Below, one piece after another: positions 1 through 64,000 of a DNA stretch of 64,000 nucleotides. Source of the DNA: Thermococcus paralvinellae (lineage in GTDB: Archaea > Methanobacteriota_B > Thermococci > Thermococcales > Thermococcaceae); assembly GCF_000517445.1 (NCBI RefSeq), contig NZ_CP006965.1, forward strand, positions 682,001-746,000, in the 5' to 3' direction. Positions within the stretch are counted from its first letter, which is position 1. Every line of letters starts with the position of its first letter. The notes under the pieces are model-generated. The model did no database searches, was not told the origin of the DNA, and saw only the letters and a program-made list of their open reading frames with translations. The position numbers and the translations under genes are program-made.

Positions 1-575
1 ATATCCAAAAACCAAACCACTGAACTCAATCCAACCACGAGAATATTTAATGAGAATTTCCGTTTTAATGAAATTATATTCATGAGTTCTTCTGTTGTAA
101 GCTCAACTTTAATTATTTTAACTGAAAGCTTTATGAATTCTTCCCAATTGAGCCAAATAAGCACCACAACAAAGATTGCGAGTGAAACAAAATAGATAAT
201 ATGTCTAGCGAAATACGTTAGTCCCAAAAACAATAGGATTGTTACTGGAAAGGCTTCCATTATCCTTTCATAAAGTATGCTGACAGTCGATAAGCTCAAT
301 GGAATCTTATATTTTTTCGATATCCAAGTAACTCTTAGAATTTCTCCACCCCCACGGCTCATTGGAGTAACGTTATTAACAAAAATAGAGGAGAGAATCG
401 CTTTTAAGAGATCAATCAAGGGTACATTTTTTCCCATGCTATCCAGTATAATTTTCCAGCGAAGGGCGTAGATTATAGTACTTAGGTAATATAAAGCCAG
501 AGCAATTGTAATAAGCTCCAAACTGGTTTTATTTAATGATTTGAGGAGATTAGTGTATTCCCCTATAGTTATCAT
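1..575 (-). CDS. Flippase-like / LPG synthase TM-region membrane protein (3' end off window)
   Basis: I translated this open frame directly; it continues past the left edge, so only about 191 N-terminal residues are visible. It is a polytopic membrane protein with hydrophobic segments near residues 20-37, 105-125 and 125-145. The cytosolic stretch NVTPMSRGGGEILR (about residues 66-79) is the conserved N-x(2)-P-x-R-x-GGE-x(2)-R pattern of the LPG_synthase_TM/UPF0104 family, whose members include lipid flippases and accessory proteins of envelope lipid synthesis. I chose the ATG at 575 because GGTAGGGATGAAA lies just upstream; the in-frame ATG at 581 is too close to that ribosome binding site. 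The substrate is unknown. Confidence 0.8.
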   Translation of the reverse strand, partial: MITIGEYTNLLKSLNKTSLELITIALALYYLSTIIYALRWKIILDSMGKNVPLIDLLKAILSSIFVNNVTPMSRGGGEILRVTWISKKYKIPLSLSTVSILYERIMEAFPVTILLFLGLTYFARHIIYFVSLAIFVVVLIWLNWEEFIKLSVKIIKVELTTEELMNIISLKRKFSLNILVVGLSSVVWFLD

Positions 576-687
576 TTTCATCCCTACCGTCTTCTCTTGT
601 ACCATACTTAAAAGTTAAGTGGTTCATTTCTCAAAGTGTTATAAAAAGTAAAAATGCAGGTACCAAAAAATGAAAGTTAGAAAGATT

Positions 688-1212
688 TCAACCCTCCTCT
701 TCTTGTTCTAGTTCTTCCTGAATATTGTCTGTATCATTGCTGTCATTTGAAAGCTTGTTTTTATTATTTTCCTCTAACTCTTTATCAGTTTCTTCTTCAA
801 TGCCGCTGTCAATATGGAGTATTTTTCCATTTCCTGCGTCGACTTTTACGTCTTTTATAGTACCATCGCCGGTTTTAACCTCAACTGAATAAACTAGATA
901 TCCATTTTCATTATCCAGTTCAACTTTGATGACGTTTCCATTGACCTCTGCTAGGGCCGCTTGCTTTGCTTGCTCCGGAGTTATCTTTGCTAAACTTTGA
1001 AGCAATTTTGCTTCTTGATCTTCACTGATACCATCTGCAGTTTTGGGAACAGTTATGCTTCCAACATAATTTGGCGAGTGAATGCCAGTTTGTGTTTCAT
1101 TATCAGCTGTGTTTGATGCTGCTAGTGCAAAGGCTCCAATGCCAAGCCCCACTATTAGCGCTGCCAGCGCTGCTACAATTTTCTTTCCAATATTAAATTT
1201 CCAGATCTTCAT
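688..1212 (-). CDS. Secreted/membrane-anchored PepSY domain protein
   Basis: This 174-residue protein has an N-terminal signal or anchor helix (residues 10-32, after MKIWKFNIGKK), one PepSY-type domain (about residues 72-137, with ITPEQAKQAALAEV and a second half VKVDAGNGKILHID), and a very acidic tail of Glu, Asp and Asn. PepSY domains are typically extracytoplasmic and are linked to inhibition of proteases or regulation of the local environment; the role here is not known. The start at 1212 is set by GGAGGTGAAAAAC 5' of the ATG; a longer frame to 1335 would cross the promoter. It is divergent from a double winged-helix regulator, which may control it. Confidence 0.85.
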   Translation of the reverse strand: MKIWKFNIGKKIVAALAALIVGLGIGAFALAASNTADNETQTGIHSPNYVGSITVPKTADGISEDQEAKLLQSLAKITPEQAKQAALAEVNGNVIKVELDNENGYLVYSVEVKTGDGTIKDVKVDAGNGKILHIDSGIEEETDKELEENNKNKLSNDSNDTDNIQEELEQEEEG

Positions 1213-1258
1213 GTTTTTCACCTCCATCCGGTTCTTCAATTTTGTATTAAACAGAGCC

Positions 1259-1267
1259 CATATAAAG
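1259..1267 (-). promoter_or_regulatory. TATA box of the PepSY gene
   Basis: On the minus strand CTTTATATG is preceded by a purine-rich BRE-like GAA and lies about 50 nt upstream of the ATG at 1212, a normal archaeal promoter geometry with a short leader. A GGTTCAAT element (1275-1282) sits directly upstream of the BRE. Confidence 0.55.
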
Positions 1268-1295
1268 TTCTTCTGGTTCAATACTGGAATTGTTA

Positions 1296-1373
1296 GTTCA
1301 ATTTTCAAAATATGAGCAATTTCATTTTTGGACATAGAAAATACAGTGTAAATAACATTTCTAAAATTGAACC
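1296..1373. promoter_or_regulatory. Inverted GTTCAATTTT/AAAATTGAAC operator-like pair
   Basis: A perfect 10-bp inverted repeat, GTTCAATTTT at 1296-1305 and AAAATTGAAC at 1363-1372, flanks the likely TATA box of the wHTH gene (TGTAAATAAC near 1347). A further half-site GGTTCAAT is at 1275-1282 next to the TATA box of the divergent PepSY gene. The arrangement suggests shared operators, plausibly bound by the adjacent regulator. That is inference from position and symmetry only. Confidence 0.4.
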
Positions 1374-1419
1374 AAAAAAGTATTATCTATCCCAAATCAG
1401 TAAAATACCAAGGATAACA

Positions 1420-1947
1420 ATGAGCGGGAAAGAGCTCAATGAGACAACAAAGCGAGTGTTTGAATTCATTAAAGAGAATCCTGGACTGAATTTCAATGAA
1501 ATATCTCGAAGACTTGGGCTAGCTAAGGGAGACTTACAGTATCACATATACAAGCTTGAAAAGATGGGAGTGGTAAAGTCCAAAAGAAGCGGATTGAAGA
1601 GGCATTATTTTCCGGCAGGAATTTTTAGTGAAAAGGAGGAAGATGTTCTCAGTCTTATTTCAAGCGAAAACATGAGGGAAATAATAATGTATTTAATCAC
1701 TAATCCAGGAATTACTCAAAAAGAACTGTGTGAGAAAATTGGTTTATCTCCTCCGACAATTAACTATTACATGAGCAAACTTGAAAAGTTGGGACTGGTT
1801 GAAGGAAGTAGGGAGGGAAAATTTGTAAGATATTACTTTGTGGGAGATAGAGAGTTGTTCATTAAGATGATCAGGAACTATCATCCGAGTTTGCTCGAAA
1901 GATGGGCTGATAGGATTGTGGACATATTCCTGGACTTTGGGGGGTGA
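1420..1947 (+). CDS. Double winged-helix transcriptional regulator
   Basis: The 175-residue product has two consecutive winged helix-turn-helix domains. The first is around residues 5-65 (recognition region LGLAKGDLQYHIYKLEKMGV) and the second around residues 85-150 (IGLSPPTINYYMSKLEKLGL); a helical C-terminus follows. The duplicated MarR/ArsR-like layout is common among archaeal one-component regulators. The ATG at 1420 follows AGGATAAC and fits a TATA box near 1347; the upstream in-frame ATG at 1312 would lie 5' of that promoter. Its stop overlaps the region of the next gene, suggesting co-transcription with the small membrane protein. Confidence 0.8.
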   Translation: MSGKELNETTKRVFEFIKENPGLNFNEISRRLGLAKGDLQYHIYKLEKMGVVKSKRSGLKRHYFPAGIFSEKEEDVLSLISSENMREIIMYLITNPGITQKELCEKIGLSPPTINYYMSKLEKLGLVEGSREGKFVRYYFVGDRELFIKMIRNYHPSLLERWADRIVDIFLDFGG

Positions 1948-1952
1948 TTGAA

Positions 1953-2237
1953 ATGCTTGATGCTGAACAGATTTTGAGCTTGGGAATAGTTATATTTTCC
2001 TTGCTACTTACAGGGGCTTCACTTATTGCATACAAAAAAACTAGGCTGAGAAAGTTTCTGATAGTTTCATTAGCGTTTTCTCTCTATGCGGCAAAGGAAT
2101 TTGTAGAGCAGATTGACATAGTATTTCCCGAAATAGAGGGAGGGACTTTGGACTTACTCGTGAAGTTCATTGAGTTCATAATAATTGCACTGTTCTTTGT
2201 TGCAGTAGCCCTAAAGGAGAGGAGGAGAGTTGAATAG
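1953..2237 (+). CDS. Small three-TM membrane protein
   Basis: This 94-residue hydrophobic protein has three predicted membrane segments (about residues 7-27, 36-53 and 66-88) and a basic C-terminus. I chose ATG 1953 because GGGGGGTGATTGAA precedes it; a GTG at 1944 is also in frame. It is tightly packed between the regulator and a PAP2 phosphatase, with its stop overlapping the next start, so the group is an operon. I recognise no family. Confidence 0.65.
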   Translation: MLDAEQILSLGIVIFSLLLTGASLIAYKKTRLRKFLIVSLAFSLYAAKEFVEQIDIVFPEIEGGTLDLLVKFIEFIIIALFFVAVALKERRRVE

Positions 2238-2871
2238 AGGATCATTTAGCGTATTGAGCATTACATTATTAACACTGCTAATATTGGAGAAGCTTGACAT
2301 ACTTACTGGAGTTAATATTGCAGTATACAACCACATCCCACCAACAACGTCCTTTCTAGTTAAGATGGTCACCAATTCAGCAAGTTTTGGAGTCTTTTTG
2401 ATTTACATTGTACTTTTTATGTTCCTAGATTTTAAACGTGTTAGAAGGATTACTAAGCTAACTTTGGAGTTTATTCTTGCTCTCGCTGTAGGCATGGCTA
2501 TTGTTGGTGTTTTAAAAGTCTCAACTGGGGTTCCAAGACCAAATGAAGTCGCGCTAAACCTGCCACTTTATCAGATGCTCTTAAATGTGGACTACTTTGC
2601 GTTTCCTTCTGGTCATACAACAAGAGCATCCATTTTTGCATATTTCTTAAGTAAACGCTTCCCTAATTATAAGCCTCTCTGGTGGAGTTATGCTTTTTTA
2701 GTTGCACTATCAAGACTATTACTACAAGTTCACTGGCTGAGTGATGTGTTATTTGCTCTGCTCCTTGGTGTATGGGTTTCGATGTTAGTAGAACTTACAG
2801 AAAACATCTGGTTGCCAATTTACAGTTCAGTTATGGAAAAATTAAAATTGGAGGTGTTCAAAATTGAATGA
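2230..2871 (+). CDS. PAP2-family membrane phosphatase
   Basis: The 213-residue polytopic protein carries the three phosphatase signature motifs of the PAP2 superfamily: K-x(6)-RP as KVSTGVPRP (about 96-104), PSGHTTRAS (about 126-134), and SRLLLQVHWLSDV (about 160-172) with the catalytic His. Such enzymes dephosphorylate lipid phosphates or isoprenyl diphosphates at the membrane. The start is TTG at 2230, immediately after GGAGGAGAG. It overlaps the preceding gene by 8 nt and the following one by 8 nt. The substrate cannot be deduced. Confidence 0.87.
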   Translation: MNRGSFSVLSITLLTLLILEKLDILTGVNIAVYNHIPPTTSFLVKMVTNSASFGVFLIYIVLFMFLDFKRVRRITKLTLEFILALAVGMAIVGVLKVSTGVPRPNEVALNLPLYQMLLNVDYFAFPSGHTTRASIFAYFLSKRFPNYKPLWWSYAFLVALSRLLLQVHWLSDVLFALLLGVWVSMLVELTENIWLPIYSSVMEKLKLEVFKIE

Positions 2872-3331
2872 GTTCATATACATCTTCTTGCTTTCACTGG
2901 TTCCGACATTTGAAGGGAGATATGCCATTGTCTATGGGATTGGAAGAGGGTATCCACTATGGGGAACACTTTTAGCAGCTTTCCTAGGGGTTCTACTTCT
3001 TTCGCTTGTTCTACCGTTTGTGCTGCCTTTAATCGATGTTTTAATGCTTAAGCTTGAAGGGACTTTTTTGGGGAGATTTGCAGAGCTTTATCTGAGATAT
3101 GTTGAAAGAGTCAGAAAGAAGGCTCATCCTTATATCGAAAAGTGGGGCTTTATAGGGTTAGTGATCTTCGTAGCGATTCCACTACCTGGAACTGGAGTTT
3201 GGACAGGAAGCTTAGCCGCTTACATATTTGGTATAGAGAAGAGAAAAACCATTCCAGCTTTGTTAATTGGCGGTTTGTTGAGTATTTTGATAACGCTAAT
3301 ACCCAGTTTGGGTATTGTAAAGTTGATGTAA
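2864..3331 (+). CDS. COG2426 / small multidrug export-like membrane protein
   Basis: This 155-residue protein has about four membrane helices and begins MNEFIYIFLLSLVPTFEGRY. The N-terminal PTFEGRYAI and the later AIPLPGTGVWTGSLAAY are characteristic of the Sm_multidrug_ex (COG2426) family, a name given without firm evidence for drug export. The TTG start at 2864 follows GGAGGTG with a 7-nt gap. It is the last gene of the 1420-3331 operon. Confidence 0.75.
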   Translation: MNEFIYIFLLSLVPTFEGRYAIVYGIGRGYPLWGTLLAAFLGVLLLSLVLPFVLPLIDVLMLKLEGTFLGRFAELYLRYVERVRKKAHPYIEKWGFIGLVIFVAIPLPGTGVWTGSLAAYIFGIEKRKTIPALLIGGLLSILITLIPSLGIVKLM

Positions 3332-3359
3332 ATTTATTCCAGATTTGGGGGAAGAAGGG

Positions 3360-3959
3360 TTGGAGGATTACGACAAATTAATAGATATTCTTAACTTACT
3401 GACACCACTACAAGTATACATACTGGCACACTTACGTCAAGCAAACATAGATTATGCCAAATCAATAGCCAAGATGATAGAGATGCCAATAGAAAAAGTT
3501 GCAGAATCCTTGGAGGAGCTGGAAAAACTTGGAATAATAGAGCGCACTCATGGGGCCGCTATTAAGAGAACCGAGGCAAGATTCAAACTGAGTGCTGAGG
3601 TTCGGAAGCATCACACTTATTACAGACTAACTAAAGAGGGAAGGCATCTGTTACGAACTATTAAAACAAACAACTTGCTCGGTGAATACCTGAGCAACAT
3701 CTCTGGATACAGAAATACTTTAGAACTCTTATTATTTTTGAAAAAAGCCAGATATGAACATGCCGCCACGATATCCCGAGTATTTTCAGTAAGTCTTGAG
3801 AATACTCGAAACATACTTAGAAATCTTGTGAAACTAAACCTCATAGTCGAATGTAAGCCGAAAGTATTGAAAAGAAAGCATAGAAAGGCCAAACCCAAGA
3901 AGGAAACACGAACCCAGCACAATACTACAAATTATCTAGACTTGGAGAACTTCTTCTAA
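3360..3959 (+). CDS. DUF2250-like winged-helix protein
   Basis: The product (199 residues from TTG 3360, or 204 from TTG 3345) has an N-terminal winged-helix domain: TPLQVYILAHLRQANIDYAK, then MPIEKVAESLEELEKLGIIE, then TYYRLTKEGRHLL. A second helical HTH-like region follows at about residues 115-165 (RVFSVSLENTRNILRNLVKL), and then a Lys/Arg-rich tail. The first half resembles archaeal DUF2250 proteins. A regulatory DNA-binding role is inferred from the fold. I favour TTG 3360 because GGGGGA then lies at a suitable distance; this is not certain. Confidence 0.65.
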   Translation: MEDYDKLIDILNLLTPLQVYILAHLRQANIDYAKSIAKMIEMPIEKVAESLEELEKLGIIERTHGAAIKRTEARFKLSAEVRKHHTYYRLTKEGRHLLRTIKTNNLLGEYLSNISGYRNTLELLLFLKKARYEHAATISRVFSVSLENTRNILRNLVKLNLIVECKPKVLKRKHRKAKPKKETRTQHNTTNYLDLENFF

Positions 3960-4035
3960 GATACTATCTGTGAAATTTTTTACATCAAAAATCATTAAAA
4001 CCATCCCATCTTACATATTACCTGGATGATTTAAA

Positions 4036-4806
4036 GTGGAAATCATAATAAGCTCAATTATTTCAGGCTTTATATCCGGTTTATCCTTGGGTCTTACCGG
4101 TAGTGGCGGATCTATTCTTGCAGTTCCTCTGCTGGTGTACCTTGTTGGTCTCGACCCCCATCTCGCAGTAGGAACTTCTCTGGTAGCTGTTGGAATAACT
4201 GCCATCATCGGACTTCTCCTACATTTGAGACAAGGTAACGTACTATTTAAAATCGGCTTTGTAATGGCAATCCCAAGTATTCTTGGCATTTACATTGGGA
4301 GCTACTTAAACAAGGCTGTAGAAGGTCCGATCCTTTTAGTACTTTTCGCTTTTTTGATGATTGTGATGGGTATTAAAATGATGAAAGAGAGTGAAAACAA
4401 AGTTATCTCTCCAGATACAGATAAAGAAAAGACTGATTTTGGCCGTATTTTGGTACTTGGATTTGTTGTGGGTATTGCATCGGGATTTTTTGGTGTTGGA
4501 GGTGGATTTTTAATAGTTCCTGCTCTAACCATCGGTGCTGGTCTCAAAATGCACAAAGCAGTTGGAACGTCTTTATTTGTAATTGTCCTCAACGGCTTTG
4601 CTGGACTGATTAGTTATGAACTCCAAGGAAGACCAGTAGACATCCCTATAACACTTCTTTTCGTTATTGGAGGATTTGTTGGGAATTTTATTGGAACACA
4701 TGTCGCTAACTCTCTTTCATGCAAAGAGTTAAAACGAGTTTTTGCTCTAATTGTTGTAATTGTAGCGTTTTACCTAATAGCAATTAATCTACCGAAGGTA
4801 ATCTGA
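4036..4806 (+). CDS. TauE/SafE family sulfite/organosulfur anion exporter
   Basis: The 256-residue integral membrane protein has an internal duplication. GLTGSGGSILAVPLLVYLVG with HLAVGTSLVAVGITAI in the first half is mirrored by GFFGVGGGFLIVPALTIGAG with HKAVGTSLFVIVLNGF in the second. This is the hallmark of the TauE/SafE (DUF81) permeases, which move sulfite, sulfoacetate or related anions. The GTG start at 4036 is preceded by GGATGATTTAAA. It appears monocistronic, and the substrate is not deducible. Confidence 0.88.
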   Translation: MEIIISSIISGFISGLSLGLTGSGGSILAVPLLVYLVGLDPHLAVGTSLVAVGITAIIGLLLHLRQGNVLFKIGFVMAIPSILGIYIGSYLNKAVEGPILLVLFAFLMIVMGIKMMKESENKVISPDTDKEKTDFGRILVLGFVVGIASGFFGVGGGFLIVPALTIGAGLKMHKAVGTSLFVIVLNGFAGLISYELQGRPVDIPITLLFVIGGFVGNFIGTHVANSLSCKELKRVFALIVVIVAFYLIAINLPKVI

Positions 4807-4915
4807 TTGTAATAATTGCCGTTTAAAATCTGAACGAATAAATATGATAAACTGATGAAAAATATTAAATGCTATACAGTAAAAGTTGCTTTCTAAGATT
4901 ATGGGAGGGGTAAAA

Positions 4916-6343
4916 ATGAGACTTCCATCACATAAGACAAAAATAATTGCAACAATAGGACCAGCTTCTAATTCGAAGAGGATGATTGAAAAGCTAATAA
5001 AAGCGGGAATGAATGTTGCGAGAATTAATTTTGCCCATGGAGGTTTCGAGCAGCATGCGAAGACAATTGAAATGATAAGGGAAGTATCCGAGAGACTAAA
5101 TACTCGAGTTGCTATCCTTGGAGATTTACCTGGCTTAAAAATTAGAGTGGGCAAGCTCAAAAATGATGCCGTGATCCTACAGAGAGGACAAACTGTAGTG
5201 CTAACAACTAAAGAGATAGAGGGTGATGAGACAACAATTCCAGTAGAATGTGAAACGTTTCCAAAACTGGTCTCTAAAGGAGAAGTGATATACCTAAGCG
5301 ATGGATACATTACTTTGAAAGTTGAAGATGTTCATGGAGATGAGGTAGTCTGTAGGGTAATTGTTGGAGGTACACTTTTCTCGAGGAAAGGTATCAATAT
5401 CCCAAAGATCAATCTTCCACTTGAGGCGATCACTGAAAGGGATTTGGAAATTTTGGAATTTGCACTTGAGCATGATGTTGATGCAGTTGGAATTTCCTTT
5501 GTTGGCTCAGCTTATGATGTTATGAAAGTTAAAAGATTTGCCGAAAAGAGGGGGAAACAGATATTCACAATAGCAAAGATTGAGAGACCAGATGCTGTTA
5601 GAAACTTTGATGAGATACTGTATGCTGCAGATGGGATAATGATAGCACGTGGCGACTTAGGAGTTGAAATGCCAATAGAAAAGCTCCCAATAATCCAGAA
5701 GAAGCTTATAAACAAGGCAAATCTCATCGGAAAACCAGTTATAACTGCAACTCAAATGCTCGTGTCAATGACCACTGACAAAATTCCAACAAGGGCTGAA
5801 GTTACAGATGTTGCAAATGCCATTCTGGACGGAACTGATGCTGTCATGCTCTCTGAGGAGACGGCAATAGGTAAGTATCCTGTTGAAGCTGTAAGGATGA
5901 TGGCAAGGATTGCGAAGACCACTGAAGCATACAGGGAATCTTTTGGACACACAAGAATGCTTGAATGGAAAGAGAAAATACCGAAGAAAGGTACAATAAA
6001 AGATGCCATAACGAGGAGTATAATTGAAGCACTTGGAGCTCTTGACATCAAATATATCTTAACTCCAACAAGAACTGGAGAGACTGCCAGACTAATCTCA
6101 CGCTTTAAGCCAAAACAATGGATTTTAGCCTTTGCTGCTGACGAAAAAGTATGCAACAGTCTGATGTTTTCCTATGGAGTTTATCCATTCTGTGTTGAGG
6201 ACACTACAAATGAAAAAGAGCTTATTCAGCTCATAAAAGACCTTGGAATTGTGAAGACTAACGACACTGTGCTTCTAACTTCAGGAAAGCCTATAGAAAA
6301 GACAGTGGGAACAAACACGATAAAGATTTTCACAATCGCTTAA
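4916..6343 (+). CDS. pyk: Pyruvate kinase
   Basis: This 475-residue enzyme transfers phosphate from phosphoenolpyruvate to ADP, the last step of the modified Embden-Meyerhof pathway. Family motifs are present: KTKIIATIGPAS at the N-terminus, ARINFAHGGFE, the active-site ITIAKIERPDAVRNFDEI-type segment (IAKIERPDA), ARGDLGVEMP, KPVITATQMLVSM and the C-terminal domain ending in TIKIFTIA. GGAGGGGTAAAA before ATG 4916 sets the start. A TATA-like AATATTAAAT lies near 4860. I saw no TATCAC-N5-GTGATA glycolytic motif upstream. Confidence 0.97.
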   Translation: MRLPSHKTKIIATIGPASNSKRMIEKLIKAGMNVARINFAHGGFEQHAKTIEMIREVSERLNTRVAILGDLPGLKIRVGKLKNDAVILQRGQTVVLTTKEIEGDETTIPVECETFPKLVSKGEVIYLSDGYITLKVEDVHGDEVVCRVIVGGTLFSRKGINIPKINLPLEAITERDLEILEFALEHDVDAVGISFVGSAYDVMKVKRFAEKRGKQIFTIAKIERPDAVRNFDEILYAADGIMIARGDLGVEMPIEKLPIIQKKLINKANLIGKPVITATQMLVSMTTDKIPTRAEVTDVANAILDGTDAVMLSEETAIGKYPVEAVRMMARIAKTTEAYRESFGHTRMLEWKEKIPKKGTIKDAITRSIIEALGALDIKYILTPTRTGETARLISRFKPKQWILAFAADEKVCNSLMFSYGVYPFCVEDTTNEKELIQLIKDLGIVKTNDTVLLTSGKPIEKTVGTNTIKIFTIA

Positions 6344-6385
6344 CTCTCATTTTATTTTTGAATCAAATGAAAGAAAAGAACAAAA

Positions 6386-7084
6386 TTAAAGTAGCATTCT
6401 TGCGTCAACTGCGATTGCCTCATCTTCATAAGCAAAGATTGGGTTGATGTCAAGCTCTTTAACCTCTGGGAGCTCGAGAGCTAATTCACCAACTTTGACA
6501 ATTATGTCTGCCAAAGCCTCAATGTTTACTGGTTTTTCTCCTCTTGCACCGGCAAGAATTGGATAAGCCTTGATTTCTTTAATCATTTCAAGAGCTTCTT
6601 CCTTTGTTATTGGAGCAACTCTAAAGCTAACATCTTTGAGAATCTCAACGAAGATACCACCGAGACCAAACATGACAGCTGGACCAAACTGTGGATCCCT
6701 AATCATACCAACGATAACTTCCTTTCCGAGTGGAAGCATCTTATAGATTATGACACCCCAAAGGTCTGCATCTGGCTTGTATCTCTTTGCATTTTCCATA
6801 ATTGTTCTGAAGGCTTCTCTTGCTTCATCATCGTTTTTGATGTTGATCTTAACACCACCAGCGTCGCTCTTGTGTATAATCTGTGGTGAGACAATTTTCA
6901 TGACGACTGGATATCCGATTTCCCTTGCAAACTTAACAGCTTCATCCTCATTTCTTGCAACCTTGAAATCTGGGGTTGGAATGCCGTAGAGCTTGAGAAT
7001 CTCCTTAGCCTCTGGTTCTACAAGAGGTCTGCCCTCAGCTTTGGCTTTTTCGATAATTTCCCTTGCTTTTGCAACCCTATCCAT
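6386..7084 (-). CDS. acdB: ADP-forming acetyl-CoA synthetase (acetate--CoA ligase), beta subunit
   Basis: The 232-residue protein is the ATP-grasp-type small subunit of the archaeal ADP-forming acyl-CoA synthetase, which makes ATP from acetyl-CoA, ADP and Pi at the end of peptide and sugar fermentation. Motifs include EAKEILKLYGIP, YPVVMKIVSPQIIHKSDAGG with the phosphorylated-loop region, GVIIYKMLPLGKEVIVG, MFGLGGIFVEILKD and LDINPIFAYED. The length equals that of the P. furiosus ACD I beta subunit. ATG 7084 follows GAGGTGGTAAGG. The alpha subunit is not in the window, which is usual in Thermococcales. Confidence 0.93.
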   Translation of the reverse strand: MDRVAKAREIIEKAKAEGRPLVEPEAKEILKLYGIPTPDFKVARNEDEAVKFAREIGYPVVMKIVSPQIIHKSDAGGVKINIKNDDEAREAFRTIMENAKRYKPDADLWGVIIYKMLPLGKEVIVGMIRDPQFGPAVMFGLGGIFVEILKDVSFRVAPITKEEALEMIKEIKAYPILAGARGEKPVNIEALADIIVKVGELALELPEVKELDINPIFAYEDEAIAVDARMLL

Positions 7085-7184
7085 CCTTACCACCTCTAAT
7101 TATCATGACTGCAGTTTCAACTATGTTTACAATGTTAAAAGTCTTTCCATCATTTGCTTCAACTCAGCTTGAAGTTGTCGGTCT

Positions 7185-7194
7185 CTATAAATAG
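7185..7194 (+). promoter_or_regulatory. TATA box upstream of the DUF4139 protein gene
   Basis: CTATAAATAG lies about 32-41 nt upstream of the ATG at 7226, consistent with an archaeal TATA box and a very short leader that carries GGTGAAAAATA. Confidence 0.5.
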
Positions 7195-7225
7195 TATGAA
7201 AGCCAACTATTCATGGTGAAAAATA

Positions 7226-8533
7226 ATGAAAAAGAAAATTTTAGGTGGAATTTTTGTGGCTTTTTTGCTCTTGGCAATGATAGTACTTCATCAAACAAGG
7301 GCTGCAGATGAAAGCGGAACTTTGGTTCTCTACGATTCTGCCCGCATTGGAGTTGTTGAGAAAACAATTACCTTAGACCTCAAAAAGGGATTCAACGAAG
7401 TTCCTCTCGAAGAGATTGAAGGTTTGAATATCGAAGAAATTACTTTAAAGTCTTTGGGCGATAAAGTTATGATCTTGGGAATTATTTCGCAAGCATACCC
7501 AACCAAAGGAGTGTTTGAAGCAAACATTGGAAAAACTGTCACAATAAAGCTGAAGAGTGGTGAAACAATAACGGGAAAGTTTTTAGGCTACAAAGACGGC
7601 AAGATAGCAGTTCAGGGAGATTCTTACTATCTGATTGAGCCCGAGGAAGTTGCATATATGAAGCTCACTGAATTGGGAAGCAAAGCCAAAGCCCAAACTT
7701 ATGCCATTATACAAGCTGAGGAAGATGGAAAGTATAAGTTCAAGCTGATTTACAGAGTTCAGTCGATCGGCTGGAGCTCAAGGTATAAGCTTTACCTAAC
7801 CAACGAAGCCTTGCTCTACGGATACATAGTAATTGACAATCCTACAAACAAGACATTTGAAGACTTTAAAGTCATGCTCGTTTCGGGAGAAGTGAACTTC
7901 TATGCTCCTCCACAAGTCGTTATGGAGAGGATTTATGCGATGGCAGAAAAAACAGCCGCTGGACTTCCAGAGCAACCTCAAAAAATTGAAGCATTCTACC
8001 TTTACAATCTTGGAATGCTCAGTGTAAATGCCTTTGAAAAGAAGATGATACCTTACATTACCCAAGAGACATCTTTTGAAAGGGAGTATCTATACGAGAG
8101 CTATCCCTACGGTGGAAGTAATGAAATTTACGAGATTATCTCATTTAAGACTGAGAAAGTGCTTCCAGCTGGCATTGTAGAGATTTACAAAGAAATGAAC
8201 GATACAACAGTTTTAATTGGCGAGCAGAAAATTGATCACACCGCTAAAGGTGATATATTGAGGCTTAAACTTGGAAGGGATGTTGATCTAAAAGGCAAGA
8301 CAGAAATCCTCGAGCAGAGAAGAGAAAGCGATTCAACGTACTACAAAGTGAGAATTACAATTGAGAATTTTGGAGACGAGACGAAAGAAGTTATTGTCAG
8401 GCATTACAAGTGGAGCGGCAAAATATTGAGCTCTACAGTAAAGCCAATAGATGAAACAGCACACTATGTGGAGTTTAAGATAACCGTAAAGCCAGGAGAA
8501 AAGAAGGAAATAGTGTTCGACTATAGAGTTTAA
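7226..8533 (+). CDS. Secreted DUF4139 domain protein
   Basis: The 435-residue protein has a signal peptide or anchor (KKKILGGIFVAFLLLAMIVL, residues 2-21). The mature part is a beta-rich ectodomain of the DUF4139 type, with SIGWSSRYKLYLTNEALLYGYIVIDNPT-like strands (WSSRYKLYL, about 180-188) and the C-terminal YKVRITIENFGDETKEVIV region. Residues 90-140 contain a short barrel-like insert (VTIKLKSGETITGKFLGYKD). No catalytic motif is visible. It is probably a surface protein of unknown function. Its stop overlaps the convergent 77-aa gene by 4 bp. Confidence 0.75.
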   Translation: MKKKILGGIFVAFLLLAMIVLHQTRAADESGTLVLYDSARIGVVEKTITLDLKKGFNEVPLEEIEGLNIEEITLKSLGDKVMILGIISQAYPTKGVFEANIGKTVTIKLKSGETITGKFLGYKDGKIAVQGDSYYLIEPEEVAYMKLTELGSKAKAQTYAIIQAEEDGKYKFKLIYRVQSIGWSSRYKLYLTNEALLYGYIVIDNPTNKTFEDFKVMLVSGEVNFYAPPQVVMERIYAMAEKTAAGLPEQPQKIEAFYLYNLGMLSVNAFEKKMIPYITQETSFEREYLYESYPYGGSNEIYEIISFKTEKVLPAGIVEIYKEMNDTTVLIGEQKIDHTAKGDILRLKLGRDVDLKGKTEILEQRRESDSTYYKVRITIENFGDETKEVIVRHYKWSGKILSSTVKPIDETAHYVEFKITVKPGEKKEIVFDYRV

Positions 8534-8763
8534 GCCTTTCTGAGAAGAATCTCGAAGGCTTTTTCTTCTTTTACCACTTCCAATACAAGGCTCTTATCGT
8601 AGTCAATAAAACGTGTGTTTTTGAGAGTGTAACCCTCGTCCTTTAAATGCTCATATATCTTGAGACCAAGCTCTCCAAAAATTTCCGCGGCCAAGGTTGC
8701 AAAGCTTGGCTCCTTTATTCCAATCTCTTGATGATACCTCCGCGCAAGCTCAAAAACGTCCAT
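8530..8763 (-). CDS. Conserved small hypothetical protein (77 aa)
   Basis: A 77-residue, mostly helical, charged protein (MDVFELARRYHQEIGIKEPS at the N-terminus). ATG 8763 is preceded by GGGGTGGTAGC. There is no TM segment and no motif that I recognise. It is convergent with the DUF4139 gene, with a 4-bp overlap at the stop codons. Confidence 0.6.
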   Translation of the reverse strand: MDVFELARRYHQEIGIKEPSFATLAAEIFGELGLKIYEHLKDEGYTLKNTRFIDYDKSLVLEVVKEEKAFEILLRKA

Positions 8764-8869
8764 GCTACCACCCCGATATTAGTTCACCATTTGGATTTAT
8801 ATGCTTGATGGTGGTAATATACAACGAAATATTTAAAAGGCTCAATTGTTACTAACTTTAGTGGTTAAT

Positions 8870-9424
8870 ATGGACAATGCGAAAAAGAAGGGAGAGCAGT
8901 ATTTCAAAAAGGGCAAGGTTCTGTGGGTGCTGAAGTATAAAGACAGGCTCTATGGAAAGGTTCTTGGAACTTATCCGTATTACGTTGAGGTTAGCATAAA
9001 AAGTGGAAAAAGCAGATGCACTTGTCCTATTGGGAGAGATTGCAAGCATGTATTTGCTGTGCTGGAGGCTTTTGAGAACGGAGAATATTTTAAGACATCA
9101 AGCCCTTTAGTAGAGCTTTCGTCGCAAGCTGTTGTGGATGAGATTATTTTTGAAAATCCTGATATTGGAAAGCCCATTATCTTAAAGGAGCTAATCTATT
9201 ATGTGAATCACGACGAAAGCGGGAGTGAAGTCGCAAGGCTATTCAGGAAAGCTTTTGCTCTGCTAAAGATGGAGTTTTCAGAGGAATTTTATGAATCCTT
9301 GCTCATACAGTTTGGAGAATTTAAGAAAGTTTTTTATGATTATGAGCTCACCGAGGAGCTTGAGAGAGAGCTTGAAGAACTGAAAAAATTTACGTCAAAT
9401 AATCTAGCAAGCTCTTCGCCTTAA
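8870..9424 (+). CDS. SWIM zinc-finger protein
   Basis: The 184-residue protein contains a SWIM zinc-binding motif CxC-x5-CxH (CTCPIGRDCKH, about residues 47-57) after a short beta-rich N-terminus (VLWVLKYKDRLYGKVLG). The C-terminal part is helical and acidic. SWIM domains bind DNA or proteins and in archaea occur in small stand-alone proteins of unknown role. A TATA-like ATTTAAAA at 8831-8838 predicts a nearly leaderless transcript. GTGGTTA precedes ATG 8870; an in-frame GTG at 8861 is an alternative start. The 3' end overlaps the convergent gene by 35 bp. Confidence 0.75.
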   Translation: MDNAKKKGEQYFKKGKVLWVLKYKDRLYGKVLGTYPYYVEVSIKSGKSRCTCPIGRDCKHVFAVLEAFENGEYFKTSSPLVELSSQAVVDEIIFENPDIGKPIILKELIYYVNHDESGSEVARLFRKAFALLKMEFSEEFYESLLIQFGEFKKVFYDYELTEELERELEELKKFTSNNLASSSP

Positions 9425-9764
9425 TCTTCCTCTTCAACGCGTCATAAACTTCTCTTCCATCAAAATCAGAGGAATACTCAACACCAAGCTCGTCAAGGAA
9501 GAATTTCATTATCTGAAATGCATATTTTGACTTGTTTCCCTCCATTTCCACAGCTATGAATGGCTTACCACGATTTCCAATTATTATATCAAAATTCAAT
9601 CTTACACCCAAATCCACATCAATAAAGCTTATCTTTTCTTGTGTTTTGAATTTTTTCACAAGAGCATTTGGAAATCTTGATTTCAGCTTTTCTATAAGCT
9701 TTATTGCCCTCTCATACTGCTCTTCAGTGAGCTCAGCTTTGAGCCTAATACCTTCGACAATCAT
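9390..9764 (-). CDS. Conserved hypothetical protein (124 aa)
   Basis: A 124-residue protein with a helical N-terminal half (LTEEQYERAIKLIEKLKSRF) and a beta strand pair (ISFIDVDLGVRLNFDIIIGN) ahead of the motif KPFIAVEMEGNKSKYAFQIM. The strand-turn-strand with Asp and EMEG is faintly nuclease-like, but I cannot support that. GGGTGAGAGC before ATG 9764 sets the start. It overlaps the SWIM gene tail by 35 bp and is divergent from reverse gyrase. Confidence 0.6.
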   Translation of the reverse strand: MIVEGIRLKAELTEEQYERAIKLIEKLKSRFPNALVKKFKTQEKISFIDVDLGVRLNFDIIIGNRGKPFIAVEMEGNKSKYAFQIMKFFLDELGVEYSSDFDGREVYDALKRKIKAKSLLDYLT

Positions 9765-9796
9765 GCTCTCACCCACGAGAGAAATCTAAAAAACCC

Positions 9797-9804
9797 TTAT
9801 AAAC
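9797..9804 (+). promoter_or_regulatory. TATA box of reverse gyrase
   Basis: CTTATAAA within AAACCCTTATAAACTTTG lies about 38-45 nt upstream of the ATG at 9842. It is a canonical archaeal promoter element with a short leader. Confidence 0.6.
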
Positions 9805-9841
9805 TTTGCATCACCTAAATAAAACATTAGAGGGTGAGAAA

Positions 9842-12800
9842 ATGAAGGCGATTTATAGAGAAATGTGCCCAAACTGTGAGGATAGAATTAGTGATGAGCG
9901 CTTGTACAAGAAACATCCGTGTAATGTTTGTCTCGATGAGGAAATTCAAGCTGAGGTTTACTTTGATTTGATAACAGGCATTAGAGAAGCTCTTAAGCTG
10001 AAGGGAGCTTTAAAGCACTGGGAAGAGATTTACAAGCTTGAGAAGAAGCTGAGGGAAATTGAAGAGCTCTTTGAGAAAGCCACAGGTTTCAACTTCTGGA
10101 GCGCACAAAAAACTTGGGTAAAGAGACTAATTAAAAACAAGAGCTTTTCCATAATAGCCCCTACAGGTATGGGTAAGAGTGTTTTTGGCTCATTCATGGC
10201 ATTGTATTATGCTAAAAAGAAAAAGAAGAGTTACATAGTCTTACCAACAACACCACTTGTAGTACAGACCATTAAGAGGGTAAAGACATTTGCAGAAAGA
10301 GCCGGCGTTGAAATCAATCTTGCTTATTACCACGGTGGCATGAAGAAGAAGGAAAAAGAGGAGATGACTGAAAAAATAATGAATGGAGATTTTGATATTC
10401 TCATAACTTCAGCTCAATGGCTTGCGAGGAATTTTGACGAGATGCTCAAGGATAAGAGATTTGACTTCATTTTTGTTGATGATGTTGACGCATTTTTGAA
10501 AGCCTCAAAGAACATTGATCGCTCCCTTATTCTGCTCGGCTTTACAGAAGAGATAATCCAGAAGGCTTGGGAAATTATAAGGCTGAAGAAGCAGATGGCA
10601 AAGTTCCTCAACGGCAACAGTCCAGACAAGCAAGAGCAGCTCAATGAACTCAACAAGCAGATTAACAAGCTTGAGAGAGAAATAAGAAAATTCAAGCGTG
10701 AGAATAAAATTGGAGTATTGATTGTGGCTTCAGCAACTGGAAGCGCAAGGGGAGATAGAATAAAGCTCTACCGTGAGCTTTTGGACTTCGAAGTGGGAAG
10801 CGGAAGGTCAGCGTTGAGAAACGTTGTTGACAGCTATCTCTTCCCAGAGAAGCCAATTGAGGAACATGTTGAAGAGCTTTTGGCAAAACTCGGTAAGGGA
10901 GGATTAATTTTTGTTCCAATTGATCAAGGAATCGGCTATGCTGAGAAGCTTACACAATACCTCCAAGAGAAAGGCTTCAAGGTTGAGCTTGTCTCTGCAA
11001 GGAATAAGAAAGGTTTAGAAAAGTTCGAAAACGGAGAAATTGACTATTTGGTTGGTGTTGCAACCTATTATGGAACCATAGTTAGAGGATTAGACTTGCC
11101 GCACTTAATTAGATACGCAATCTTTACAGGTGTGCCAAAATTTAGGTTTAGCCTTGATTTAGAGCAGCCCACAATTTACAGAGTTTTAGGATTGATGAGT
11201 GAAGTTATGGAGTTCCTCAATGAAGAAGATAGACGAGAAGGCGAGAGGCTTTATGCTCGCTTAAGACGTTTGATTAGAAACATTCCACAGTTTGAATTGA
11301 TGAAAATTGAAGAGGCATTGGCTGAAGGTCTGCCGTTAGAAGGATTCCACAGCCATGTCCTTGAAGTGTTCAAACAGAGCGTTGAGTTCTTGAGGAGAGT
11401 TCTAAAGAAAGAAGAAGTGCTCAAACGTATAGAAGAAGACCCATTCGTCAGCCTCAAGGAAGAGGAAGGAAAATGGTACATTGAGATTCCAGATGTTAGG
11501 ACTTACATCCAGGCTAGCGGAAGAACTTCACGTCTCTTCGCTGGTGGAATTACAAAGGGTCTGAGCATAATAATAGTTGATAACGAAAAGGTCTTCAACG
11601 GTTTGAAGAGACAGATGAGATGGCGCTTTGCAGAGTTCGAAATGAAGCCATTTGAGGAGCTTAACCTTGAGGAACTTTTGAGGGAGATCGACGCTGATAG
11701 AGAAAAAGTCAAGCTAATTCTTGCTGGAAAGATAAGTGAAAAAACCAGAGATTTGGTTAAGTCTGCCCTAATGATAGTTGAATCTCCAAACAAAGCTAGA
11801 ACAATAGCCAGCTTCTTTGGACAGCCAAGCAAGAGAAGGATTGGCGACTTGGTGGCATATGAAATCAGCATAGGCGACAGGATGCTGACGATTCTGGCAA
11901 GCGGCGGGCATATGTTCGACCTCGTTACAACGGAAGGTTATCACGGCGTCCTCATAGAGGAAAGGAACGGAAAGCTCTACTTCATCCCAGTCTATGACAC
12001 AATAAAACGCTGTAGAGACTGTGGTCATCAGTTCGTTGACTGGGAAGAGAAAGGAGTCTGCCCGAGATGCGGCTCAAGGAATGTTAGAGATGCTCTGGAG
12101 AATGTAATTGCAATGCGTGAGATAGCCCAGGAAGTTGATGAAATTCTCATAGGAACCGACCCAGATGTCGAGGGAGAAAAGATTGCATGGGACATTAGGA
12201 ATGTCCTAAGTCCCTACACTCCAAACATCAAGCGCATTGAGTTCCACGAAGTTACAAGGCCAGCCATATTAAAAGCTCTGAATGAAGCAAGAGACGTTAA
12301 TGAGTTCAGGGTCAATGCCCAACTAGTGAGGAGAATCGAGGACAGATGGATTGGATTCGAGCTCAGCCAAAAGCTGTGGGAGGTCTTTGAGAGCAGAAAC
12401 TTATCAGCTGGTAGAGTTCAAACGCCAGTTCTTGGATGGGTAATACAGAGATACAAGGAATTCGTCGAGAGCGAGACGGATTTCATGGCATTGACTTTGG
12501 AGAACGGCTTAAGCGTAACCCTTGAAGGGGTCAAAGAGGAAGTTAACGAGGTAATCATTGAAGACGTTCAAATTGAGGAGAAGGAAATCAACCCGTTCCC
12601 ACCGTATACCACAGATACAATGCTCCAAGATGCCTCAAGGTTTTTAGGATTCTCTGCTCCTCATACAATGCAGTTAGCACAGGATCTTTTCGAGCTCGGT
12701 CTTATCACTTATCACAGAACTGATTCAACTCACGTCAGCAATACGGGTATCGAAGTTGCGAAGGAATACATTAGCGAAGAAATTGGAGAGGAATACTTTG

Positions 12801-13492
12801 CTCCAAGAAAGTGGGGTGAAGAGGGAGCACACGAATGTATAAGACCCACAAGACCAATTGACACCGGAAGATTAATGCAACTGCTGAGAGATGGGATCAT
12901 TACCCTTGCAAGGGGACTCACAAGAGATCACTTCAGGCTTTATGATATGATATTCAGACGCTTCATGGCATCGCAGATGAAAGCTGCAAAAGTTCTCTAT
13001 GAAAAAGCGGTGATTGATGCAAAAGTTACTAAGACTGAGATTGAGGGATACATTGAAATAATCTTTGATGGCTGGACTAGGTTAAGGGCACCCCCATTAA
13101 GACAGTTGCCAAAGCTTGAGAAAGGACAGAAGCTCAAAGTCCTTGAGGTTAAGAAATGGAGAGCACCGAAAGTTTCCCTTTACACTCAGGGTGATTTGAT
13201 TGCTCTTATGAAAGAGCGCAAGATTGGAAGACCATCCACATATGCAAAGATTGTTAAGACACTCTTAGACAGACACTATGTCATTGAGACAAAAGGAAGA
13301 AAGAAGCTAGTTCCAACAGAGCTTGGGACTAAAGTCTACCACTACCTTATAAGCAAATACAAAGAGCTTGTGAGTGAGGAAAGAACAAGGCAGCTTGAAG
13401 AGCTTATGGACTTGGTAGAGGAAAACAAAGCAGACTATCAAGAAGTGCTGAATAACATGTATACAGAGATTAAACAATATATTTTGAAGTGA
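9842..13492 (+). CDS. rgy: Reverse gyrase
   Basis: This 1216-residue enzyme introduces positive supercoils and is the marker protein of hyperthermophiles. In order: an N-terminal zinc finger (C9, C12, C27, C30); a helicase-like domain with Walker A APTGMGKS (106-113) and the DDVD box ([14 protein letters not shown]); a latch region; then a type IA topoisomerase with a TOPRIM start [14 protein letters not shown], a second zinc finger (about C724, C727, C740, C743), the acidic [14 protein letters not shown], and the catalytic Tyr in [12 protein letters not shown] (about Tyr957). No intein is present. GAGGGTGAGAAA precedes ATG 9842. The gene is intact. Confidence 0.98.
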
Positions 13493-13705
13493 CTTTTCTT
13501 CTTTGTTATTTATTTGTCTATTTTACAACTATTACTATTAGTAATTCATTGTCCTTTTTAGTCAATATTGTTTCCTCAACCAAAAAATTTAAAATTAAGG
13601 TATAGTAAAAGCTTTGTATGTCGGTACAATATGGATAAAATCAAATGAAGTTATGTTTAAATCATGATGTTTAAATAAGATGTAAAACTAGCTGGTTGGA
13701 AAAAA

Positions 13706-13714
13706 GTTATATAC
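13706..13714 (+). promoter_or_regulatory. TATA box of trmBL2
   Basis: GTTATATAC in AAAAAGTTATATACTTTAAG lies about 46-54 nt upstream of the ATG at 13760. The preceding 13493-13700 stretch is AT-rich, holds pyrimidine runs suited to terminating rgy, and shows no gene. Confidence 0.55.
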
Positions 13715-13759
13715 TTTAAGCTCACATACCATTTTGACAGAAATATGACGGTGGTAAAA

Positions 13760-14554
13760 ATGGCAAAAGATAGGATGGTAGAACTTTTACAAGAACATTT
13801 TGAATTGAACTTATATGAAGCAAGAGCATATGTTGCCTTAGTTGCGTTTGGCGTTCTTACTCCAGCAGAGTTGGCAAGCGTTTCTGAAGTCCCAGCGCCA
13901 AGAACTTACGATGTGTTGAGGAGCCTGGAGAAGAAAGGTTTTGCAATCAGCCAACCAGGCAAGGTCAACAAATACAGGCCAGTTCATCCAAAGAACATTC
14001 TCGAGAAGTTCATTGAGGAATGGCAGGAAAGAGTTAAAGAAGAACTTGAAGCAAAGAAGAAGGCAAAGGAAGAGTTGCTCGAACTTATGACACCATTGAT
14101 AGAGACAGAGATTCCAAAGTATGGTGTTGAGAGAGTTTGGGTTGTCAGGGGAATCAGAAACTCAACTCTCAAGACAAAGGAAATGCTTGAAGGAGTTCAA
14201 AAGGAGATACTCCTTGCAGATGATGGTTATGTCGCAATAAACCTTGAAGATGACATCATTAAGGCCATTGAAAGGGGTATTACTGTCAAAATTGTTGTTA
14301 CCAAGCAGATACTTCCAAGACTACAAGCATCAAAACTCATGGACTACTACAAGAACGGAAAGTTTGAGCTTAAGGTTATTGACAACCTTGAACTACCAAT
14401 GCTAATCTGTGATGAGGAAGTGTTCTTTGCATTAGAGGACATGGCTGCTAGATACTTCAACTATGAGACCCAAGTCTGGATTAAGGACTTCAGAGTTGTC
14501 AGCCTCTTTAGAGGAAAGTTCAATGAATATTGGGAGAAGGCAACAAAAGTTTGA
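13760..14554 (+). CDS. trmBL2: TrmB-family chromatin protein TrmBL2
   Basis: The 264-residue protein has a TrmB-type N-terminal winged helix (LQEHFELNLYEARAYVALVA, then VSEVPAPRTYDVLRSLEKKG), a coiled-coil segment rich in Lys and Glu (about 85-115), and a C-terminal phospholipase D-like TrmB domain lacking an evident sugar-binding extension. Length and position directly downstream of reverse gyrase match TrmBL2 of T. kodakarensis, an abundant protein that coats DNA and forms stiff filaments. GGTGGTAAAA precedes ATG 13760. The assignment rests on length, domain layout and synteny. Confidence 0.88.
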   Translation: MAKDRMVELLQEHFELNLYEARAYVALVAFGVLTPAELASVSEVPAPRTYDVLRSLEKKGFAISQPGKVNKYRPVHPKNILEKFIEEWQERVKEELEAKKKAKEELLELMTPLIETEIPKYGVERVWVVRGIRNSTLKTKEMLEGVQKEILLADDGYVAINLEDDIIKAIERGITVKIVVTKQILPRLQASKLMDYYKNGKFELKVIDNLELPMLICDEEVFFALEDMAARYFNYETQVWIKDFRVVSLFRGKFNEYWEKATKV

Positions 14555-14555
14555 C

Positions 14556-14567
14556 ACCTCTTTTTTC
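14556..14567. terminator. T-rich region between convergent genes
   Basis: The short gap between the trmBL2 stop and the convergent HTH gene stop contains a run of six T with flanking pyrimidines, the usual archaeal oligo-T termination signal. It is inferred from composition only. Confidence 0.35.
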
Positions 14568-14779
14568 TATACATATTTAAATTTCTCTTCTTCAGGAGTT
14601 TTTTGCTTGATTCTCCAAAGAATCTTGCCTTCTTTCTGAAGGCTCTCGACTTTTCCTTGCTCTACTAGTCTGAGTAATATCTTCCTGACCTCCGCAAGAG
14701 GCATCTTTGTTTCCTTTGATATTTCTGACGTTGTTAATTCCCTCTCTTTAAGGACATTTAAAATCTTTAAATGCTTCAT
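14567..14779 (-). CDS. Small winged-helix (MarR-like) protein
   Basis: A 70-residue single wHTH domain: helix 1 KHLKILNVLKERE, helix 2 LTTSEISKETKM, recognition helix LAEVRKILLRLVEQGKVES, wing EGKILWRI. It is probably a DNA-binding regulator of unknown target. It overlaps by 4 nt the end of the upstream zinc-ribbon gene, so it is the last gene of a three-gene minus-strand operon (15826 to 14567). Confidence 0.7.
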   Translation of the reverse strand: MKHLKILNVLKERELTTSEISKETKMPLAEVRKILLRLVEQGKVESLQKEGKILWRIKQKTPEEEKFKYV

Positions 14780-15096
14780 TTCGTACCCTCCAGTTTTTTA
14801 TATCTTTCTAAGATGTCAATTATCTTTTCCATAACTTTTAAGTGCTTTTCGAGTTCTTCGATATCATTGGGTAAATTGTTTGCTAATATCTTTAGCCTTT
14901 CCATTAATATTTGCTCAATTCCTTTCAACTCAGCTTTTCTTTGCTTTTCCCTATGCTCGCACACAGGGCAGAAAGCTCTTCCATTGAGCTCAAAAAGAGG
15001 GGAACCACATTTAGGACAGTGTTTATCAAGCATCTTTGCTCCAGAAAATAGTAGTGGGGTTATTATTTTTCTGATTTCCTCATCACTTAATGTCAT
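14776..15096 (-). CDS. Zinc-ribbon protein of the UPF0148 / autoantigen p27 family
   Basis: The 106-residue protein has LSGAKMLDKHCPKCGSPLF-type features: FSGAKMLDKHCPKCGSPL (about 17-34) with CxxC, a second CxxC (FCPVC, about 43-47), and a long C-terminal coiled-coil-prone helix. This is the pattern of UPF0148 archaeal proteins related to Sjogren/scleroderma autoantigen 1. Function is unknown; a zinc-bound interaction module is likely. ATG 15096 is set by GGTGAGTGAA and follows the stop of the ureohydrolase gene by about a nucleotide. Confidence 0.75.
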   Translation of the reverse strand: MTLSDEEIRKIITPLLFSGAKMLDKHCPKCGSPLFELNGRAFCPVCEHREKQRKAELKGIEQILMERLKILANNLPNDIEELEKHLKVMEKIIDILERYKKLEGTK

Positions 15097-15097
15097 T

Positions 15098-15826
15098 TCA
15101 CTCACCACTCAGTAATTGAAACACATCAATTAGTGCTTTCTTCCCCAGACGTGAACGCTTTATCTTGTCTGAAATCTCCGCTATGTCAAATGCTATAATC
15201 TTAAAGTTCTTTTTAATTTCTTCGAGAATGTTAAGAAGTTCTTCTAATGTGAGTTCGCCATGCTGAAAGCTAGCAATTTTATATTCAGGCAACAAAACGT
15301 CTAAATCAACGGTGAGATAAATTTCCTCCCCAAGATATTTCTTTACATCTTTGATTATTTCCTCTATTGGATGGTTTTTCAGACTTTTATACGCTTTCCA
15401 TTTGCCCCTTGTTTTTCTGCTTCTAGGTAAAGCAGGGAATATTTTAACTCTCCTCGTCCACAGCTCAGTTCCCTCTGTAGTGGGTATCATCAAAACAGGA
15501 CCAACAACGGAGGCCTTTTCAATTACTCTTTTTTCGAGGGCATATGCAAGCCAAGAACCATGATCTAGATAATCATGCATTAAATCGGTATGGGCATCTA
15601 TGCTTATAACTGCTCTCGGTTTGAGCTTTTGGACTATACCATAAGTCGCAAGGTGCTCCCCAATTATATATGCCTTATCTACGGGCAATCTTTCAGAAAG
15701 TAATTCAATGGTATTTGACTCAACAATCATGTATTCATCAATAAGTTTATTCTTTCGTAGAAGGTTGAGAACATACATGACACCCTCTCTATTTGGCCTT
15801 TCCCCAAATGGAATAAATGTAACCAT
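15098..15826 (-). CDS. Arginase/agmatinase (ureohydrolase) superfamily protein
   Basis: This 242-residue protein keeps the metal-binding motifs of the ureohydrolase fold: IGEHLATYG (His, about 57), ISIDAHTDLMHD (DAHxD, about 75-79) and LTVDLDVLLP (DxD, about 172-174), with AFDIAEI near the C-terminus. It is shorter than typical arginases or agmatinases (about 290-300), and several substrate-loop residues differ, so the substrate is uncertain. It could hydrolyse agmatine or another guanidino or amidino compound. It starts the operon with the zinc-ribbon and wHTH genes. Confidence 0.75.
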   Translation of the reverse strand: MVTFIPFGERPNREGVMYVLNLLRKNKLIDEYMIVESNTIELLSERLPVDKAYIIGEHLATYGIVQKLKPRAVISIDAHTDLMHDYLDHGSWLAYALEKRVIEKASVVGPVLMIPTTEGTELWTRRVKIFPALPRSRKTRGKWKAYKSLKNHPIEEIIKDVKKYLGEEIYLTVDLDVLLPEYKIASFQHGELTLEELLNILEEIKKNFKIIAFDIAEISDKIKRSRLGKKALIDVFQLLSGE

Positions 15827-15919
15827 TGCAACTCCCGAAATTTAATTCAGCGAACTATTTTTAAACTTAGTCCAGCACTGTTTAATGCGGCAATTAAGTA
15901 ATTATGTAGTTATGTTTAC

Positions 15920-15938
15920 AAATTTTTGTCAAAAATTT
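15920..15938. repeat. 9-bp inverted repeat in the hps-phi leader
   Basis: AAATTTTTG (15920-15928), one central T, then CAAAAATTT (15930-15938) form a perfect palindrome in the 186-bp gap before the hps-phi gene. A TATA-like TATTTTTAAAC lies near 15856. It could be an operator or a weak hairpin in the leader; its function is not shown. Confidence 0.4.
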
Positions 15939-16012
15939 TGAGAGTTAAAGTTAAAAAGTGTGCAATTGATGTTAAGGTGAAAGCTTTAGAAGAATATTGG
16001 GAGGAGCTCAAG

Positions 16013-17233
16013 ATGATTCTGCAAGTTGCCCTAGATTTAACTGATATTGAACAAGCTATTTCTATAGCAGAAAAAGCTGCTCGTGGTGGCGCTCACTGGC
16101 TTGAGGTTGGAACCCCCCTTATTAAAAAAGAAGGAATGCGAGCAGTTGAACTAATGAAGAGACGCTTTCCAGATAGGAAGATAGTCGCAGACCTAAAGAC
16201 AATGGATACCGGAGCTTTAGAAGTTGAGATGGCTGCAAGACATGGGGCGGATGTTGTCTCTATTCTTGGCGTTGCTGATGACAAAACAATAAAAGATGCA
16301 CTTGCAGTTGCAAGAAAATATGGAGTAAAAGTTATGGTAGACTTAATAGGCGTTAAGGACAAAGTTAAGAGAGCAAAAGAGCTTGAAAAAATGGGAGTTC
16401 ATTATATCCTGGTTCACACAGGAATAGATGAGCAAGCCCAAGGAAAAAGTCCACTTGAAGACTTAGAAAAAGTCGTTAAAGCAGTTAAAATACCAGTTGC
16501 AGTTGCGGGAGGATTGAACTTAGAAACAATTCCCAAAGTTATTGAGTTAGGTGCAACTATAATCATCGTTGGAGGAGCAATTACTAAGGCGGGAGACCCC
16601 GAGGAGACAACAAGGAGAATAATTGACCTCTTCTGGGGTGAATACATGCAGACAATAAGAAAGGCAATGCATGATATAATCGAACATATTGATCACGTTG
16701 CCGATGCTCTCAGGCTTGAGGAAGTTAGAGGAATGGTTGATGCAATGATTGGAGCTAATAAGATTTTTATATATGGTGCTGGAAGGAGTGGATTAGTTGG
16801 CAAAGCATTCGCCATGAGACTGATGCACCTTGACTTTGATGTTTATGTTGTTGGTGAAACTATAACTCCAGCTTTTGAAGAGGGTGATTTGCTGATAGCG
16901 ATAAGTGGAAGCGGTGAGACAAGGACTATAGTTGATGCGGCTGAGATTGCAAAAAGGCAGGGTGGAAAAGTTGTTGCAATAACTTCATATAAGAATTCGA
17001 CACTCGGCAAGTTAGCTGATGTTGTAGTTGAGATTCCGGGAAGAGCTAAGACTGATGTTCCAACTGACTACATAGCCAGGCAGATGCTAACCCAGTACAA
17101 GTGGATAGCTCCAATGGGAACCTTATTTGAAGATTCAACAATGGTATTTTTGGATGGAATAATTGCACTTTTAATGGCAACATTCCAGAAAACCGAAAAG
17201 GATATGAAGAGAAAACATGCGACCTTAGAATAG
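16013..17233 (+). CDS. hps-phi: Bifunctional 3-hexulose-6-phosphate synthase / 6-phospho-3-hexuloisomerase
   Basis: The 406-residue fusion joins an OMP-decarboxylase-like HPS barrel (residues 1 to about 210: LQVALDLTDIEQAISIAEKA, DLKTMDTGALEVEMAARHGAD, VAVAGGLNLETI) to a SIS-domain PHI (about 215-400: FIYGAGRSGLVGKAFAMRL, LIAISGSGETRTIVDAAEI). In archaea lacking the oxidative pentose phosphate pathway it runs in reverse, turning fructose 6-phosphate into ribulose 5-phosphate plus formaldehyde. ATG 16013 is chosen for GGGAGGAGCTCAAG and because the length equals the T. kodakarensis enzyme; the in-frame upstream ATG at 15926 adds a non-homologous leader. It heads an operon through 19634. Confidence 0.95.
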   Translation: MILQVALDLTDIEQAISIAEKAARGGAHWLEVGTPLIKKEGMRAVELMKRRFPDRKIVADLKTMDTGALEVEMAARHGADVVSILGVADDKTIKDALAVARKYGVKVMVDLIGVKDKVKRAKELEKMGVHYILVHTGIDEQAQGKSPLEDLEKVVKAVKIPVAVAGGLNLETIPKVIELGATIIIVGGAITKAGDPEETTRRIIDLFWGEYMQTIRKAMHDIIEHIDHVADALRLEEVRGMVDAMIGANKIFIYGAGRSGLVGKAFAMRLMHLDFDVYVVGETITPAFEEGDLLIAISGSGETRTIVDAAEIAKRQGGKVVAITSYKNSTLGKLADVVVEIPGRAKTDVPTDYIARQMLTQYKWIAPMGTLFEDSTMVFLDGIIALLMATFQKTEKDMKRKHATLE

Positions 17234-17241
17234 GGGTCACC

Positions 17242-18024
17242 ATGATTTACTTTAATCATATTTTTGTTGGGATTGGAAATGGTGGAATTAGGATTGTGAA
17301 AAACATTGACATTCCCAATGCCGTTAAAGTAACTCTTGATTCTTCTTATTATCTCTTTGATAAAAAGAGAAATTCCTTCGTAAAGCAAATTAAGAATTTT
17401 TTTGGTAACCTTAGTGATGATACAATAGTCTGGGTAATATTTGAGGACAAGCCGATTAATATTGAAATTGCAAACCTTATCAACAATACCCTACCAGACA
17501 AAGCAATTCGCTTAGCTTATGTACTATCTCCCTATAAGGAACTTGTCTATGAACAAAAACCCAAATGGGCCAATAATTTCGAAACTGTCTTTTACGATTC
17601 TCTTTCAGAGTTTTTAGATGCCTACACTTTAATACCTTTGGAGGATGCCTTTAACGCAGCAAGTAAGCAAATTGGCATCATGTTCTCAAAGCTTTACTAT
17701 TATCTTGAGAACCAAATGCTTGTTAACATTGATTACGCTGACTTGTTCAATATGGTTAAGGGGGGTAACATTGGAATACTGCGCATTTTAAGAGAAGTTG
17801 ACTTTGAATGGAATTGGGGGATATGGGATAGAGGATTGATCAGCATAATGGTGGGTAAAAAAGTTCCTCTAAAAAGTGCCCACGAGATTTTGGGAAAGTT
17901 TCAACATTTCCTCAGAGAAAAAGATATAATATGGGGAGTCAGAATGAATGAAGAACTTGAAAATGAGATTGAAATATTAGCACTTTTAATCAAGAGGTGG
18001 TCAAATGGAGGCAATTCTATTTGA
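17242..18024 (+). CDS. Divergent FtsZ/tubulin-superfamily protein lacking the T4 loop
   Basis: No family is obvious at first sight, but the 260-residue product follows the FtsZ order. A beta strand and Gly-rich loop HIFVGIGNGGIRIVKNI (6-22) aligns with the FtsZ T1 region; DDTIVWVIFEDKPINIEIAN (59-78) sits where FtsZ has strand S4 and the GGGTGTG T4 loop; LEDAFNAASKQIGIMFSKL (133-151) resembles the core helix H7 region; and MLVNIDYADLFNMVKGG (159-175) matches the T7 synergy loop GLVNLDFADVRAVM, keeping N162, D164 and D167. The T4 glycines are gone, so GTP binding is doubtful. It lies 8 nt after hps-phi and overlaps the HAD gene by 20 nt. Confidence 0.6.
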   Translation: MIYFNHIFVGIGNGGIRIVKNIDIPNAVKVTLDSSYYLFDKKRNSFVKQIKNFFGNLSDDTIVWVIFEDKPINIEIANLINNTLPDKAIRLAYVLSPYKELVYEQKPKWANNFETVFYDSLSEFLDAYTLIPLEDAFNAASKQIGIMFSKLYYYLENQMLVNIDYADLFNMVKGGNIGILRILREVDFEWNWGIWDRGLISIMVGKKVPLKSAHEILGKFQHFLREKDIIWGVRMNEELENEIEILALLIKRWSNGGNSI

Positions 18025-18649
18025 CATAGACGAGACACTCTTGACAGAAAGACCCTTGATGATGCTCTTCCTTCCTCAAGTCTATGAAGAGATTGCAAAA
18101 AAGCTTGGGATTAGAAAAGAAGATGCCAGGATTAGATTTCTCAAAGAGATAATGAGCCGAAAAGATACCTACGAATGGCATGATTGGAACTTTTTCTTCA
18201 GACTTTTTAACTTGAATTTAAGGTATGAAGAGCTTTTAACTGCTTACCCACATAAGATTCATGTATTCCAAGATGTGAAGCCAACTTTAGAATGGCTGAA
18301 GGAAAAGGGATACAAACTTGGGGTTATCACAAGCGGCCCTGAATATCAAAGGCTCAAGCTTAGGATAGCGAAGCTTGATAATTATTTTGATGCAATTGTT
18401 ACAAGAGAAGACGTGAAAACAATAAAGCCCGATCCTAAGATATTCCTTTATGCTTTAGAAAAGCTTAAAGTTGAACCTAGTGAGGCAATAATGATTGGTG
18501 ACAGCCTGCAACAAGATGTTTATGGCGCAAAGAATGTTGGAATGATTGCTGTCTGGATTAATAGGGGTAATGAGAAGGGATATAATTTTGCTGATTACGA
18601 AATTAGAACCCTTCATGAATTAAGAAAAATCCTGGGGGGTTTAGAATGA
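18005..18649 (+). CDS. HAD-superfamily phosphatase
   Basis: The 214-residue protein has HAD motif I LFDIDETLL (about 5-13), a helical cap (about 20-95), motif II VITSGPEYQRL (about 107-117), motif III Lys in IKPDPKIF (about 139-146) and motif IV IGDSLQQDVYGAKNVGM (about 161-177). It is a subfamily IA enzyme resembling archaeal TIGR02253-type phosphatases; the substrate is unknown. GAGGTGGTCAA precedes ATG 18005, which is inside the end of the FtsZ-like gene. Confidence 0.87.
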   Translation: MEAILFDIDETLLTERPLMMLFLPQVYEEIAKKLGIRKEDARIRFLKEIMSRKDTYEWHDWNFFFRLFNLNLRYEELLTAYPHKIHVFQDVKPTLEWLKEKGYKLGVITSGPEYQRLKLRIAKLDNYFDAIVTREDVKTIKPDPKIFLYALEKLKVEPSEAIMIGDSLQQDVYGAKNVGMIAVWINRGNEKGYNFADYEIRTLHELRKILGGLE

Positions 18650-18825
18650 AAGAGATATTCAACAAAGAGGGAGTTTTTATTGAGTACAAAGAGAAGGTAG
18701 TCGAACTTGAGAACGGTGATAAGTTGGTTCATACACAGGAAAATCCAACAAAACTTTGGTGGGAGCTGAAAGAAGCGCTTAAGGGCAAGAGAGTCAGAGT
18801 TGTAGTATATGAAATCGAGGAATGA
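18646..18825 (+). CDS. Conserved-looking 59-aa protein
   Basis: I found this short frame by eye: ATG 18646 overlaps the HAD stop in ATGA, and its own TGA at 18823-18825 overlaps a following ATG. The product is 59 residues, MKEIFNKEGVFIEYKEK at the start and GKRVRVVVYEIEE at the end, with alternating hydrophobic and charged residues suggesting a small beta/alpha fold. The translational coupling on both sides argues that it is real. I recognise no family. Confidence 0.65.
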   Translation: MKEIFNKEGVFIEYKEKVVELENGDKLVHTQENPTKLWWELKEALKGKRVRVVVYEIEE

Positions 18826-18827
18826 AA

Positions 18828-19634
18828 ATGATAGCTCATATAATAAACACTGATATTTATGGCAGAGGAATTCTGAAAGTCTATTTGGAATATCGTCTTC
18901 AGAATTTTAATTTTTTAAAAAATGCTGCAAAACTACTTCTAGATAATTCAGAGAAAGTCCTAATTGTCTCGAGCTTTCCAATCCCCCCAATGAATATTTG
19001 TGAAACTGACGGACCTCTGGGAGCTTTGGCACTTTACAAAGCTGTTGAGAGAATTGGGGGCAAAGCCGAAATCTGGGCACATGAGCAAGTAAAGAAAGCT
19101 CTGAAGCCTTTTAAAGTGACATTGGTAGAGAACCCGGCAATTGAAGATTATTCTATTCTTGTAAGTGTAGAGACAGCCGGAAGAAGTAAAGACGGGGATT
19201 ATTACTCAATGAGTGGGCTTAGGATGTTGACTCCTCCATTCGATGAACTCTTTCTGAAAGCAAAAAATATTGGTGTTCCTACCATCGGGATTGGAGATGG
19301 CGGCAACGAAATAGGTATGGGAAAGATTAGGCATCTCATTGAAAAACACATTCCTCTTGGAGAAAAGATTGCAACCATAGTTGAGACCGATGAGCTCATA
19401 GTTTCTGCAGTCTCTAATTGGGGAGCTTACGGATTGGTTGCTCAGGTTTCACTTGAAATTGGAGAGAATCTTCTTAAGGATTGGGATGAACGAAAGAACT
19501 TGGAAGTCATAGTTTCTGCTGGATTAATTGATGGCATAGTTAAGAAACCTGTTATGAGTGTTGATGGATTAAGTGTCGAAATTCATGAAAAAATCGTTGA
19601 GCTTTTAAAGGAAACGGTGAATTATCAGCTTTAG
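18828..19634 (+). CDS. DUF4392 / glutamate cyclase-like protein
   Basis: The 268-residue protein shows the DUF4392 layout: VLIVSSFPIPPMNICETDGP (about 46-65), then LGALALYKAVERIGG, SVETAGRSKDGDYYSMSG (about 126-143) and the glycine-rich PTIGIGDGGNEIGMGKI (about 163-179). DUF4392 is the catalytic domain of D-glutamate cyclase in animals; the archaeal substrate is unproven. GAGGAATGAAA favours ATG 18828 over the overlapping ATG at 18822. It continues the hps-phi operon. Confidence 0.8.
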   Translation: MIAHIINTDIYGRGILKVYLEYRLQNFNFLKNAAKLLLDNSEKVLIVSSFPIPPMNICETDGPLGALALYKAVERIGGKAEIWAHEQVKKALKPFKVTLVENPAIEDYSILVSVETAGRSKDGDYYSMSGLRMLTPPFDELFLKAKNIGVPTIGIGDGGNEIGMGKIRHLIEKHIPLGEKIATIVETDELIVSAVSNWGAYGLVAQVSLEIGENLLKDWDERKNLEVIVSAGLIDGIVKKPVMSVDGLSVEIHEKIVELLKETVNYQL

Positions 19635-19655
19635 CCAAAACGTCGGGTGATCAAG

Positions 19656-20270
19656 ATGAAAATCGAAGAATTCATAAAAGATGAAAAGAGTTTAGCTATA
19701 ATCAAAAAGACTGAAGAATTTGCCAGAAACTTTTTTGAAAGGGAAGGCACACATGGATTTTCACACACTGAAAGAGTTCTTGCACTCTGCATGCATATTG
19801 GAGAGAAAGAAGATGCAGATTTGGAAGTTTTGGCCTTAGCTGCCCTCTTGCATGATATAGCAAGACCACTTGAAAGCAAAGGGAAAATTGACGATCATGC
19901 CAAAGAAGGAGCAAAAATCGCTAAACGCTTCCTTGAAGGATTGGGATATGAAAAAGCTGACCAAGTTGCCCATGCAATTGAAGCTCATCGCTTTTCAAGA
20001 CCGCCAGAACCACAGACACTGGAAGCAAAAATCCTCAGCGATGCAGACAAGCTTGACGCAATAGGAGCAATAGGAATTGCGAGGGTCTTCATGTATTCCG
20101 GTGAACATGGAAGGAGCATAGAGTATTCCCTTAAGCACTTTGAGGAGAAAATTCTGAAGCTTAAAGATTTGATGTATACAAAAACTGCTAAAGAAATAGC
20201 ACTTGAAAGACACAAATATGTCGAGGAGTTTATAGAAAGAATTAGGAAGGAAATCGAGGGGGAACTTTAA
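19656..20270 (+). CDS. HD-domain phosphohydrolase
   Basis: The 204-residue protein has the HD metal-binding residues: H in HGFSHTERVLALC (about 35-47), HD in ALLHDIARP (about 65-73), a later H in HAIEAHRFS, and D in LSDADKLDAIGAIG (about 125-138). Such enzymes cleave phosphate or pyrophosphate from nucleotides; the closest group is the small stand-alone archaeal and bacterial HD proteins. GGGTGATCAAG sets ATG 19656. It lies 21 nt after the DUF4392 gene and is probably in the same operon. Confidence 0.87.
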   Translation: MKIEEFIKDEKSLAIIKKTEEFARNFFEREGTHGFSHTERVLALCMHIGEKEDADLEVLALAALLHDIARPLESKGKIDDHAKEGAKIAKRFLEGLGYEKADQVAHAIEAHRFSRPPEPQTLEAKILSDADKLDAIGAIGIARVFMYSGEHGRSIEYSLKHFEEKILKLKDLMYTKTAKEIALERHKYVEEFIERIRKEIEGEL

Positions 20271-20409
20271 TTACTCCCTTGATGTTCTTTTCTACCTTCC
20301 ATCTTTCTTGCTTGGGCAAAGTTTAGTCATGATAAGGTTTTTAAATAACTCTCACAAAAAAGTGTTAGCTTGTTATGTTCATTTTTCAATATAAATAGGA
20401 GGTGAGCAA

Positions 20410-20922
20410 ATGAAAGCACCAATCTGTGAGGTTTGTTTGAAAACTGACGACATTCTATGTCCGGCAGATGAAAAAAAGCTGCAGGAGGGGGTTATTTCTG
20501 AGCTTGACGTTAAAATTGCAAGATTGCTCTACAAGCTCTTGGGGGATGCGGACATAGAGTTCAAGAGAGCTGTTGAAGCTGGTGACTTAATCGTAATCAT
20601 GGTTGGCGAGGGAGATGTTCCGCTTACAATTGGCAAGGGTGGAAAGAACATCAAGCTTCTCATGAGGGAACTAGGGAAAAGGATTAGGGTAATAGAAGGT
20701 AGGGAAATTAAAGGAACAGACGACGTTAAAAAACTTGCAACCGACCTCTTTTATCCAGCAAGCATATTTGGGGTTAACGTAGTCTACAAGCCAAACGGTG
20801 GACAGTACTACAAGGTCTTAGTTCTCCAGAGAGATAAGAACAAGCTTCCAGAGAAACCTGAGGTTTTGGAGAACATCTTGACCCAAATCACAGGGAAAGA
20901 TGCCAAAATTACTTTCATTTGA
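20410..20922 (+). CDS. KH-domain RNA-binding protein
   Basis: This 170-residue archaeal protein has an N-terminal zinc-knuckle-like segment (ICEVCLKTDDILCPADEKK) and a KH domain with the GXXG loop in VPLTIGKGGKNIKLLMREL (about 73-91), followed by a second alpha/beta segment. It belongs to the archaeal KH (NusA-like) group and probably binds rRNA or mRNA. The start follows AGGAGGTGAGCAA. A TATA-like TTTTTAAATAAC lies near 20340. AspRS starts 27 nt downstream. Confidence 0.8.
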   Translation: MKAPICEVCLKTDDILCPADEKKLQEGVISELDVKIARLLYKLLGDADIEFKRAVEAGDLIVIMVGEGDVPLTIGKGGKNIKLLMRELGKRIRVIEGREIKGTDDVKKLATDLFYPASIFGVNVVYKPNGGQYYKVLVLQRDKNKLPEKPEVLENILTQITGKDAKITFI

Positions 20923-20948
20923 ATTTTATTCTTTTTGGAGGTTTGAAA

Positions 20949-22265
20949 ATGTATAGAACCCACTATTCAAGTCAAATAACTGAGGAACTTAACGGACAAA
21001 AAGTTAAAGTTGCGGGTTGGGTTTACGAAGTCAAAGACCTTGGAGGAATTAAGTTCCTCTGGATTAGGGACAGGGAAGGGATTGTTCAGGTAACAGCTCC
21101 TAAAAAGAAAGTTGGTGAAGAGATTTTCAAATTAATTCCAAAGCTAAATAGCGAAGATGTTGTTGCTGTTGAGGGGATAGTGAACTTTACACCCAAAGCT
21201 AAATTAGGATTTGAGATAATACCCGAAAAGCTTGAAGTTCTCTCAAAGGCTGAAACACCTCTCCCACTTGATCCAACAGGAAAAGTTAAAGCAGAGCTAG
21301 ACACAAGATTAGACAACCGCTTTATTGACTTAAGAAAGCCGGAAGTCATGGCAATTTTCAAAATCCGTTCAAATGTCTTTAAAGCCGTGAGAGAGTTCTT
21401 TTATAACGAGGGCTTCATAGAGATACACACTCCAAAAATTATAGCTACCGCCACAGAAGGTGGAACAGAGCTGTTCCCTATGAAATATTTTGAAAAAGAT
21501 GCGTTCTTAGCTCAGTCTCCACAACTTTACAAGCAGATAATGATGGCCTCTGGTTTGGACAAAGTTTTTGAAATTGCTCCGATATTTAGAGCGGAGGAGC
21601 ACAACACTACAAGACATTTAAATGAAGCATGGAGCATTGATGCGGAGATTGCCTTTATAGAGAATGAGAATGAAGTTATGCAAGTACTAGAACGCTTAGT
21701 AGCATATGCAATCAACTATGTAAGGGAACACAATGAGAAAGAACTTAAGATCCTCAACTTTGAACTCGAAGAGCCAAAGCTTCCATTTAGAAGGATAACA
21801 TATACGGAGGCACTTGAAATTCTCAAAGATTTAGGCAAAGAAATCCCTTGGGGAGAGGATATAGATACTGAGGGAGAGAAGCTCCTCGGCAGATACGTTA
21901 AGGAGAACTATGATGAAGATCTGTATTTCATCTATCAATATCCAAGTGAGGCCAAACCATTTTACATTATGAAATATGACGACAATCCAAAGATTTCAAG
22001 AGCATTTGATTTAGAATACAGAGGTGTCGAAATAACCTCTGGTGGTCAGAGAGAACACCGCTATGAAGTTCTTAAGCAGCAGATAGCGGAGAAAGGATTA
22101 AACGTTGAGAGCTTTGAGTTCTATTTAAAGGCCTTTAGATATGGAATGCCACCACATGGAGGTTTCGGCCTAGGTGCTGAAAGACTAATTAAGCAGATGC
22201 TAAACTTGAGTAATATCAGAGAGGTTATATTATTCCCAAGAGATAGAAAAAGATTGACACCATAA
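20949..22265 (+). CDS. aspS: Aspartyl-tRNA synthetase
   Basis: The 438-residue class II synthetase charges tRNA-Asp. It has an N-terminal OB-fold anticodon-binding domain (residues 1 to about 105) and catalytic motifs 1 ([18 protein letters not shown]), 2 ([20 protein letters not shown]) and 3 ([20 protein letters not shown]). The length is that of the Thermococcus enzyme, without a bacterial insertion domain. GGAGGTTTGAAA sets ATG 20949, and 10 extra in-frame residues upstream are rejected. Confidence 0.97.
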
Positions 22266-22326
22266 CAGCTTTATACTCCTTTGCCCTTTTTCAATTTAGG
22301 TTAATAAGTCCTTGGAGGAGAAGAAT

Positions 22327-24372
22327 ATGAGAAGGATGGCTTTAATGTTGATCGGATTGTTGCTTTTATCAACAGCTCCAGCTGTAAAATCCGTATCTGT
22401 TCCAGAATACGCAGGATTAAGTCTAATTGAGCTTGGTTTAAAGGATTCTGTTGTTTTTGGAGCATATGAAATCAAGTTCACTGACGTTGACCCATACTGG
22501 ACGAAGGCAGCTTTGGACATTTACGAGAATGGTGTCAAAAAGGGAACAGCCGTTCTAGGATTGGGGGATAGTTATTACTATCCGAGCTCTACAAATCCTC
22601 TCTTAAGGATTACATTAAAGTGGACTCAAGTAGATAAGAAAACAATCCTAATTGCAATTGATTCTCCCCTAATTAAAATTGCTTCAGGCAAAAAACTCAA
22701 TGAAGGTGAATCATATACTCTTCCAACAGGATTTCCTAGTATAAAGATAAAGCTTGTTGATGCATATAGTTCAAGTGCAAAATTCACTATTTACTTGCCC
22801 TACACAACAATAACTAAAACAGTTAATGAAAACGACGGGTTTGGAATTGCTTATAAGCTAACTGATGGGGTATCATACTATCCATATGTTTTCGTTTTCT
22901 TGAAGGATTCAGTGGATAACAATTATGTCACAGTTGATATCTACGTTCCAAAATATGCTGCGACAAAGTTAGAAATAAAGAAGGCAACAGCAGAAGAAAC
23001 TCCTACAGAAACTGTAGTTGAGCCAACAGAACTGGTATACAATGACATCTTGTATGTTGGAGAAATACTCACAATAAATTACAATTCAACAACCTACAAG
23101 CTCAGGCTTAATTCTATAGGATATTACTCAAGTTTGAGCCTCTTCGATAAGAACAACAAGCCGTTAGAGACCTTTACAGTGAGATCCGGAAGCAGTTATA
23201 CAAGTAAAAAAGCACCAATTAGAGTTGAGATACCTCCGGATGGATTTGAGCTATATAACAGAACTCACATTAAAATTTATGCCCCAAGCGGTGCAGAGGT
23301 CCCGCCGATAATTAGAGAGGCCAAAATCAAAGTGGATTTAAGCACAAACGTTAAAGAAATGCTTCTCAACGGTGAAGAGCTAATAGTATTTGTGAATGTT
23401 GAAAACCAGGGGAGAGGTAAAGCCTTTGACGTAAAAGTAATTGCGCCCCTACCAAACAACTTTGAACTGAAAAGCGGAATTGGAACATGGTCGCTGAAAA
23501 CTCTCGATTCATTTACAAAGATGCCTATCTTGGTGTATACCTTAAAGCCAACCCAAGTTGGTAAGTATGACCTTGGAAAGGTGAAAGTGGAGTACTACAA
23601 TGAAGCTGGACAGAAGAAGATTGTAACTTCAAACGAGGTCAAGGGAATTGTGGTGTACTCAATTCCTGAGATTTCACTTTCAGCAGAAGCTTTCAACGGA
23701 ACTTGGAGCAATTACATTACAACAGAAGAAAAGAGCATAAAGCTTAGATTCAAGATATCTGCCGCAAAAGGAAATCCTGAATTTGAATTTATAAAGAACG
23801 CAACTCTTCAAGTTATCTTACCAGACAGCATTGATGGAGAGACTACAATTAAAATTGGAGATATAAAAGCTGGAGAGGAGAAAATAGTTGAAGGACAATA
23901 CATTATTCTCAAGCAAGCAGTTTCAATCATAGGGGCAAAGCTCAAATATCAAGACCCACTTGGCAATTGGCACGAGAAGTACTTTGGCAACTTAGTGATT
24001 GTTAATTCAATCCCACCAAAGGTTATTGTTAAAGAAAACATTGTTAAAGTGTATCCAAAACCAGAAGAACTTCCTGGTTATATAAAGAAGACTTTAAGTA
24101 CCTTAAAAGACCCAATGCCGCTTGCACAGGCTATTGAGAATGTTACGGTAAACTATCTTCCAAAGAAACCCGATTACAGAACACCTCTAATAGTGACTCT
24201 GCTGATATTAGTTGTTGTTCTTGGAGCCATGACAGTAAACTACAAGAACAAGTATGAAATTGTTAAGGATAAGCTAGAGAGAAGAAAGAAGAGACCTGGA
24301 GGGCTTCCAAAAAAAGAGGAGGAAGAACAAGAAGTTAAGACTTCAGAAGTTGAAAAAGAGGAAGTTCTCTGA
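22327..24372 (+). CDS. Large C-terminally anchored surface protein
   Basis: The 681-residue protein has a signal peptide (RRMALMLIGLLLLSTAPAV), a long beta-rich ectodomain with repeated Ig/COG1361-like segments (for example LIVFVNVENQGRGKAFDVKV near 360-380), and a C-terminal TM helix (TPLIVTLLILVVVLGAMTVN, about 618-637) followed by a basic then Glu-rich cytoplasmic tail. Many Asn-X-Ser/Thr sites suggest N-glycosylation. It may be an S-layer-associated or adhesion protein. GGAGGAGAAGAAT sets ATG 22327. Confidence 0.7.
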   Translation: MRRMALMLIGLLLLSTAPAVKSVSVPEYAGLSLIELGLKDSVVFGAYEIKFTDVDPYWTKAALDIYENGVKKGTAVLGLGDSYYYPSSTNPLLRITLKWTQVDKKTILIAIDSPLIKIASGKKLNEGESYTLPTGFPSIKIKLVDAYSSSAKFTIYLPYTTITKTVNENDGFGIAYKLTDGVSYYPYVFVFLKDSVDNNYVTVDIYVPKYAATKLEIKKATAEETPTETVVEPTELVYNDILYVGEILTINYNSTTYKLRLNSIGYYSSLSLFDKNNKPLETFTVRSGSSYTSKKAPIRVEIPPDGFELYNRTHIKIYAPSGAEVPPIIREAKIKVDLSTNVKEMLLNGEELIVFVNVENQGRGKAFDVKVIAPLPNNFELKSGIGTWSLKTLDSFTKMPILVYTLKPTQVGKYDLGKVKVEYYNEAGQKKIVTSNEVKGIVVYSIPEISLSAEAFNGTWSNYITTEEKSIKLRFKISAAKGNPEFEFIKNATLQVILPDSIDGETTIKIGDIKAGEEKIVEGQYIILKQAVSIIGAKLKYQDPLGNWHEKYFGNLVIVNSIPPKVIVKENIVKVYPKPEELPGYIKKTLSTLKDPMPLAQAIENVTVNYLPKKPDYRTPLIVTLLILVVVLGAMTVNYKNKYEIVKDKLERRKKRPGGLPKKEEEEQEVKTSEVEKEEVL

Positions 24373-24425
24373 ACTTTTCTTAACCTTTATATACTCTTTT
24401 TCTCCCCCTATTTTAGGGATGAAAC

Positions 24426-24782
24426 ATGTTCAAGTACAAGCAAGTTATGATCATTAGGCAAGATTTAAAGCTCAGCAAGGGAAAATTGGCAGTTCAAGTT
24501 GCCCATGGTGCAGTTACAGCAGCGTTTAAGGCATATAAGGAGAAACCAGAATGGTTCAAAGCATGGTTTCATGAAGGACAGAAAAAAGTAGTTGTAAAAG
24601 CTCAGAATGAAAAGGAGCTCTTTGAGTTAAAAGCGGAGGCAGAGAAGCTTGGAATACCAACTGCCCTTATCAGAGATGCCGGATTAACTGAAATTCCCCC
24701 TGGGACTATAACTTGCCTAGCAATTGGGCCTGCACCTGAAGAGCTTGTCGATAAAGTTACGGGACATTTAAAGCTGTTGTGA
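24426..24782 (+). CDS. pth2: Peptidyl-tRNA hydrolase 2
   Basis: This 118-residue Pth2 enzyme recycles peptidyl-tRNA. Characteristic segments are KQVMIIRQDLKLSKGKLAVQ, VAHGAVTAA, GQKKVVVKA, and the C-terminal IRDAGLTEIPPGTITCLAIG with P-x-D. The length is standard for archaeal Pth2. The start follows GGGATGAAAC. It lies 9 nt ahead of truD and is likely co-transcribed. Confidence 0.96.
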   Translation: MFKYKQVMIIRQDLKLSKGKLAVQVAHGAVTAAFKAYKEKPEWFKAWFHEGQKKVVVKAQNEKELFELKAEAEKLGIPTALIRDAGLTEIPPGTITCLAIGPAPEELVDKVTGHLKLL

Positions 24783-24791
24783 GTGGTATAA

Positions 24792-26060
24792 ATGGACTAC
24801 CGAGAGTTTTTCAGACAATTTAAGCATTTGAGTGAAACTCCAGGCATTGGAGGAAAAATTAAACAGAAACCTGAGGATTTTGTAGTAGTTGAGGTAGTTC
24901 CAAAAAGGTTGATCAGTAGGGGACCTTGCTTAATCTACAAACTCAAGAAGAAGAATTGGGAAACAATGGCAGCTATAAAAGAAATCGCAAAAAGAATTGG
25001 AATTCATTATAAGGATATTGGATTTGCCGGAACAAAAGACAGACATGCATTTACAGTCCAATATATCAGCATTTGTGATACCACACTAAAAGAAAAGCTC
25101 GACTCTTTGAAAATTCAAGACATAAAACTCGAGTTTGTTGGTTATGGCAAACCATTAAAGCTTGGCATGTTGGTTGGGAATAAGTTTAAAATCATAATTA
25201 GGGAGCCAGATTTACCAATTGAAAAAGCCTTTGAAAGAACAAAGGAAATAGTATCTGAACTTAAATCCAAAGGTGGATTTCCAAATTATTTTGGATATCA
25301 GCGCTTTGGGGAGAAAAGGGTTGTAAACCATGAAATCGGGAAGCTTCTGTTGAAAGGTCAGTTCGAAGAAGCTGCAATTAAATTTTTAGGCGAATATACT
25401 GGAGAGATGGAAGGAGATGAGGCAAGGAAAAATTTCTTAGAAACTAGGGATATTGAGAGAGCATTAGAGGAATTTCCAAAATTCTTGAGATACGAGAGAG
25501 CAATGCTCTATCGTTATAAAGAGACCGGAAGCTGGAAAAAGGCGTTTGCAGTCCTGCCGAGACCGATTCTCAGAATTTTCATACATTCGTATCAGTCATA
25601 CCTATTTAATAAGGCGCTCTCTAGGAGAATTGAGGAAGGTTTACCTCTCAATGAGGCTTTAATAGGCGATATTGTCTGTCAAGTTAAGCACGGGATTCCT
25701 TTGAGGAGCAAAACCTTCAAGGTCACAAAAGGAACACTAAGACTGGTAAATGAAAAAATTAAAAAAAGAGAGGCAATGGTTACAGGCCCAATATTTGGTT
25801 TTGCTTCCCGTTTAGCAGACGGAGAAATAGGGAAAATAGAGAGGGAGATACTTGAAGAGGAAGAAATAAGCCTAGAAGAATTCAAAATGAAAAGCCTAAA
25901 AATCTTGGCTGAGCCTGGTGGAAGAAGAGAGCTTTTAATAAAGCCTTTGGGATTTAAATATAAAACCCTTCCTGAAGAGGATGCTATAATTTTTAAGTTC
26001 TTCCTTCCTAAAGGGGTTTATGCTACAAGCGTTTTGAGAGAGATAATGAAGGACTATTGA
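24792..26060 (+). CDS. truD: tRNA pseudouridine(13) synthase TruD
   Basis: The 422-residue enzyme isomerises U13 (and in archaea possibly other uridines) of tRNA. Motifs: [10 protein letters not shown] near the N-terminus, the catalytic loop [16 protein letters not shown] with the nucleophilic Asp in GTKDR (about residue 80), [12 protein letters not shown] (about 164-175) and SYQSYLFN (about 262-269). It is a full-length archaeal type. It follows pth2 by 9 nt and precedes a HAD phosphatase by 10 nt. Confidence 0.95.
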
Positions 26061-26070
26061 GGTGATTTGA

Positions 26071-26772
26071 ATGATTAAAGTTATTTCGGTGGATATTGAT
26101 GGAACAATAACCTATAAAGATAGAAGACTCCATGAAGAGGCTCTTAAGGCTATTAGATTAGCTGAAAGCTTAGGAGTCAAAGTTATGCTTGTAACAGGAA
26201 ATACTGCAGGCTTTGCAATGGGCGCTAGCATTTTAATTGGAACAACAGGGCCAATAATAGCTGAAGATGGTGGAGTAGTTGCAGATCATAGGGGAAATAA
26301 TCGCATTTATCTTGGGGACATGGGAGAGTGCATGATACTCTGGAGCGAGCTTAAGAAACGCTACCCTGAGGCAGAAATGACTCACACGATGAAATATGGT
26401 GAAAGGCGAGCGGGACTTGTTCTAAGGAGGACGGTTTCTGTTGAAGTTGTTAGAGAGCTCATAAGGAAGCTTGGATTGAATTTAGTTGCTGTTGATTCTG
26501 GATATGCAATCCACGTGAAGCAACCCTGGGTCAATAAAGGCAATGGGATAAAGAAAGCCTGTGAAATCTTGGGTATTAAGCCAAGTGAAGTTGCTCATAT
26601 CGGAGATGGCGAGAACGATTTGGATGCTTTTGAGGTTGTTGGATATAGAGTGGCTGTCGCTCAGGCTCCAGAAAGTCTGAAGAAAAAGGCAGATTACGTA
26701 ACCAAGAAACCCTACGGAGAAGGAGGAGCTGAAGGAATACTGCATGTTTTAAAAAGGTTCGGCTATATCTAA
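26071..26772 (+). CDS. Phosphoglycolate phosphatase (archaeal HAD type)
   Basis: The 233-residue HAD IIB-type protein has motif [15 protein letters not shown] (about 6-19), motif [11 protein letters not shown], Lys in [20 protein letters not shown] (about 148-167), and motif [23 protein letters not shown]. It matches the archaeal phosphoglycolate phosphatase family (T. acidophilum TA0175 type), which removes 2-phosphoglycolate. GAGGTGATTTGA precedes the start. It is the last gene of the pth2-truD operon. Confidence 0.88.
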
Positions 26773-26781
26773 GGCGAAAAC

Positions 26782-26789
26782 TTTATAAA
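26782..26789 (+). promoter_or_regulatory. TATA box of the tRNA-Ala/tRNA-Val pair
   Basis: TTTATAAA preceded by a GAAAAC BRE-like element lies 30-37 nt before the 5' end of tRNA-Ala. No second TATA box is evident between the two tRNA genes, which are 9 nt apart. Confidence 0.6.
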
Positions 26790-26818
26790 CTCACTTTAAC
26801 GTCTATAATTTGGCGGGT

Positions 26819-26896
<78 letters not shown>

Positions 26897-26905
26897 GACT
26901 TGGGC

Positions 26906-26983
26906 GGGCCCGTGGTCTAGACTGGTTATGACGCCACCCTGACAAGGTGGAGGTCCGGGGTTCGAATCCCCGCGGGCCCACCA
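26906..26983 (+). tRNA. tRNA-Val(GAC)
   Basis: Acceptor GGGCCCG/CGGGCCC, anticodon stem CCACC/GGTGG with loop CTGACAA (anticodon GAC), T arm CGGGG-TTCGAAT-CCCCG, discriminator A and encoded CCA. It sits 9 nt after tRNA-Ala and is likely co-transcribed with it. No intron. Confidence 0.97.
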
Positions 26984-27145
26984 AAGTTTTTCTAACGAAA
27001 AGGTCAATAGTTTGGTTTCCCTCTAAAGCTCGCTTCCCATATGATTTAGACCCAAAAATTATGGTGTGGTAGTTTTTATTTAGCTACTCAAGTTGCGAGA
27101 ATTCAAGAATACAAAATAACTAAACAAATGTCCAAATTTTCTGCT

Positions 27146-27946
27146 TTACTTTCCAAATCTTCGCTCCCTTTTTTGATATTCGCGGATTATCCTCAGAAAG
27201 TCTATCTTTCTGAACTCCGGGAAGTACACATCAACGAAGAAGAGCTCGCTGTAGGCAATTTGATAAAGCAAAAAGTTGCTTATCCTGATCTCACCGCCCG
27301 TTCTTATTACTATATCAGGGTCGGGCATATTTGGAATGTAAAGATACTTCTTCAAAAGCTCTTCATCAATGTCTCTTTTGGTTATTTTCCCATCTTCTAT
27401 GTCATCAACAATCCTCTTTATTGCATCCACTATTTCACTCCTTCCTCCATATGCAAGAGCCACATTAAGGGTATAATTATTATACTTTCTTGTAGCTCTC
27501 TCTGCTTCTTCAGCAGCCTTTCTAACATTTCTTGGCAAAAGTTCCTTTCTCCCGATAACATTGACTCTTATGCCATACTTGTGAACTCTCTCATCGTGCA
27601 CTAACTCCTTAAATTTCTGCTCGAAAAGATTCATCAAGGCATTGACTTCCTCTGGACTTCTCTTAAAGTTCTCAGTAGAGAATGCATAGACTGTTAGTGT
27701 CTTAATACCAAGTTCTCTACACCACTCTAGAATCTCCTCAAGCTTCTTGGAGCCAAAGAGATGCCCATACCAAGGAGGCTTCTCGAGCTTTCTTGCCCAT
27801 CTCCTGTTACCATCCATAATAATAGCCACATGCTTGGGAATCCTACCACTTGATTTGACTTTTTCCAGAAGATAGCGCTCATACAAATCATAAGCGGGCT
27901 TGAATAAAATATGAGGAACGTGGGAAATAACCCTGTAAATTAGCAT
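27146..27946 (-). CDS. uppS: cis-Prenyltransferase (undecaprenyl/polyprenyl diphosphate synthase)
   Basis: The 266-residue enzyme condenses isopentenyl units in cis to make the long polyprenyl diphosphate that becomes the dolichol-type glycan carrier. Motifs: HVAIIMDGNRRWA with the catalytic Asp (about 39-51), GHLFGSKKLEEILEW, TVYAFSTENFKRS, NVALAYGGRSEIVDA, and PDIVIRTGGEIRISNFLLYQ with YSELFFVDVYFPEF. GTGATGCTAA precedes ATG 27946. It is in the same orientation as the upstream carbonic anhydrase-like gene. Confidence 0.95.
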   Translation of the reverse strand: MLIYRVISHVPHILFKPAYDLYERYLLEKVKSSGRIPKHVAIIMDGNRRWARKLEKPPWYGHLFGSKKLEEILEWCRELGIKTLTVYAFSTENFKRSPEEVNALMNLFEQKFKELVHDERVHKYGIRVNVIGRKELLPRNVRKAAEEAERATRKYNNYTLNVALAYGGRSEIVDAIKRIVDDIEDGKITKRDIDEELLKKYLYIPNMPDPDIVIRTGGEIRISNFLLYQIAYSELFFVDVYFPEFRKIDFLRIIREYQKRERRFGK

Positions 27947-27952
27947 TTAGCA

Positions 27953-28477
27953 TCACTCTATTTTCTTTCTGCTTTTAAGATGCTTTTCAGCGAGCTCTAT
28001 ATAAATTTCGGCATTTTTCTTAGTCATTTCTATTTCTTCTTCGCTAAGTTGCCTGACTACTTTTCCTGGAACTCCAATAACCAAGCTGTAGTCTGGAATT
28101 TCTTTTCCTGGTGGAATTAGTGCTCCAGCTCCAATGATAACATGGTTCCCTATTTTTGCCCCATCGAGAACAATAGCTCCCATTCCTATGATGACATAGT
28201 TTCCAATCTTTGCTCCGTGAACAACTGCATTATGTCCAATAGTCACATACTCGCCAATTATTGTCGGCTGCCTATGTGATGTGTGTATGCTGACGTTGTC
28301 TTGGATGTTTGAGCCTTTTCCAATATAAATTTGCTCAATATCTCCTCTGAGAACAGCTGATGGCCAAACACTAGTTTTCTCCTCAAGAACAACATCTCCG
28401 ATTATGACAGCATTTTCATCAACAAAAGCGCTCTCATGGATTTTAGGTTTCTTTCCTTCAAACTCATAAATCGCCAT
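27953..28477 (-). CDS. Gamma-class carbonic anhydrase-like hexapeptide protein
   Basis: The 174-residue protein is a left-handed beta-helix of hexapeptide repeats (for example DENAVIIGDVVLEEKTSVWP) with the metal ligands in NVSIHTSHRQPTIIGEYVTIGHNAVVHG (three His, about 65-90). This fold covers gamma-carbonic anhydrases (Cam/CamH/YrdA type). Activity is not guaranteed, since the proton-shuttle loop of Cam is absent. GGTGGTAAAG sets ATG 28477. It lies upstream of uppS by 6 nt. Confidence 0.87.
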   Translation of the reverse strand: MAIYEFEGKKPKIHESAFVDENAVIIGDVVLEEKTSVWPSAVLRGDIEQIYIGKGSNIQDNVSIHTSHRQPTIIGEYVTIGHNAVVHGAKIGNYVIIGMGAIVLDGAKIGNHVIIGAGALIPPGKEIPDYSLVIGVPGKVVRQLSEEEIEMTKKNAEIYIELAEKHLKSRKKIE

Positions 28478-28565
28478 CTTTACCACCAAACTGAACTTTT
28501 CAACATAGCTTATAAATCTTCACCAACATATTTAACTAATAATTGCGGAAAATTGAGGGAGTGGT

Positions 28566-28970
28566 ATGAGGTACAGAAAAGGTGCAAGTGCTGAAAGGGA
28601 ACTCATTAAGATGCTCGAAAAAGAAGGATTTGCCGTTATCCGCTCTGCTGGAAGCAAAAAAGTGGATATAGTTGCTGGAAATGGGAAGATTTATCTCTGT
28701 ATCGAGGTTAAAAGTACTAAAGGAGAAAAACTCTACATTAATGAAGAAGACATAGATAAGCTAGTTAACTTTGCGGAGAAATTTGGAGGTAAAGCTGTCA
28801 TTGCCGTGAAGTTCATAAAAAACGGATGGTATTTTATTTATCCAAATCAGCTAGTAAAAAACGGCAAAAATTATAAGATAAGCTTGAGAGATGCAAAATA
28901 TAAAGGATCAACGTTTGATGAAATGATTGAAAAACAACGGTCCTTGGATAAGGTGATCAGGTGTGAATAG
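28566..28970 (+). CDS. hjc: Holliday junction resolvase Hjc
   Basis: The 134-residue homodimeric nuclease resolves four-way junctions in recombination. It shows the archaeal PD-(D/E)XK core: [21 protein letters not shown] with E9-type acid, [10 protein letters not shown] (catalytic Asp) and [11 protein letters not shown] (E-x-K). The length is typical. The frame overlaps by 8 nt with the following surface-protein gene. Confidence 0.95.
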
Positions 28971-30504
28971 ATGGGTCGCTATTGTCCTCATTTTTATATT
29001 GGCTTTTCCTGTCATTCCATTGGTAAAAGCTCAACCTATCATTGTGATAAGTGTTCCTCAAGAATATTTTGAAGGTAAGCCTGGAGATACCATAAAAATA
29101 CCTGTTACAGTTAGGAATGCTGGAAATGAGACTGCCTATAACATAACAATCTATATATCAGGGCTTGTTAAAGGGCTCCAGTACACTATGGCTGCAATAT
29201 CTAAACTCGATCCAAATCAGAACGCCACCGTTGAGCTAACAATTTATATCAAGGATGCAAAATCTGGAACATATGATTTGAAGATAGTTGGTCGTGTTGG
29301 TTCTTTGCTCTTTGAAAAACCAATAAAGGTTAGGGTTCTTACAGTCATTGATTATAAGCTTGACATTCAAGTTGAGGACAAATATCTCTATGGCAATGAC
29401 ATTGAGGCAACTCTTGTAGTTAGATCCCTCTCAAATGTAGTCATAGTTGGAACGATAAGCTATGAACTGTATTCTGAAGAAGGCTTGCTGAAGAAAAATT
29501 CTTGGGTAACCTACATAAATCCTCAAGAGAAATGGGGATACACAGTCTTTTTACCAAAGCCAAAAGTTGGGAAATATACAATTATATTGAGAGCAGAGTT
29601 CGGTGGGATCACAAAGACGCTCACAAGGAGTTTCCTTGTATATAGGAGAAACCTCACCTACGAGGCATACTTTAAGAATGGGATAATTTATGTGCGAGTT
29701 GTAGATAAAGAGGATAATGGAGTTAAGGATATCTCAGTCGAAATTAAGGGAATGCTTTTCAAAACGGATTCATATGGATTTGTTAAATATGAAATCAAAG
29801 AGCCGGGGGTTTATAAGATAAAACTCAATCTCGATGGCAAGATTGTTGAGACCTTTGTTGAAGTGAAGAAAATTTTCATCGATCTGGAGCAGAAAAATGA
29901 GACACTAATTGTTCATGTGAAAGATGATACTGGAAAAGAAATTTCTAATGTCGGTATTGAGGCAATAGGACCCAGTGGCAAAGCTTATGCAGTAACAGAT
30001 GAAAATGGACAGGCAAAAATAAGCTTAAATGAAATTGGTTATGGATTGATTACAATAAAAGCTGAGAGCTCAAAATACATTGGGTCTGAAGTAAGCATAA
30101 ACATTGAGAAGCCTAAATATGAGAAAAAATCAACTACAACAATAATCATAACAACTCCAACTCCTGTTCAAATTAATGAAACCTCTACTCAAGTTGAACA
30201 ACCGAAAAAAGATTATGATTACTTGCTCATAATTCTCCTGCTATCTGCAGTGCTTTTCGGAATTACCTCATACGCTGCATTTTTCATGCCAATAAAACTT
30301 GAAGAGCAGCTTGACAAGTACTATTTTGTTAAAGTTAAAGCTCCAAAGTTAAGAGGCATTAAGAACTTCAAATATGAAAGGGTGATAAATGCTGTGGATG
30401 CAAGAGCAACAAAAGGCAAAGTTAGCATTGACGGGAACAAAGTTGTGTGGGAGATTGAGGAACTTGAGCCTGAAGAAGAGGCCTTTTTGCAGGTTCTGCT
30501 TTGA
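28963..30504 (+). CDS. CARDB/COG1361-like surface protein with C-terminal TM
   Basis: The 513-residue protein has a signal peptide (residues 2-22, [19 protein letters not shown]), a first CARDB-like domain (about 28-125, with [18 protein letters not shown]), further beta-sandwich domains including two CarboxypepD-like/Big modules (for example [20 protein letters not shown]-type), a Thr-rich linker, one TM helix ([20 protein letters not shown], about 421-440) and a folded cytoplasmic tail of about 70 residues. Glycosylation sites are many. The GTG start at 28963 overlaps hjc by 8 nt; function unknown. Confidence 0.7.
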
Positions 30505-30570
30505 TTTTACCTTTTATGCTGCCATAAGAGTTTTAAGGGGACATTCTTAAAATATATTTGGTGCAACCAT

Positions 30571-31998
30571 GTGAGAAAGATAGCACTATTTGTTTTAGTT
30601 TCTCTGCTCCTTTTATCCAACATGGTAAATGGAGTTTATCTCCAAGTTGAGCACTATGATCTTCATGGTGATATATGTAGCATAGCAATTTTTGGGAACT
30701 ACTTTATCCCAGTTGGATGTATTGAAGGAAGATGGGATGAATTTAGGGTTTTATACATTTTTAATGGAAGCGGGGTCGTGAAGAAGATTCCAGTGAAAGA
30801 TTGCCAAGGTGAGTGCGACCTTTTTACCATTGATATTGTAAACAACAGCTTAGTGATTTTTTACTTAACTAAACCGTGCTTTTCAGAGCCTCTTTTAAAA
30901 ATTGGGGTAAATCTAACAAAGAATTACACTCTGCCTGAGGATATCAGAGTAAGCTACTGGGGGAGCTCAAGGATAATAACAAAGCCGAGAGAGGAAGCTT
31001 ATGGTGTTGTAGAGGTAGTCAGGCAGAATGGAATAGTTGAAACTTTAAGATTTGAACAGCCTGTTGGAGCAGCAGTAATTTTATCAGATGGCACTTTAGT
31101 TGTTGGAACCAAAGGATACACTTACTTTGCAAATGATCAGCCGATGGATAATGCTGGACCTTTTGATGTAGTAGGTGGACATCTTTACATCTACAAAGAT
31201 TTTCCTGGTGGATACTTGAATGTTAGCTCAAACATCGGAGCAGATATTATTGTTGATGGGGTTAATAAAGGAATTACGCCTGCGTTTATCTCAGTTCCTT
31301 TAGGAAAGCATAGAGTTGTTGTTAGAGCTTTCAACCAGCAACAAGAGTTCATCATTTTTGTTAAAGAGAATCAAACACACACAATTGAGGCAATTTTCAA
31401 GACTGGTTATCTCAGAGTTGCAGAAACAATTTCATGGTCTTCAGTTAAGATAGATGGCGTTAAGATTGGTAGAGCTCCAATTGAGGTTGAATTGCCTGTT
31501 GGAAACCACAGTGTAACTGTAGGCTTTGGGAGTTGGAGTGAAGATTGGAAATTCCTGGTTTATCATGTTGCTGTGTATGAAAACAAAACCTCTGTCATAA
31601 CTCCACATCATTGGCTAAGAAATTCCACCTACGGTTACATTGAGGTTGACTCTCCAAAAGGAGCAATAGTTTTAGTTGATAACTATATTTACTCATATAC
31701 ACCACTAAAGATTCCTGTCCCAACAGGCAACCACACAGTTTTGATTAGCTTTGGTAATAACACAAAAGAGTATAAAGTTACAGTTGAGCGCTTTAAAACA
31801 GCAAAAATTCCGAAAAGCAGAGATAGTGGGGTTTCCATAACTTCTTCAGTGACAAGTTCCAAACCTTCCACTATCCATAGAACTTCCTCACATATACAAA
31901 CCAATGAACAAATGAACACATTACATTACCTGCGGATTCTGTTCCTCATAGCCATTTTGTATCTCTTCACACTCTTAATACGAAGAAAACAAAGCTAA
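30571..31998 (+). CDS. Secreted PEGA-domain protein
   Basis: The 475-residue protein has a signal peptide (KIALFVLVSLLLLSNMVNG), an N-terminal domain of unknown fold, and three PEGA repeats (about 210-275, 278-345 and 352-410). Each has a strand, a V/IVDG-type turn, then P-G/T-x-H-x-V (VPLGKHRVVV, LPVGNHSVTV, VPTGNHTVLI). A Ser/Thr-rich linker and a C-terminal TM helix (LRILFLIAILYLFTLLI) follow. PEGA domains are surface modules linked to S-layers. A TATA-like TTAAAATATAT lies about 20 nt before the GTG start, suggesting a leaderless mRNA. Confidence 0.78.
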   Translation: MRKIALFVLVSLLLLSNMVNGVYLQVEHYDLHGDICSIAIFGNYFIPVGCIEGRWDEFRVLYIFNGSGVVKKIPVKDCQGECDLFTIDIVNNSLVIFYLTKPCFSEPLLKIGVNLTKNYTLPEDIRVSYWGSSRIITKPREEAYGVVEVVRQNGIVETLRFEQPVGAAVILSDGTLVVGTKGYTYFANDQPMDNAGPFDVVGGHLYIYKDFPGGYLNVSSNIGADIIVDGVNKGITPAFISVPLGKHRVVVRAFNQQQEFIIFVKENQTHTIEAIFKTGYLRVAETISWSSVKIDGVKIGRAPIEVELPVGNHSVTVGFGSWSEDWKFLVYHVAVYENKTSVITPHHWLRNSTYGYIEVDSPKGAIVLVDNYIYSYTPLKIPVPTGNHTVLISFGNNTKEYKVTVERFKTAKIPKSRDSGVSITSSVTSSKPSTIHRTSSHIQTNEQMNTLHYLRILFLIAILYLFTLLIRRKQS

Positions 31999-32054
31999 AA
32001 CCTTTTAAGTAAAATTAATCACATTAAGATAAGAATTTAAACGAGGTGTTGAGA

Positions 32055-33092
32055 ATGGTAGACTTTGAGCTTTTGAGAAAAATTGTTGAAGCTCCAGGTG
32101 TAAGTGGCTACGAGTTTTTGGGAATTAGAGATGTAGTTATTGAGGCTTTGAAAGATTACGTTGATGAAATCAAAATTGACAAACTTGGTAACGTAATCGC
32201 TCACAAAAAGGGAAGCGGACCAAAAATAATGATTGCAGCACATATGGATAAGATAGGTCTGATGGTTAACCACATTGACAAGGATGGCTATCTTCATGTA
32301 GTCCCAATTGGTGGAGTTGATCCAAGGACTTTAGTCGCTCAAAGAGTTAGAATATTCACAGAGAACGGAGAACTTTATGGAGTCGTTGGTCATATCCCAC
32401 CGCACTTAACAAAACCTGAAGAGAGAAAGAAAGCTGCAGAGTGGGACACAATTGTGGTTGATGTTGGTGCAGATTCAAAAGAAGAAGCTGAGAAGATGGG
32501 GATTAAAGTTGGAACAGTTATGGAATTTGCCCCGGCATTTACAAAGCTCACAGAGAACAGATTTGCCTCCCCATACCTTGACGATAGGATTTGCCTTTAT
32601 GCAATGATAGAAGCCGCAAAGGCTGTTGAAAATCACGAAGCGGACATATACTTTGTTGCCAGTGTTCAAGAAGAGGTTGGATTGAGAGGTGCAAGGGTTG
32701 CGAGCTATGCAATTGACCCCGAGATTGGAATTGCTATGGATGTAACTTTTGCCAAACAGCCTGGAGATAAGGGCAAAATTGTTGTTGAACTCGGCAAAGG
32801 CCCTGTCATGGACGTTGGTCCAAACATAAATCCAAAAGTTAGGGCATTCGCTGAAGAGGTCGCTAAGAGATATGACATTCCTCTCCAAGTTGAGCCAAGC
32901 CCAAGGCCAACAGGAACAGATGCAAACATTATGCAGATTAACAGAGAAGGCGTTGCAACTGCTGTCTTGAGCATTCCAATAAAATACATGCACTCACAAG
33001 TTGAATTGGCTGATGCGAGAGATGTTGATAACGCAATCAAGCTGGCTAAGCACTTCCTCGAGGAGCTCAGACCCATGGATTTGATACCTTGA
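32055..33092 (+). CDS. M42-family aminopeptidase (TET-type)
   Basis: The 345-residue metallopeptidase shows the two-metal active site of the M42 family: H and D in [14 protein letters not shown] (about 61-74), [14 protein letters not shown] (Asp, about 175-188), the catalytic QEEVGLRGA (about 208-216), AMDVTFAK (Asp), and a C-terminal His in [15 protein letters not shown]. Thermococcal homologues form dodecameric tetrahedral aminopeptidases that degrade peptides after the proteasome. Substrate preference cannot be read. GAGGTGTTGAGA sets ATG 32055. Confidence 0.93.
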
Positions 33093-33153
33093 TTTTTTCT
33101 TTTCTCCAAAAGCCTTATCTTTTCTCAGTACAGAATTACTATCGGTGCTTAAT

Positions 33154-33573
33154 TTGGACGGCAGGATTCAACATAAAAAGGAACTAATTGATAGGAGCTT
33201 GAAAATTATTCGGGAAAATCTCCCAGGCTCTTTAGAGAAGTTTTTGCAGATGGGGCTTGAGAAAGATGGAATATACAAGCAGCTTGAGTTTGCAATCCAA
33301 AATGTTCTGGATATATGTAACGAAATAAATTTCAGTCTTGAGCTCGGCATAGTGGTCGGATACGATGATATTGTTGGAAATCTTCACAAGGCAAAAATAA
33401 TAGATGATAGCCTTAAGGAAAAACTGAAGTTTTTGATACAGCTTAGAGAAGTTCTGATTTACAACTATGACCTTATACAAGATGAGATAGCCTTTAAAAA
33501 CATGCCTGAGTATTTAGCTATAATTGAAGACTTTTTAGCATTCATCCAAAGATTTCTTGAGGGACAAAAATGA
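33154..33573 (+). CDS. HepT-like (DUF86) protein with degenerate catalytic motif
   Basis: The 139-residue all-helical protein follows the HepT/DUF86 pattern: LEFAIQNVLDICNEI (about 44-58), GYDDIVGNLHKAKIIDDSL (about 69-87), and the C-terminal four-helix region. In HepT RNase or adenylylation-target proteins the motif is R-N-x-L-V-H-x-Y; here it reads R98-E-V-L-I-Y103-N-Y105, with Tyr replacing the catalytic His. No MntA nucleotidyltransferase gene lies next to it. TTG 33154 fits an upstream GGTG; GTG 33145 is an alternative. It overlaps the archaemetzincin start by 4 nt. Confidence 0.75.
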   Translation: MDGRIQHKKELIDRSLKIIRENLPGSLEKFLQMGLEKDGIYKQLEFAIQNVLDICNEINFSLELGIVVGYDDIVGNLHKAKIIDDSLKEKLKFLIQLREVLIYNYDLIQDEIAFKNMPEYLAIIEDFLAFIQRFLEGQK

Positions 33574-34127
33574 CGGGAATCTTACTGATTCCCATAGTTG
33601 CAAGGGAAGTAGAAAAGGAAGTGATTACAGCTGTTGCTAATTATGTTAGGCAATTTTATTCAAAATTCGGATTAGGGGTCACCTCTTTGCCAAAAATCAG
33701 CATAAATAGGTTTTCTACAGGATACAATGAAATTAGGGGCCAGTTTTTAGGAAGAGTTTTTCTTCCTGTTTTAGGAATAATCCGTAATGAGCTTGGAGCC
33801 AAAGCTATCGTGGGAATAACAGATGTTGATTTATATGAGGAGGGCTTAAACTTCATATTTGGGCTTGCAAGTCCATATTCAAAAGCAGCGATAGTATCTC
33901 TTTACAGACTTAAACCTGAGTTTTATGGGGAAAGAAAGGGGAAGCTATTGATGGATAGGGCAATAAAGGAGGTTATGCATGAGTTGGGTCATGTGTTTGG
34001 TCTTGAGCACTGTCCAAATCCTAAATGTGTCATGCATTTTTCCAATTCAATCCTTGATACGGATTTTAAAGGTAGAGACTATTGTGATAATTGCATAAAA
34101 AAGCTTAGGGGGTATTTAGATGATTGA
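33570..34127 (+). CDS. amzA: Archaemetzincin
   Basis: The 185-residue zinc peptidase has the archaemetzincin signature: HELGHVFGLEHC with three His ligands (about 137-148), then PNPKCVM with the structural CxxxxC-Met, and C-terminal DYCDNC. Together the four Cys bind a second zinc. It overlaps the HepT-like gene by 4 nt and the CYTH gene by 8 nt. The physiological substrate of this family is not established. Confidence 0.95.
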   Translation: MTGILLIPIVAREVEKEVITAVANYVRQFYSKFGLGVTSLPKISINRFSTGYNEIRGQFLGRVFLPVLGIIRNELGAKAIVGITDVDLYEEGLNFIFGLASPYSKAAIVSLYRLKPEFYGERKGKLLMDRAIKEVMHELGHVFGLEHCPNPKCVMHFSNSILDTDFKGRDYCDNCIKKLRGYLDD

Positions 34128-34674
34128 AGTTGAACTCAAAGGATATGCCAATGACAAAATCTTTGAAAAAGTTAGAGAAAGATTTAAATTCATGAGAAAA
34201 GAAACGCATGAGGACATTTACTACCAGCATCCATGCAGAGATTTTTCCAAAACCGATGAAGCTCTACGAATCAGGATAAAACGTTTTAACGGACATTTTG
34301 AGGCATTTCTGACGTATAAGGGGCCTAAGCTAGACAACATGTCAAAAACTCGGAAAGAAATAGAAGTCCCAATAAGCGATGTAGACGCATATTCCGATTT
34401 ACTTACGTCCCTCGGATTTAAAGAGGTCTTGACTATTGTGAAAGTCAGAGAAAAGTACTATGTTGAGAAAGGCGTGACAATTACGCTCGATGAAGTTGAG
34501 GGTCTGGGAAAATTCATTGAAATAGAAAAGCTCATTAAAGATAATGAGAACATTGAAGAGGAAGTTAAGAAGCTCCGCAAAATTCTAGAAGTACTTGGTG
34601 TCAAAAAATTTGAGAGAAAATCGTATTTAGAACTTCTACTTGAAAAGTTAAAGAAAAATGGTTCTGAAATCTGA
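34120..34674 (+). CDS. CYTH-domain protein (class IV adenylate cyclase / CyaB-like)
   Basis: The 184-residue CYTH (CyaB-ThTPase) protein starts with VELKGYA (ExExK variant, I-E-V-E-L-K), followed by LRIRIKRF, AFLTYKGPKL, RKEIEVPISD, KVREKYYVE and ITLDEVEGLGKFIEIEKL, the tunnel-lining acidic and basic residues. The enzymes act on organic polyphosphates, and adenylate cyclase activity is known for some class IV members; the substrate here is not determined. It is the last gene of the operon. Confidence 0.88.
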   Translation: MIEVELKGYANDKIFEKVRERFKFMRKETHEDIYYQHPCRDFSKTDEALRIRIKRFNGHFEAFLTYKGPKLDNMSKTRKEIEVPISDVDAYSDLLTSLGFKEVLTIVKVREKYYVEKGVTITLDEVEGLGKFIEIEKLIKDNENIEEEVKKLRKILEVLGVKKFERKSYLELLLEKLKKNGSEI

Positions 34675-34743
34675 TAAAAACATTTGGTATGCTCATACAA
34701 AGGATATGGCCATATCAGGATTAATAGAAAGCTTCAGAGAAGT

Positions 34744-35586
34744 TTAGATTTTTGTAAGTATTTTTAGTTTATTTACAAGCTCTTTCTCATCAAGAGCAAC
34801 CTCTTTCAGAATCCCCCTATTTTTCAATTCATGGGCAATTTTAACACTCGCTGGTATTTTAATTCCAAGTCTCCTAAGAACATCAACCTCTTCAAATACT
34901 TGTTTTGGTTTTCCTTCCAAGATTATTTCTCCCTTATCAAGAACTATAATTCTATCAGCAAAGCTTAGAAGGTACTCAGTATTGTGTTCAACCAAAATTA
35001 TAGTGATCCCCTGTTCTTTGTTCAGCAGTGTTATCAAGCTTAAAACTTGTTCCTTGCCAAGCGGGTCAAGTTGAGAGGTTGGCTCATCTAAAACGAGAAC
35101 TTCAGGCCTCATTGCTAAGACACTTGCAATGGCCAATCTCTGTTTTTGACCCCCGCTTAGATTAGGGGGAAATTCATTCTCAAGACCTTCAAGACCCGTT
35201 ATTCTTAATGCCCATCGGATTCTTCTCTTTATTTCTTCAGTGTCCAAACCAAGATTTTCAAGACCAAAAGCGATTTCTTCTTCAACTGTCATATTAAAAA
35301 GCTGGGAATCTGGATTCTGGAGAACAAGACCGACAATTGTAGAAAGCTTTGCAACACTCGTCTCTTTTGTATTATAGCCTTTTACATAGACATTCCCTTT
35401 GAATTCACCTTTTATTGAATGGGGAATAATCCCATTAAAGGTCAAACAAAGGGTCGATTTTCCACTCCCACTAGCTCCTAAAATTCCCAAAAACTCCCCT
35501 CTCCTAACCTTAAGATTTATGTTTTTTAGGGAGTACCCCTTACCCCTTGAATATCGAAAGCTTACATCTTCAACCCTTATCAGCAT
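34744..35586 (-). CDS. ECF-type ABC transporter ATPase
   Basis: The 280-residue ATPase has Walker A GASGSGKST (about 36-44), Q-loop LVLQNPDSQLFNMTVEEEI (the EcfA-type QNP signature, about 86-104), LSGGQKQR (about 143-150), Walker B VLVLDEPTSQLDP and the H-loop in VEHNTEYL. The Q-loop sequence is typical of energy-coupling factor ATPases. No EcfT or S component is adjacent. It starts 1 nt after the trkH stop (GGTGAA then ATG), so it appears co-transcribed with trkH. Confidence 0.87.
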   Translation of the reverse strand: MLIRVEDVSFRYSRGKGYSLKNINLKVRRGEFLGILGASGSGKSTLCLTFNGIIPHSIKGEFKGNVYVKGYNTKETSVAKLSTIVGLVLQNPDSQLFNMTVEEEIAFGLENLGLDTEEIKRRIRWALRITGLEGLENEFPPNLSGGQKQRLAIASVLAMRPEVLVLDEPTSQLDPLGKEQVLSLITLLNKEQGITIILVEHNTEYLLSFADRIIVLDKGEIILEGKPKQVFEEVDVLRRLGIKIPASVKIAHELKNRGILKEVALDEKELVNKLKILTKI

Positions 35587-35587
35587 T

Positions 35588-37072
35588 TCACCCTCTCTCC
35601 ACGAGTCTTGGAATAAGCATCAAAGCACTTACTATAAAGACCAATGTTGAGAATATTTCTAGTCTCCCAATCCACATGTGAAGAATTAGCAGTATCTTCA
35701 CGTCCACTGGGAGGCCCGGTGAAGTTATGCCAACACTTAAACCAACATTACCTTGGGCTGAGGCAACTTCAAAAAAGGCATTGGCAACAGAAACTCCAAG
35801 TCTCGCCATAATCCATACAGTGCCTATCAAAAGGAATGCAAAGTATGTCATCGTAAAGCTAAACACCTCTTGAAGTTCCTCCTCAGAGAATACGTAGTTT
35901 CCAACTTTCCTTTTAATAACAGCTCCCTTTGGGAGGATTGCCTGTTGGATTGTCCATTTTAAGCTCTCATATGTTAACGTGATTCTAATTAATTTTATAC
36001 CACCTGCTGTACTTCCTGCACCACCCCCAACGACCATTAAAAATCCAATTAAAAGCTTGGCAAGCTCTGGATACTTTGAGAGATCATCAATTGAAAATCC
36101 AGTACAAGTTATAGCAGAGACAGCATGAAAAATACTTTCTCTAAATGCTTTAGCAATTTGCATGTGGTTCCAAGTTATCAGAGAATAGCCTATCAGAATT
36201 ATTGTTGGAATTAGAAATACGAACATGTATCTTACCTGAATATCCTCAAAAAAGTGTCTTATATTACGGTTCTTAAACATCTTGTAATGCACTGTAAAGT
36301 TTACAGCACCCATAATCATAAGGAAGATAGTTACAGCTTCTATACTTAAGCTGTTGAAATACCCTATACTTAAGTCATGAGAACTCATACCACCAGTTCC
36401 TAAACCAGTCATTGCATGAATAGCTGCATCAAAAAGAGGCATTCCATTGATGTAGTAGAGGTAAATTCCAAGAAGTGTCAGAACAGCATATATTTGGAAG
36501 ATTATCTTGGAAGTGTTAGCTAAATTGGGCAAAATTCTCTCGCTCCTTGCTTCCGCCTTATACAGACGAGCAGCTGCTACTCCTGGGCGGATTAAAATTG
36601 TAAGAGCAACTAAGACGATACCAATTCCACCCAACCACTGCATCCATGCTCTCCAAAAGAGGAGTATGTGAGGATAATTTTCAAGATTGCTCATCATAGT
36701 GAGCCCAGTTCCAGTCCAAGCAGACATACTTTCAAAATATGAATCAACAAAACTCATATGGGCAATTTTCATAAATGGAACAACACTAATAAAAGATGCA
36801 AAAAGCCAGACAAATGCAGCAGAGATCATAGCTTGCCTTAAATTTACATCTTCAATCGTCTTAACATGTCTTCCCAACCATGCACCAAGAAGAATGCTTA
36901 TTATACCAGGAATAACGAAGTAATAGATATACATAATCTCATCAGGATAAAACCACGCTATAAGAGGAGGAATCAAATATGCAAGTCCAATGCCCTGAAG
37001 AAGTGCACCTATCAAATTTTTGACAACAAAGAGGTCTTCAGTTAAATTTATGTACTTTCTGACTTCTAGCAT
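35588..37072 (-). CDS. TrkH/KtrB-family potassium uptake channel
   Basis: The 494-residue K+ translocating subunit has four M1-P-M2 repeats with selectivity filter glycines in MSAWTGTGLTMM (about 116-127), MTGLGTGGMSSH (about 219-230), VSAITCTGFSIDD (about 322-334) and SAQGNVGLSVG (about 446-456). It drives K+ uptake at the membrane. GGTGAGCAA precedes ATG 37072. The TrkA/RCK regulatory partner is not nearby; instead an ABC ATPase follows. Confidence 0.93.
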   Translation of the reverse strand: MLEVRKYINLTEDLFVVKNLIGALLQGIGLAYLIPPLIAWFYPDEIMYIYYFVIPGIISILLGAWLGRHVKTIEDVNLRQAMISAAFVWLFASFISVVPFMKIAHMSFVDSYFESMSAWTGTGLTMMSNLENYPHILLFWRAWMQWLGGIGIVLVALTILIRPGVAAARLYKAEARSERILPNLANTSKIIFQIYAVLTLLGIYLYYINGMPLFDAAIHAMTGLGTGGMSSHDLSIGYFNSLSIEAVTIFLMIMGAVNFTVHYKMFKNRNIRHFFEDIQVRYMFVFLIPTIILIGYSLITWNHMQIAKAFRESIFHAVSAITCTGFSIDDLSKYPELAKLLIGFLMVVGGGAGSTAGGIKLIRITLTYESLKWTIQQAILPKGAVIKRKVGNYVFSEEELQEVFSFTMTYFAFLLIGTVWIMARLGVSVANAFFEVASAQGNVGLSVGITSPGLPVDVKILLILHMWIGRLEIFSTLVFIVSALMLIPRLVERG

Positions 37073-37130
37073 TTGCTCACCACAAAACTAAAAATCACAA
37101 TCAAATAAAAGATTTTCGTGAGGGGAGACC

Positions 37131-39301
<2,171 letters not shown>

Positions 39302-39368
39302 CTGTTTAATTATTTTATTGTGTTTTTCTCCAATTCTTGCCATTAAACTCTATAAAAAAGCTCGGCGT

Positions 39369-39455
39369 TGGCGCCGGGGCGGGGATTTGAACCCCGGCGG
39401 GCGAACGCCCAGTGGATCTCGAGTCCACCGCCTTCCCTGGCTAGGCTACCCCGGC
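39369..39455 (-). tRNA. tRNA-Ser(CGA)
   Basis: Minus strand: acceptor GCCGGGG/CCCCGGC, anticodon stem GTGGA/TCCAC with loop CTCGAGA (anticodon CGA), long variable arm GGGCGTTCGCCC typical of class II tRNA-Ser, T loop TTCAAAT, discriminator G, and encoded CCA at 39369-39371. Confidence 0.97.
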
Positions 39456-39479
39456 TCCATGAGAGTGTTATGCTGGGCT

Positions 39480-39487
39480 TTTATAAA
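39480..39487 (-). promoter_or_regulatory. TATA box of tRNA-Ser
   Basis: TTTATAAA lies 25-32 nt upstream of the tRNA 5' end (39455), in the minus-strand direction. Confidence 0.6.
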
Positions 39488-39610
39488 CCTTATTGGCAAA
39501 AACTTTATTAACCTTTTATTACTAAAATATTTTCGGGCTCTGATTAAATTTAGAAGACAAGGTTTAAATGGAATGAGAGACATAGATAAAATTGAAAGGA
39601 GGTGACAGGA

Positions 39611-40789
39611 ATGGTCGGAATTCTCGTACAAGAAGTTATGACCGACAAGTTTGCAAAGATCGACATAAACGCCCCGCTTTCTGAAGCAATTGGAATTTTT
39701 GAGACAGAAAATCCAGATTTAATTCTTGTATTTGACGGAAAGACTTACAAAGGTGTTGTTACTCAAGATTTGCTAATTAGATCCCACTTAAAATGGGATC
39801 CAACTAAAGCTAAAGTTAGGGATGTTTACAAGCCTGCCCCTGTTGTAAAGCCCACAGATGATTTAAGCTTAGCTGCAAAGCTGATGTTGGAGACTGACTT
39901 AAAATCACTGCCTGTTGGAGAGGATAAGTCCAACATTTATGGTATAATAAGCGATATCTCACTTTTGGATAGAGTTGCTAAGGAAGAATTTGGTAAAAAA
40001 CAGGTAAAAGAGTTCATGACAACAGATGTAATAACCCTAAAGCCGGATGATACTGTTGCAAAGGCTTTAGCAACGATGAGAGACCATAGTATCTCAAGAA
40101 TTCCAATTGTAAATGAAGAAGGAAAGCTTGAAGGATTAGTAACACTCCACGACTTAATAATCCGCTTCATAAAGCCAAGATTCAAAGCCCAATATGGAGA
40201 ACTTGCAGGAGAGAAGATACCACCATTCTCAACCCAGCTAAGGGAGGTCATGATGAGGGGTGTTATCACAATACTTCCAGATGCAACTATAAGAGAAGCA
40301 GTTGCCACAATGATAGACAACCACATTGATGGTCTACTGGTTGTTAATGAAGAAAACAAGATTGTTGGCGTCCTAACAGTTAAGGATTTGCTGCTTCCAA
40401 TTTCAAGAATGGTCGAAAAAGAAGCTAAGTTTTACCTCCAGCTCGGAGGAGATGCTCATTTATTGAGTGATTTCACAAGAGAGAGGATTATCAAAGACAT
40501 CAAAAAGTTCGTTGACGGTTATGCAGATATCCTGGGCGATGAAGGAATAATTTACCTACACATAAGAAGGTTCAATGAGAAGTTCAGAGGAGTTCATCTA
40601 TACCAAGCAAGAATGAGAGTTGTAACGGATAAAGGCGTTTTCGTAGCAACAGGCGAGACATGGGGAGCAATTCAGGCAGTTCACGATGCATTGAGAGCTA
40701 TTGAAAGACAATTACTCCAAAAAGTAGAGTTGCAAAGAGATTTAAGGTATACCAAGAGATTCCTCGACAAGCTTGAACTCTGGCGCTAA
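39611..40789 (+). CDS. Four-CBS-domain protein with HPF-like C-terminal domain
   Basis: The 392-residue protein has four CBS motifs in two Bateman pairs (about residues 5-120 and 135-270: for example VKEFMTTDVITLKPDDTVAK and LREVMMRGVITILPDATIRE), which usually bind adenine nucleotides. The last about 100 residues (RIIKDIKKFVDGYADILG, IIYLHIRRF, YQARMRVVTDKGVFVATGE, AIQAVHDALRAIERQLLQKV) follow the beta-alpha-beta-beta-beta-alpha order and the C-terminal D/AI-E-R-Q-L helix of the HPF/S30AE ribosome hibernation fold. A ribosome-binding role regulated by nucleotides is inferred. GGAGGTGACAGGA precedes ATG 39611. Confidence 0.8.
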   Translation: MVGILVQEVMTDKFAKIDINAPLSEAIGIFETENPDLILVFDGKTYKGVVTQDLLIRSHLKWDPTKAKVRDVYKPAPVVKPTDDLSLAAKLMLETDLKSLPVGEDKSNIYGIISDISLLDRVAKEEFGKKQVKEFMTTDVITLKPDDTVAKALATMRDHSISRIPIVNEEGKLEGLVTLHDLIIRFIKPRFKAQYGELAGEKIPPFSTQLREVMMRGVITILPDATIREAVATMIDNHIDGLLVVNEENKIVGVLTVKDLLLPISRMVEKEAKFYLQLGGDAHLLSDFTRERIIKDIKKFVDGYADILGDEGIIYLHIRRFNEKFRGVHLYQARMRVVTDKGVFVATGETWGAIQAVHDALRAIERQLLQKVELQRDLRYTKRFLDKLELWR

Positions 40790-40804
40790 ATTTTCCTAAG
40801 TTCT

Positions 40805-41911
40805 TTACTCATATTTAGTGAACTCCCTCTCTATCAATTTTCTCTGTTTCTCGCTCAATGCATCTAGGCTTACAACAAAAATCAAGGTTCCGTTCTCCCC
40901 TATGACCCTATCTTTAAGACTTAATAGGAATTTAAACGCAGATTCAAATCCATTCTCCAGCATTAAGTATTCAAACGCATCAATATATACCACATTATAC
41001 CCTTGCTTTAATCCTTTTGTAACAAGATCTATTAGGATGTCTATTTTTGTTGGAGACATGGCAAAAATCCTGGGATTATCATCAATGATACCCTCTTTGA
41101 TTTTTGTTATCCAGTAAATGAGCATGTCATTTTCCATAGAAAACATGCGTGGGTCTTTTCTAGTGATCATAATAACATTGTTCTCCGAAAATAGATTAGG
41201 AAACATTTGTCTAACCTCATCGGGATTTGTAAATAGATAAAAGTTTCTTGAAGCTATTGTTCTTTTCTCCCTTCTGGGAGGGGTTATAGGATAAAATACG
41301 AATTTAACTGCTCCAATTGCCATTATCACTCTAAAGATTGCTCCCATGAGAAATCCATATGGAGCAAACCACTCTATATTTCGGGTGAATGGATATGTAA
41401 GGTTTAAAGCTCCAAGAAGAAACATCCCCACTGGGAAAAGCATTGCTACATAATCTCTTTTCGGAACATGAGCATAAAGAACCTTTGCTGCATACATGTT
41501 TGCAAAACCATATACTGCCAGAGGGAACAGCATCTTTAATGTGAAGCTATAGGATAGATTGGAAAGCTCACTGGTGGACATTATAAAAACCCAGATATAA
41601 GCAGCTGAAGAAAAGATAGCAAAGTACATTACATCATTTACGTCTGAAGTTGGCTTTTTAATGTGAATAGCACCCCACAGAAGAATGAATCCAATTAGGA
41701 AGGCATTTACCATTATTAAAACTTCTTCTACTGCAGGGTTTATCTGAAGCCCCAGAGGCTTAATGACATAATTCTCGGGTTCTATAGCATTTAAAAAGAA
41801 AGCCAAAGACAGCAAAAGCCACCCTTTTTCTTTGGTTTTAGTGAACTTGTAGGCTACTACAACAAATATAACCCATCTGGATATGAAATTTAAAATAGGA
41901 ATGACATCCAA
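40805..41911 (-). CDS. DUF835 membrane protein
   Basis: The 368-residue protein has an N-terminal seven-TM-like region (about residues 5-215) followed by a soluble C-terminal DUF835 domain (about 225-365: SRNFYLFTNPDEVRQMFPNL, VIMITRKDPRMF, GYNVVYIDAFEYLMLENGFE, LIFVVSLDALS). DUF835 domains in Thermococcales resemble a RecA/KaiC-like fold without the P-loop and are thought to be signalling modules. The start is TTG 41911 after GGTGAGAAAGG. It follows the nucleotidyltransferase gene by 6 nt. Confidence 0.75.
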   Translation of the reverse strand: MDVIPILNFISRWVIFVVVAYKFTKTKEKGWLLLSLAFFLNAIEPENYVIKPLGLQINPAVEEVLIMVNAFLIGFILLWGAIHIKKPTSDVNDVMYFAIFSSAAYIWVFIMSTSELSNLSYSFTLKMLFPLAVYGFANMYAAKVLYAHVPKRDYVAMLFPVGMFLLGALNLTYPFTRNIEWFAPYGFLMGAIFRVIMAIGAVKFVFYPITPPRREKRTIASRNFYLFTNPDEVRQMFPNLFSENNVIMITRKDPRMFSMENDMLIYWITKIKEGIIDDNPRIFAMSPTKIDILIDLVTKGLKQGYNVVYIDAFEYLMLENGFESAFKFLLSLKDRVIGENGTLIFVVSLDALSEKQRKLIEREFTKYE

Positions 41912-41917
41912 CCTTTC

Positions 41918-43171
41918 TCACCTTTCAATTATTTCTTTCTGTTGTTTAACAATAACCAAACTATTTGACGGGACATTTTTATCAACTATCACTCCAGGTC
42001 CAACAAATGAGTTGCTTCCTATCTTTCTACCGGGATATATGGTGACATTTATTCCGACTTTGACATTGTGTCCAATAATTGCCCCCAATTTTCTCCTCCC
42101 ACTGTCTTCAAGTTTGCCTTTTACTTCGACCTTTATCGTCCTATTATCGTGCCTCAGATTTGCTGTTATGGTCCCAGCTCCTAAGTTTGTGTGCTCTCCA
42201 ATAATCGAGTCTCCAACGTAGTTCAAATGTGGGGCATTGCTGTGATCCATTATTATTGAGTTTTTGATCTCAACTGCATTTCCGATGTGACAGTGGTTGC
42301 CGATGCTAGTATAGGGCCTTATGAAGCAGTTGGGACCAATTTTACAGTTCTTTCCAATTTTCACTGGACCAACGATATATGCGCCGCTTTTAACAACTGT
42401 GCCCTCTCCAATCTCAACTGGAGGTATTATTGTTGCTCCTTCCTCTACAACTCCTCTAATCTCATGCTTCAAATGATTCTTGAGGATATACTCGTTCAAA
42501 TTGAGCAAATCCCAAGGCCTCCCAATGTCGTTCCAATAGCCATCATAAACTGCATAGGTAACTCTTCTGCCTGTTTTTATCATGAGATTAATCGTGTCTG
42601 TTATTTCATACTCACCGCGCTTACTCAGTGGGGTTTTTTCAATGAATTCAAAGACATCTGGCTTGAATAAATAGATTCCGAGATTTGCATAGCCTCTGAT
42701 GTTTCCCGGCTTTTCTTTGATTTCTTTGACATACTTCCCTTCGACTTCAATTTTTCCAAAATGGCTTAAGTCTTCAAACTCCTTAACTAAAAGAGCAACA
42801 TCTGCTTTCCTAAATGCGTGAAGAAGAGCTTTCACAGCATCTCTCTCAAAATAAATATCCCCATTAACTGCCAAAAAAGATTCTCCTTCAATGAACTCTT
42901 TTGCAGAATATATTGCCCTCGCAGTGCCTTCTCCTTCAACTTGCTCTACGTAAGTGATTGGTTTGCCGTTGTATTCATCACCCAAAAACTCAATCAGCTT
43001 CTCTTTCTGATATCTGACGACGATTATGAATTCATCAACAAATGGATACAGATTATCGAGAACGTACTCTATAATTGCCCTATTTGCAACTTTCAACAGA
43101 ACTTTCGGTCTGTCATCAGTTAAAGGTCTTAATCTTTCACCTTTCCCAGCTGCAAGTATCACACCTTTCAA
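41918..43171 (-). CDS. Bifunctional sugar-1-phosphate nucleotidylyltransferase / acetyltransferase
   Basis: The 417-residue protein joins an N-terminal nucleotidyltransferase domain (VILAAGKGERLRPLTDDRPK at 4-23, NGDIYF, EKPGNIRGYANLGIYLF) to a C-terminal left-handed beta-helix of hexapeptide repeats (about 245-405, for example GPVKIGKNCKIGPNCFIRPY). This is the layout of archaeal ST0452-type enzymes that make UDP-GlcNAc or UDP-GalNAc from glucosamine-1-P or related sugars. The TTG start at 43171 follows GGGGGTGTTAA and overlaps the uppP stop by 4 nt. The exact sugar is unknown. Confidence 0.87.
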   Translation of the reverse strand: MKGVILAAGKGERLRPLTDDRPKVLLKVANRAIIEYVLDNLYPFVDEFIIVVRYQKEKLIEFLGDEYNGKPITYVEQVEGEGTARAIYSAKEFIEGESFLAVNGDIYFERDAVKALLHAFRKADVALLVKEFEDLSHFGKIEVEGKYVKEIKEKPGNIRGYANLGIYLFKPDVFEFIEKTPLSKRGEYEITDTINLMIKTGRRVTYAVYDGYWNDIGRPWDLLNLNEYILKNHLKHEIRGVVEEGATIIPPVEIGEGTVVKSGAYIVGPVKIGKNCKIGPNCFIRPYTSIGNHCHIGNAVEIKNSIIMDHSNAPHLNYVGDSIIGEHTNLGAGTITANLRHDNRTIKVEVKGKLEDSGRRKLGAIIGHNVKVGINVTIYPGRKIGSNSFVGPGVIVDKNVPSNSLVIVKQQKEIIER

Positions 43172-43980
43172 ATTAACACCCCCATTAACGAAGCAATCAC
43201 AGCTATGCTACCAAATAATATACAAAACTTAGAAAAATTTAACTTTTCTGCTAATTTAAGCATTCCCTCAAGTGTCAGTAAGCTCACGATGAATGCGCTC
43301 AGTACAGCTGCTAAAGATACTGTGATAGGTTCATTTACAGCTCGAAGTTCCAGAAAGAGAGCACCAAAAATCGCTGGAACTGCCATTAAGAAACTGAGCT
43401 TCACAGCTTTTTTCTGTTCGACTCCAAGCAAAAGTAAGGCCCCGATAGTCATTCCTGAACGCGAAATTCCTGGTAAAATAGCTACACCTTGGGCAATACC
43501 TGCAATTATTGCTTCTACAATCGTAACTTCCCCTTTTCTCTTCTTTGTAACAATTTGCTCAAATTCATCTTTGGGATTTTCTCTGCTCCTAGCTAGGACT
43601 ATTCCAGTTAATATCAAAGCAAAGCCTACTATTCCATTCACAGACTCAACATTTAGTGATGCAACAGCTGTCTTGAATGCTTTGTAAAGTGGAAACCCAA
43701 CCACTGCAGTAAAGAGCGTTGAGTAAAAGAGAAATGTCTCCTCTTCACCCCATCTGAGTGTTATGAGGTTCATTAAAATCTTTCCTAACTCATATCTAAA
43801 TTTAAATAGCACTGCAAAGAGAGTTCCAAAATGGAGAAGTAAAGCATAGGAATGAGCTTTTTCTGGGGAAATTCCAAAAAAGTTTATCAGTGCTAACATT
43901 ACCTGACCAGAACTGCTTATCGGTAGCCATTCAGTAAATCCCTGCAATATGCCCATTATAATTGCTTCGGTATAATTCAT
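43168..43980 (-). CDS. uppP: Undecaprenyl-diphosphatase UppP/BacA-type
   Basis: The 270-residue integral membrane protein has the signature GILQGFTEWLPISSSGQVML (about 10-29, with the EWLPISSSG motif), and the second repeat AIIAGIAQGVAILPGISRSGMTIG (about 167-190) with the PGISRSG motif. It dephosphorylates polyprenyl diphosphate for reuse as a glycan carrier. Together with the downstream nucleotidyltransferase and the uppS at 27146 it fits archaeal glycan assembly. GTGATTTGTT precedes ATG 43980. Confidence 0.93.
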   Translation of the reverse strand: MNYTEAIIMGILQGFTEWLPISSSGQVMLALINFFGISPEKAHSYALLLHFGTLFAVLFKFRYELGKILMNLITLRWGEEETFLFYSTLFTAVVGFPLYKAFKTAVASLNVESVNGIVGFALILTGIVLARSRENPKDEFEQIVTKKRKGEVTIVEAIIAGIAQGVAILPGISRSGMTIGALLLLGVEQKKAVKLSFLMAVPAIFGALFLELRAVNEPITVSLAAVLSAFIVSLLTLEGMLKLAEKLNFSKFCILFGSIAVIASLMGVLI

Positions 43981-44076
43981 AACAAATCACTGATAAAGTA
44001 TTAAAGTGCCTGGAAAAATAAACTTTTCGAGAAAAAGCTTTATGCTGTTCGGCTAATCTAATTTTGGTGATGAAAA

Positions 44077-44898
44077 ATGAAGATTACAATACTTTTTGAA
44101 AATCACAGTGGATTTAAGAAAGGTTTATGGGGTGGGCATGGATTCTCAGCTTTAGTGGAGCACAAAGGATACAAAATATTAGTTGATACTGGAGTTGATG
44201 GCGAAATTTTGTTGAAAAACATGAACGCGCTAGAAATTAAGCCTGCAGATGTTGATTATCTCTTCTTAACTCATGGGCATTATGACCACACAGAGGGCTT
44301 AAAAGCTCTTCTTGAAGCGAGAGGAGGAAAGAAGCTGACAATCATTGCTCACCCAGAAATATTTGTCAAGAGAGTTGCATTAAAGCCGCATTTGAAAGAT
44401 ATAAGTTTGCCGTTTAAGAGAGAGGAGCTTGAAGAATTAGGAGCAGAGTTCATATTAACCAGAGATCCCATCCAAATTGTTGAAGGCATTTATTCAAGCG
44501 GAGAAATTGAGAGAGTTACATGGGACAGAGCCGTTGGGTACAAGATCGAGAATGAAAAGCTCGTGAGAGATGAAGTGAAAGATGATATGGCTCTAATTCT
44601 TGACTTAGGTGATAGCATAGCAGTAATAACCGGCTGTGGACATAGCGGAGTAATTAACATAGCCATGCATGCTCAAAAGCTCATGAACAAACAAATCAAA
44701 GCTCTCATCGGTGGATTTCACTTAATCGGTGCAAAGCCTGAGCTCTTAAAAGAGACTGTTGAGAAATTAAAGGAGCTAAAAGTTGAAAAGCTTTATGCTG
44801 GTCACTGCACTGGATTTGAAGCAATGGGATTTTTCATGACTGAATTTGGAAAAGCCTTTGAGCCACTTTACGTAGGCAAAGTTATTGAACTGGGATAA
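44077..44898 (+). CDS. MBL-fold hydrolase, COG1237 type
   Basis: The 273-residue metallo-beta-lactamase-fold protein has LVDTGVDGE (about 35-43), [11 protein letters not shown] (HxHxDH, about 66-76), [10 protein letters not shown] (about 189-198), and GGFHLIG plus [11 protein letters not shown] at the C-terminus. This layout matches the archaeal COG1237 group, which includes the MJ0301 enzyme that makes an RFA-P-type intermediate of methanopterin synthesis. In Thermococcales, which lack methanopterin, the role is unclear. It precedes the radical SAM gene. Confidence 0.8.
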
Positions 44899-44944
44899 AT
44901 TATCCATAAAATCCTTTTTAAGGCAACTTTTTCTCCTTTTAACC

Positions 44945-46009
44945 ATGTATGAACTGACAGAAGACTACAAACTTAGAAAAATTACAAAATTTGAGCTGGA
45001 TATGGTTGATGAGCGAGATGATCTGCTGATTATTCCTCCCTCATCTAAAGCTGGCCCCTGTGGAAACGACTGTGTATTCTGCTATCTCACTCAAAATCCT
45101 CTCCAGATGATCTATCGGGTTGCCAAGCATGACACTCTAAATGACCACCAGCTGGAAAAGAGGATTGCCTACGCAAGAGAGCATTACGATTTGTGGATTC
45201 GCGTTACTGACACTTCCGCAAATGTTCGGTTTGATGAAAAGCGTATAGAATCGCTCTACAAGGCTGGCTTAGACGAAATCCAGATTTCTCTTCACACTAC
45301 CAAAAAAGAGGTTAGGATAAAGCTCATGCATAACAGAAATGCTGGAAAAGTCATTGATTTAATACCAAAAATTGTGGAGCACTTTAGAATGATTGCCGAC
45401 ATAATTCTCACTCCTGGATATAACGTCAATGATATTGGGGAAATTTTAGATGATTTGGACAGTTTTGGAGTTCATGAAGTTAGACTCTTTCCAATTGGAG
45501 TTACAAGGTTTTCAAGAACGAGAGCACTGACGAGAGAGGAGCTTCTCTTTGTGAAGAATGTTGCGTTAGAGAAGCAAAAGGAGCTAGATATAAAAATTAT
45601 CATCCCTCCAATTTTCCAAGCCCTTTTAGGGGAGTTCACAACTGGCTTGAAACCCTTTGACATTGATATGAATATTCCAACGTATATCCTAACGGGCGAG
45701 CTTGCATATCCGGAGATGAAGCGCTTATTCCCAAAGCTCAACGTTGTTATGGTTAAGAATGAAGTATTTGGCGGGAATATCGGCACAGCTGGACTTTTGA
45801 CGGGATATGATATATTGAGAACTGTCAAACAATTGCCGGAGGTTGATTTAGGCATTCTCCTTCTCCCAGAGGTCATGTTTCATGGCGACGTTACTTTAGA
45901 CGGCTGGAGGAGGGAGGAACTCTTTAACAAAATTTTAATTGAAAAAGGTTATATCGTTGAGACTGCGCTTGAGCCTCAAGATATCCCAAAGATTTTAGAG
46001 AGATTTTAA
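44945..46009 (+). CDS. DUF512-type radical SAM protein
   Basis: The 354-residue protein has a CxxxCxxC cluster in [10 protein letters not shown] (about 38-47), the radical SAM core with [18 protein letters not shown], and a DUF512-type C-terminus ([36 protein letters not shown]). It belongs to COG1625, related to NifB/MoaA proteins; the substrate is unknown. ATG 44945 is chosen because the preceding 20 in-frame residues overlap the previous gene and lack a ribosome binding site. No Shine-Dalgarno precedes this ATG, suggesting a leaderless mRNA. Confidence 0.85.
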
Positions 46010-46075
46010 CTCCAAAGCTTTAAAAACCCAATTGTAAAACCTAAGAAAGGCGAGACAAAGAAAGAGGTGAGAGAA

Positions 46076-47128
46076 ATGAAAAATCCTTTTGAAAAAATGC
46101 CAACTATCCTTTTAGCTGATGAACTCATTGATAAAGCCTTTAGGAGAGCCGAAAAAGCAGCATCATCATTCACCCCGCGAGGGAATAAAATAAGCAAAGC
46201 GAGACAGAGGGAGGAGCTTAGAATAAGAACTGTTTCAAACGTCATTAGGGATAATTTGAGGAAAATCCTTGACAGAACTCCTGGTGTCTCAACTCTGCCT
46301 CCATTCTATCAAGAGTTAGTTGACACGCTAGTTGATAGAAAGATGTTCCATAAGGCTTTAGCGTCTGTGAATTGGGCAATAAAGACAATAAGAACGCTTG
46401 AAGAGAGATACGTGGAAAAGATTAGATATTCAAGAGACCCAAATGAGATTGCTCAGCTTAGAAGGCAGTTTTACGGAAGAGTTGCAAGCGTCATTAAGGA
46501 CATTGCAGACAACTTAGAGTATCTCAACAAGGCGAGAGATGTTTTGAAGGATTTGCCAGTTATTGACCTCAGCCTGCCAACCATTGTCATAGCTGGACAT
46601 CCAAATGTTGGAAAGTCAACTCTTCTCAGGCAGCTCACAAATGCAAAGCCAGAAGTGGCGAGTTATCCCTTCACAACCAAGGGAATTAACGTTGGGCAAT
46701 TCGAGGAGCACTGGCTCAAGTATCAGGTTATAGACACTCCAGGTTTGCTTGACAGACCTCTGAGTGAGCGCAATGAAATAGAAAGGCAAGCAATTTTAGC
46801 ATTAAAGCACCTTGGAAGAGTAATAATTTACATCTTTGATCCATCAGAGTACTGTGGATTTCCACTTGAGGAGCAGATGCATCTCTTCGAAGAGATTTAC
46901 GAGGAGTTCAAAGATTTCCCATTCATAGTTGTTTTGAACAAAGTTGATGTAGCTGATGAAGAAAAGATAAGTAAAGTTGAAGAGTTCTTGAGAGCTAAAG
47001 GGATAGAGCCTATAAGAATTGTGGCTAAAGATGGGCTTGGAGTTGACAAAGTTAAAAAGAAAATATTGGGAATTCTAAAGCCAGAGCTAGAGAGGGCAAT
47101 TTACTCCGCCAAAGATGTTCCGCAGTAA
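46076..47128 (+). CDS. NOG1-family GTPase
   Basis: The 350-residue protein has an N-terminal helical NOG1 domain (about 1-160: NPFEKMPTILLADELIDKAF, LRKILDRTPGVSTLPPFYQE) and a TrmE-Era-like GTPase domain with G1 GHPNVGKSTL, G3 DTPGLLDRP, G4 NKVD. NOG1 is a GTPase of 60S assembly in eukaryotes; the archaeal form likely acts in large-subunit assembly. It ends in SAKDVPQ without the eukaryotic C-terminal extension. GAGGTGAGAGAA sets ATG 46076. It overlaps the convergent gene by 28 bp. Confidence 0.92.
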   Translation: MKNPFEKMPTILLADELIDKAFRRAEKAASSFTPRGNKISKARQREELRIRTVSNVIRDNLRKILDRTPGVSTLPPFYQELVDTLVDRKMFHKALASVNWAIKTIRTLEERYVEKIRYSRDPNEIAQLRRQFYGRVASVIKDIADNLEYLNKARDVLKDLPVIDLSLPTIVIAGHPNVGKSTLLRQLTNAKPEVASYPFTTKGINVGQFEEHWLKYQVIDTPGLLDRPLSERNEIERQAILALKHLGRVIIYIFDPSEYCGFPLEEQMHLFEEIYEEFKDFPFIVVLNKVDVADEEKISKVEEFLRAKGIEPIRIVAKDGLGVDKVKKKILGILKPELERAIYSAKDVPQ

Positions 47129-48006
47129 GGACAAAATTCCAAATGAACTGGCTTCATTTCTCCACATTTTTCGCATTTCTCCCTCAGCTTAGCTTCACAG
47201 TTCGGGCAGACTAGATAATCATCTTTTATTGGAAATCCACAGATATAACATCTGTTTTGCCCAATTCTGCGCTTGTAAACTTTTTCGAGCTTGAAGTATT
47301 CTTTTCTGATGTAGTATAAAGCTAAAACCGTTGCTACAGCACCAAAAAGGCTCAAGCCAATTACTTGAAAAGTGTTCCAAACTGCTTGAACTATCAAGTA
47401 AGCGAACAGGAGGGACGAATAAGCGATTAGGGATACAGCATAGATGTTCTTATAACGCCTAAATATGAGGAACGAAGCCAAAAATATGGGGATTACAAAA
47501 ATGAGCTTTAGGGCTAAAACTTTTGCTCGATAAGCAGAGTAAGCATTTCTATACTCTTGATAAGCCTTTTCTCTCAGCTGATCAATCTGTTGGTTAACGC
47601 TGTTTAGCTGTTTTTCTATATCTACATACGCCCTTTCAATGACTTGAAAAGCTAAATATGCTTTTTCATATTCCTCTTTTGCCCTTAAATACTCATTTTT
47701 AATCTCTTCTGCGGCATTGCCACTCTCTAAAGCAACCCTATATTCCTCACGCTTGAAAATATAGAGCTCATTTGCCTTTGTTAAATTGGTCTTTGCTTCT
47801 TCATGTAGGTTCCTAAAATGCTTAAACATGACTAACAATCTGCTCCGGTTTTCCAAAAGCTCTTTAGATACATACTTAGATTCATAATCTCGAAAATCTG
47901 GTCTTTCAATGGCATTGTTAAGCTCGCTCAGAAAATTTATGCTCGCTAAAAGGAGGAACAAGACAAAAGCACTCGCTAAAATCTTTTCAATTCTGCTATA
48001 CTCCAC
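47101..48006 (-). CDS. Coiled-coil membrane protein with C-terminal double zinc ribbon
   Basis: The 301-residue protein has a TM helix near the start (ILASAFVLFLLLASINFLSE), a long coiled-coil (about 35-160), two to three TM helices (about 165-235), and a double zinc ribbon at the end (CYICGFP, CPNCEAKL, CEKCGEM, CPYCGTSL). I favour the GTG at 48006, just after GGTGAGATTT, over TTG at 48018. Function unknown; the zinc ribbon suggests a protein-interaction or signalling role at the inner face. Convergent with NOG1, overlapping by 28 bp. Confidence 0.7.
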   Translation of the reverse strand: MEYSRIEKILASAFVLFLLLASINFLSELNNAIERPDFRDYESKYVSKELLENRSRLLVMFKHFRNLHEEAKTNLTKANELYIFKREEYRVALESGNAAEEIKNEYLRAKEEYEKAYLAFQVIERAYVDIEKQLNSVNQQIDQLREKAYQEYRNAYSAYRAKVLALKLIFVIPIFLASFLIFRRYKNIYAVSLIAYSSLLFAYLIVQAVWNTFQVIGLSLFGAVATVLALYYIRKEYFKLEKVYKRRIGQNRCYICGFPIKDDYLVCPNCEAKLREKCEKCGEMKPVHLEFCPYCGTSLAE

Positions 48007-48113
48007 AAATCTCACCAATCAAACATAAGCTCACATTATATATTAAGCTATTCACATCACAATTATTATGCAAAAAGGGTCAGCAAAAGTAAAATTATAG
48101 AAGAGGCTCAAAA

Positions 48114-48509
48114 TCAGGCGCTCTTCTCCTCTTTTATTAAAACAGCGTTAACAACACCATCTTGCCCCGGTCTTGAGGTGACGATTGCCTTCCCAATCTC
48201 AGTCTGAATGATTGCGCCCTTTGTGATGATGTTTCTTCTAACGTACTGCCTGTTTGCTGGGTTCTCGACGACACCCAAAATTTTAACTTTCTTGCCCTTC
48301 CCGCCGTCGAAGACATTTGCATAGAGTGCCTGAACAAGTCTTACCTTTCTGTTTCCACCGAATGTTCTGATGATTTTTCTTTCCTCTTTGTATTCAGCAA
48401 CTCTAGTGAAGGCTGGTTCTCTTCCAAGCTCCCTCTTTCTTTTCTTTCTTGCGAGGACAATTCTTCCACCTGAAGGCTTTTTGAGTGATCTTCCTTGCCA
48501 AATAGCCAT
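48114..48509 (-). CDS. rps8e: Ribosomal protein S8e
   Basis: The 131-residue 30S protein opens [20 protein letters not shown] and has a basic [16 protein letters not shown] loop, [19 protein letters not shown], and the C-terminal [13 protein letters not shown]. The length is typical of archaeal S8e. ATG 48509 is preceded by GAGGTGAGAGAT; three extra in-frame residues upstream are rejected. Confidence 0.97.
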
Positions 48510-48625
48510 ATCTCTCACCTCATGATGATCTTAATCCTATGGGCATTTTAAGGAGTTTGTTTATAAGCTTTTTCCCAGAAAAGATTTAAAACATTCCAAA
48601 CAATTACTGATTAAGGTGGTAGTTA

Positions 48626-49561
48626 ATGGGAGCTATAAATGCCTTTGCTAAAACTATTGAGACTATAACCAAACATCCAAAACTATTGCTTATCCCTCTT
48701 GTTATTGCACTTCTGCTAGCACCAATCTCAGCTTACCTTCTGAAGGACTACACAGCGTTATTTACTGAGGAGATGCAAAAGAATCTTGAGCAAAAACAAG
48801 AGGGAAACGTTATTGTGGAGGAATATGGTAGCATAATTTCAAAAGAAGATATGGAGAAATTCATGGATTACATTAAAATTCTCTCCCTTCTGGGAGTTCT
48901 CTCGGCATTGCTAAATGCAATCAGCCAGTATGCAATTATAAAAGGAGTTCTCACGGCAGAGAAAGGTGAGGAATATCCCATATCCCAGCTATTCACAGAA
49001 GGTTTCAGGAATATGATCCAAGTATTCCTTGTAAACCTCATCATAGGGTTAATTGTGCTTGTAATAATAATGATCCCGCTCATTCTGGTTATTATCCCTC
49101 TGGCAGCTGGAGCAATGACGGGATCTGAGGGTCTTCTATTGGCAGCTATCTTCCTTGTGATACTAATTGAACTTCCCCTAGTTTTCTTCCTCGTTGGCTT
49201 GGGCTCAATGGCAGTTCCAATATATGTAATCAAAGGCTCAATAAGTGCGGCACTTGAATGCTTTAGTGTAGCTTTTAAAAACAAGCTCTCAACTTTGGCG
49301 TTTGGGATTCTTTTGTTGATTTCTACGGCTCTGATAATGGTGGTGCCAGGCTCTTTCATGGGGCTTGCAACACTGGGAGCGTCGGGATTTGTAACGCAGC
49401 TGCTTTTGAATTTAATTGAAGCACCGTTTCAAGCTTTAATGCAAGCTGTGATGTCTGTTGGAGGGCTAATGCTTTATCTCGAACTTACAAAAGAAGAGAG
49501 GAACCTTGAAGAGGAAATCTTGGAAGAAGTGCAGAAGGAGTTTAACGACTTTGGAGTCTGA
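48626..49561 (+). CDS. Multi-TM membrane protein of a local paralogous family
   Basis: The 311-residue protein starts MGAINAFAKTIETITKHPKL and has about six TM helices. It belongs to a set of related proteins in this region (49649, 53574, 54556) sharing an MGA-type start, an N-terminal KxPxLLxIP motif, a second TM block (about residues 85-105) and a long C-terminal helix pair. Similar to archaeal DUF7847/GDPD membrane-domain proteins. GGTGGTAGTTA precedes the start. Function unknown. Confidence 0.7.
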   Translation: MGAINAFAKTIETITKHPKLLLIPLVIALLLAPISAYLLKDYTALFTEEMQKNLEQKQEGNVIVEEYGSIISKEDMEKFMDYIKILSLLGVLSALLNAISQYAIIKGVLTAEKGEEYPISQLFTEGFRNMIQVFLVNLIIGLIVLVIIMIPLILVIIPLAAGAMTGSEGLLLAAIFLVILIELPLVFFLVGLGSMAVPIYVIKGSISAALECFSVAFKNKLSTLAFGILLLISTALIMVVPGSFMGLATLGASGFVTQLLLNLIEAPFQALMQAVMSVGGLMLYLELTKEERNLEEEILEEVQKEFNDFGV

Positions 49562-49648
49562 AGTTTTCCACCTTCATCTTCCATTCTTTTCTCCTTGTAT
49601 ATAGTAACATTTTTAACCTGTGGAGTCGTTTTAACTATGGTGATGTTT

Positions 49649-50454
49649 GTGGGAGCTGTAAAGTCTGTAGAGAACGCCATTAACATGCTCACAAAAAATC
49701 CAGCCTTGTTGTGGTGCCTATCCTGATAGCATTCATCTTAGCCCCCATCAACACCTCCAACAACAATGCCAACTTCCAGTTTCCCCAGGAAAGTGCCGAG
49801 GTTGCAAAGGAGCAGCTGAGAAACTTTGTCCACGATTTTGTGAAAGATGCTGTAATTTTTGGAATTTTGACGTCTATCATACAGGCAATTTCGAGCTATT
49901 CAGTTAGTAGAGAAGTTTTAGATATTATAAGACAGAAGGACTACCAAATAACACAGACTGTATTTGAAGCCCTTAAAAATCTGCCTCAAGCGGCTTTTTT
50001 GAATGTTCTTAGCTGGATGGTTACCATTTTAGTGGTTGCCCCACCATTTGTGTATCTCTACAGCGAAATAATGAAAGCGGAATCCTTCACGATACCCGGA
50101 AGCGTCGTGAATAACTTCTTTTTCTTGGCAATTGTATCTCTGCTTATCTTACTTTATGTCGCTCCAGCATCCTTGCTTCTTATACCGGCATACGTGAAAA
50201 CGAAATCCATAAGGTCAGCGCTTAAGGTTTACAGGCTTGCACTTAACAAGCTTTTTTCAACGATTGGCTTTGGAATTTTTGTCTTTACAGCCATGGTGAT
50301 TATAGGCCTTCCCACAATGCTCACAAGATTCATTGACAACCAGCTCCTTGCGGGCATCATAAAGGCTCCATTTAACGGACTGAGCAACGCCTTTTCGATG
50401 ACTGCTGCAACCTTGTTTTACCTCTCCCTAACAAAAGAAATAGAAGAAGAGTAA
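49649..50454 (+). pseudogene. Frameshifted paralogue of the 48626 membrane protein
   Basis: Frame 1, from GTG 49649 after GGTGATGTTT, gives MGAVKSVENAINMLTKNPAL, which aligns with the paralogue's MGAINAFAKTIETITKHPKLL, but runs into TGA at about 49723. The rest (VVPILIAFILAPINTSN onward, 50454 stop) is in another frame, reachable by a one-base change near 49700-49712. The joined product of about 268 residues would have about six TM helices and end in TKEIEEE. Either this is a genuine frameshift mutation or a one-base sequence error near the CCAGCCTTGTTG stretch. An internal start at GTG 49711 would lose the N-terminal TM. Confidence 0.7.
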
Positions 50455-50456
50455 GT

Positions 50457-52115
<1,659 letters not shown>

Positions 52116-52232
52116 TTAGAAAAGACTAAAAATCTTCAAGGTAAGATTCATAATCCCCAGTAAGAAAATAAGAAAAAATTTTCAACAAAATCCTTTTAAT
52201 TTCTCAAGAATTTTTCCTTTCTGAGGGAGAAC

Positions 52233-53525
52233 ATGAAAAGAACAAGCATTTTGATTTTTCTCCTGCTTATCACATCAGCATTGGTGAAGTCTTTTTCCAC
52301 TGTGGAATATGGTAATGTTGAGTTCATTCCAGTTGCAACAGAAAGTGAGCTTAACGAGGTTATTGATGCTAATGAAGGTCAGTATATCCTCATTTACTAC
52401 TACTCTCTAACCTGTCCCGCATGTAAATACATGCGTGATAATGTCTTCATAGACCCCAATGTAGTCCAGCTTCTCTCAGAAAGAGCTGTCCCTGTAATTG
52501 TGGACATTTACAAGGGAAGGGAAGTAACATCACTCCGATATAAAATTTACAGCAAGGTTCTCGTGATTCAGCCCGATAATTTAGGATATTACACTCCTAA
52601 ATCCCCTGGAGAAGAAATTACAGTTTCAGTTCCAGGAACTCCTACAATGGTGATTTTCAAAGTTGAGAATGGAGAGAAGATTCTAACGGGAGTTGCTGTT
52701 GGAGCGCTGAATAAACAAGGTTTCGAGTTTTTCATTAAGGAAACCACTAAAAAGAGAGCAAATATCCAGACATCAAACTTCAAAACATCTACCACAACTG
52801 TTGTACAAACCCAAAACGAGAGCCATTTAACCTTTGCAGTCCTCTTAACAATTTTCTCTGCTGGTATTTTGAGCGTATTTTCTCCTTGTGTTTTGCCCTT
52901 GGTTGTCAGCGGATTTGCTCTGATACTCGCTAAAAGGAATCTTCAAATCATAATACTCGGCATGATTGCTGCATTTTCTTTAATTGGTGGATTGGCTGGA
53001 GCCTTGGGTTCATATGTGGCTCAGATTACGGCACTTTTCTATTTAATTGGAGGAGCTGGATTCATAGTTCTTGGTACGATAATGGTGAGTGAAAAAGCTA
53101 ATCTATACTTCACTTCAAAAATGAACAAAATTCAACGCCTTGCTGAAAAAAATCGCAAATTTAAAGGTAAATTTGCAGACTTTTTGTTTGGAGCAGCATT
53201 GGGAGCTACTTGGATTGGGTGCATAGCCCCATACGTTGGCTTTGCAATCCTAACAGCAACATTAAGCGGAAACTTTACAAAAGGAGTTATTGTAATGTTC
53301 ATTTATGCCCTTGGAATGGGATTAACTTTCTATCTGATACTCAGCTCCAAGGATTTAGCCCAGTGGATAAACAAGAAATTCCTCTCAAATAAGATTACAC
53401 TAAAGGGCAGTGATAGAAAATGGGAAAAGGCAATTGGCATTTTAATGATCTTAATCGGCATACTGATGCTTACAGAATTAACTCCATTAAAGCTCTGGAG
53501 CCATCTTTTTGAAAAAATAGCTTGA
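52233..53525 (+). CDS. Thioredoxin-like/CcdA fusion membrane protein
   Basis: The 430-residue protein has a signal peptide, a thioredoxin-like domain with the redox motif CPAC (C61, C64, about residues 35-170), a Thr-rich linker, and a CcdA/DsbD-like membrane domain of six TM helices (about 200-425) with paired Cys in SVFSPCVLPLVV and WIGCIAPYVGFAI. The fused layout allows electron transfer across the membrane to an outside disulphide-handling domain. The order Trx-CcdA is the reverse of the DsbD C-terminal arrangement. The start follows GAGGGAGAAC. Confidence 0.85.
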   Translation: MKRTSILIFLLLITSALVKSFSTVEYGNVEFIPVATESELNEVIDANEGQYILIYYYSLTCPACKYMRDNVFIDPNVVQLLSERAVPVIVDIYKGREVTSLRYKIYSKVLVIQPDNLGYYTPKSPGEEITVSVPGTPTMVIFKVENGEKILTGVAVGALNKQGFEFFIKETTKKRANIQTSNFKTSTTTVVQTQNESHLTFAVLLTIFSAGILSVFSPCVLPLVVSGFALILAKRNLQIIILGMIAAFSLIGGLAGALGSYVAQITALFYLIGGAGFIVLGTIMVSEKANLYFTSKMNKIQRLAEKNRKFKGKFADFLFGAALGATWIGCIAPYVGFAILTATLSGNFTKGVIVMFIYALGMGLTFYLILSSKDLAQWINKKFLSNKITLKGSDRKWEKAIGILMILIGILMLTELTPLKLWSHLFEKIA

Positions 53526-53573
53526 TAGAAATCTTTTTATATCCTAGGCTTTTTAACTTTTTTGGGTTGTATA

Positions 53574-54569
53574 ATGCTCGGCACTATAATGGGAAATTCA
53601 TTAACTGTCATTTTAAAAAGCAAGGAGATCAGAAAACTTGTTGCTCTAGCATTTCTGCTCCTTGTAGTTCTGCCTTTCCCGTTAACGTCGAGGTTTGCAG
53701 AGGACTATCAAGAGGCTAATGGGGATAAGTATTGGAATGCTCAAGAGGACATTAACGAATACTTTGAGCGGAACTGCATCGCATTAGCCCCACACAATGG
53801 GGACGAAGCAGAATGGAAAGTGATAGTTCTACACAAGAACTGTGACATTGAAAAGCCCGAGGGGAATCCATTGATAACAGTCAAAGATGGATATCTAATT
53901 TACAAAGAGCCTGTTTTTGTAGTCAAGGAGAAGAGAGAAGAGTTCATCTCCAATGTTCTTAAGTTCTATCTTGCTCCAGCTTTGATTTTTATGTTAATCT
54001 CTTTTGTTGTTGAGTACTCCCTAGTCAAAGCTTCTTGGCTCTGGCTGAAGGGAAAGCGGAATTTTTCAGCAAAATCCTTGCTTAAGGAAGGGGCAGGGAA
54101 TTTACCCTCAGTGGTTCTGGTCTATCTGCTGAGCTTAGCTACGGTTCTTGCTCTAGGTGTGCTTATATTCTTTGTGGGTTTTGCTGCATATTTCTTTGTG
54201 AGTCTGATTAAATATGAAGCTGGCAGCTTTGTTCTTTCCATTTTAAGGGCAGTTCTCATTGTATATGCTGTTTTGCTTTCCTCGACATTTTCAATGGTTC
54301 TCCCAATATATCTTCTCCAGGAAAAGCTCTCCGCAATTTTAGAGGCTTTTGAGCTGGTGTGGAATAATTTCTGGACTTGCGTGGGATTTGGAGTAATCAT
54401 CACAGCTCTCACATGGATTGCTAACAAGCTCATGCTCATTCCGAAAACTTCAACAATTGTCTTGGTATCTCTGCTGTCATTTGCAGCTTTTCTACTCTCA
54501 GCGGTTGGTGGATTGAATTTGTATGTCACGCTTAGAGGTATCAAGGTGGGGACAAATGAAATCTACTAG
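53574..54569 (+). CDS. Multi-TM membrane protein, paralogous family
   Basis: The 331-residue protein has a first TM segment (RKLVALAFLLLVVLPFPLTS), an external loop of about 90 residues with paired Cys, then about five TM helices. The C-terminal half (LPIYLLQEKLSAILEAFELV, then TCVGFGVIITALTWIAN) resembles the 48626 protein. A TATA-like TTTTTATAT near 53533 implies a near-leaderless transcript, and ATG 53574 is my choice; TTG 53562 and ATG 53589 are alternatives. It overlaps the next gene by 14 nt. Confidence 0.65.
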   Translation: MLGTIMGNSLTVILKSKEIRKLVALAFLLLVVLPFPLTSRFAEDYQEANGDKYWNAQEDINEYFERNCIALAPHNGDEAEWKVIVLHKNCDIEKPEGNPLITVKDGYLIYKEPVFVVKEKREEFISNVLKFYLAPALIFMLISFVVEYSLVKASWLWLKGKRNFSAKSLLKEGAGNLPSVVLVYLLSLATVLALGVLIFFVGFAAYFFVSLIKYEAGSFVLSILRAVLIVYAVLLSSTFSMVLPIYLLQEKLSAILEAFELVWNNFWTCVGFGVIITALTWIANKLMLIPKTSTIVLVSLLSFAAFLLSAVGGLNLYVTLRGIKVGTNEIY

Positions 54570-55425
54570 GCTTTTAGTCGCACTCCCAATTTTAGCGTTA
54601 GTATTTAGCCACTTGATATTTCTCCCTCTCACTCTCCCAGTCTTCCAGCTTTACGTAGAGCTTAACAAAATCCAAGAGCAGATGATAAAGGAAGATGACT
54701 CAATAATGTGCCATAGAGTTATGGAAAACACAAAAGAGGCAAAAGAGCTGCTTGAAAAGGGAGCGAACATTTCATGGAGCTGTGATGACACTTACTATCG
54801 GGAAAATGCTCCAACAGTTACCGTTAATGGACTGACAGTTTACAAGGATACATATCAGCGTTATATGAGAGTCAAAAGTGAGCTCAGAAGGAAATTCAAG
54901 CAGTTCATATCTATTTTTACTCTCAGCATTCTCATGAGCATTGCTTTTAATTATGCCATGTCTATTGCTTTCATAGAAGCCCAAACGAGAAAGGAATTCA
55001 GCTTACTTGGAATAATTGGAGAGGGTTTTAAAAATACACCTTTCCTAATCTTAGCTTACCTTCTCAACGGCTCTCTGCTTTTTGTTGTCTCTCTACTCAT
55101 TGCAATACCCATCGCCTTTGCAATACCCATAGCTAAAGTAGTCATTGGAATTATGTTAACGGGTGGAATTTCACTAGTTGCTCCAATCTATGCTGGTGAA
55201 AAGAAAATTTTCTCCCTCGACGTTATGTGGAACATAACAAAAACAAACCCACACATCTTCATTCTACTTGGAGGGGCTGTCTTTGCAGTAACGGAGCTTC
55301 AATCATACTCTCTGAAGAATGCATTAATCTGGCTGTATTTTGCTGCTATTCTGCTGAATACCACAATTTCAAATTATGGAGGTGCATTTGCTTACATGAG
55401 CTCTGCTGAAAATTTAGGGGTATAA
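54556..55425 (+). CDS. Multi-TM membrane protein, paralogous family
   Basis: The 289-residue protein has an N-terminal TM helix (LLVALPILALVFSHLIFLPL), a loop with two Cys (SIMCHRVMEN, WSCDDTYY), and about five further TM helices in the same order as its upstream neighbour (AIPIAKVVIGIMLTGGISLVAPIYAGEKK near 190-220). GGTGGGGACAA sets ATG 54556, within the end of the preceding gene. The pair looks translationally coupled. Function unknown. Confidence 0.65.
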   Translation: MKSTRLLVALPILALVFSHLIFLPLTLPVFQLYVELNKIQEQMIKEDDSIMCHRVMENTKEAKELLEKGANISWSCDDTYYRENAPTVTVNGLTVYKDTYQRYMRVKSELRRKFKQFISIFTLSILMSIAFNYAMSIAFIEAQTRKEFSLLGIIGEGFKNTPFLILAYLLNGSLLFVVSLLIAIPIAFAIPIAKVVIGIMLTGGISLVAPIYAGEKKIFSLDVMWNITKTNPHIFILLGGAVFAVTELQSYSLKNALIWLYFAAILLNTTISNYGGAFAYMSSAENLGV

Positions 55426-55433
55426 AGAAAAAA

Positions 55434-55823
55434 TCAAGCATTTTCTTCGTCAAAATGAACTCCTTCCCCCTCTCTTCCGTTATGAATTTCCTTAATTTCA
55501 AAAACTTTGAGCGGAACTCTCTTCAAGGCCTTTCCAACAACAGCTTTTGCAATTCTCTCTGCATGCTCTAAGCTCTGGGCATTGAAGACTTTAAGAGTCA
55601 GATAAATTCCAACTAAACCAACACTCCCAATAACGAAAGCACTCTCAAACGGACTTCCACACACAGGGCATTGGGAGTAGCCAATTTCAACCTTCACGAA
55701 GTCAAGCTTTTCTTTATTCAAAGCCTTCGCAACCTTTGATACGGCAACATTTATCGCATCCTCTGGTGTCTCAACGTCTCTCACAATTATTGGAGCCTCC
55801 AAAACAACGATGTAGTCACCCAT
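55434..55823 (-). CDS. DUF555/UPF0212 protein
   Basis: The 129-residue protein starts MGDYIVVLEAPIIVRDVETP and has a CxxC (SQCPVCGSPFESAF, about 42-55). This is the archaeal UPF0212/DUF555 family, of unknown function. GAGGTGGGAAAG sets ATG 55823. It is 17 nt downstream of the DUF357 gene stop, and co-transcribed with it. Confidence 0.8.
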   Translation of the reverse strand: MGDYIVVLEAPIIVRDVETPEDAINVAVSKVAKALNKEKLDFVKVEIGYSQCPVCGSPFESAFVIGSVGLVGIYLTLKVFNAQSLEHAERIAKAVVGKALKRVPLKVFEIKEIHNGREGEGVHFDEENA

Positions 55824-55840
55824 CTTTCCCACCTCGTCAC

Positions 55841-56128
55841 TCACCCGAAGGCAAAGAGTCTGTTGTCTTCGCCTTTAAACACCCCAAGTCTAACTCCAGC
55901 ATCAATAAAGCCGTGTGCATAGTTTAAAGCAGCGAAAGCAGTCACATAATCACCTTTCTTGTAGTAGTATTTGGCATCACTGTAGTAGCTTTTAGCCATG
56001 ATTAAAAAGTCTTTCGCAACAGAATAGAGGAGGCTTTTCTCATGCACTACTATTTCAAGTTTCTCGAGAGCTTGTTTTGTTATTTCAAAGTATTTTTTGA
56101 GTTTTTCTTCGCTGATCTCTCGCTCCAC
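55841..56128 (-). CDS. DUF357 protein
   Basis: The 95-residue all-helical protein matches the DUF357 layout: LKKYFEITKQALEKLEI, then SVAKDFLIMAKSYYSDAKYY, then KGDYVTAFAALNYAHGFIDAG. It is a small archaeal helical-bundle family of unknown function, TPR-like in its AFAALNYAHG motif. The GTG start at 56128 is preceded by a GAGGCGAGACCG sequence, so the start is less certain. Confidence 0.8.
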   Translation of the reverse strand: MEREISEEKLKKYFEITKQALEKLEIVVHEKSLLYSVAKDFLIMAKSYYSDAKYYYKKGDYVTAFAALNYAHGFIDAGVRLGVFKGEDNRLFAFG

Positions 56129-56206
56129 CGGTCTCGCCTCAGCTATAGCTAACTTGAAATCCTTATAAACCTTGCTTATTCACTAATGATGAGTGAGGTG
56201 ATATCT

Positions 56207-57172
56207 ATGTACACGCTCATTGATTTATTCGCTGGTGCAGGAGGATTTAGCAGGGGTTTCAAGGAAGCGGGATTTAAGATTTTAGCTGCTATAGAGAATT
56301 TTGCTCCAAAAGCTGATACTTACAAGTTCAACTTTCCTGAGGTTAAGATGTATGTTGAAGATATCAAGAAGATTCACACCATAGATGTCATGAGAGATAT
56401 TGGAGTGCCAGATGTAATAATAGGTGGACCTCCATGTGAACCTTACACAGCCGCAAATTTAAAGAGAAAGGAGAATCCTCTTGATAGGCTTTACAATGAC
56501 CCGATTGGACAGCTTGTTTTACACTTCATTCGCTTTGTGAAAGATTTCCAGCCAAAGATATTTGTCATGGAGGAAGTGCCCCAGATTATGGAAGGTGAGC
56601 TTAAAGATGCCTTGAGATACGAGTTTGAGAAAGCTGGCTATGAGGAGATTTACTTCAACATTCTTGATGCTCAAGATTATGAAACCGCTCAGAGAAGGAA
56701 GAGAGTGTTCATCTCAAACATTCGCATCAAGCCTAAGAGGGTTAAGGAAAAGCTGACAGTCTGGGATGTGATTGGAGATTTACCTGATCCGAGGCTTCCC
56801 GAGGCATTAGAAATTCCCAACCACAGATATGTTCCACTTTCACCAAGGAAGCAGAGGAAAATTATGAGGCTTAAGTGGGGAATGGCAATGCATAAGTTTG
56901 GAGACTCACAGAGGAAGTTCACGAACTGGGTCAGGCTTCATCCTTACAAGGTTGCACCCACAGTCAAAGGCGGTAGCAGGTTCATTCATCCCTTTGATGA
57001 CAGGCTTTTAACTGTCAGAGAGCAGGCAAGGTTAATGGGATATCCAGATTACCACATATTCCTCGGTGGAAGGGATGTGCAGTATGATAGCGTTGGTGAA
57101 GCAGTCCCTCCAACAGTTGCGAAGGCAATAGCTGAATACGTGAAGGAGAAGCTTGATGAAGGCGATTATTAA
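56207..57172 (+). CDS. C5-cytosine DNA methyltransferase
   Basis: The 321-residue enzyme has motif I DLFAGAGGFSRGF (6-18), motif IV GGPPCEPYTAA with the catalytic Cys77, motif VI EEVPQI at 122-127 (the usual ENV reads EEV), motif VIII QRRKRVFI, and motifs IX/X (LTVREQARLMGYP, VGEAVPPTVAKAIAEYV). No restriction endonuclease is adjacent, so it is orphan in this window. ATG 56207 is set by GAGGTGATATCT; an upstream in-frame ATG at 56186 is possible. It lies just before tRNA-Val(UAC), on the chromosomal side of the element border. Confidence 0.93.
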   Translation: MYTLIDLFAGAGGFSRGFKEAGFKILAAIENFAPKADTYKFNFPEVKMYVEDIKKIHTIDVMRDIGVPDVIIGGPPCEPYTAANLKRKENPLDRLYNDPIGQLVLHFIRFVKDFQPKIFVMEEVPQIMEGELKDALRYEFEKAGYEEIYFNILDAQDYETAQRRKRVFISNIRIKPKRVKEKLTVWDVIGDLPDPRLPEALEIPNHRYVPLSPRKQRKIMRLKWGMAMHKFGDSQRKFTNWVRLHPYKVAPTVKGGSRFIHPFDDRLLTVREQARLMGYPDYHIFLGGRDVQYDSVGEAVPPTVAKAIAEYVKEKLDEGDY

Positions 57173-57185
57173 GATTAGCGAAAGA

Positions 57186-57193
57186 TTTATAAT
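57186..57193 (+). promoter_or_regulatory. TATA box of tRNA-Val(UAC)
   Basis: TTTATAAT lies 30-37 nt before the tRNA 5' end. Confidence 0.6.
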
Positions 57194-57222
57194 CTCCCCT
57201 TCGCTTTAACTTTGTCGGGAAT

Positions 57223-57299
57223 GGGCCCGTGGTCTAGTTGGTCATGACGCCGCCCTTACGAGGCGGAGGTCCGGGGTTCGAATCCCCGCGGGCCCACCA
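57223..57299 (+). tRNA. tRNA-Val(UAC), integration target
   Basis: Acceptor GGGCCCG/CGGGCCC, anticodon stem CCGCC/GGCGG with loop CTTACGA (anticodon TAC), T arm CGGGG-TTCGAAT-CCCCG, discriminator A and encoded CCA. The gene is intact. The integrase-like frame on the minus strand runs through its 3' half, as in SSV-type integrations that regenerate the tRNA. Confidence 0.96.
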
Positions 57300-57422
57300 G
57301 AAAACGAGCAATCTTCTAATCACATCCTCATACGTTTCACCCATCCTACCAATCTTTCTAAGCTCTTCCTTCAACTCCACACTCACCCAGATTGTCGTTT
57401 TCCGCCCACTTTCAACACCCAT
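57234..57422 (-). pseudogene. N-terminal fragment of an SSV-type integrase, Int(N)
   Basis: The 62-codon frame starts at ATG 57422 after GGAGGCGCTGGCA. It begins with an RHH/helical segment (KTTIWVSVELKEELRKIG) and then reads into the tRNA antisense (FWWARGDSNPGPPPRKGG) up to a stop inside the tRNA at 57234. In SSV1 integrase the att core is likewise translated antisense to a tRNA (the segment near residue 65 reads PPGFEPGTSG). A split int with Int(N) abutting the target tRNA is the hallmark of integrated SSV-type elements. A stand-alone small protein is the alternative. Int(C) should lie beyond the right edge. Confidence 0.6.
57255..57299. other. Putative att site (tRNA-Val 3' half)
   Basis: SSV-type integrases recombine between the tRNA anticodon-to-3' end region and an identical segment in their own gene. 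The Int(N) frame crosses this stretch, so attL is placed here. The exact core cannot be fixed without attR, which is outside the window. Confidence 0.45.
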
Positions 57423-57543
57423 TGCCAGCGCCTCCAACTATAGAGCCTATAACCCCTATGGCAACAATACCATCAGCAATAGTAAGTGATATAAATCTAG
57501 ATATAAAACACTTTTGCCAAACTGGAAGAAAAGAAGGAGAGGA

Positions 57544-57891
57544 CTATGATGCATTCTCAAGAAGCGCTGCAACAATGAGGAGGAGAGCTCCAGGCAATGA
57601 GGCTACTGTAATTACTAATCCCGCAAGAAGTCCCAAGAGGAAAGCTACAAGTCCTAACTCTCCTCTCTCATTATATGCTTCAACTGCTGTAATGACAGGT
57701 TCGGCTTTGTTCAAGATTTCATAGATAAACAGTACAAGCAGACCTATCAGTATAATTCCTGAACCGACCATTACGTAAAAGCTTGTCAGTATCTCTTTGA
57801 AAGCTTCTATCACTGCACCTATGGGGTCTATTCCAGTAGCTAACAAAAGTCCTATAATAAACCCAGCACCAGCATACTTCCCCTTACTCAT
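57544..57891 (-). CDS. Small three-TM membrane protein of the element
   Basis: The 115-residue protein has three TM segments (YAGAGFIIGLLLATGIDPIG, FYVMVGSGIILIGLLVLFIY and LVAFLLGLLAGLVITVASLP), with a short polar loop NKAEPVITAVEAYNERGE before the third. ATG 57891 is preceded by GTAGGTGTTGCCT. Small membrane proteins of this kind are common in archaeal plasmids and viruses. Function unknown. Confidence 0.65.
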   Translation of the reverse strand: MSKGKYAGAGFIIGLLLATGIDPIGAVIEAFKEILTSFYVMVGSGIILIGLLVLFIYEILNKAEPVITAVEAYNERGELGLVAFLLGLLAGLVITVASLPGALLLIVAALLENAS

Positions 57892-58000
57892 AGGCAACAC
57901 CTACACAATTGTATAAAACAAGTTGTCACTTTCTTTCTTCTCACTTGAAGTTTAAATCTTTTTCTGCTTGCAAAAACAAACTTGCTAACTGGTGGGGGTA

Positions 58001-58040
58001 CCGAGCCTCCAGCCACAAGAGAGAAGAAGCGGAGGACCGG
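58001..58040. repeat. Possible GC-rich hairpin between ATPase and membrane gene
   Basis: CCG-AG-CCTCC (58001-58010) can pair with GGAGG-AC-CGG (58031-58040) around a 20-nt purine-rich loop. It lies in the 200-bp gap downstream of the ATPase gene. It may act as a terminator or processing stem, or be incidental. Confidence 0.3.
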
Positions 58041-58102
58041 AAACAACCATGGACATAATAATTATTAGTACACCCTCTCTCTGGTATCCCTTACCCCTTA
58101 CA

Positions 58103-59032
58103 CTACTTCCTGTCCACCAAAACGTCATAATCTACAGGAGGCAAGGGCTTGAATCTAAATCCACCAAATCGCCCCCACTCGATAACCGCATATCCGTCTC
58201 GGAGTGCGAGTACTACTTGCTTCCTCACTATACTGCCTTGTTCGACCTCAGCTCCTCTCAAGTATATTCTTGTTGGGATTTTCGTCCTGATTCTCCAATC
58301 GACATTCTTGAGTGTGTGAGTTGACATGATGAGCGAAACCCAACCCTTCCTCAGGTCTTTGATGATGTCTTTGACCCAATCTTGGAGAATAAACTGAGCA
58401 CCTCTCGGTGTCTCTGGAAAGATGTCATCCACTTCGTCAATAAACACGCTGTACCATCTCCTATCCTTCCTGGTGAGGAGGCGGTAGAGGAGTTCAAACC
58501 AAAAGTAAGCGGGTTTCTCCTCCTCTAACTTGTCAGGTGGAATGATTTTTCCGGTCCTGTCCTTCACATCTTGTACCAGTTCTTCAGAAATTCTGTAGCT
58601 CACAGGTTCATAGATGACATTCAGCTTGTCTTTCCTTGCCAAACGGAGGATGTCCTCAGCACTTTCATAGGTAACGAGGTCCGGGATTTCAAGCTTTGTT
58701 GCTGGTGAGCCATCGTACGGGAGTTTCAAGAATTCTATGTTGTCATCCTTGTGAACCAGTATTCTTACTTTCTCCTCCCAACTTGGGAAGCGATGCCATT
58801 GTGCTAGGAATCTGCCTCTCCAGAAACAGATGTCAGGCATCTGGGAGATTAGAAACTTGGCAAAAAGTAGCTTCAAGGTGGTTTTCCCACTGCCTTGTTC
58901 TCCGGTGATTATCCCGACATTTCCTCCTCTTTCGGGTCTTCTGGACAAGAATTTGTTGAGAAGTTCAGCGCCCACTTCTGCGAAGATTTGGTCACCGGAT
59001 TTGAGGCTTAATCCTTTCTTCTCCAGCACCAT
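58103..59032 (-). CDS. P-loop ATPase of the element
   Basis: The 309-residue ATPase has Walker A GEQGSGKTT (44-52) and a Walker B-like strand SVFIDEVDDIF with DE (about residue 200), followed by an LILQDW region and a sensor-like SLIMSTHTLKNVDWRIRTKIP. The domain layout resembles KAP/AAA+ or FtsK-HerA-like ATPases of archaeal plasmids and viruses; I cannot decide between DNA partition, packaging or replication. GGGTGGTT sets ATG 59032. A TATA-like TTTAACTATC lies near 59062. Confidence 0.75.
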   Translation of the reverse strand: MVLEKKGLSLKSGDQIFAEVGAELLNKFLSRRPERGGNVGIITGEQGSGKTTLKLLFAKFLISQMPDICFWRGRFLAQWHRFPSWEEKVRILVHKDDNIEFLKLPYDGSPATKLEIPDLVTYESAEDILRLARKDKLNVIYEPVSYRISEELVQDVKDRTGKIIPPDKLEEEKPAYFWFELLYRLLTRKDRRWYSVFIDEVDDIFPETPRGAQFILQDWVKDIIKDLRKGWVSLIMSTHTLKNVDWRIRTKIPTRIYLRGAEVEQGSIVRKQVVLALRDGYAVIEWGRFGGFRFKPLPPVDYDVLVDRK

Positions 59033-59217
59033 AACCACCCTCCCTCTCCCTGTGTAGATAGTTAAATGGACTTCTGATACAACCTTTTTGGACGGGGAGA
59101 GAGGGTAGATTACGGCAGAGCGAAAACAGGAGAAGATGCGGGAAAACTGAAGAAAGAAAGCATCAGCTAGGACAAGCCATAAGGAGATATGGGAACATAG
59201 AGATATAGCTCATTTCT

Positions 59218-59958
59218 CTACCTGCATTTGTCCTGATGCTTCTTACAGTAGTAGATTATCAGGTTGTCAATGACTTTGGGGATTGTTTGGTTCCATCCTC
59301 CAATTTTCTCGTCAATTCTCACTAACTCCTCCATTTTCTGCCGGCACTCCTCATTCCTAACGAATTCTGAAAGTACTCTGTGTACTTTTATGAACCTCTC
59401 TACTTCATTCTTAGGTGTAACTCCAAAGTGGAAATGAACCATAGTGTGTGTCCAATCAACAGGCATGATAAGGTTTGGGAGAAGGAAGTGCAGAAGTTTA
59501 GAACGCCCCACAATCTTTGTTTTAGTTCTTATAGGGTCAAGAGGCTCAAGACACCTATAAAGTTTCGTCACAGTTGTTTCAACATCCATAAACTCCTCTA
59601 CTGAATGACCTGCTAACTCTTCAAGGCTCTTGAGAACTTTGGGTGTTCTTAAGTTGGCACTGAACTCCTCAAATGGCTTAAGCTTAGGACCTTTGTTTTG
59701 AAAGCGGAAGTTGTGCATTCCCCATGATACTAGACTAGCATAGAGAATGTTTAGAAATCCTCTATCCTCAAGAAGTTTGACAATCCTTTGTGGTGAGGCA
59801 CATTTGGTTTGCTCAACAACCTCGAGATAGAAGTGAAGGTCTGGCCCCTTACCTAGAATTGAGTTAATTTTCTTTCCAAGGACTATTACCTCTTCTTCTA
59901 GGAATTTCTCAAGTTTTTTCAAACCTTCCCATACTCTACTCTCAAATCCCTCTACCAT
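59218..59958 (-). CDS. Unknown helical protein of the element (246 aa)
   Basis: The 246-residue protein is predicted helical, with SKLLHFLLPNLIMPVDWTHT (about 155-174) and a C-terminal basic segment ending in YYCKKHQDKCR. The S-K-x-L-H-F-L-x-P-x-L-x-P-x-D pattern recurs in hypothetical proteins of bacteria and archaea whose function I cannot name. It lies between the origin-like region and the ATPase. No confident function. Confidence 0.5.
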   Translation of the reverse strand: MVEGFESRVWEGLKKLEKFLEEEVIVLGKKINSILGKGPDLHFYLEVVEQTKCASPQRIVKLLEDRGFLNILYASLVSWGMHNFRFQNKGPKLKPFEEFSANLRTPKVLKSLEELAGHSVEEFMDVETTVTKLYRCLEPLDPIRTKTKIVGRSKLLHFLLPNLIMPVDWTHTMVHFHFGVTPKNEVERFIKVHRVLSEFVRNEECRQKMEELVRIDEKIGGWNQTIPKVIDNLIIYYCKKHQDKCR

Positions 59959-60034
59959 TCAGTTCGCCATGAGCATACTACAACCTTCATCCTAATACAT
60001 GTTTCGTAGCAACTCCTCCCATCACTCTCAATGT

Positions 60035-60064
60035 TTTCCGCACTCCCCAAGTTATTCGATTAGG
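60035..60064 (-). repeat. Iteron 1 (inverted orientation)
   Basis: On the minus strand this copy has the core CCTAATCGAATAAC (60051-60064 on the plus strand as GTTATTCGATTAGG) followed by TTGGGGAGTGCGGAAA. It is inverted relative to iterons 2 and 3. Confidence 0.65.
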
Positions 60065-60148
60065 TGTACATTTTTATTTTCATCTGAACACACAAATCTC
60101 ACTGCACATGTGTTCTTTGTTTGACCTGATTGTCCATAAAAAACATAA

Positions 60149-60178
60149 CCTAATCGAATAACAGATGAAGTGAGGAAG
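60149..60178 (+). repeat. Iteron 2
   Basis: Core CCTAATCGAATAAC (60149-60162) followed by AGATGAAGTGAGGAAG. The core is identical to iteron 1, and the tail shares the G-x-x-GTGxGGAA pattern with the other copies. Confidence 0.65.
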
Positions 60179-60200
60179 AATTGTGGATAAGAAGTTACAG

Positions 60201-60230
60201 CCAAATCGAATAACGGAAGGCGTGAGGAAA
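60201..60230 (+). repeat. Iteron 3
   Basis: CCAAATCGAATAAC (60201-60214) followed by GGAAGGCGTGAGGAAA. It is a direct repeat of iteron 2 with a centre-to-centre distance of 52 bp (about five helical turns) and one core mismatch. Confidence 0.65.
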
Positions 60231-60270
60231 GTAGAAGAAGTCAGAAAAAAATGGGAGAGTGTAGGGAGGA

Positions 60271-61779
60271 CTAATCTTTCTTGAGAGGCTTGACTGTTAT
60301 CCCGACCCATGCACGGACATAGTTGTTGGTTGATACAGCCTTCATGCTCTCCTGAATGTCTGGAAGGAGTCTTCTTAGTTCTCTGGCGAATGCTTTTTCT
60401 GTCAATTTTGGAAGTTTTCTACTCTCACAGAAGTCAACAAAGATTTCATACAACTCATCTTTTGGAATCCAGCTGTCTTTGTCTCTTACAACAAGCTCTT
60501 CAACAAACATTGCTACTGGATTTGATAGCTTCTCGTAGAGTTTTTCGACTTCTTCTGGTGATTTAGCGTATATGAAACCGTTGTAATGCAAGAGTAAAGC
60601 CAATCCCACAAGCGCCAAGTTGAATATACCTGAAAGCTCTTCGGGAGTCGCTATCTTCTCATCAAGGTTTGGGATTTTTTTCTCTGGAGGAATCCTTTTT
60701 GGGAGTATTACTATCAACAGACGCCTGTAGAAAGCTTCAGTAGCATCGTGAGCTCTTGGAAGAACATTACCTGCGAAGATGAATTTTGCTCTGTTTTCAA
60801 ACTCAAATGAATTCTTGAACTTCTTTTCTGCTGTTATTGTATCTCCGCTAGTGAACATCTTAAGTAGACCTGTTGACTTAAAAGCCTTCCATGGAATATC
60901 GTCAGAAATGTTAACCATCTTTCCGTACAAATCTGCTCTTGCGAATCTGTTTTCAATGAGGTCCTGGGGAGGACGAGCAGAGATGTTCTCCTTCCCTAGG
61001 AAGTGTTTGATTATCTTGATGAGTGTTGACTTTCCATTGTTCCCTGGACCAAAGAGAATGAGCATCTTTTGGTATCTGTTGTCCCCTAGAAGGATATAAC
61101 CCAGGAACTGGGTGATAGTCACATAGTCTTCTCTTGTGCCTAGGACCTCATTGAGGAACTGAACAAATCTTCTAGGGACAGCATCAGGGTTAAACTCGGC
61201 GTTAATCTGTCTGAGGCTCAGGTACTCTGGTGTGTGAGGCAAGAATGTCCAGTTTTCAATGTCGAGAAGTCCGTTTTTGCAGTTCACTATGTATGGATTT
61301 TTGTCGAACTCGTCACGGCTCACGTAGGTGCTTCTCTGAATGTGTCCGATGACTTCATTCACGAAGTACCGAGTAGCTTTGTGTTCAAGTCCAACTTTTT
61401 TCATCATGTTTTGAACTTCTCTTTTGATGATGCGTGTTTCAGCACCAAAGTGATACTTGCCTTGATAGTAGAATAAGACTTCTTCTGTGTCATCAAGTGT
61501 TGCAAACCTGTAGTACTTCATAAGAACATCTGCAACATGTGAAGGTTTGATGTCATCTGGATGCTGTGGGTCAATCTTTTGTTGGAGGAGCTCATGCGGT
61601 TCAGGCAACTTGGCACCCAGCGGTCTTCCCCATTCGTCATACTTTGGAATGCCGCCAACTTTTATCCTCTCTTGAATGAAGTTTCTGATATCTTGAAGGA
61701 TTTTCTCAAGCTCTTCAGGAGTCCATAAAGTACTTATACTGCCTCCAGCATAATCACTATTAGGGGTTACAGCTTCCAT
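60271..61779 (-). CDS. D5/SF3-type replication helicase
   Basis: The 502-residue protein has a D5_N-type region (about 85-220) and an SF3 ATPase: Walker A FGPGNNGKSTL (about 243-253), Walker B GKMVNISDDIP (about 286-296), motif C AKFIFAGNVLP (about 331-341) and the arginine-finger FYRRLLIV (about 350-357). The C-terminal region is a winged-helix-like segment (about 430-490). No AEP primase domain precedes it. It is the probable initiator/helicase of the element, next to the iterons. GGTGATAGAGG precedes ATG 61779. It lies 23 nt after the HTH gene in the same operon. Confidence 0.9.
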   Translation of the reverse strand: MEAVTPNSDYAGGSISTLWTPEELEKILQDIRNFIQERIKVGGIPKYDEWGRPLGAKLPEPHELLQQKIDPQHPDDIKPSHVADVLMKYYRFATLDDTEEVLFYYQGKYHFGAETRIIKREVQNMMKKVGLEHKATRYFVNEVIGHIQRSTYVSRDEFDKNPYIVNCKNGLLDIENWTFLPHTPEYLSLRQINAEFNPDAVPRRFVQFLNEVLGTREDYVTITQFLGYILLGDNRYQKMLILFGPGNNGKSTLIKIIKHFLGKENISARPPQDLIENRFARADLYGKMVNISDDIPWKAFKSTGLLKMFTSGDTITAEKKFKNSFEFENRAKFIFAGNVLPRAHDATEAFYRRLLIVILPKRIPPEKKIPNLDEKIATPEELSGIFNLALVGLALLLHYNGFIYAKSPEEVEKLYEKLSNPVAMFVEELVVRDKDSWIPKDELYEIFVDFCESRKLPKLTEKAFARELRRLLPDIQESMKAVSTNNYVRAWVGITVKPLKKD

Positions 61780-61802
61780 CCTCTATCACCTCTCTTTAGT
61801 TT

Positions 61803-62153
61803 TTAATCTGTTTTGTTTTGACTCAACAGCTTCTCGACCTCACTTTTTGGGATTAGATAGTACCCACTTAGTGTTTTGACAGCATGTAGTTTTCCAGTGT
61901 GAATCCAGTACACTACAGTATCGCTGGCGACATTCAGCATTGCAGCAAGCTGAGAAGGACGTAGATAGTCTTTATTTGGGTCAATACCATATTCATGCAG
62001 TAGTCGTTGAACCTCTTCTTCTGGAATTCTGTACCAGCCTCCTGCATACCTGTATGCCTTAATCTGGCCCTTTTCGATAGCTTTCTTGATGGTACTGTAC
62101 TCTACTCTTAGCAACTTTGCTAGTTGGGTTGCCGTATGGTATGTTCTTCCCAT
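61803..62153 (-). CDS. Tandem HTH_17/excisionase-like DNA-binding protein
   Basis: The 116-residue protein has two MerR/excisionase-type HTH units: TATQLAKLLRVEYSTIKKAI with GGWYRIPEEEVQRLL (about 6-50), and RPSQLAAMLNVASDTVVYWI with GYYLIPKSEVEKLL (about 66-110). It could be a regulator of the replication operon or an excisionase. ATG 62153 is set by GAGGTGAGGAAA. A TATA box at 62204-62212 lies upstream. It shares an operon with the helicase. Confidence 0.8.
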   Translation of the reverse strand: MGRTYHTATQLAKLLRVEYSTIKKAIEKGQIKAYRYAGGWYRIPEEEVQRLLHEYGIDPNKDYLRPSQLAAMLNVASDTVVYWIHTGKLHAVKTLSGYYLIPKSEVEKLLSQNKTD

Positions 62154-62203
62154 TTTTTCCTCACCTCTCAATCCTTCTCTTGTTCAAATGTATTCTCCAA
62201 GAA

Positions 62204-62212
62204 CTATAAATA
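62204..62212 (-). promoter_or_regulatory. TATA box of the HTH-helicase operon
   Basis: On the minus strand TATTTATAG within AAAAAGTATTTATAGTTC lies about 50-59 nt upstream of ATG 62153. Confidence 0.5.
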
Positions 62213-62240
62213 CTTTTTGGAGGTTTTTCATGCCTCTTTT

Positions 62241-62275
62241 CTTAACTTACACGGCTCTAAGAGGAGTAAGTTAAG
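62241..62275. promoter_or_regulatory. Inverted repeat CTTAACTTAC/GTAAGTTAAG, operator candidate
   Basis: Two perfect 10-bp arms (62241-62250 and 62266-62275), 15 nt apart, lie directly upstream of the TATA box of the HTH-helicase operon. A smaller palindrome AGTGT-AATC-ACACT is at 62289-62302. The position suits an operator for an HTH protein of the element. Confidence 0.45.
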
Positions 62276-62392
62276 ATTTCTACTAGCGAGTGTAATCACA
62301 CTTGGTCTTTAGTGAAAAGCAAAAAACACCCTTGACAGAACACCAAAATCTTTGACCAAGAACAGGTCTGGAAGCTCAAGGACTGGAGCCTG

Positions 62393-62755
62393 TCACTTAA
62401 GTTCTGGAAAGTTTGGCTTGTTGATAAAGACTACATTCTTTCTATCTTTCAAGAGGTCGGTGATGTCAATGTAAAAGTCAGCAGTGCGCTTATAAGGAAA
62501 CGGATGACCATGCCAGTTAACTATGATTCCATTGTAAGACTTAAGTTTGACGAGCAGGTGCCCTCCTTCTGTTTTTGTCTGAGTTGGTTCAAGTATGAGG
62601 AGCATCTGGGCTGTAGGAGGAGACCCTTCTACTGTTAGCAAAACTGTTGACGTCAAGCCATACCAATCGGGCATAAAGGCAACAAACACTCGTCTTTCCC
62701 TTGCCTCTGCACCCATCTTTTCTACCAAATCTTCAAATCTTAGTACTGTTTCCAT
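62393..62755 (-). CDS. Unknown protein of the element (120 aa)
   Basis: The 120-residue protein mixes beta strands (RRVFVAFMPDWYGLTSTVLL) with the segment NWHGHPFPYKRTADFYIDITDLL. Possible metal-binding residues are His in WHGHP. GGTGGTGAGA sets ATG 62755. No family recognised. A TATA-like ACTTAAAAATC near 62790 is upstream. Confidence 0.5.
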   Translation of the reverse strand: METVLRFEDLVEKMGAEARERRVFVAFMPDWYGLTSTVLLTVEGSPPTAQMLLILEPTQTKTEGGHLLVKLKSYNGIIVNWHGHPFPYKRTADFYIDITDLLKDRKNVVFINKPNFPELK

Positions 62756-62893
62756 TCTCACCACCACTTTTAGTACACTTCCAGATTTTTAAGTATAGAG
62801 GTCTGGTCCTCCTGTCTCCTTGTTGTTTTTCAAAAAACCAAAGTAAGGAAGATGCTGTGGGCTTTAGGGAGGAGCAGGTGAATCTGTCGGTTT

Positions 62894-63145
62894 TCATGTT
62901 CTTCTCCCCTTACTGATTTTCTCAAACAGTTCCAAAGCAACTTGTTTTGCCTTCTCAATTTCTTCACCAGCAATCCGAATGCTGATGTGAAGGTCAGGCT
63001 TACTGATTTCTAGTTCCAGTAATGGTGATTGTAGGAGTTCCTCCTCTCTCTCAATTTCAGCATCTTCGCCTTCCTCATCGGTTGGTTCCACAGGGAGTTT
63101 AGGTGTGTCTTCAATCATGAGCTTGGGCTTCAGGTGTGGAGGCAC
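62894..63145 (-). CDS. Small acidic protein of the element (83 aa)
   Basis: The 83-residue protein has an acidic N-terminal half (PTDEEGEDAEIEREEELL) and a C-terminal helix (EEIEKAKQVALELFEKISKG). The GTG start 63145 follows GGAGGGATAAACA and overlaps the upstream HTH gene by 35 nt. Function unknown. Confidence 0.55.
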   Translation of the reverse strand: MPPHLKPKLMIEDTPKLPVEPTDEEGEDAEIEREEELLQSPLLELEISKPDLHISIRIAGEEIEKAKQVALELFEKISKGRRT

Positions 63146-63518
63146 TGTTTATCCCTCCGTTGTTTTTCAGCTTCAGGACTTCGCTTTCAGGTATCTTGTA
63201 GTAGAGGCCTACCTTGATGCCTCTGAGTTTGCCCTGTCGCACTAACTCACTTACAACTTCTTGCCTAACTCCAAGAATTTCAGCAGCTTGTCTGGTACTG
63301 AGGAGTTTATCTTTTGGAGGTTTCTCCTTCTTGAGCCTTTCAACTTCTTCTTCAGGAATCCAATGATAGACCCTCATCCCATAGCGGATTTTCAGGGAGG
63401 CGACTTTCCCCTGTTCTATCCACAGATAGATAGCGTCAGTCGAAGTGTCAAGAATCTTGGCTACTTCTCGTGGGGAGAGATATGGTCCTTCAGGCCTTGG
63501 AATCTTTGGTGTTAGCAT
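63111..63518 (-). CDS. Tandem HTH_17/excisionase-like protein 2
   Basis: The 135-residue protein has two HTH units of the excisionase type: SPREVAKILDTSTDAIYLWI (about 15-34) and STRQAAEILGVRQEVVSELV (about 73-92), each followed by a basic strand and IPEEEVERL or IPESEVLKL. ATG 63518 follows GGTGAGGAGG. It overlaps the Sm-like gene stop region and the acidic gene start, so it is in the same operon. Confidence 0.75.
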   Translation of the reverse strand: MLTPKIPRPEGPYLSPREVAKILDTSTDAIYLWIEQGKVASLKIRYGMRVYHWIPEEEVERLKKEKPPKDKLLSTRQAAEILGVRQEVVSELVRQGKLRGIKVGLYYKIPESEVLKLKNNGGINSASTPEAQAHD

Positions 63519-63762
63519 CCTCCTCACCCGGTTGTTCTTCTGCAAGTTTGATAACTCCAATCTTTCCTTTCCAAATGGCCACCAATCCGCAATCTTTGGC
63601 TCTGCCATTGACTACAACCTTAGCGTCTTTGAGGGTGAGGAATTGATTGGTCTCCTGGACAAGAATGCCGACATAGGTGGTTCTGCTGTTCCTTTCGCTT
63701 ACAATCACCTTGCGGTTCCAGAAAGGTTGGAATTCAGCCCAAGTGAGGTTCATGTTGCTCAT
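63490..63762 (-). CDS. Sm-like (LSm) protein 2 of the element
   Basis: The 90-residue protein has an Sm-fold-like strand order: NRKVIVSERNSRTTYVGILV, QFLTLKDAKVVV, then GLVAIWKGKIGVIKL, which resembles the Sm2 motif, and an acidic tail. GGAGGTGAAGTAAC precedes ATG 63762, which overlaps the stop of the other Sm-like gene in ATGA. Assignment by pattern only; it could be another small beta barrel. Confidence 0.5.
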   Translation of the reverse strand: MSNMNLTWAEFQPFWNRKVIVSERNSRTTYVGILVQETNQFLTLKDAKVVVNGRAKDCGLVAIWKGKIGVIKLAEEQPGEEDANTKDSKA

Positions 63763-64000
63763 GTTACTTCACCTCCTTTGGGATACTCAATGACAACAAG
63801 GTTCTGGATGAAGAGTTTTCTCACCACAGCAGCAGGTCTGTTGGTGAATTTTCTGCTTCTGGGAATCTTTATGTGGCAATCTGTTAGGTACAAGAATGCC
63901 CAGTCTTCGTTTTCGACAGTCCCGACAAAGACGCTTCCGTCATCCATTTTGATGCTGACCTTGGCACCAAAGTACTTCTCAAACTGGAGTTTGGGTTTCA
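63759..64000 (-). CDS. Sm-like (LSm) protein 1 of the element (5' end at window edge)
   Basis: I read the frame to the right edge as KPKLQFEKYFGAKVSIKM then DDGSVFVGTVENEDWAFLYL. Together these give the Sm1 pattern (GAKVSIKMDDGSVFVGTV, N-E-D, FLYLTDCHI), with a later RKLFIQNLVVIEYP matching Sm2 (IxxLVVI). The last bases TG at the edge could complete an ATG. Length about 80 residues fits an LSm protein. Plasmid- or virus-encoded Sm-like proteins are unusual. Confidence 0.65.
   Translation of the reverse strand, partial: KPKLQFEKYFGAKVSIKMDDGSVFVGTVENEDWAFLYLTDCHIKIPRSRKFTNRPAAVVRKLFIQNLVVIEYPKGGEVT

Follow-up and report, generated by a model that had tools for sequence, protein, structure and literature searches.

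Bipartite repeats behind a D5/SF3 helicase gene as a putative replication origin in an integrated element of Thermococcus paralvinellae

An 8.75-kb integrative plasmid-like element of Thermococcus paralvinellae carries three copies of a bipartite 29-bp repeat directly behind its SF3 helicase gene, and it is quite probable that these repeats are the initiator-binding sites (iterons) of its replication origin and are bound by that helicase. A preliminary description of this DNA had proposed a Rep-dependent origin here, and the proposal is strengthened by the restriction of the repeats to this type of element, by the conservation of their half-sites and by their exchange together with the Rep gene; the layout behind a distant SF3 gene and precedents from SaPI, SCCmec and pRN1 lend further support. 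The conservation part of the argument is drawn from one sister element. Few plasmid origins have been defined in Thermococcales, and this candidate SF3-dependent origin, about 1.8 kb with its gene, is small enough to try as a vector replicon. Positions are those of the window, the whole stretch of 64,000 nucleotides that was analysed, and the features are collected in Table 1.

The last 47 bp of a tRNA-Val gene (57223-57299) are repeated as attR at genome positions 748004-748050 (L005:12004-12050), beyond the window, and therefore an 8751-bp element is integrated there, running from 57253 past the end of the window to 66003 (genome position 748003). The genes read inward from the left end are those for a membrane protein of 118 aa, the AAA ATPase, the 246-aa protein and the SF3 helicase; further in come two proteins containing paired HTH_17 domains, then several small proteins and an archaeal integrase (PF16795, E 1.5e-40). 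The att site is located inside the integrase gene: the integrase frame stays open through attR and ends outside the element without a start codon (L005:11052-12050), and a ribbon-helix-helix-like integrase start piece is found at attL (57253-57437). The integrase is of the self-splitting (SSV/pT26-2) type described previously (PMC8371274), its gene being split by integration. The closest plasmid relatives of the element are from Thermococcus and Pyrococcus. A sister element of 8606 bp, with a helicase 82% identical, occupies another tRNA-Val gene (CAC) in genome G089. No relatives of the helicase or AAA ATPase were found in a search of viral_contigs, and a scan of genome_contigs likewise found no relatives.

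Table 1. Positions of the repeats, the putative origin and neighbouring features in the window (L010 positions refer to the sister element in G089)
Feature	Position	Strand	Size	Remarks
Element, part within the window	57253..64000			of 8751 bp in all
attL, 3' part of tRNA-Val(TAC)	57253..57299	+	47 bp	repeated as attR 8751 bp on
AAA ATPase, backbone gene	58103..59038	-	311 aa	common to sister elements and plasmids pP12-1, pTN2 and pIRI48
246-aa helical protein	59218..59958	-	246 aa	common to sister elements without these repeats
Gap with putative origin	59959..60270		312 bp
Conserved leader of 246-aa gene	59966..60022	-		also in sister element L051, which is without repeats
Site 1 (inverted)	60036..60064	-		CCTAATCGAATA-ACTTGGGGA-GTGCGGAA; counterpart L010:14823-14851
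A+T-rich spacer between inverted sites, candidate unwinding zone	60065..60148		84 bp	31% GC (element, 43.5%)
Site 2	60149..60177	+		CCTAATCGAATA-ACAGATGAA-GTGAGGAA; counterpart L010:14936-14964
Site 3	60201..60229	+		CCAAATCGAATA-ACGGAAGGC-GTGAGGAA; direct repeat of site 2; counterpart L010:14988-15016
D5-type SF3 helicase, presumed initiator	60271..61779	-	502 aa	DUF5906 8e-24, D5_N 9e-14, Pox_D5 2e-8
Protein with two HTH_17 (excisionase-type) domains, upstream of helicase	61803..62171	-	122 aa

The repeat (CCWAATCGAATA-N9-GTGnGGAA) has a conserved unit of 12 + 9 variable + 8 bp. The preliminary description had noted a core, CCTAATCGAATAAC, twice perfect and once with one mismatch, tails sharing GxxGTGxGGAA, one inverted and two direct copies 52 bp apart, and a 312-bp gap next to a D5/SF3 helicase gene. 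All of this was borne out: the core is exact at 60051-60064 (minus strand) and 60149-60162 (plus strand) and has its mismatch at 60201-60214 (plus strand), the tail pattern fits all three copies, and the spacing, gap length and helicase domains are as described. The adjacency to the helicase gene could be refined, since that gene (stop at 60271) and the 246-aa gene both lie on the minus strand, which places the repeats 3' of the former and 5' of the latter. Repeated short sites in non-coding DNA directly 3' of an SF3 gene are the layout expected of a D5/SF3 iteron origin of the SaPI/SCCmec kind. Sites 1 and 2 form an inverted pair pointing outward over the 84-bp spacer, which points only weakly to an unwinding zone because it is not the lowest-stability stretch of the element.

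When the gap was shuffled 500 times with dinucleotides preserved, three such 14-mers never arose. In the host genome (1,957,742 bp, one contig) the three copies in the gap are the only matches to the motif, so that the scattering through the chromosome which had been named as one outcome that would speak against an origin did not occur. Among 94 genomes of the family, exact bipartite matches were confined to this element (3) and the sister element in G089 (3), and all remaining matches to the pattern had 3 mismatches. The one exact match in L053, from viral_contigs, is a single copy in unrelated GC-rich DNA and was judged to be due to chance.

The helicase match to Pox_D5 is winged-helix-like, covers residues 419-474 and, as a sequence match, would supply the C-terminal DNA-binding domain of a D5/SF3 initiator. 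No primase domain was detected in the helicase, and no adjacent primase gene was found. The AlphaFold model of the protein was poor (pLDDT 43); the nearest solved structure by sequence was 7ola (E 6e-34), which we take to be a SaPI Rep. For the 246-aa protein the structure prediction was moderate and no known family or fold was matched; its family has an invariant WNQTIPK...DNLII end and occurs with either Rep type in sister elements. The leader of its gene, with 6 base changes in 57 positions between this element and that of G089, is better kept than the gene (40-47% protein identity), and in the stretch 59959-60022 an SD-like GGGAGG is accompanied by very short start-stop frames, which may be a sign of translational control. 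Other candidate features of the gap were set aside. A 76-aa ORF at 60080-60310, although conserved in G089, has flat substitution rates over the codon positions (0.175/0.172/0.234) and is not coding-like; the inverted pair 60014-60029/60255-60270 has its left arm within the leader of the 246-aa gene and is probably fortuitous; and a search for structured RNA gave no Rfam match better than chance (best E 0.48, SNORA27).

All three sites are kept in place in the G089 element, and the private CCA variant of site 3 is present in both elements. Between the two, the half-sites differ at 1 of 60 positions (20 positions in each of three copies), compared with 13 of 27 positions in the 9-bp spacers, 180 of 503 third codon positions of the helicase gene (36%) and about 23% of the gap outside the sites. 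The half-sites are therefore constrained as sequence; in Fisher's test, which here compares two elements only and takes positions as independent, p is 7e-10 relative to third codon positions and 6e-5 relative to the remainder of the gap. This pattern points to strong purifying selection on the half-sites.

The same comparison bears on a different reading of the inverted copies, in which they would act as a cruciform or hairpin, as in the stem-loop origin of pRN1, and not as duplex binding sites. A large inverted repeat is present 3' of the rep gene: the DNA at 60030-60183 folds with a z-score of -4.6, its arms of 42 nt with 58 nt between them resemble the 100-nt stem-loop with 58-nt loop of pRN1 (PMC4234260), and comparably placed long inverted repeats occur in the sister elements whose Rep is different. 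However, the third, direct copy is conserved though a hairpin has no need of it, the spacers are unpaired and vary freely, and no compensatory changes were found at sites 1 and 2 between the two elements; in G089 site 2 is altered at core positions 13-14 while site 1 is uncompensated, and two stem pairs are lost. Because conservation tracks the half-sites and not the pairing, and because these pairs were lost without compensation, a pure stem-loop origin is unlikely, while a hairpin could assist the iteron origin.

Sister elements with a different initiator indicate what the repeats are linked to. The AAA gene and further backbone genes of this element are also found in L050, L051 and L052, and the 246-aa gene in two of the three; in each, the SF3 slot is taken by another kind of helicase-like Rep, and the repeats are absent. 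Since elements with the other Rep are without the repeats, the repeats travel with the helicase. The similarity of L051 to the window ends at 60018, short of the repeats, and as the leader is common to L051, it marks the edge of a Rep-linked cassette. The 5' joint of the swap lies within the first codons of rep, where the SF3 and alternative Reps have in common an SxYAG (or SxxYAG) motif and a short stretch of DNA; the YAG motif that both have at the N terminus suggests that recombination occurred where the rep gene begins. The helicase gene and the repeats therefore appear to have been swapped together, in a cassette that reaches from about 61740 to about 60023. That the repeats are confined to the replicon and go with one type of initiator is in keeping with a D5/SF3 iteron origin, and otherwise similar integrated elements appear here to have swapped their rep gene and putative origin as a unit. 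A role of the AAA ATPase in partition is unlikely, because its gene persists in elements where the repeats are absent.

The alternative Rep has about 610 aa and almost no Pfam match (L050:6735-8591, L052:11931-13751, L051:26-1171). Long inverted repeats lie directly 3' of its gene (L050:8581-8790 and 8819-9000, L051:1171-1371, L052:11738-11927), about 140-165 bp apart and differing in sequence; the changes between the L051 and L052 arms partly match on both sides. Hairpin z-scores behind the three genes were -2.6, -1.0 and -7.3.

The gap is also directly upstream of the 246-aa gene, and the repeats might instead be an operator at which an element-encoded regulator, such as the two-HTH_17 protein, controls that gene, the promoter of which has to be in the gap. 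A+T-rich TATA-like stretches adjoin sites 1 and 2, and HTH proteins are encoded close by. Against this, the elements of G047 and G072 retain the 246-aa gene (that of G047 also the leader) without any repeats, and no other promoter of the element has the repeats, whereas a different motif, AGTTAAGA, is found at the two rep-operon promoters. We consider the operator reading improbable because the 246-aa gene occurs without the repeats.

It had also been suggested that cumulative GC skew over the element be used to locate the origin. The minimum falls near 64211, away from the repeats and at a change of gene direction, and is uninformative because the skew follows the gene strand. Together with the minimum at 18766 in G089, it would favour placing the true origin in the large intergenic region 64168-64520 before the rep operon and assigning the repeats near 60 kb to copy-number control, incompatibility or partition; this region holds repeated AGTTAAGA motifs, and pTN2-like plasmids are predicted to have their ori before the rep operon (PMC3543421). 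The skew minimum, however, falls at a gene-strand switch, and the motif recurs at the second rep promoter, in the manner of an operator. In L050 the region is conserved although the Rep is unrelated. The region is therefore part of the backbone and not linked to the initiator, and we give an origin at this position little credence. The second repeat family, AGTTAAGA(AAAG), is paired and inverted upstream of both rep-operon promoters (62240-62276 and 64244-64332) and conserved in G089 (L010:17030-17066 and 18824-18903) and L050 (L050:4678-4685); it looks like a set of operators of a backbone regulator.

A comparable layout to that of the proposed iteron origin was seen behind other SF3 genes. 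In G068 an SF3 gene 42% identical to that of the element, on an unrelated contig, is followed by a tandem array of three 9-bp iterons (RGTCAACAT) and, 83 bp away, by three inverted copies, compared with a distance of 84 bp here; the iteron sequences are unrelated to the repeats of the element. These iterons, at L012:4180-4312 on a 14.7-kb contig, mark a second candidate origin. At 18 SF3 loci besides this element and that of G089, the 500 bp flanking the gene at either end were scanned, with 60 shuffles, for inverted repeats whose arms are separated by 30-260 bp. A 3' inverted repeat matched by none of the shuffles was found at 8 loci and not at the other 10, and a 5' inverted repeat at the same level at 3 of the 18. 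The positives include Streptococcus phage P9, Salinibacter pSR11, satellite Javan591 (inner gap 81 bp), S. thermophilus phage SW11, Lacticaseibacillus R23.1, Staphylococcus phiSP119-3 and Pseudomonas MR14, and the eight inner gaps were 74, 81, 83, 92, 99, 182, 188 and 206 bp. All 8 belong to the 12 loci where free DNA of at least about 190 bp follows the gene, and none to the 6 with the next gene close behind the SF3 gene; the scan is suggestive only, since the loci were hand-picked for diversity, the split by free DNA was made post hoc and non-coding DNA may be richer in repeats. It is conceivable, although we would not call it probable, that a single origin plan is common to D5-type SF3 initiators across archaea, bacterial phages and satellites: inverted sites, whatever their sequence, would lie some 75-100 bp from one another just 3' of the gene, and rep and origin would pass between backbones as a single cassette. 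If the plan were general, origins could be read from the 3' flank of the gene, and the fixed spacing would report the geometry of the double-helicase complex.

Given the SaPI, SCCmec and pRN1 precedents, and a helicase with D5_N, SF3 and C-terminal Pox_D5 domains but no detected primase domain, we propose that the helicase binds and opens the DNA and that host enzymes do the rest. The helicase, encoded just upstream, would bind each 29-bp site via the two half-sites, probably through its C-terminal winged-helix domain. The outward pair over the A+T-rich spacer, helped by the third site, would position two opposed helicase assemblies, which would melt the DNA between or beside them and then load, after which host enzymes would prime and extend. 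The binding, hexamer loading and melting are inferred, as are bidirectional replication and the use of the excised circle.

Among known systems, SaPI origins lie directly downstream of rep, and their iterons are recognised by the C-terminal domain of Rep, apparently by two hexamers; in SCCmec, Cch2 binds a region of three iterons that follows its own gene (PMC7581432). These systems share with the present element a D5-type helicase initiator, an origin directly 3' of its gene, short repeats and a C-terminal DNA-binding domain, and Cch2 also the number of three sites, but the Cch2 iterons are of 5 nt whereas the sites here are bipartite and of 29 bp, and here the host is a hyperthermophilic archaeon and no primase was found in the helicase or encoded beside it. 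The pRN family is archaeal as well, and its initiator (ORF904) combines an SF3 helicase with a C-terminal winged helix; replication of pRN1 requires a region behind the rep gene, which suffices for it when combined with the replication operon, and the minimal origin, 3' of rep, can form a large stem-loop (PMC4234260). For pRN1, however, the description is of a stem-loop that lacks iterons, and the Rep protein has a prim-pol domain; in the present element conservation follows the binding half-sites. In bacteriophage P4 the winged-helix domain of the alpha protein binds origin repeats and unwinding follows (as described in PMC4234260), in likeness to our proposal, but alpha has a bacterial-type primase and its repeats and layout differ. 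The pTN2-like plasmids (pTN2, pP12-1 and pIRI48) have the 311-aa AAA ATPase in common with the element (42-51% identity) but encode an SF1 helicase and a primase-polymerase, and their ori is predicted to precede the operon for these (PMC3543421); among the element proteins scanned there were no UvrD-like or prim-pol matches, and the SF3 helicase fills the rep slot. The arrangement is already known from some bacterial mobile elements and is found here in a new group, to which are added a sharply defined bipartite site, the exchange of a cassette among Thermococcales elements and a near-equal spacing at a distant SF3 gene.
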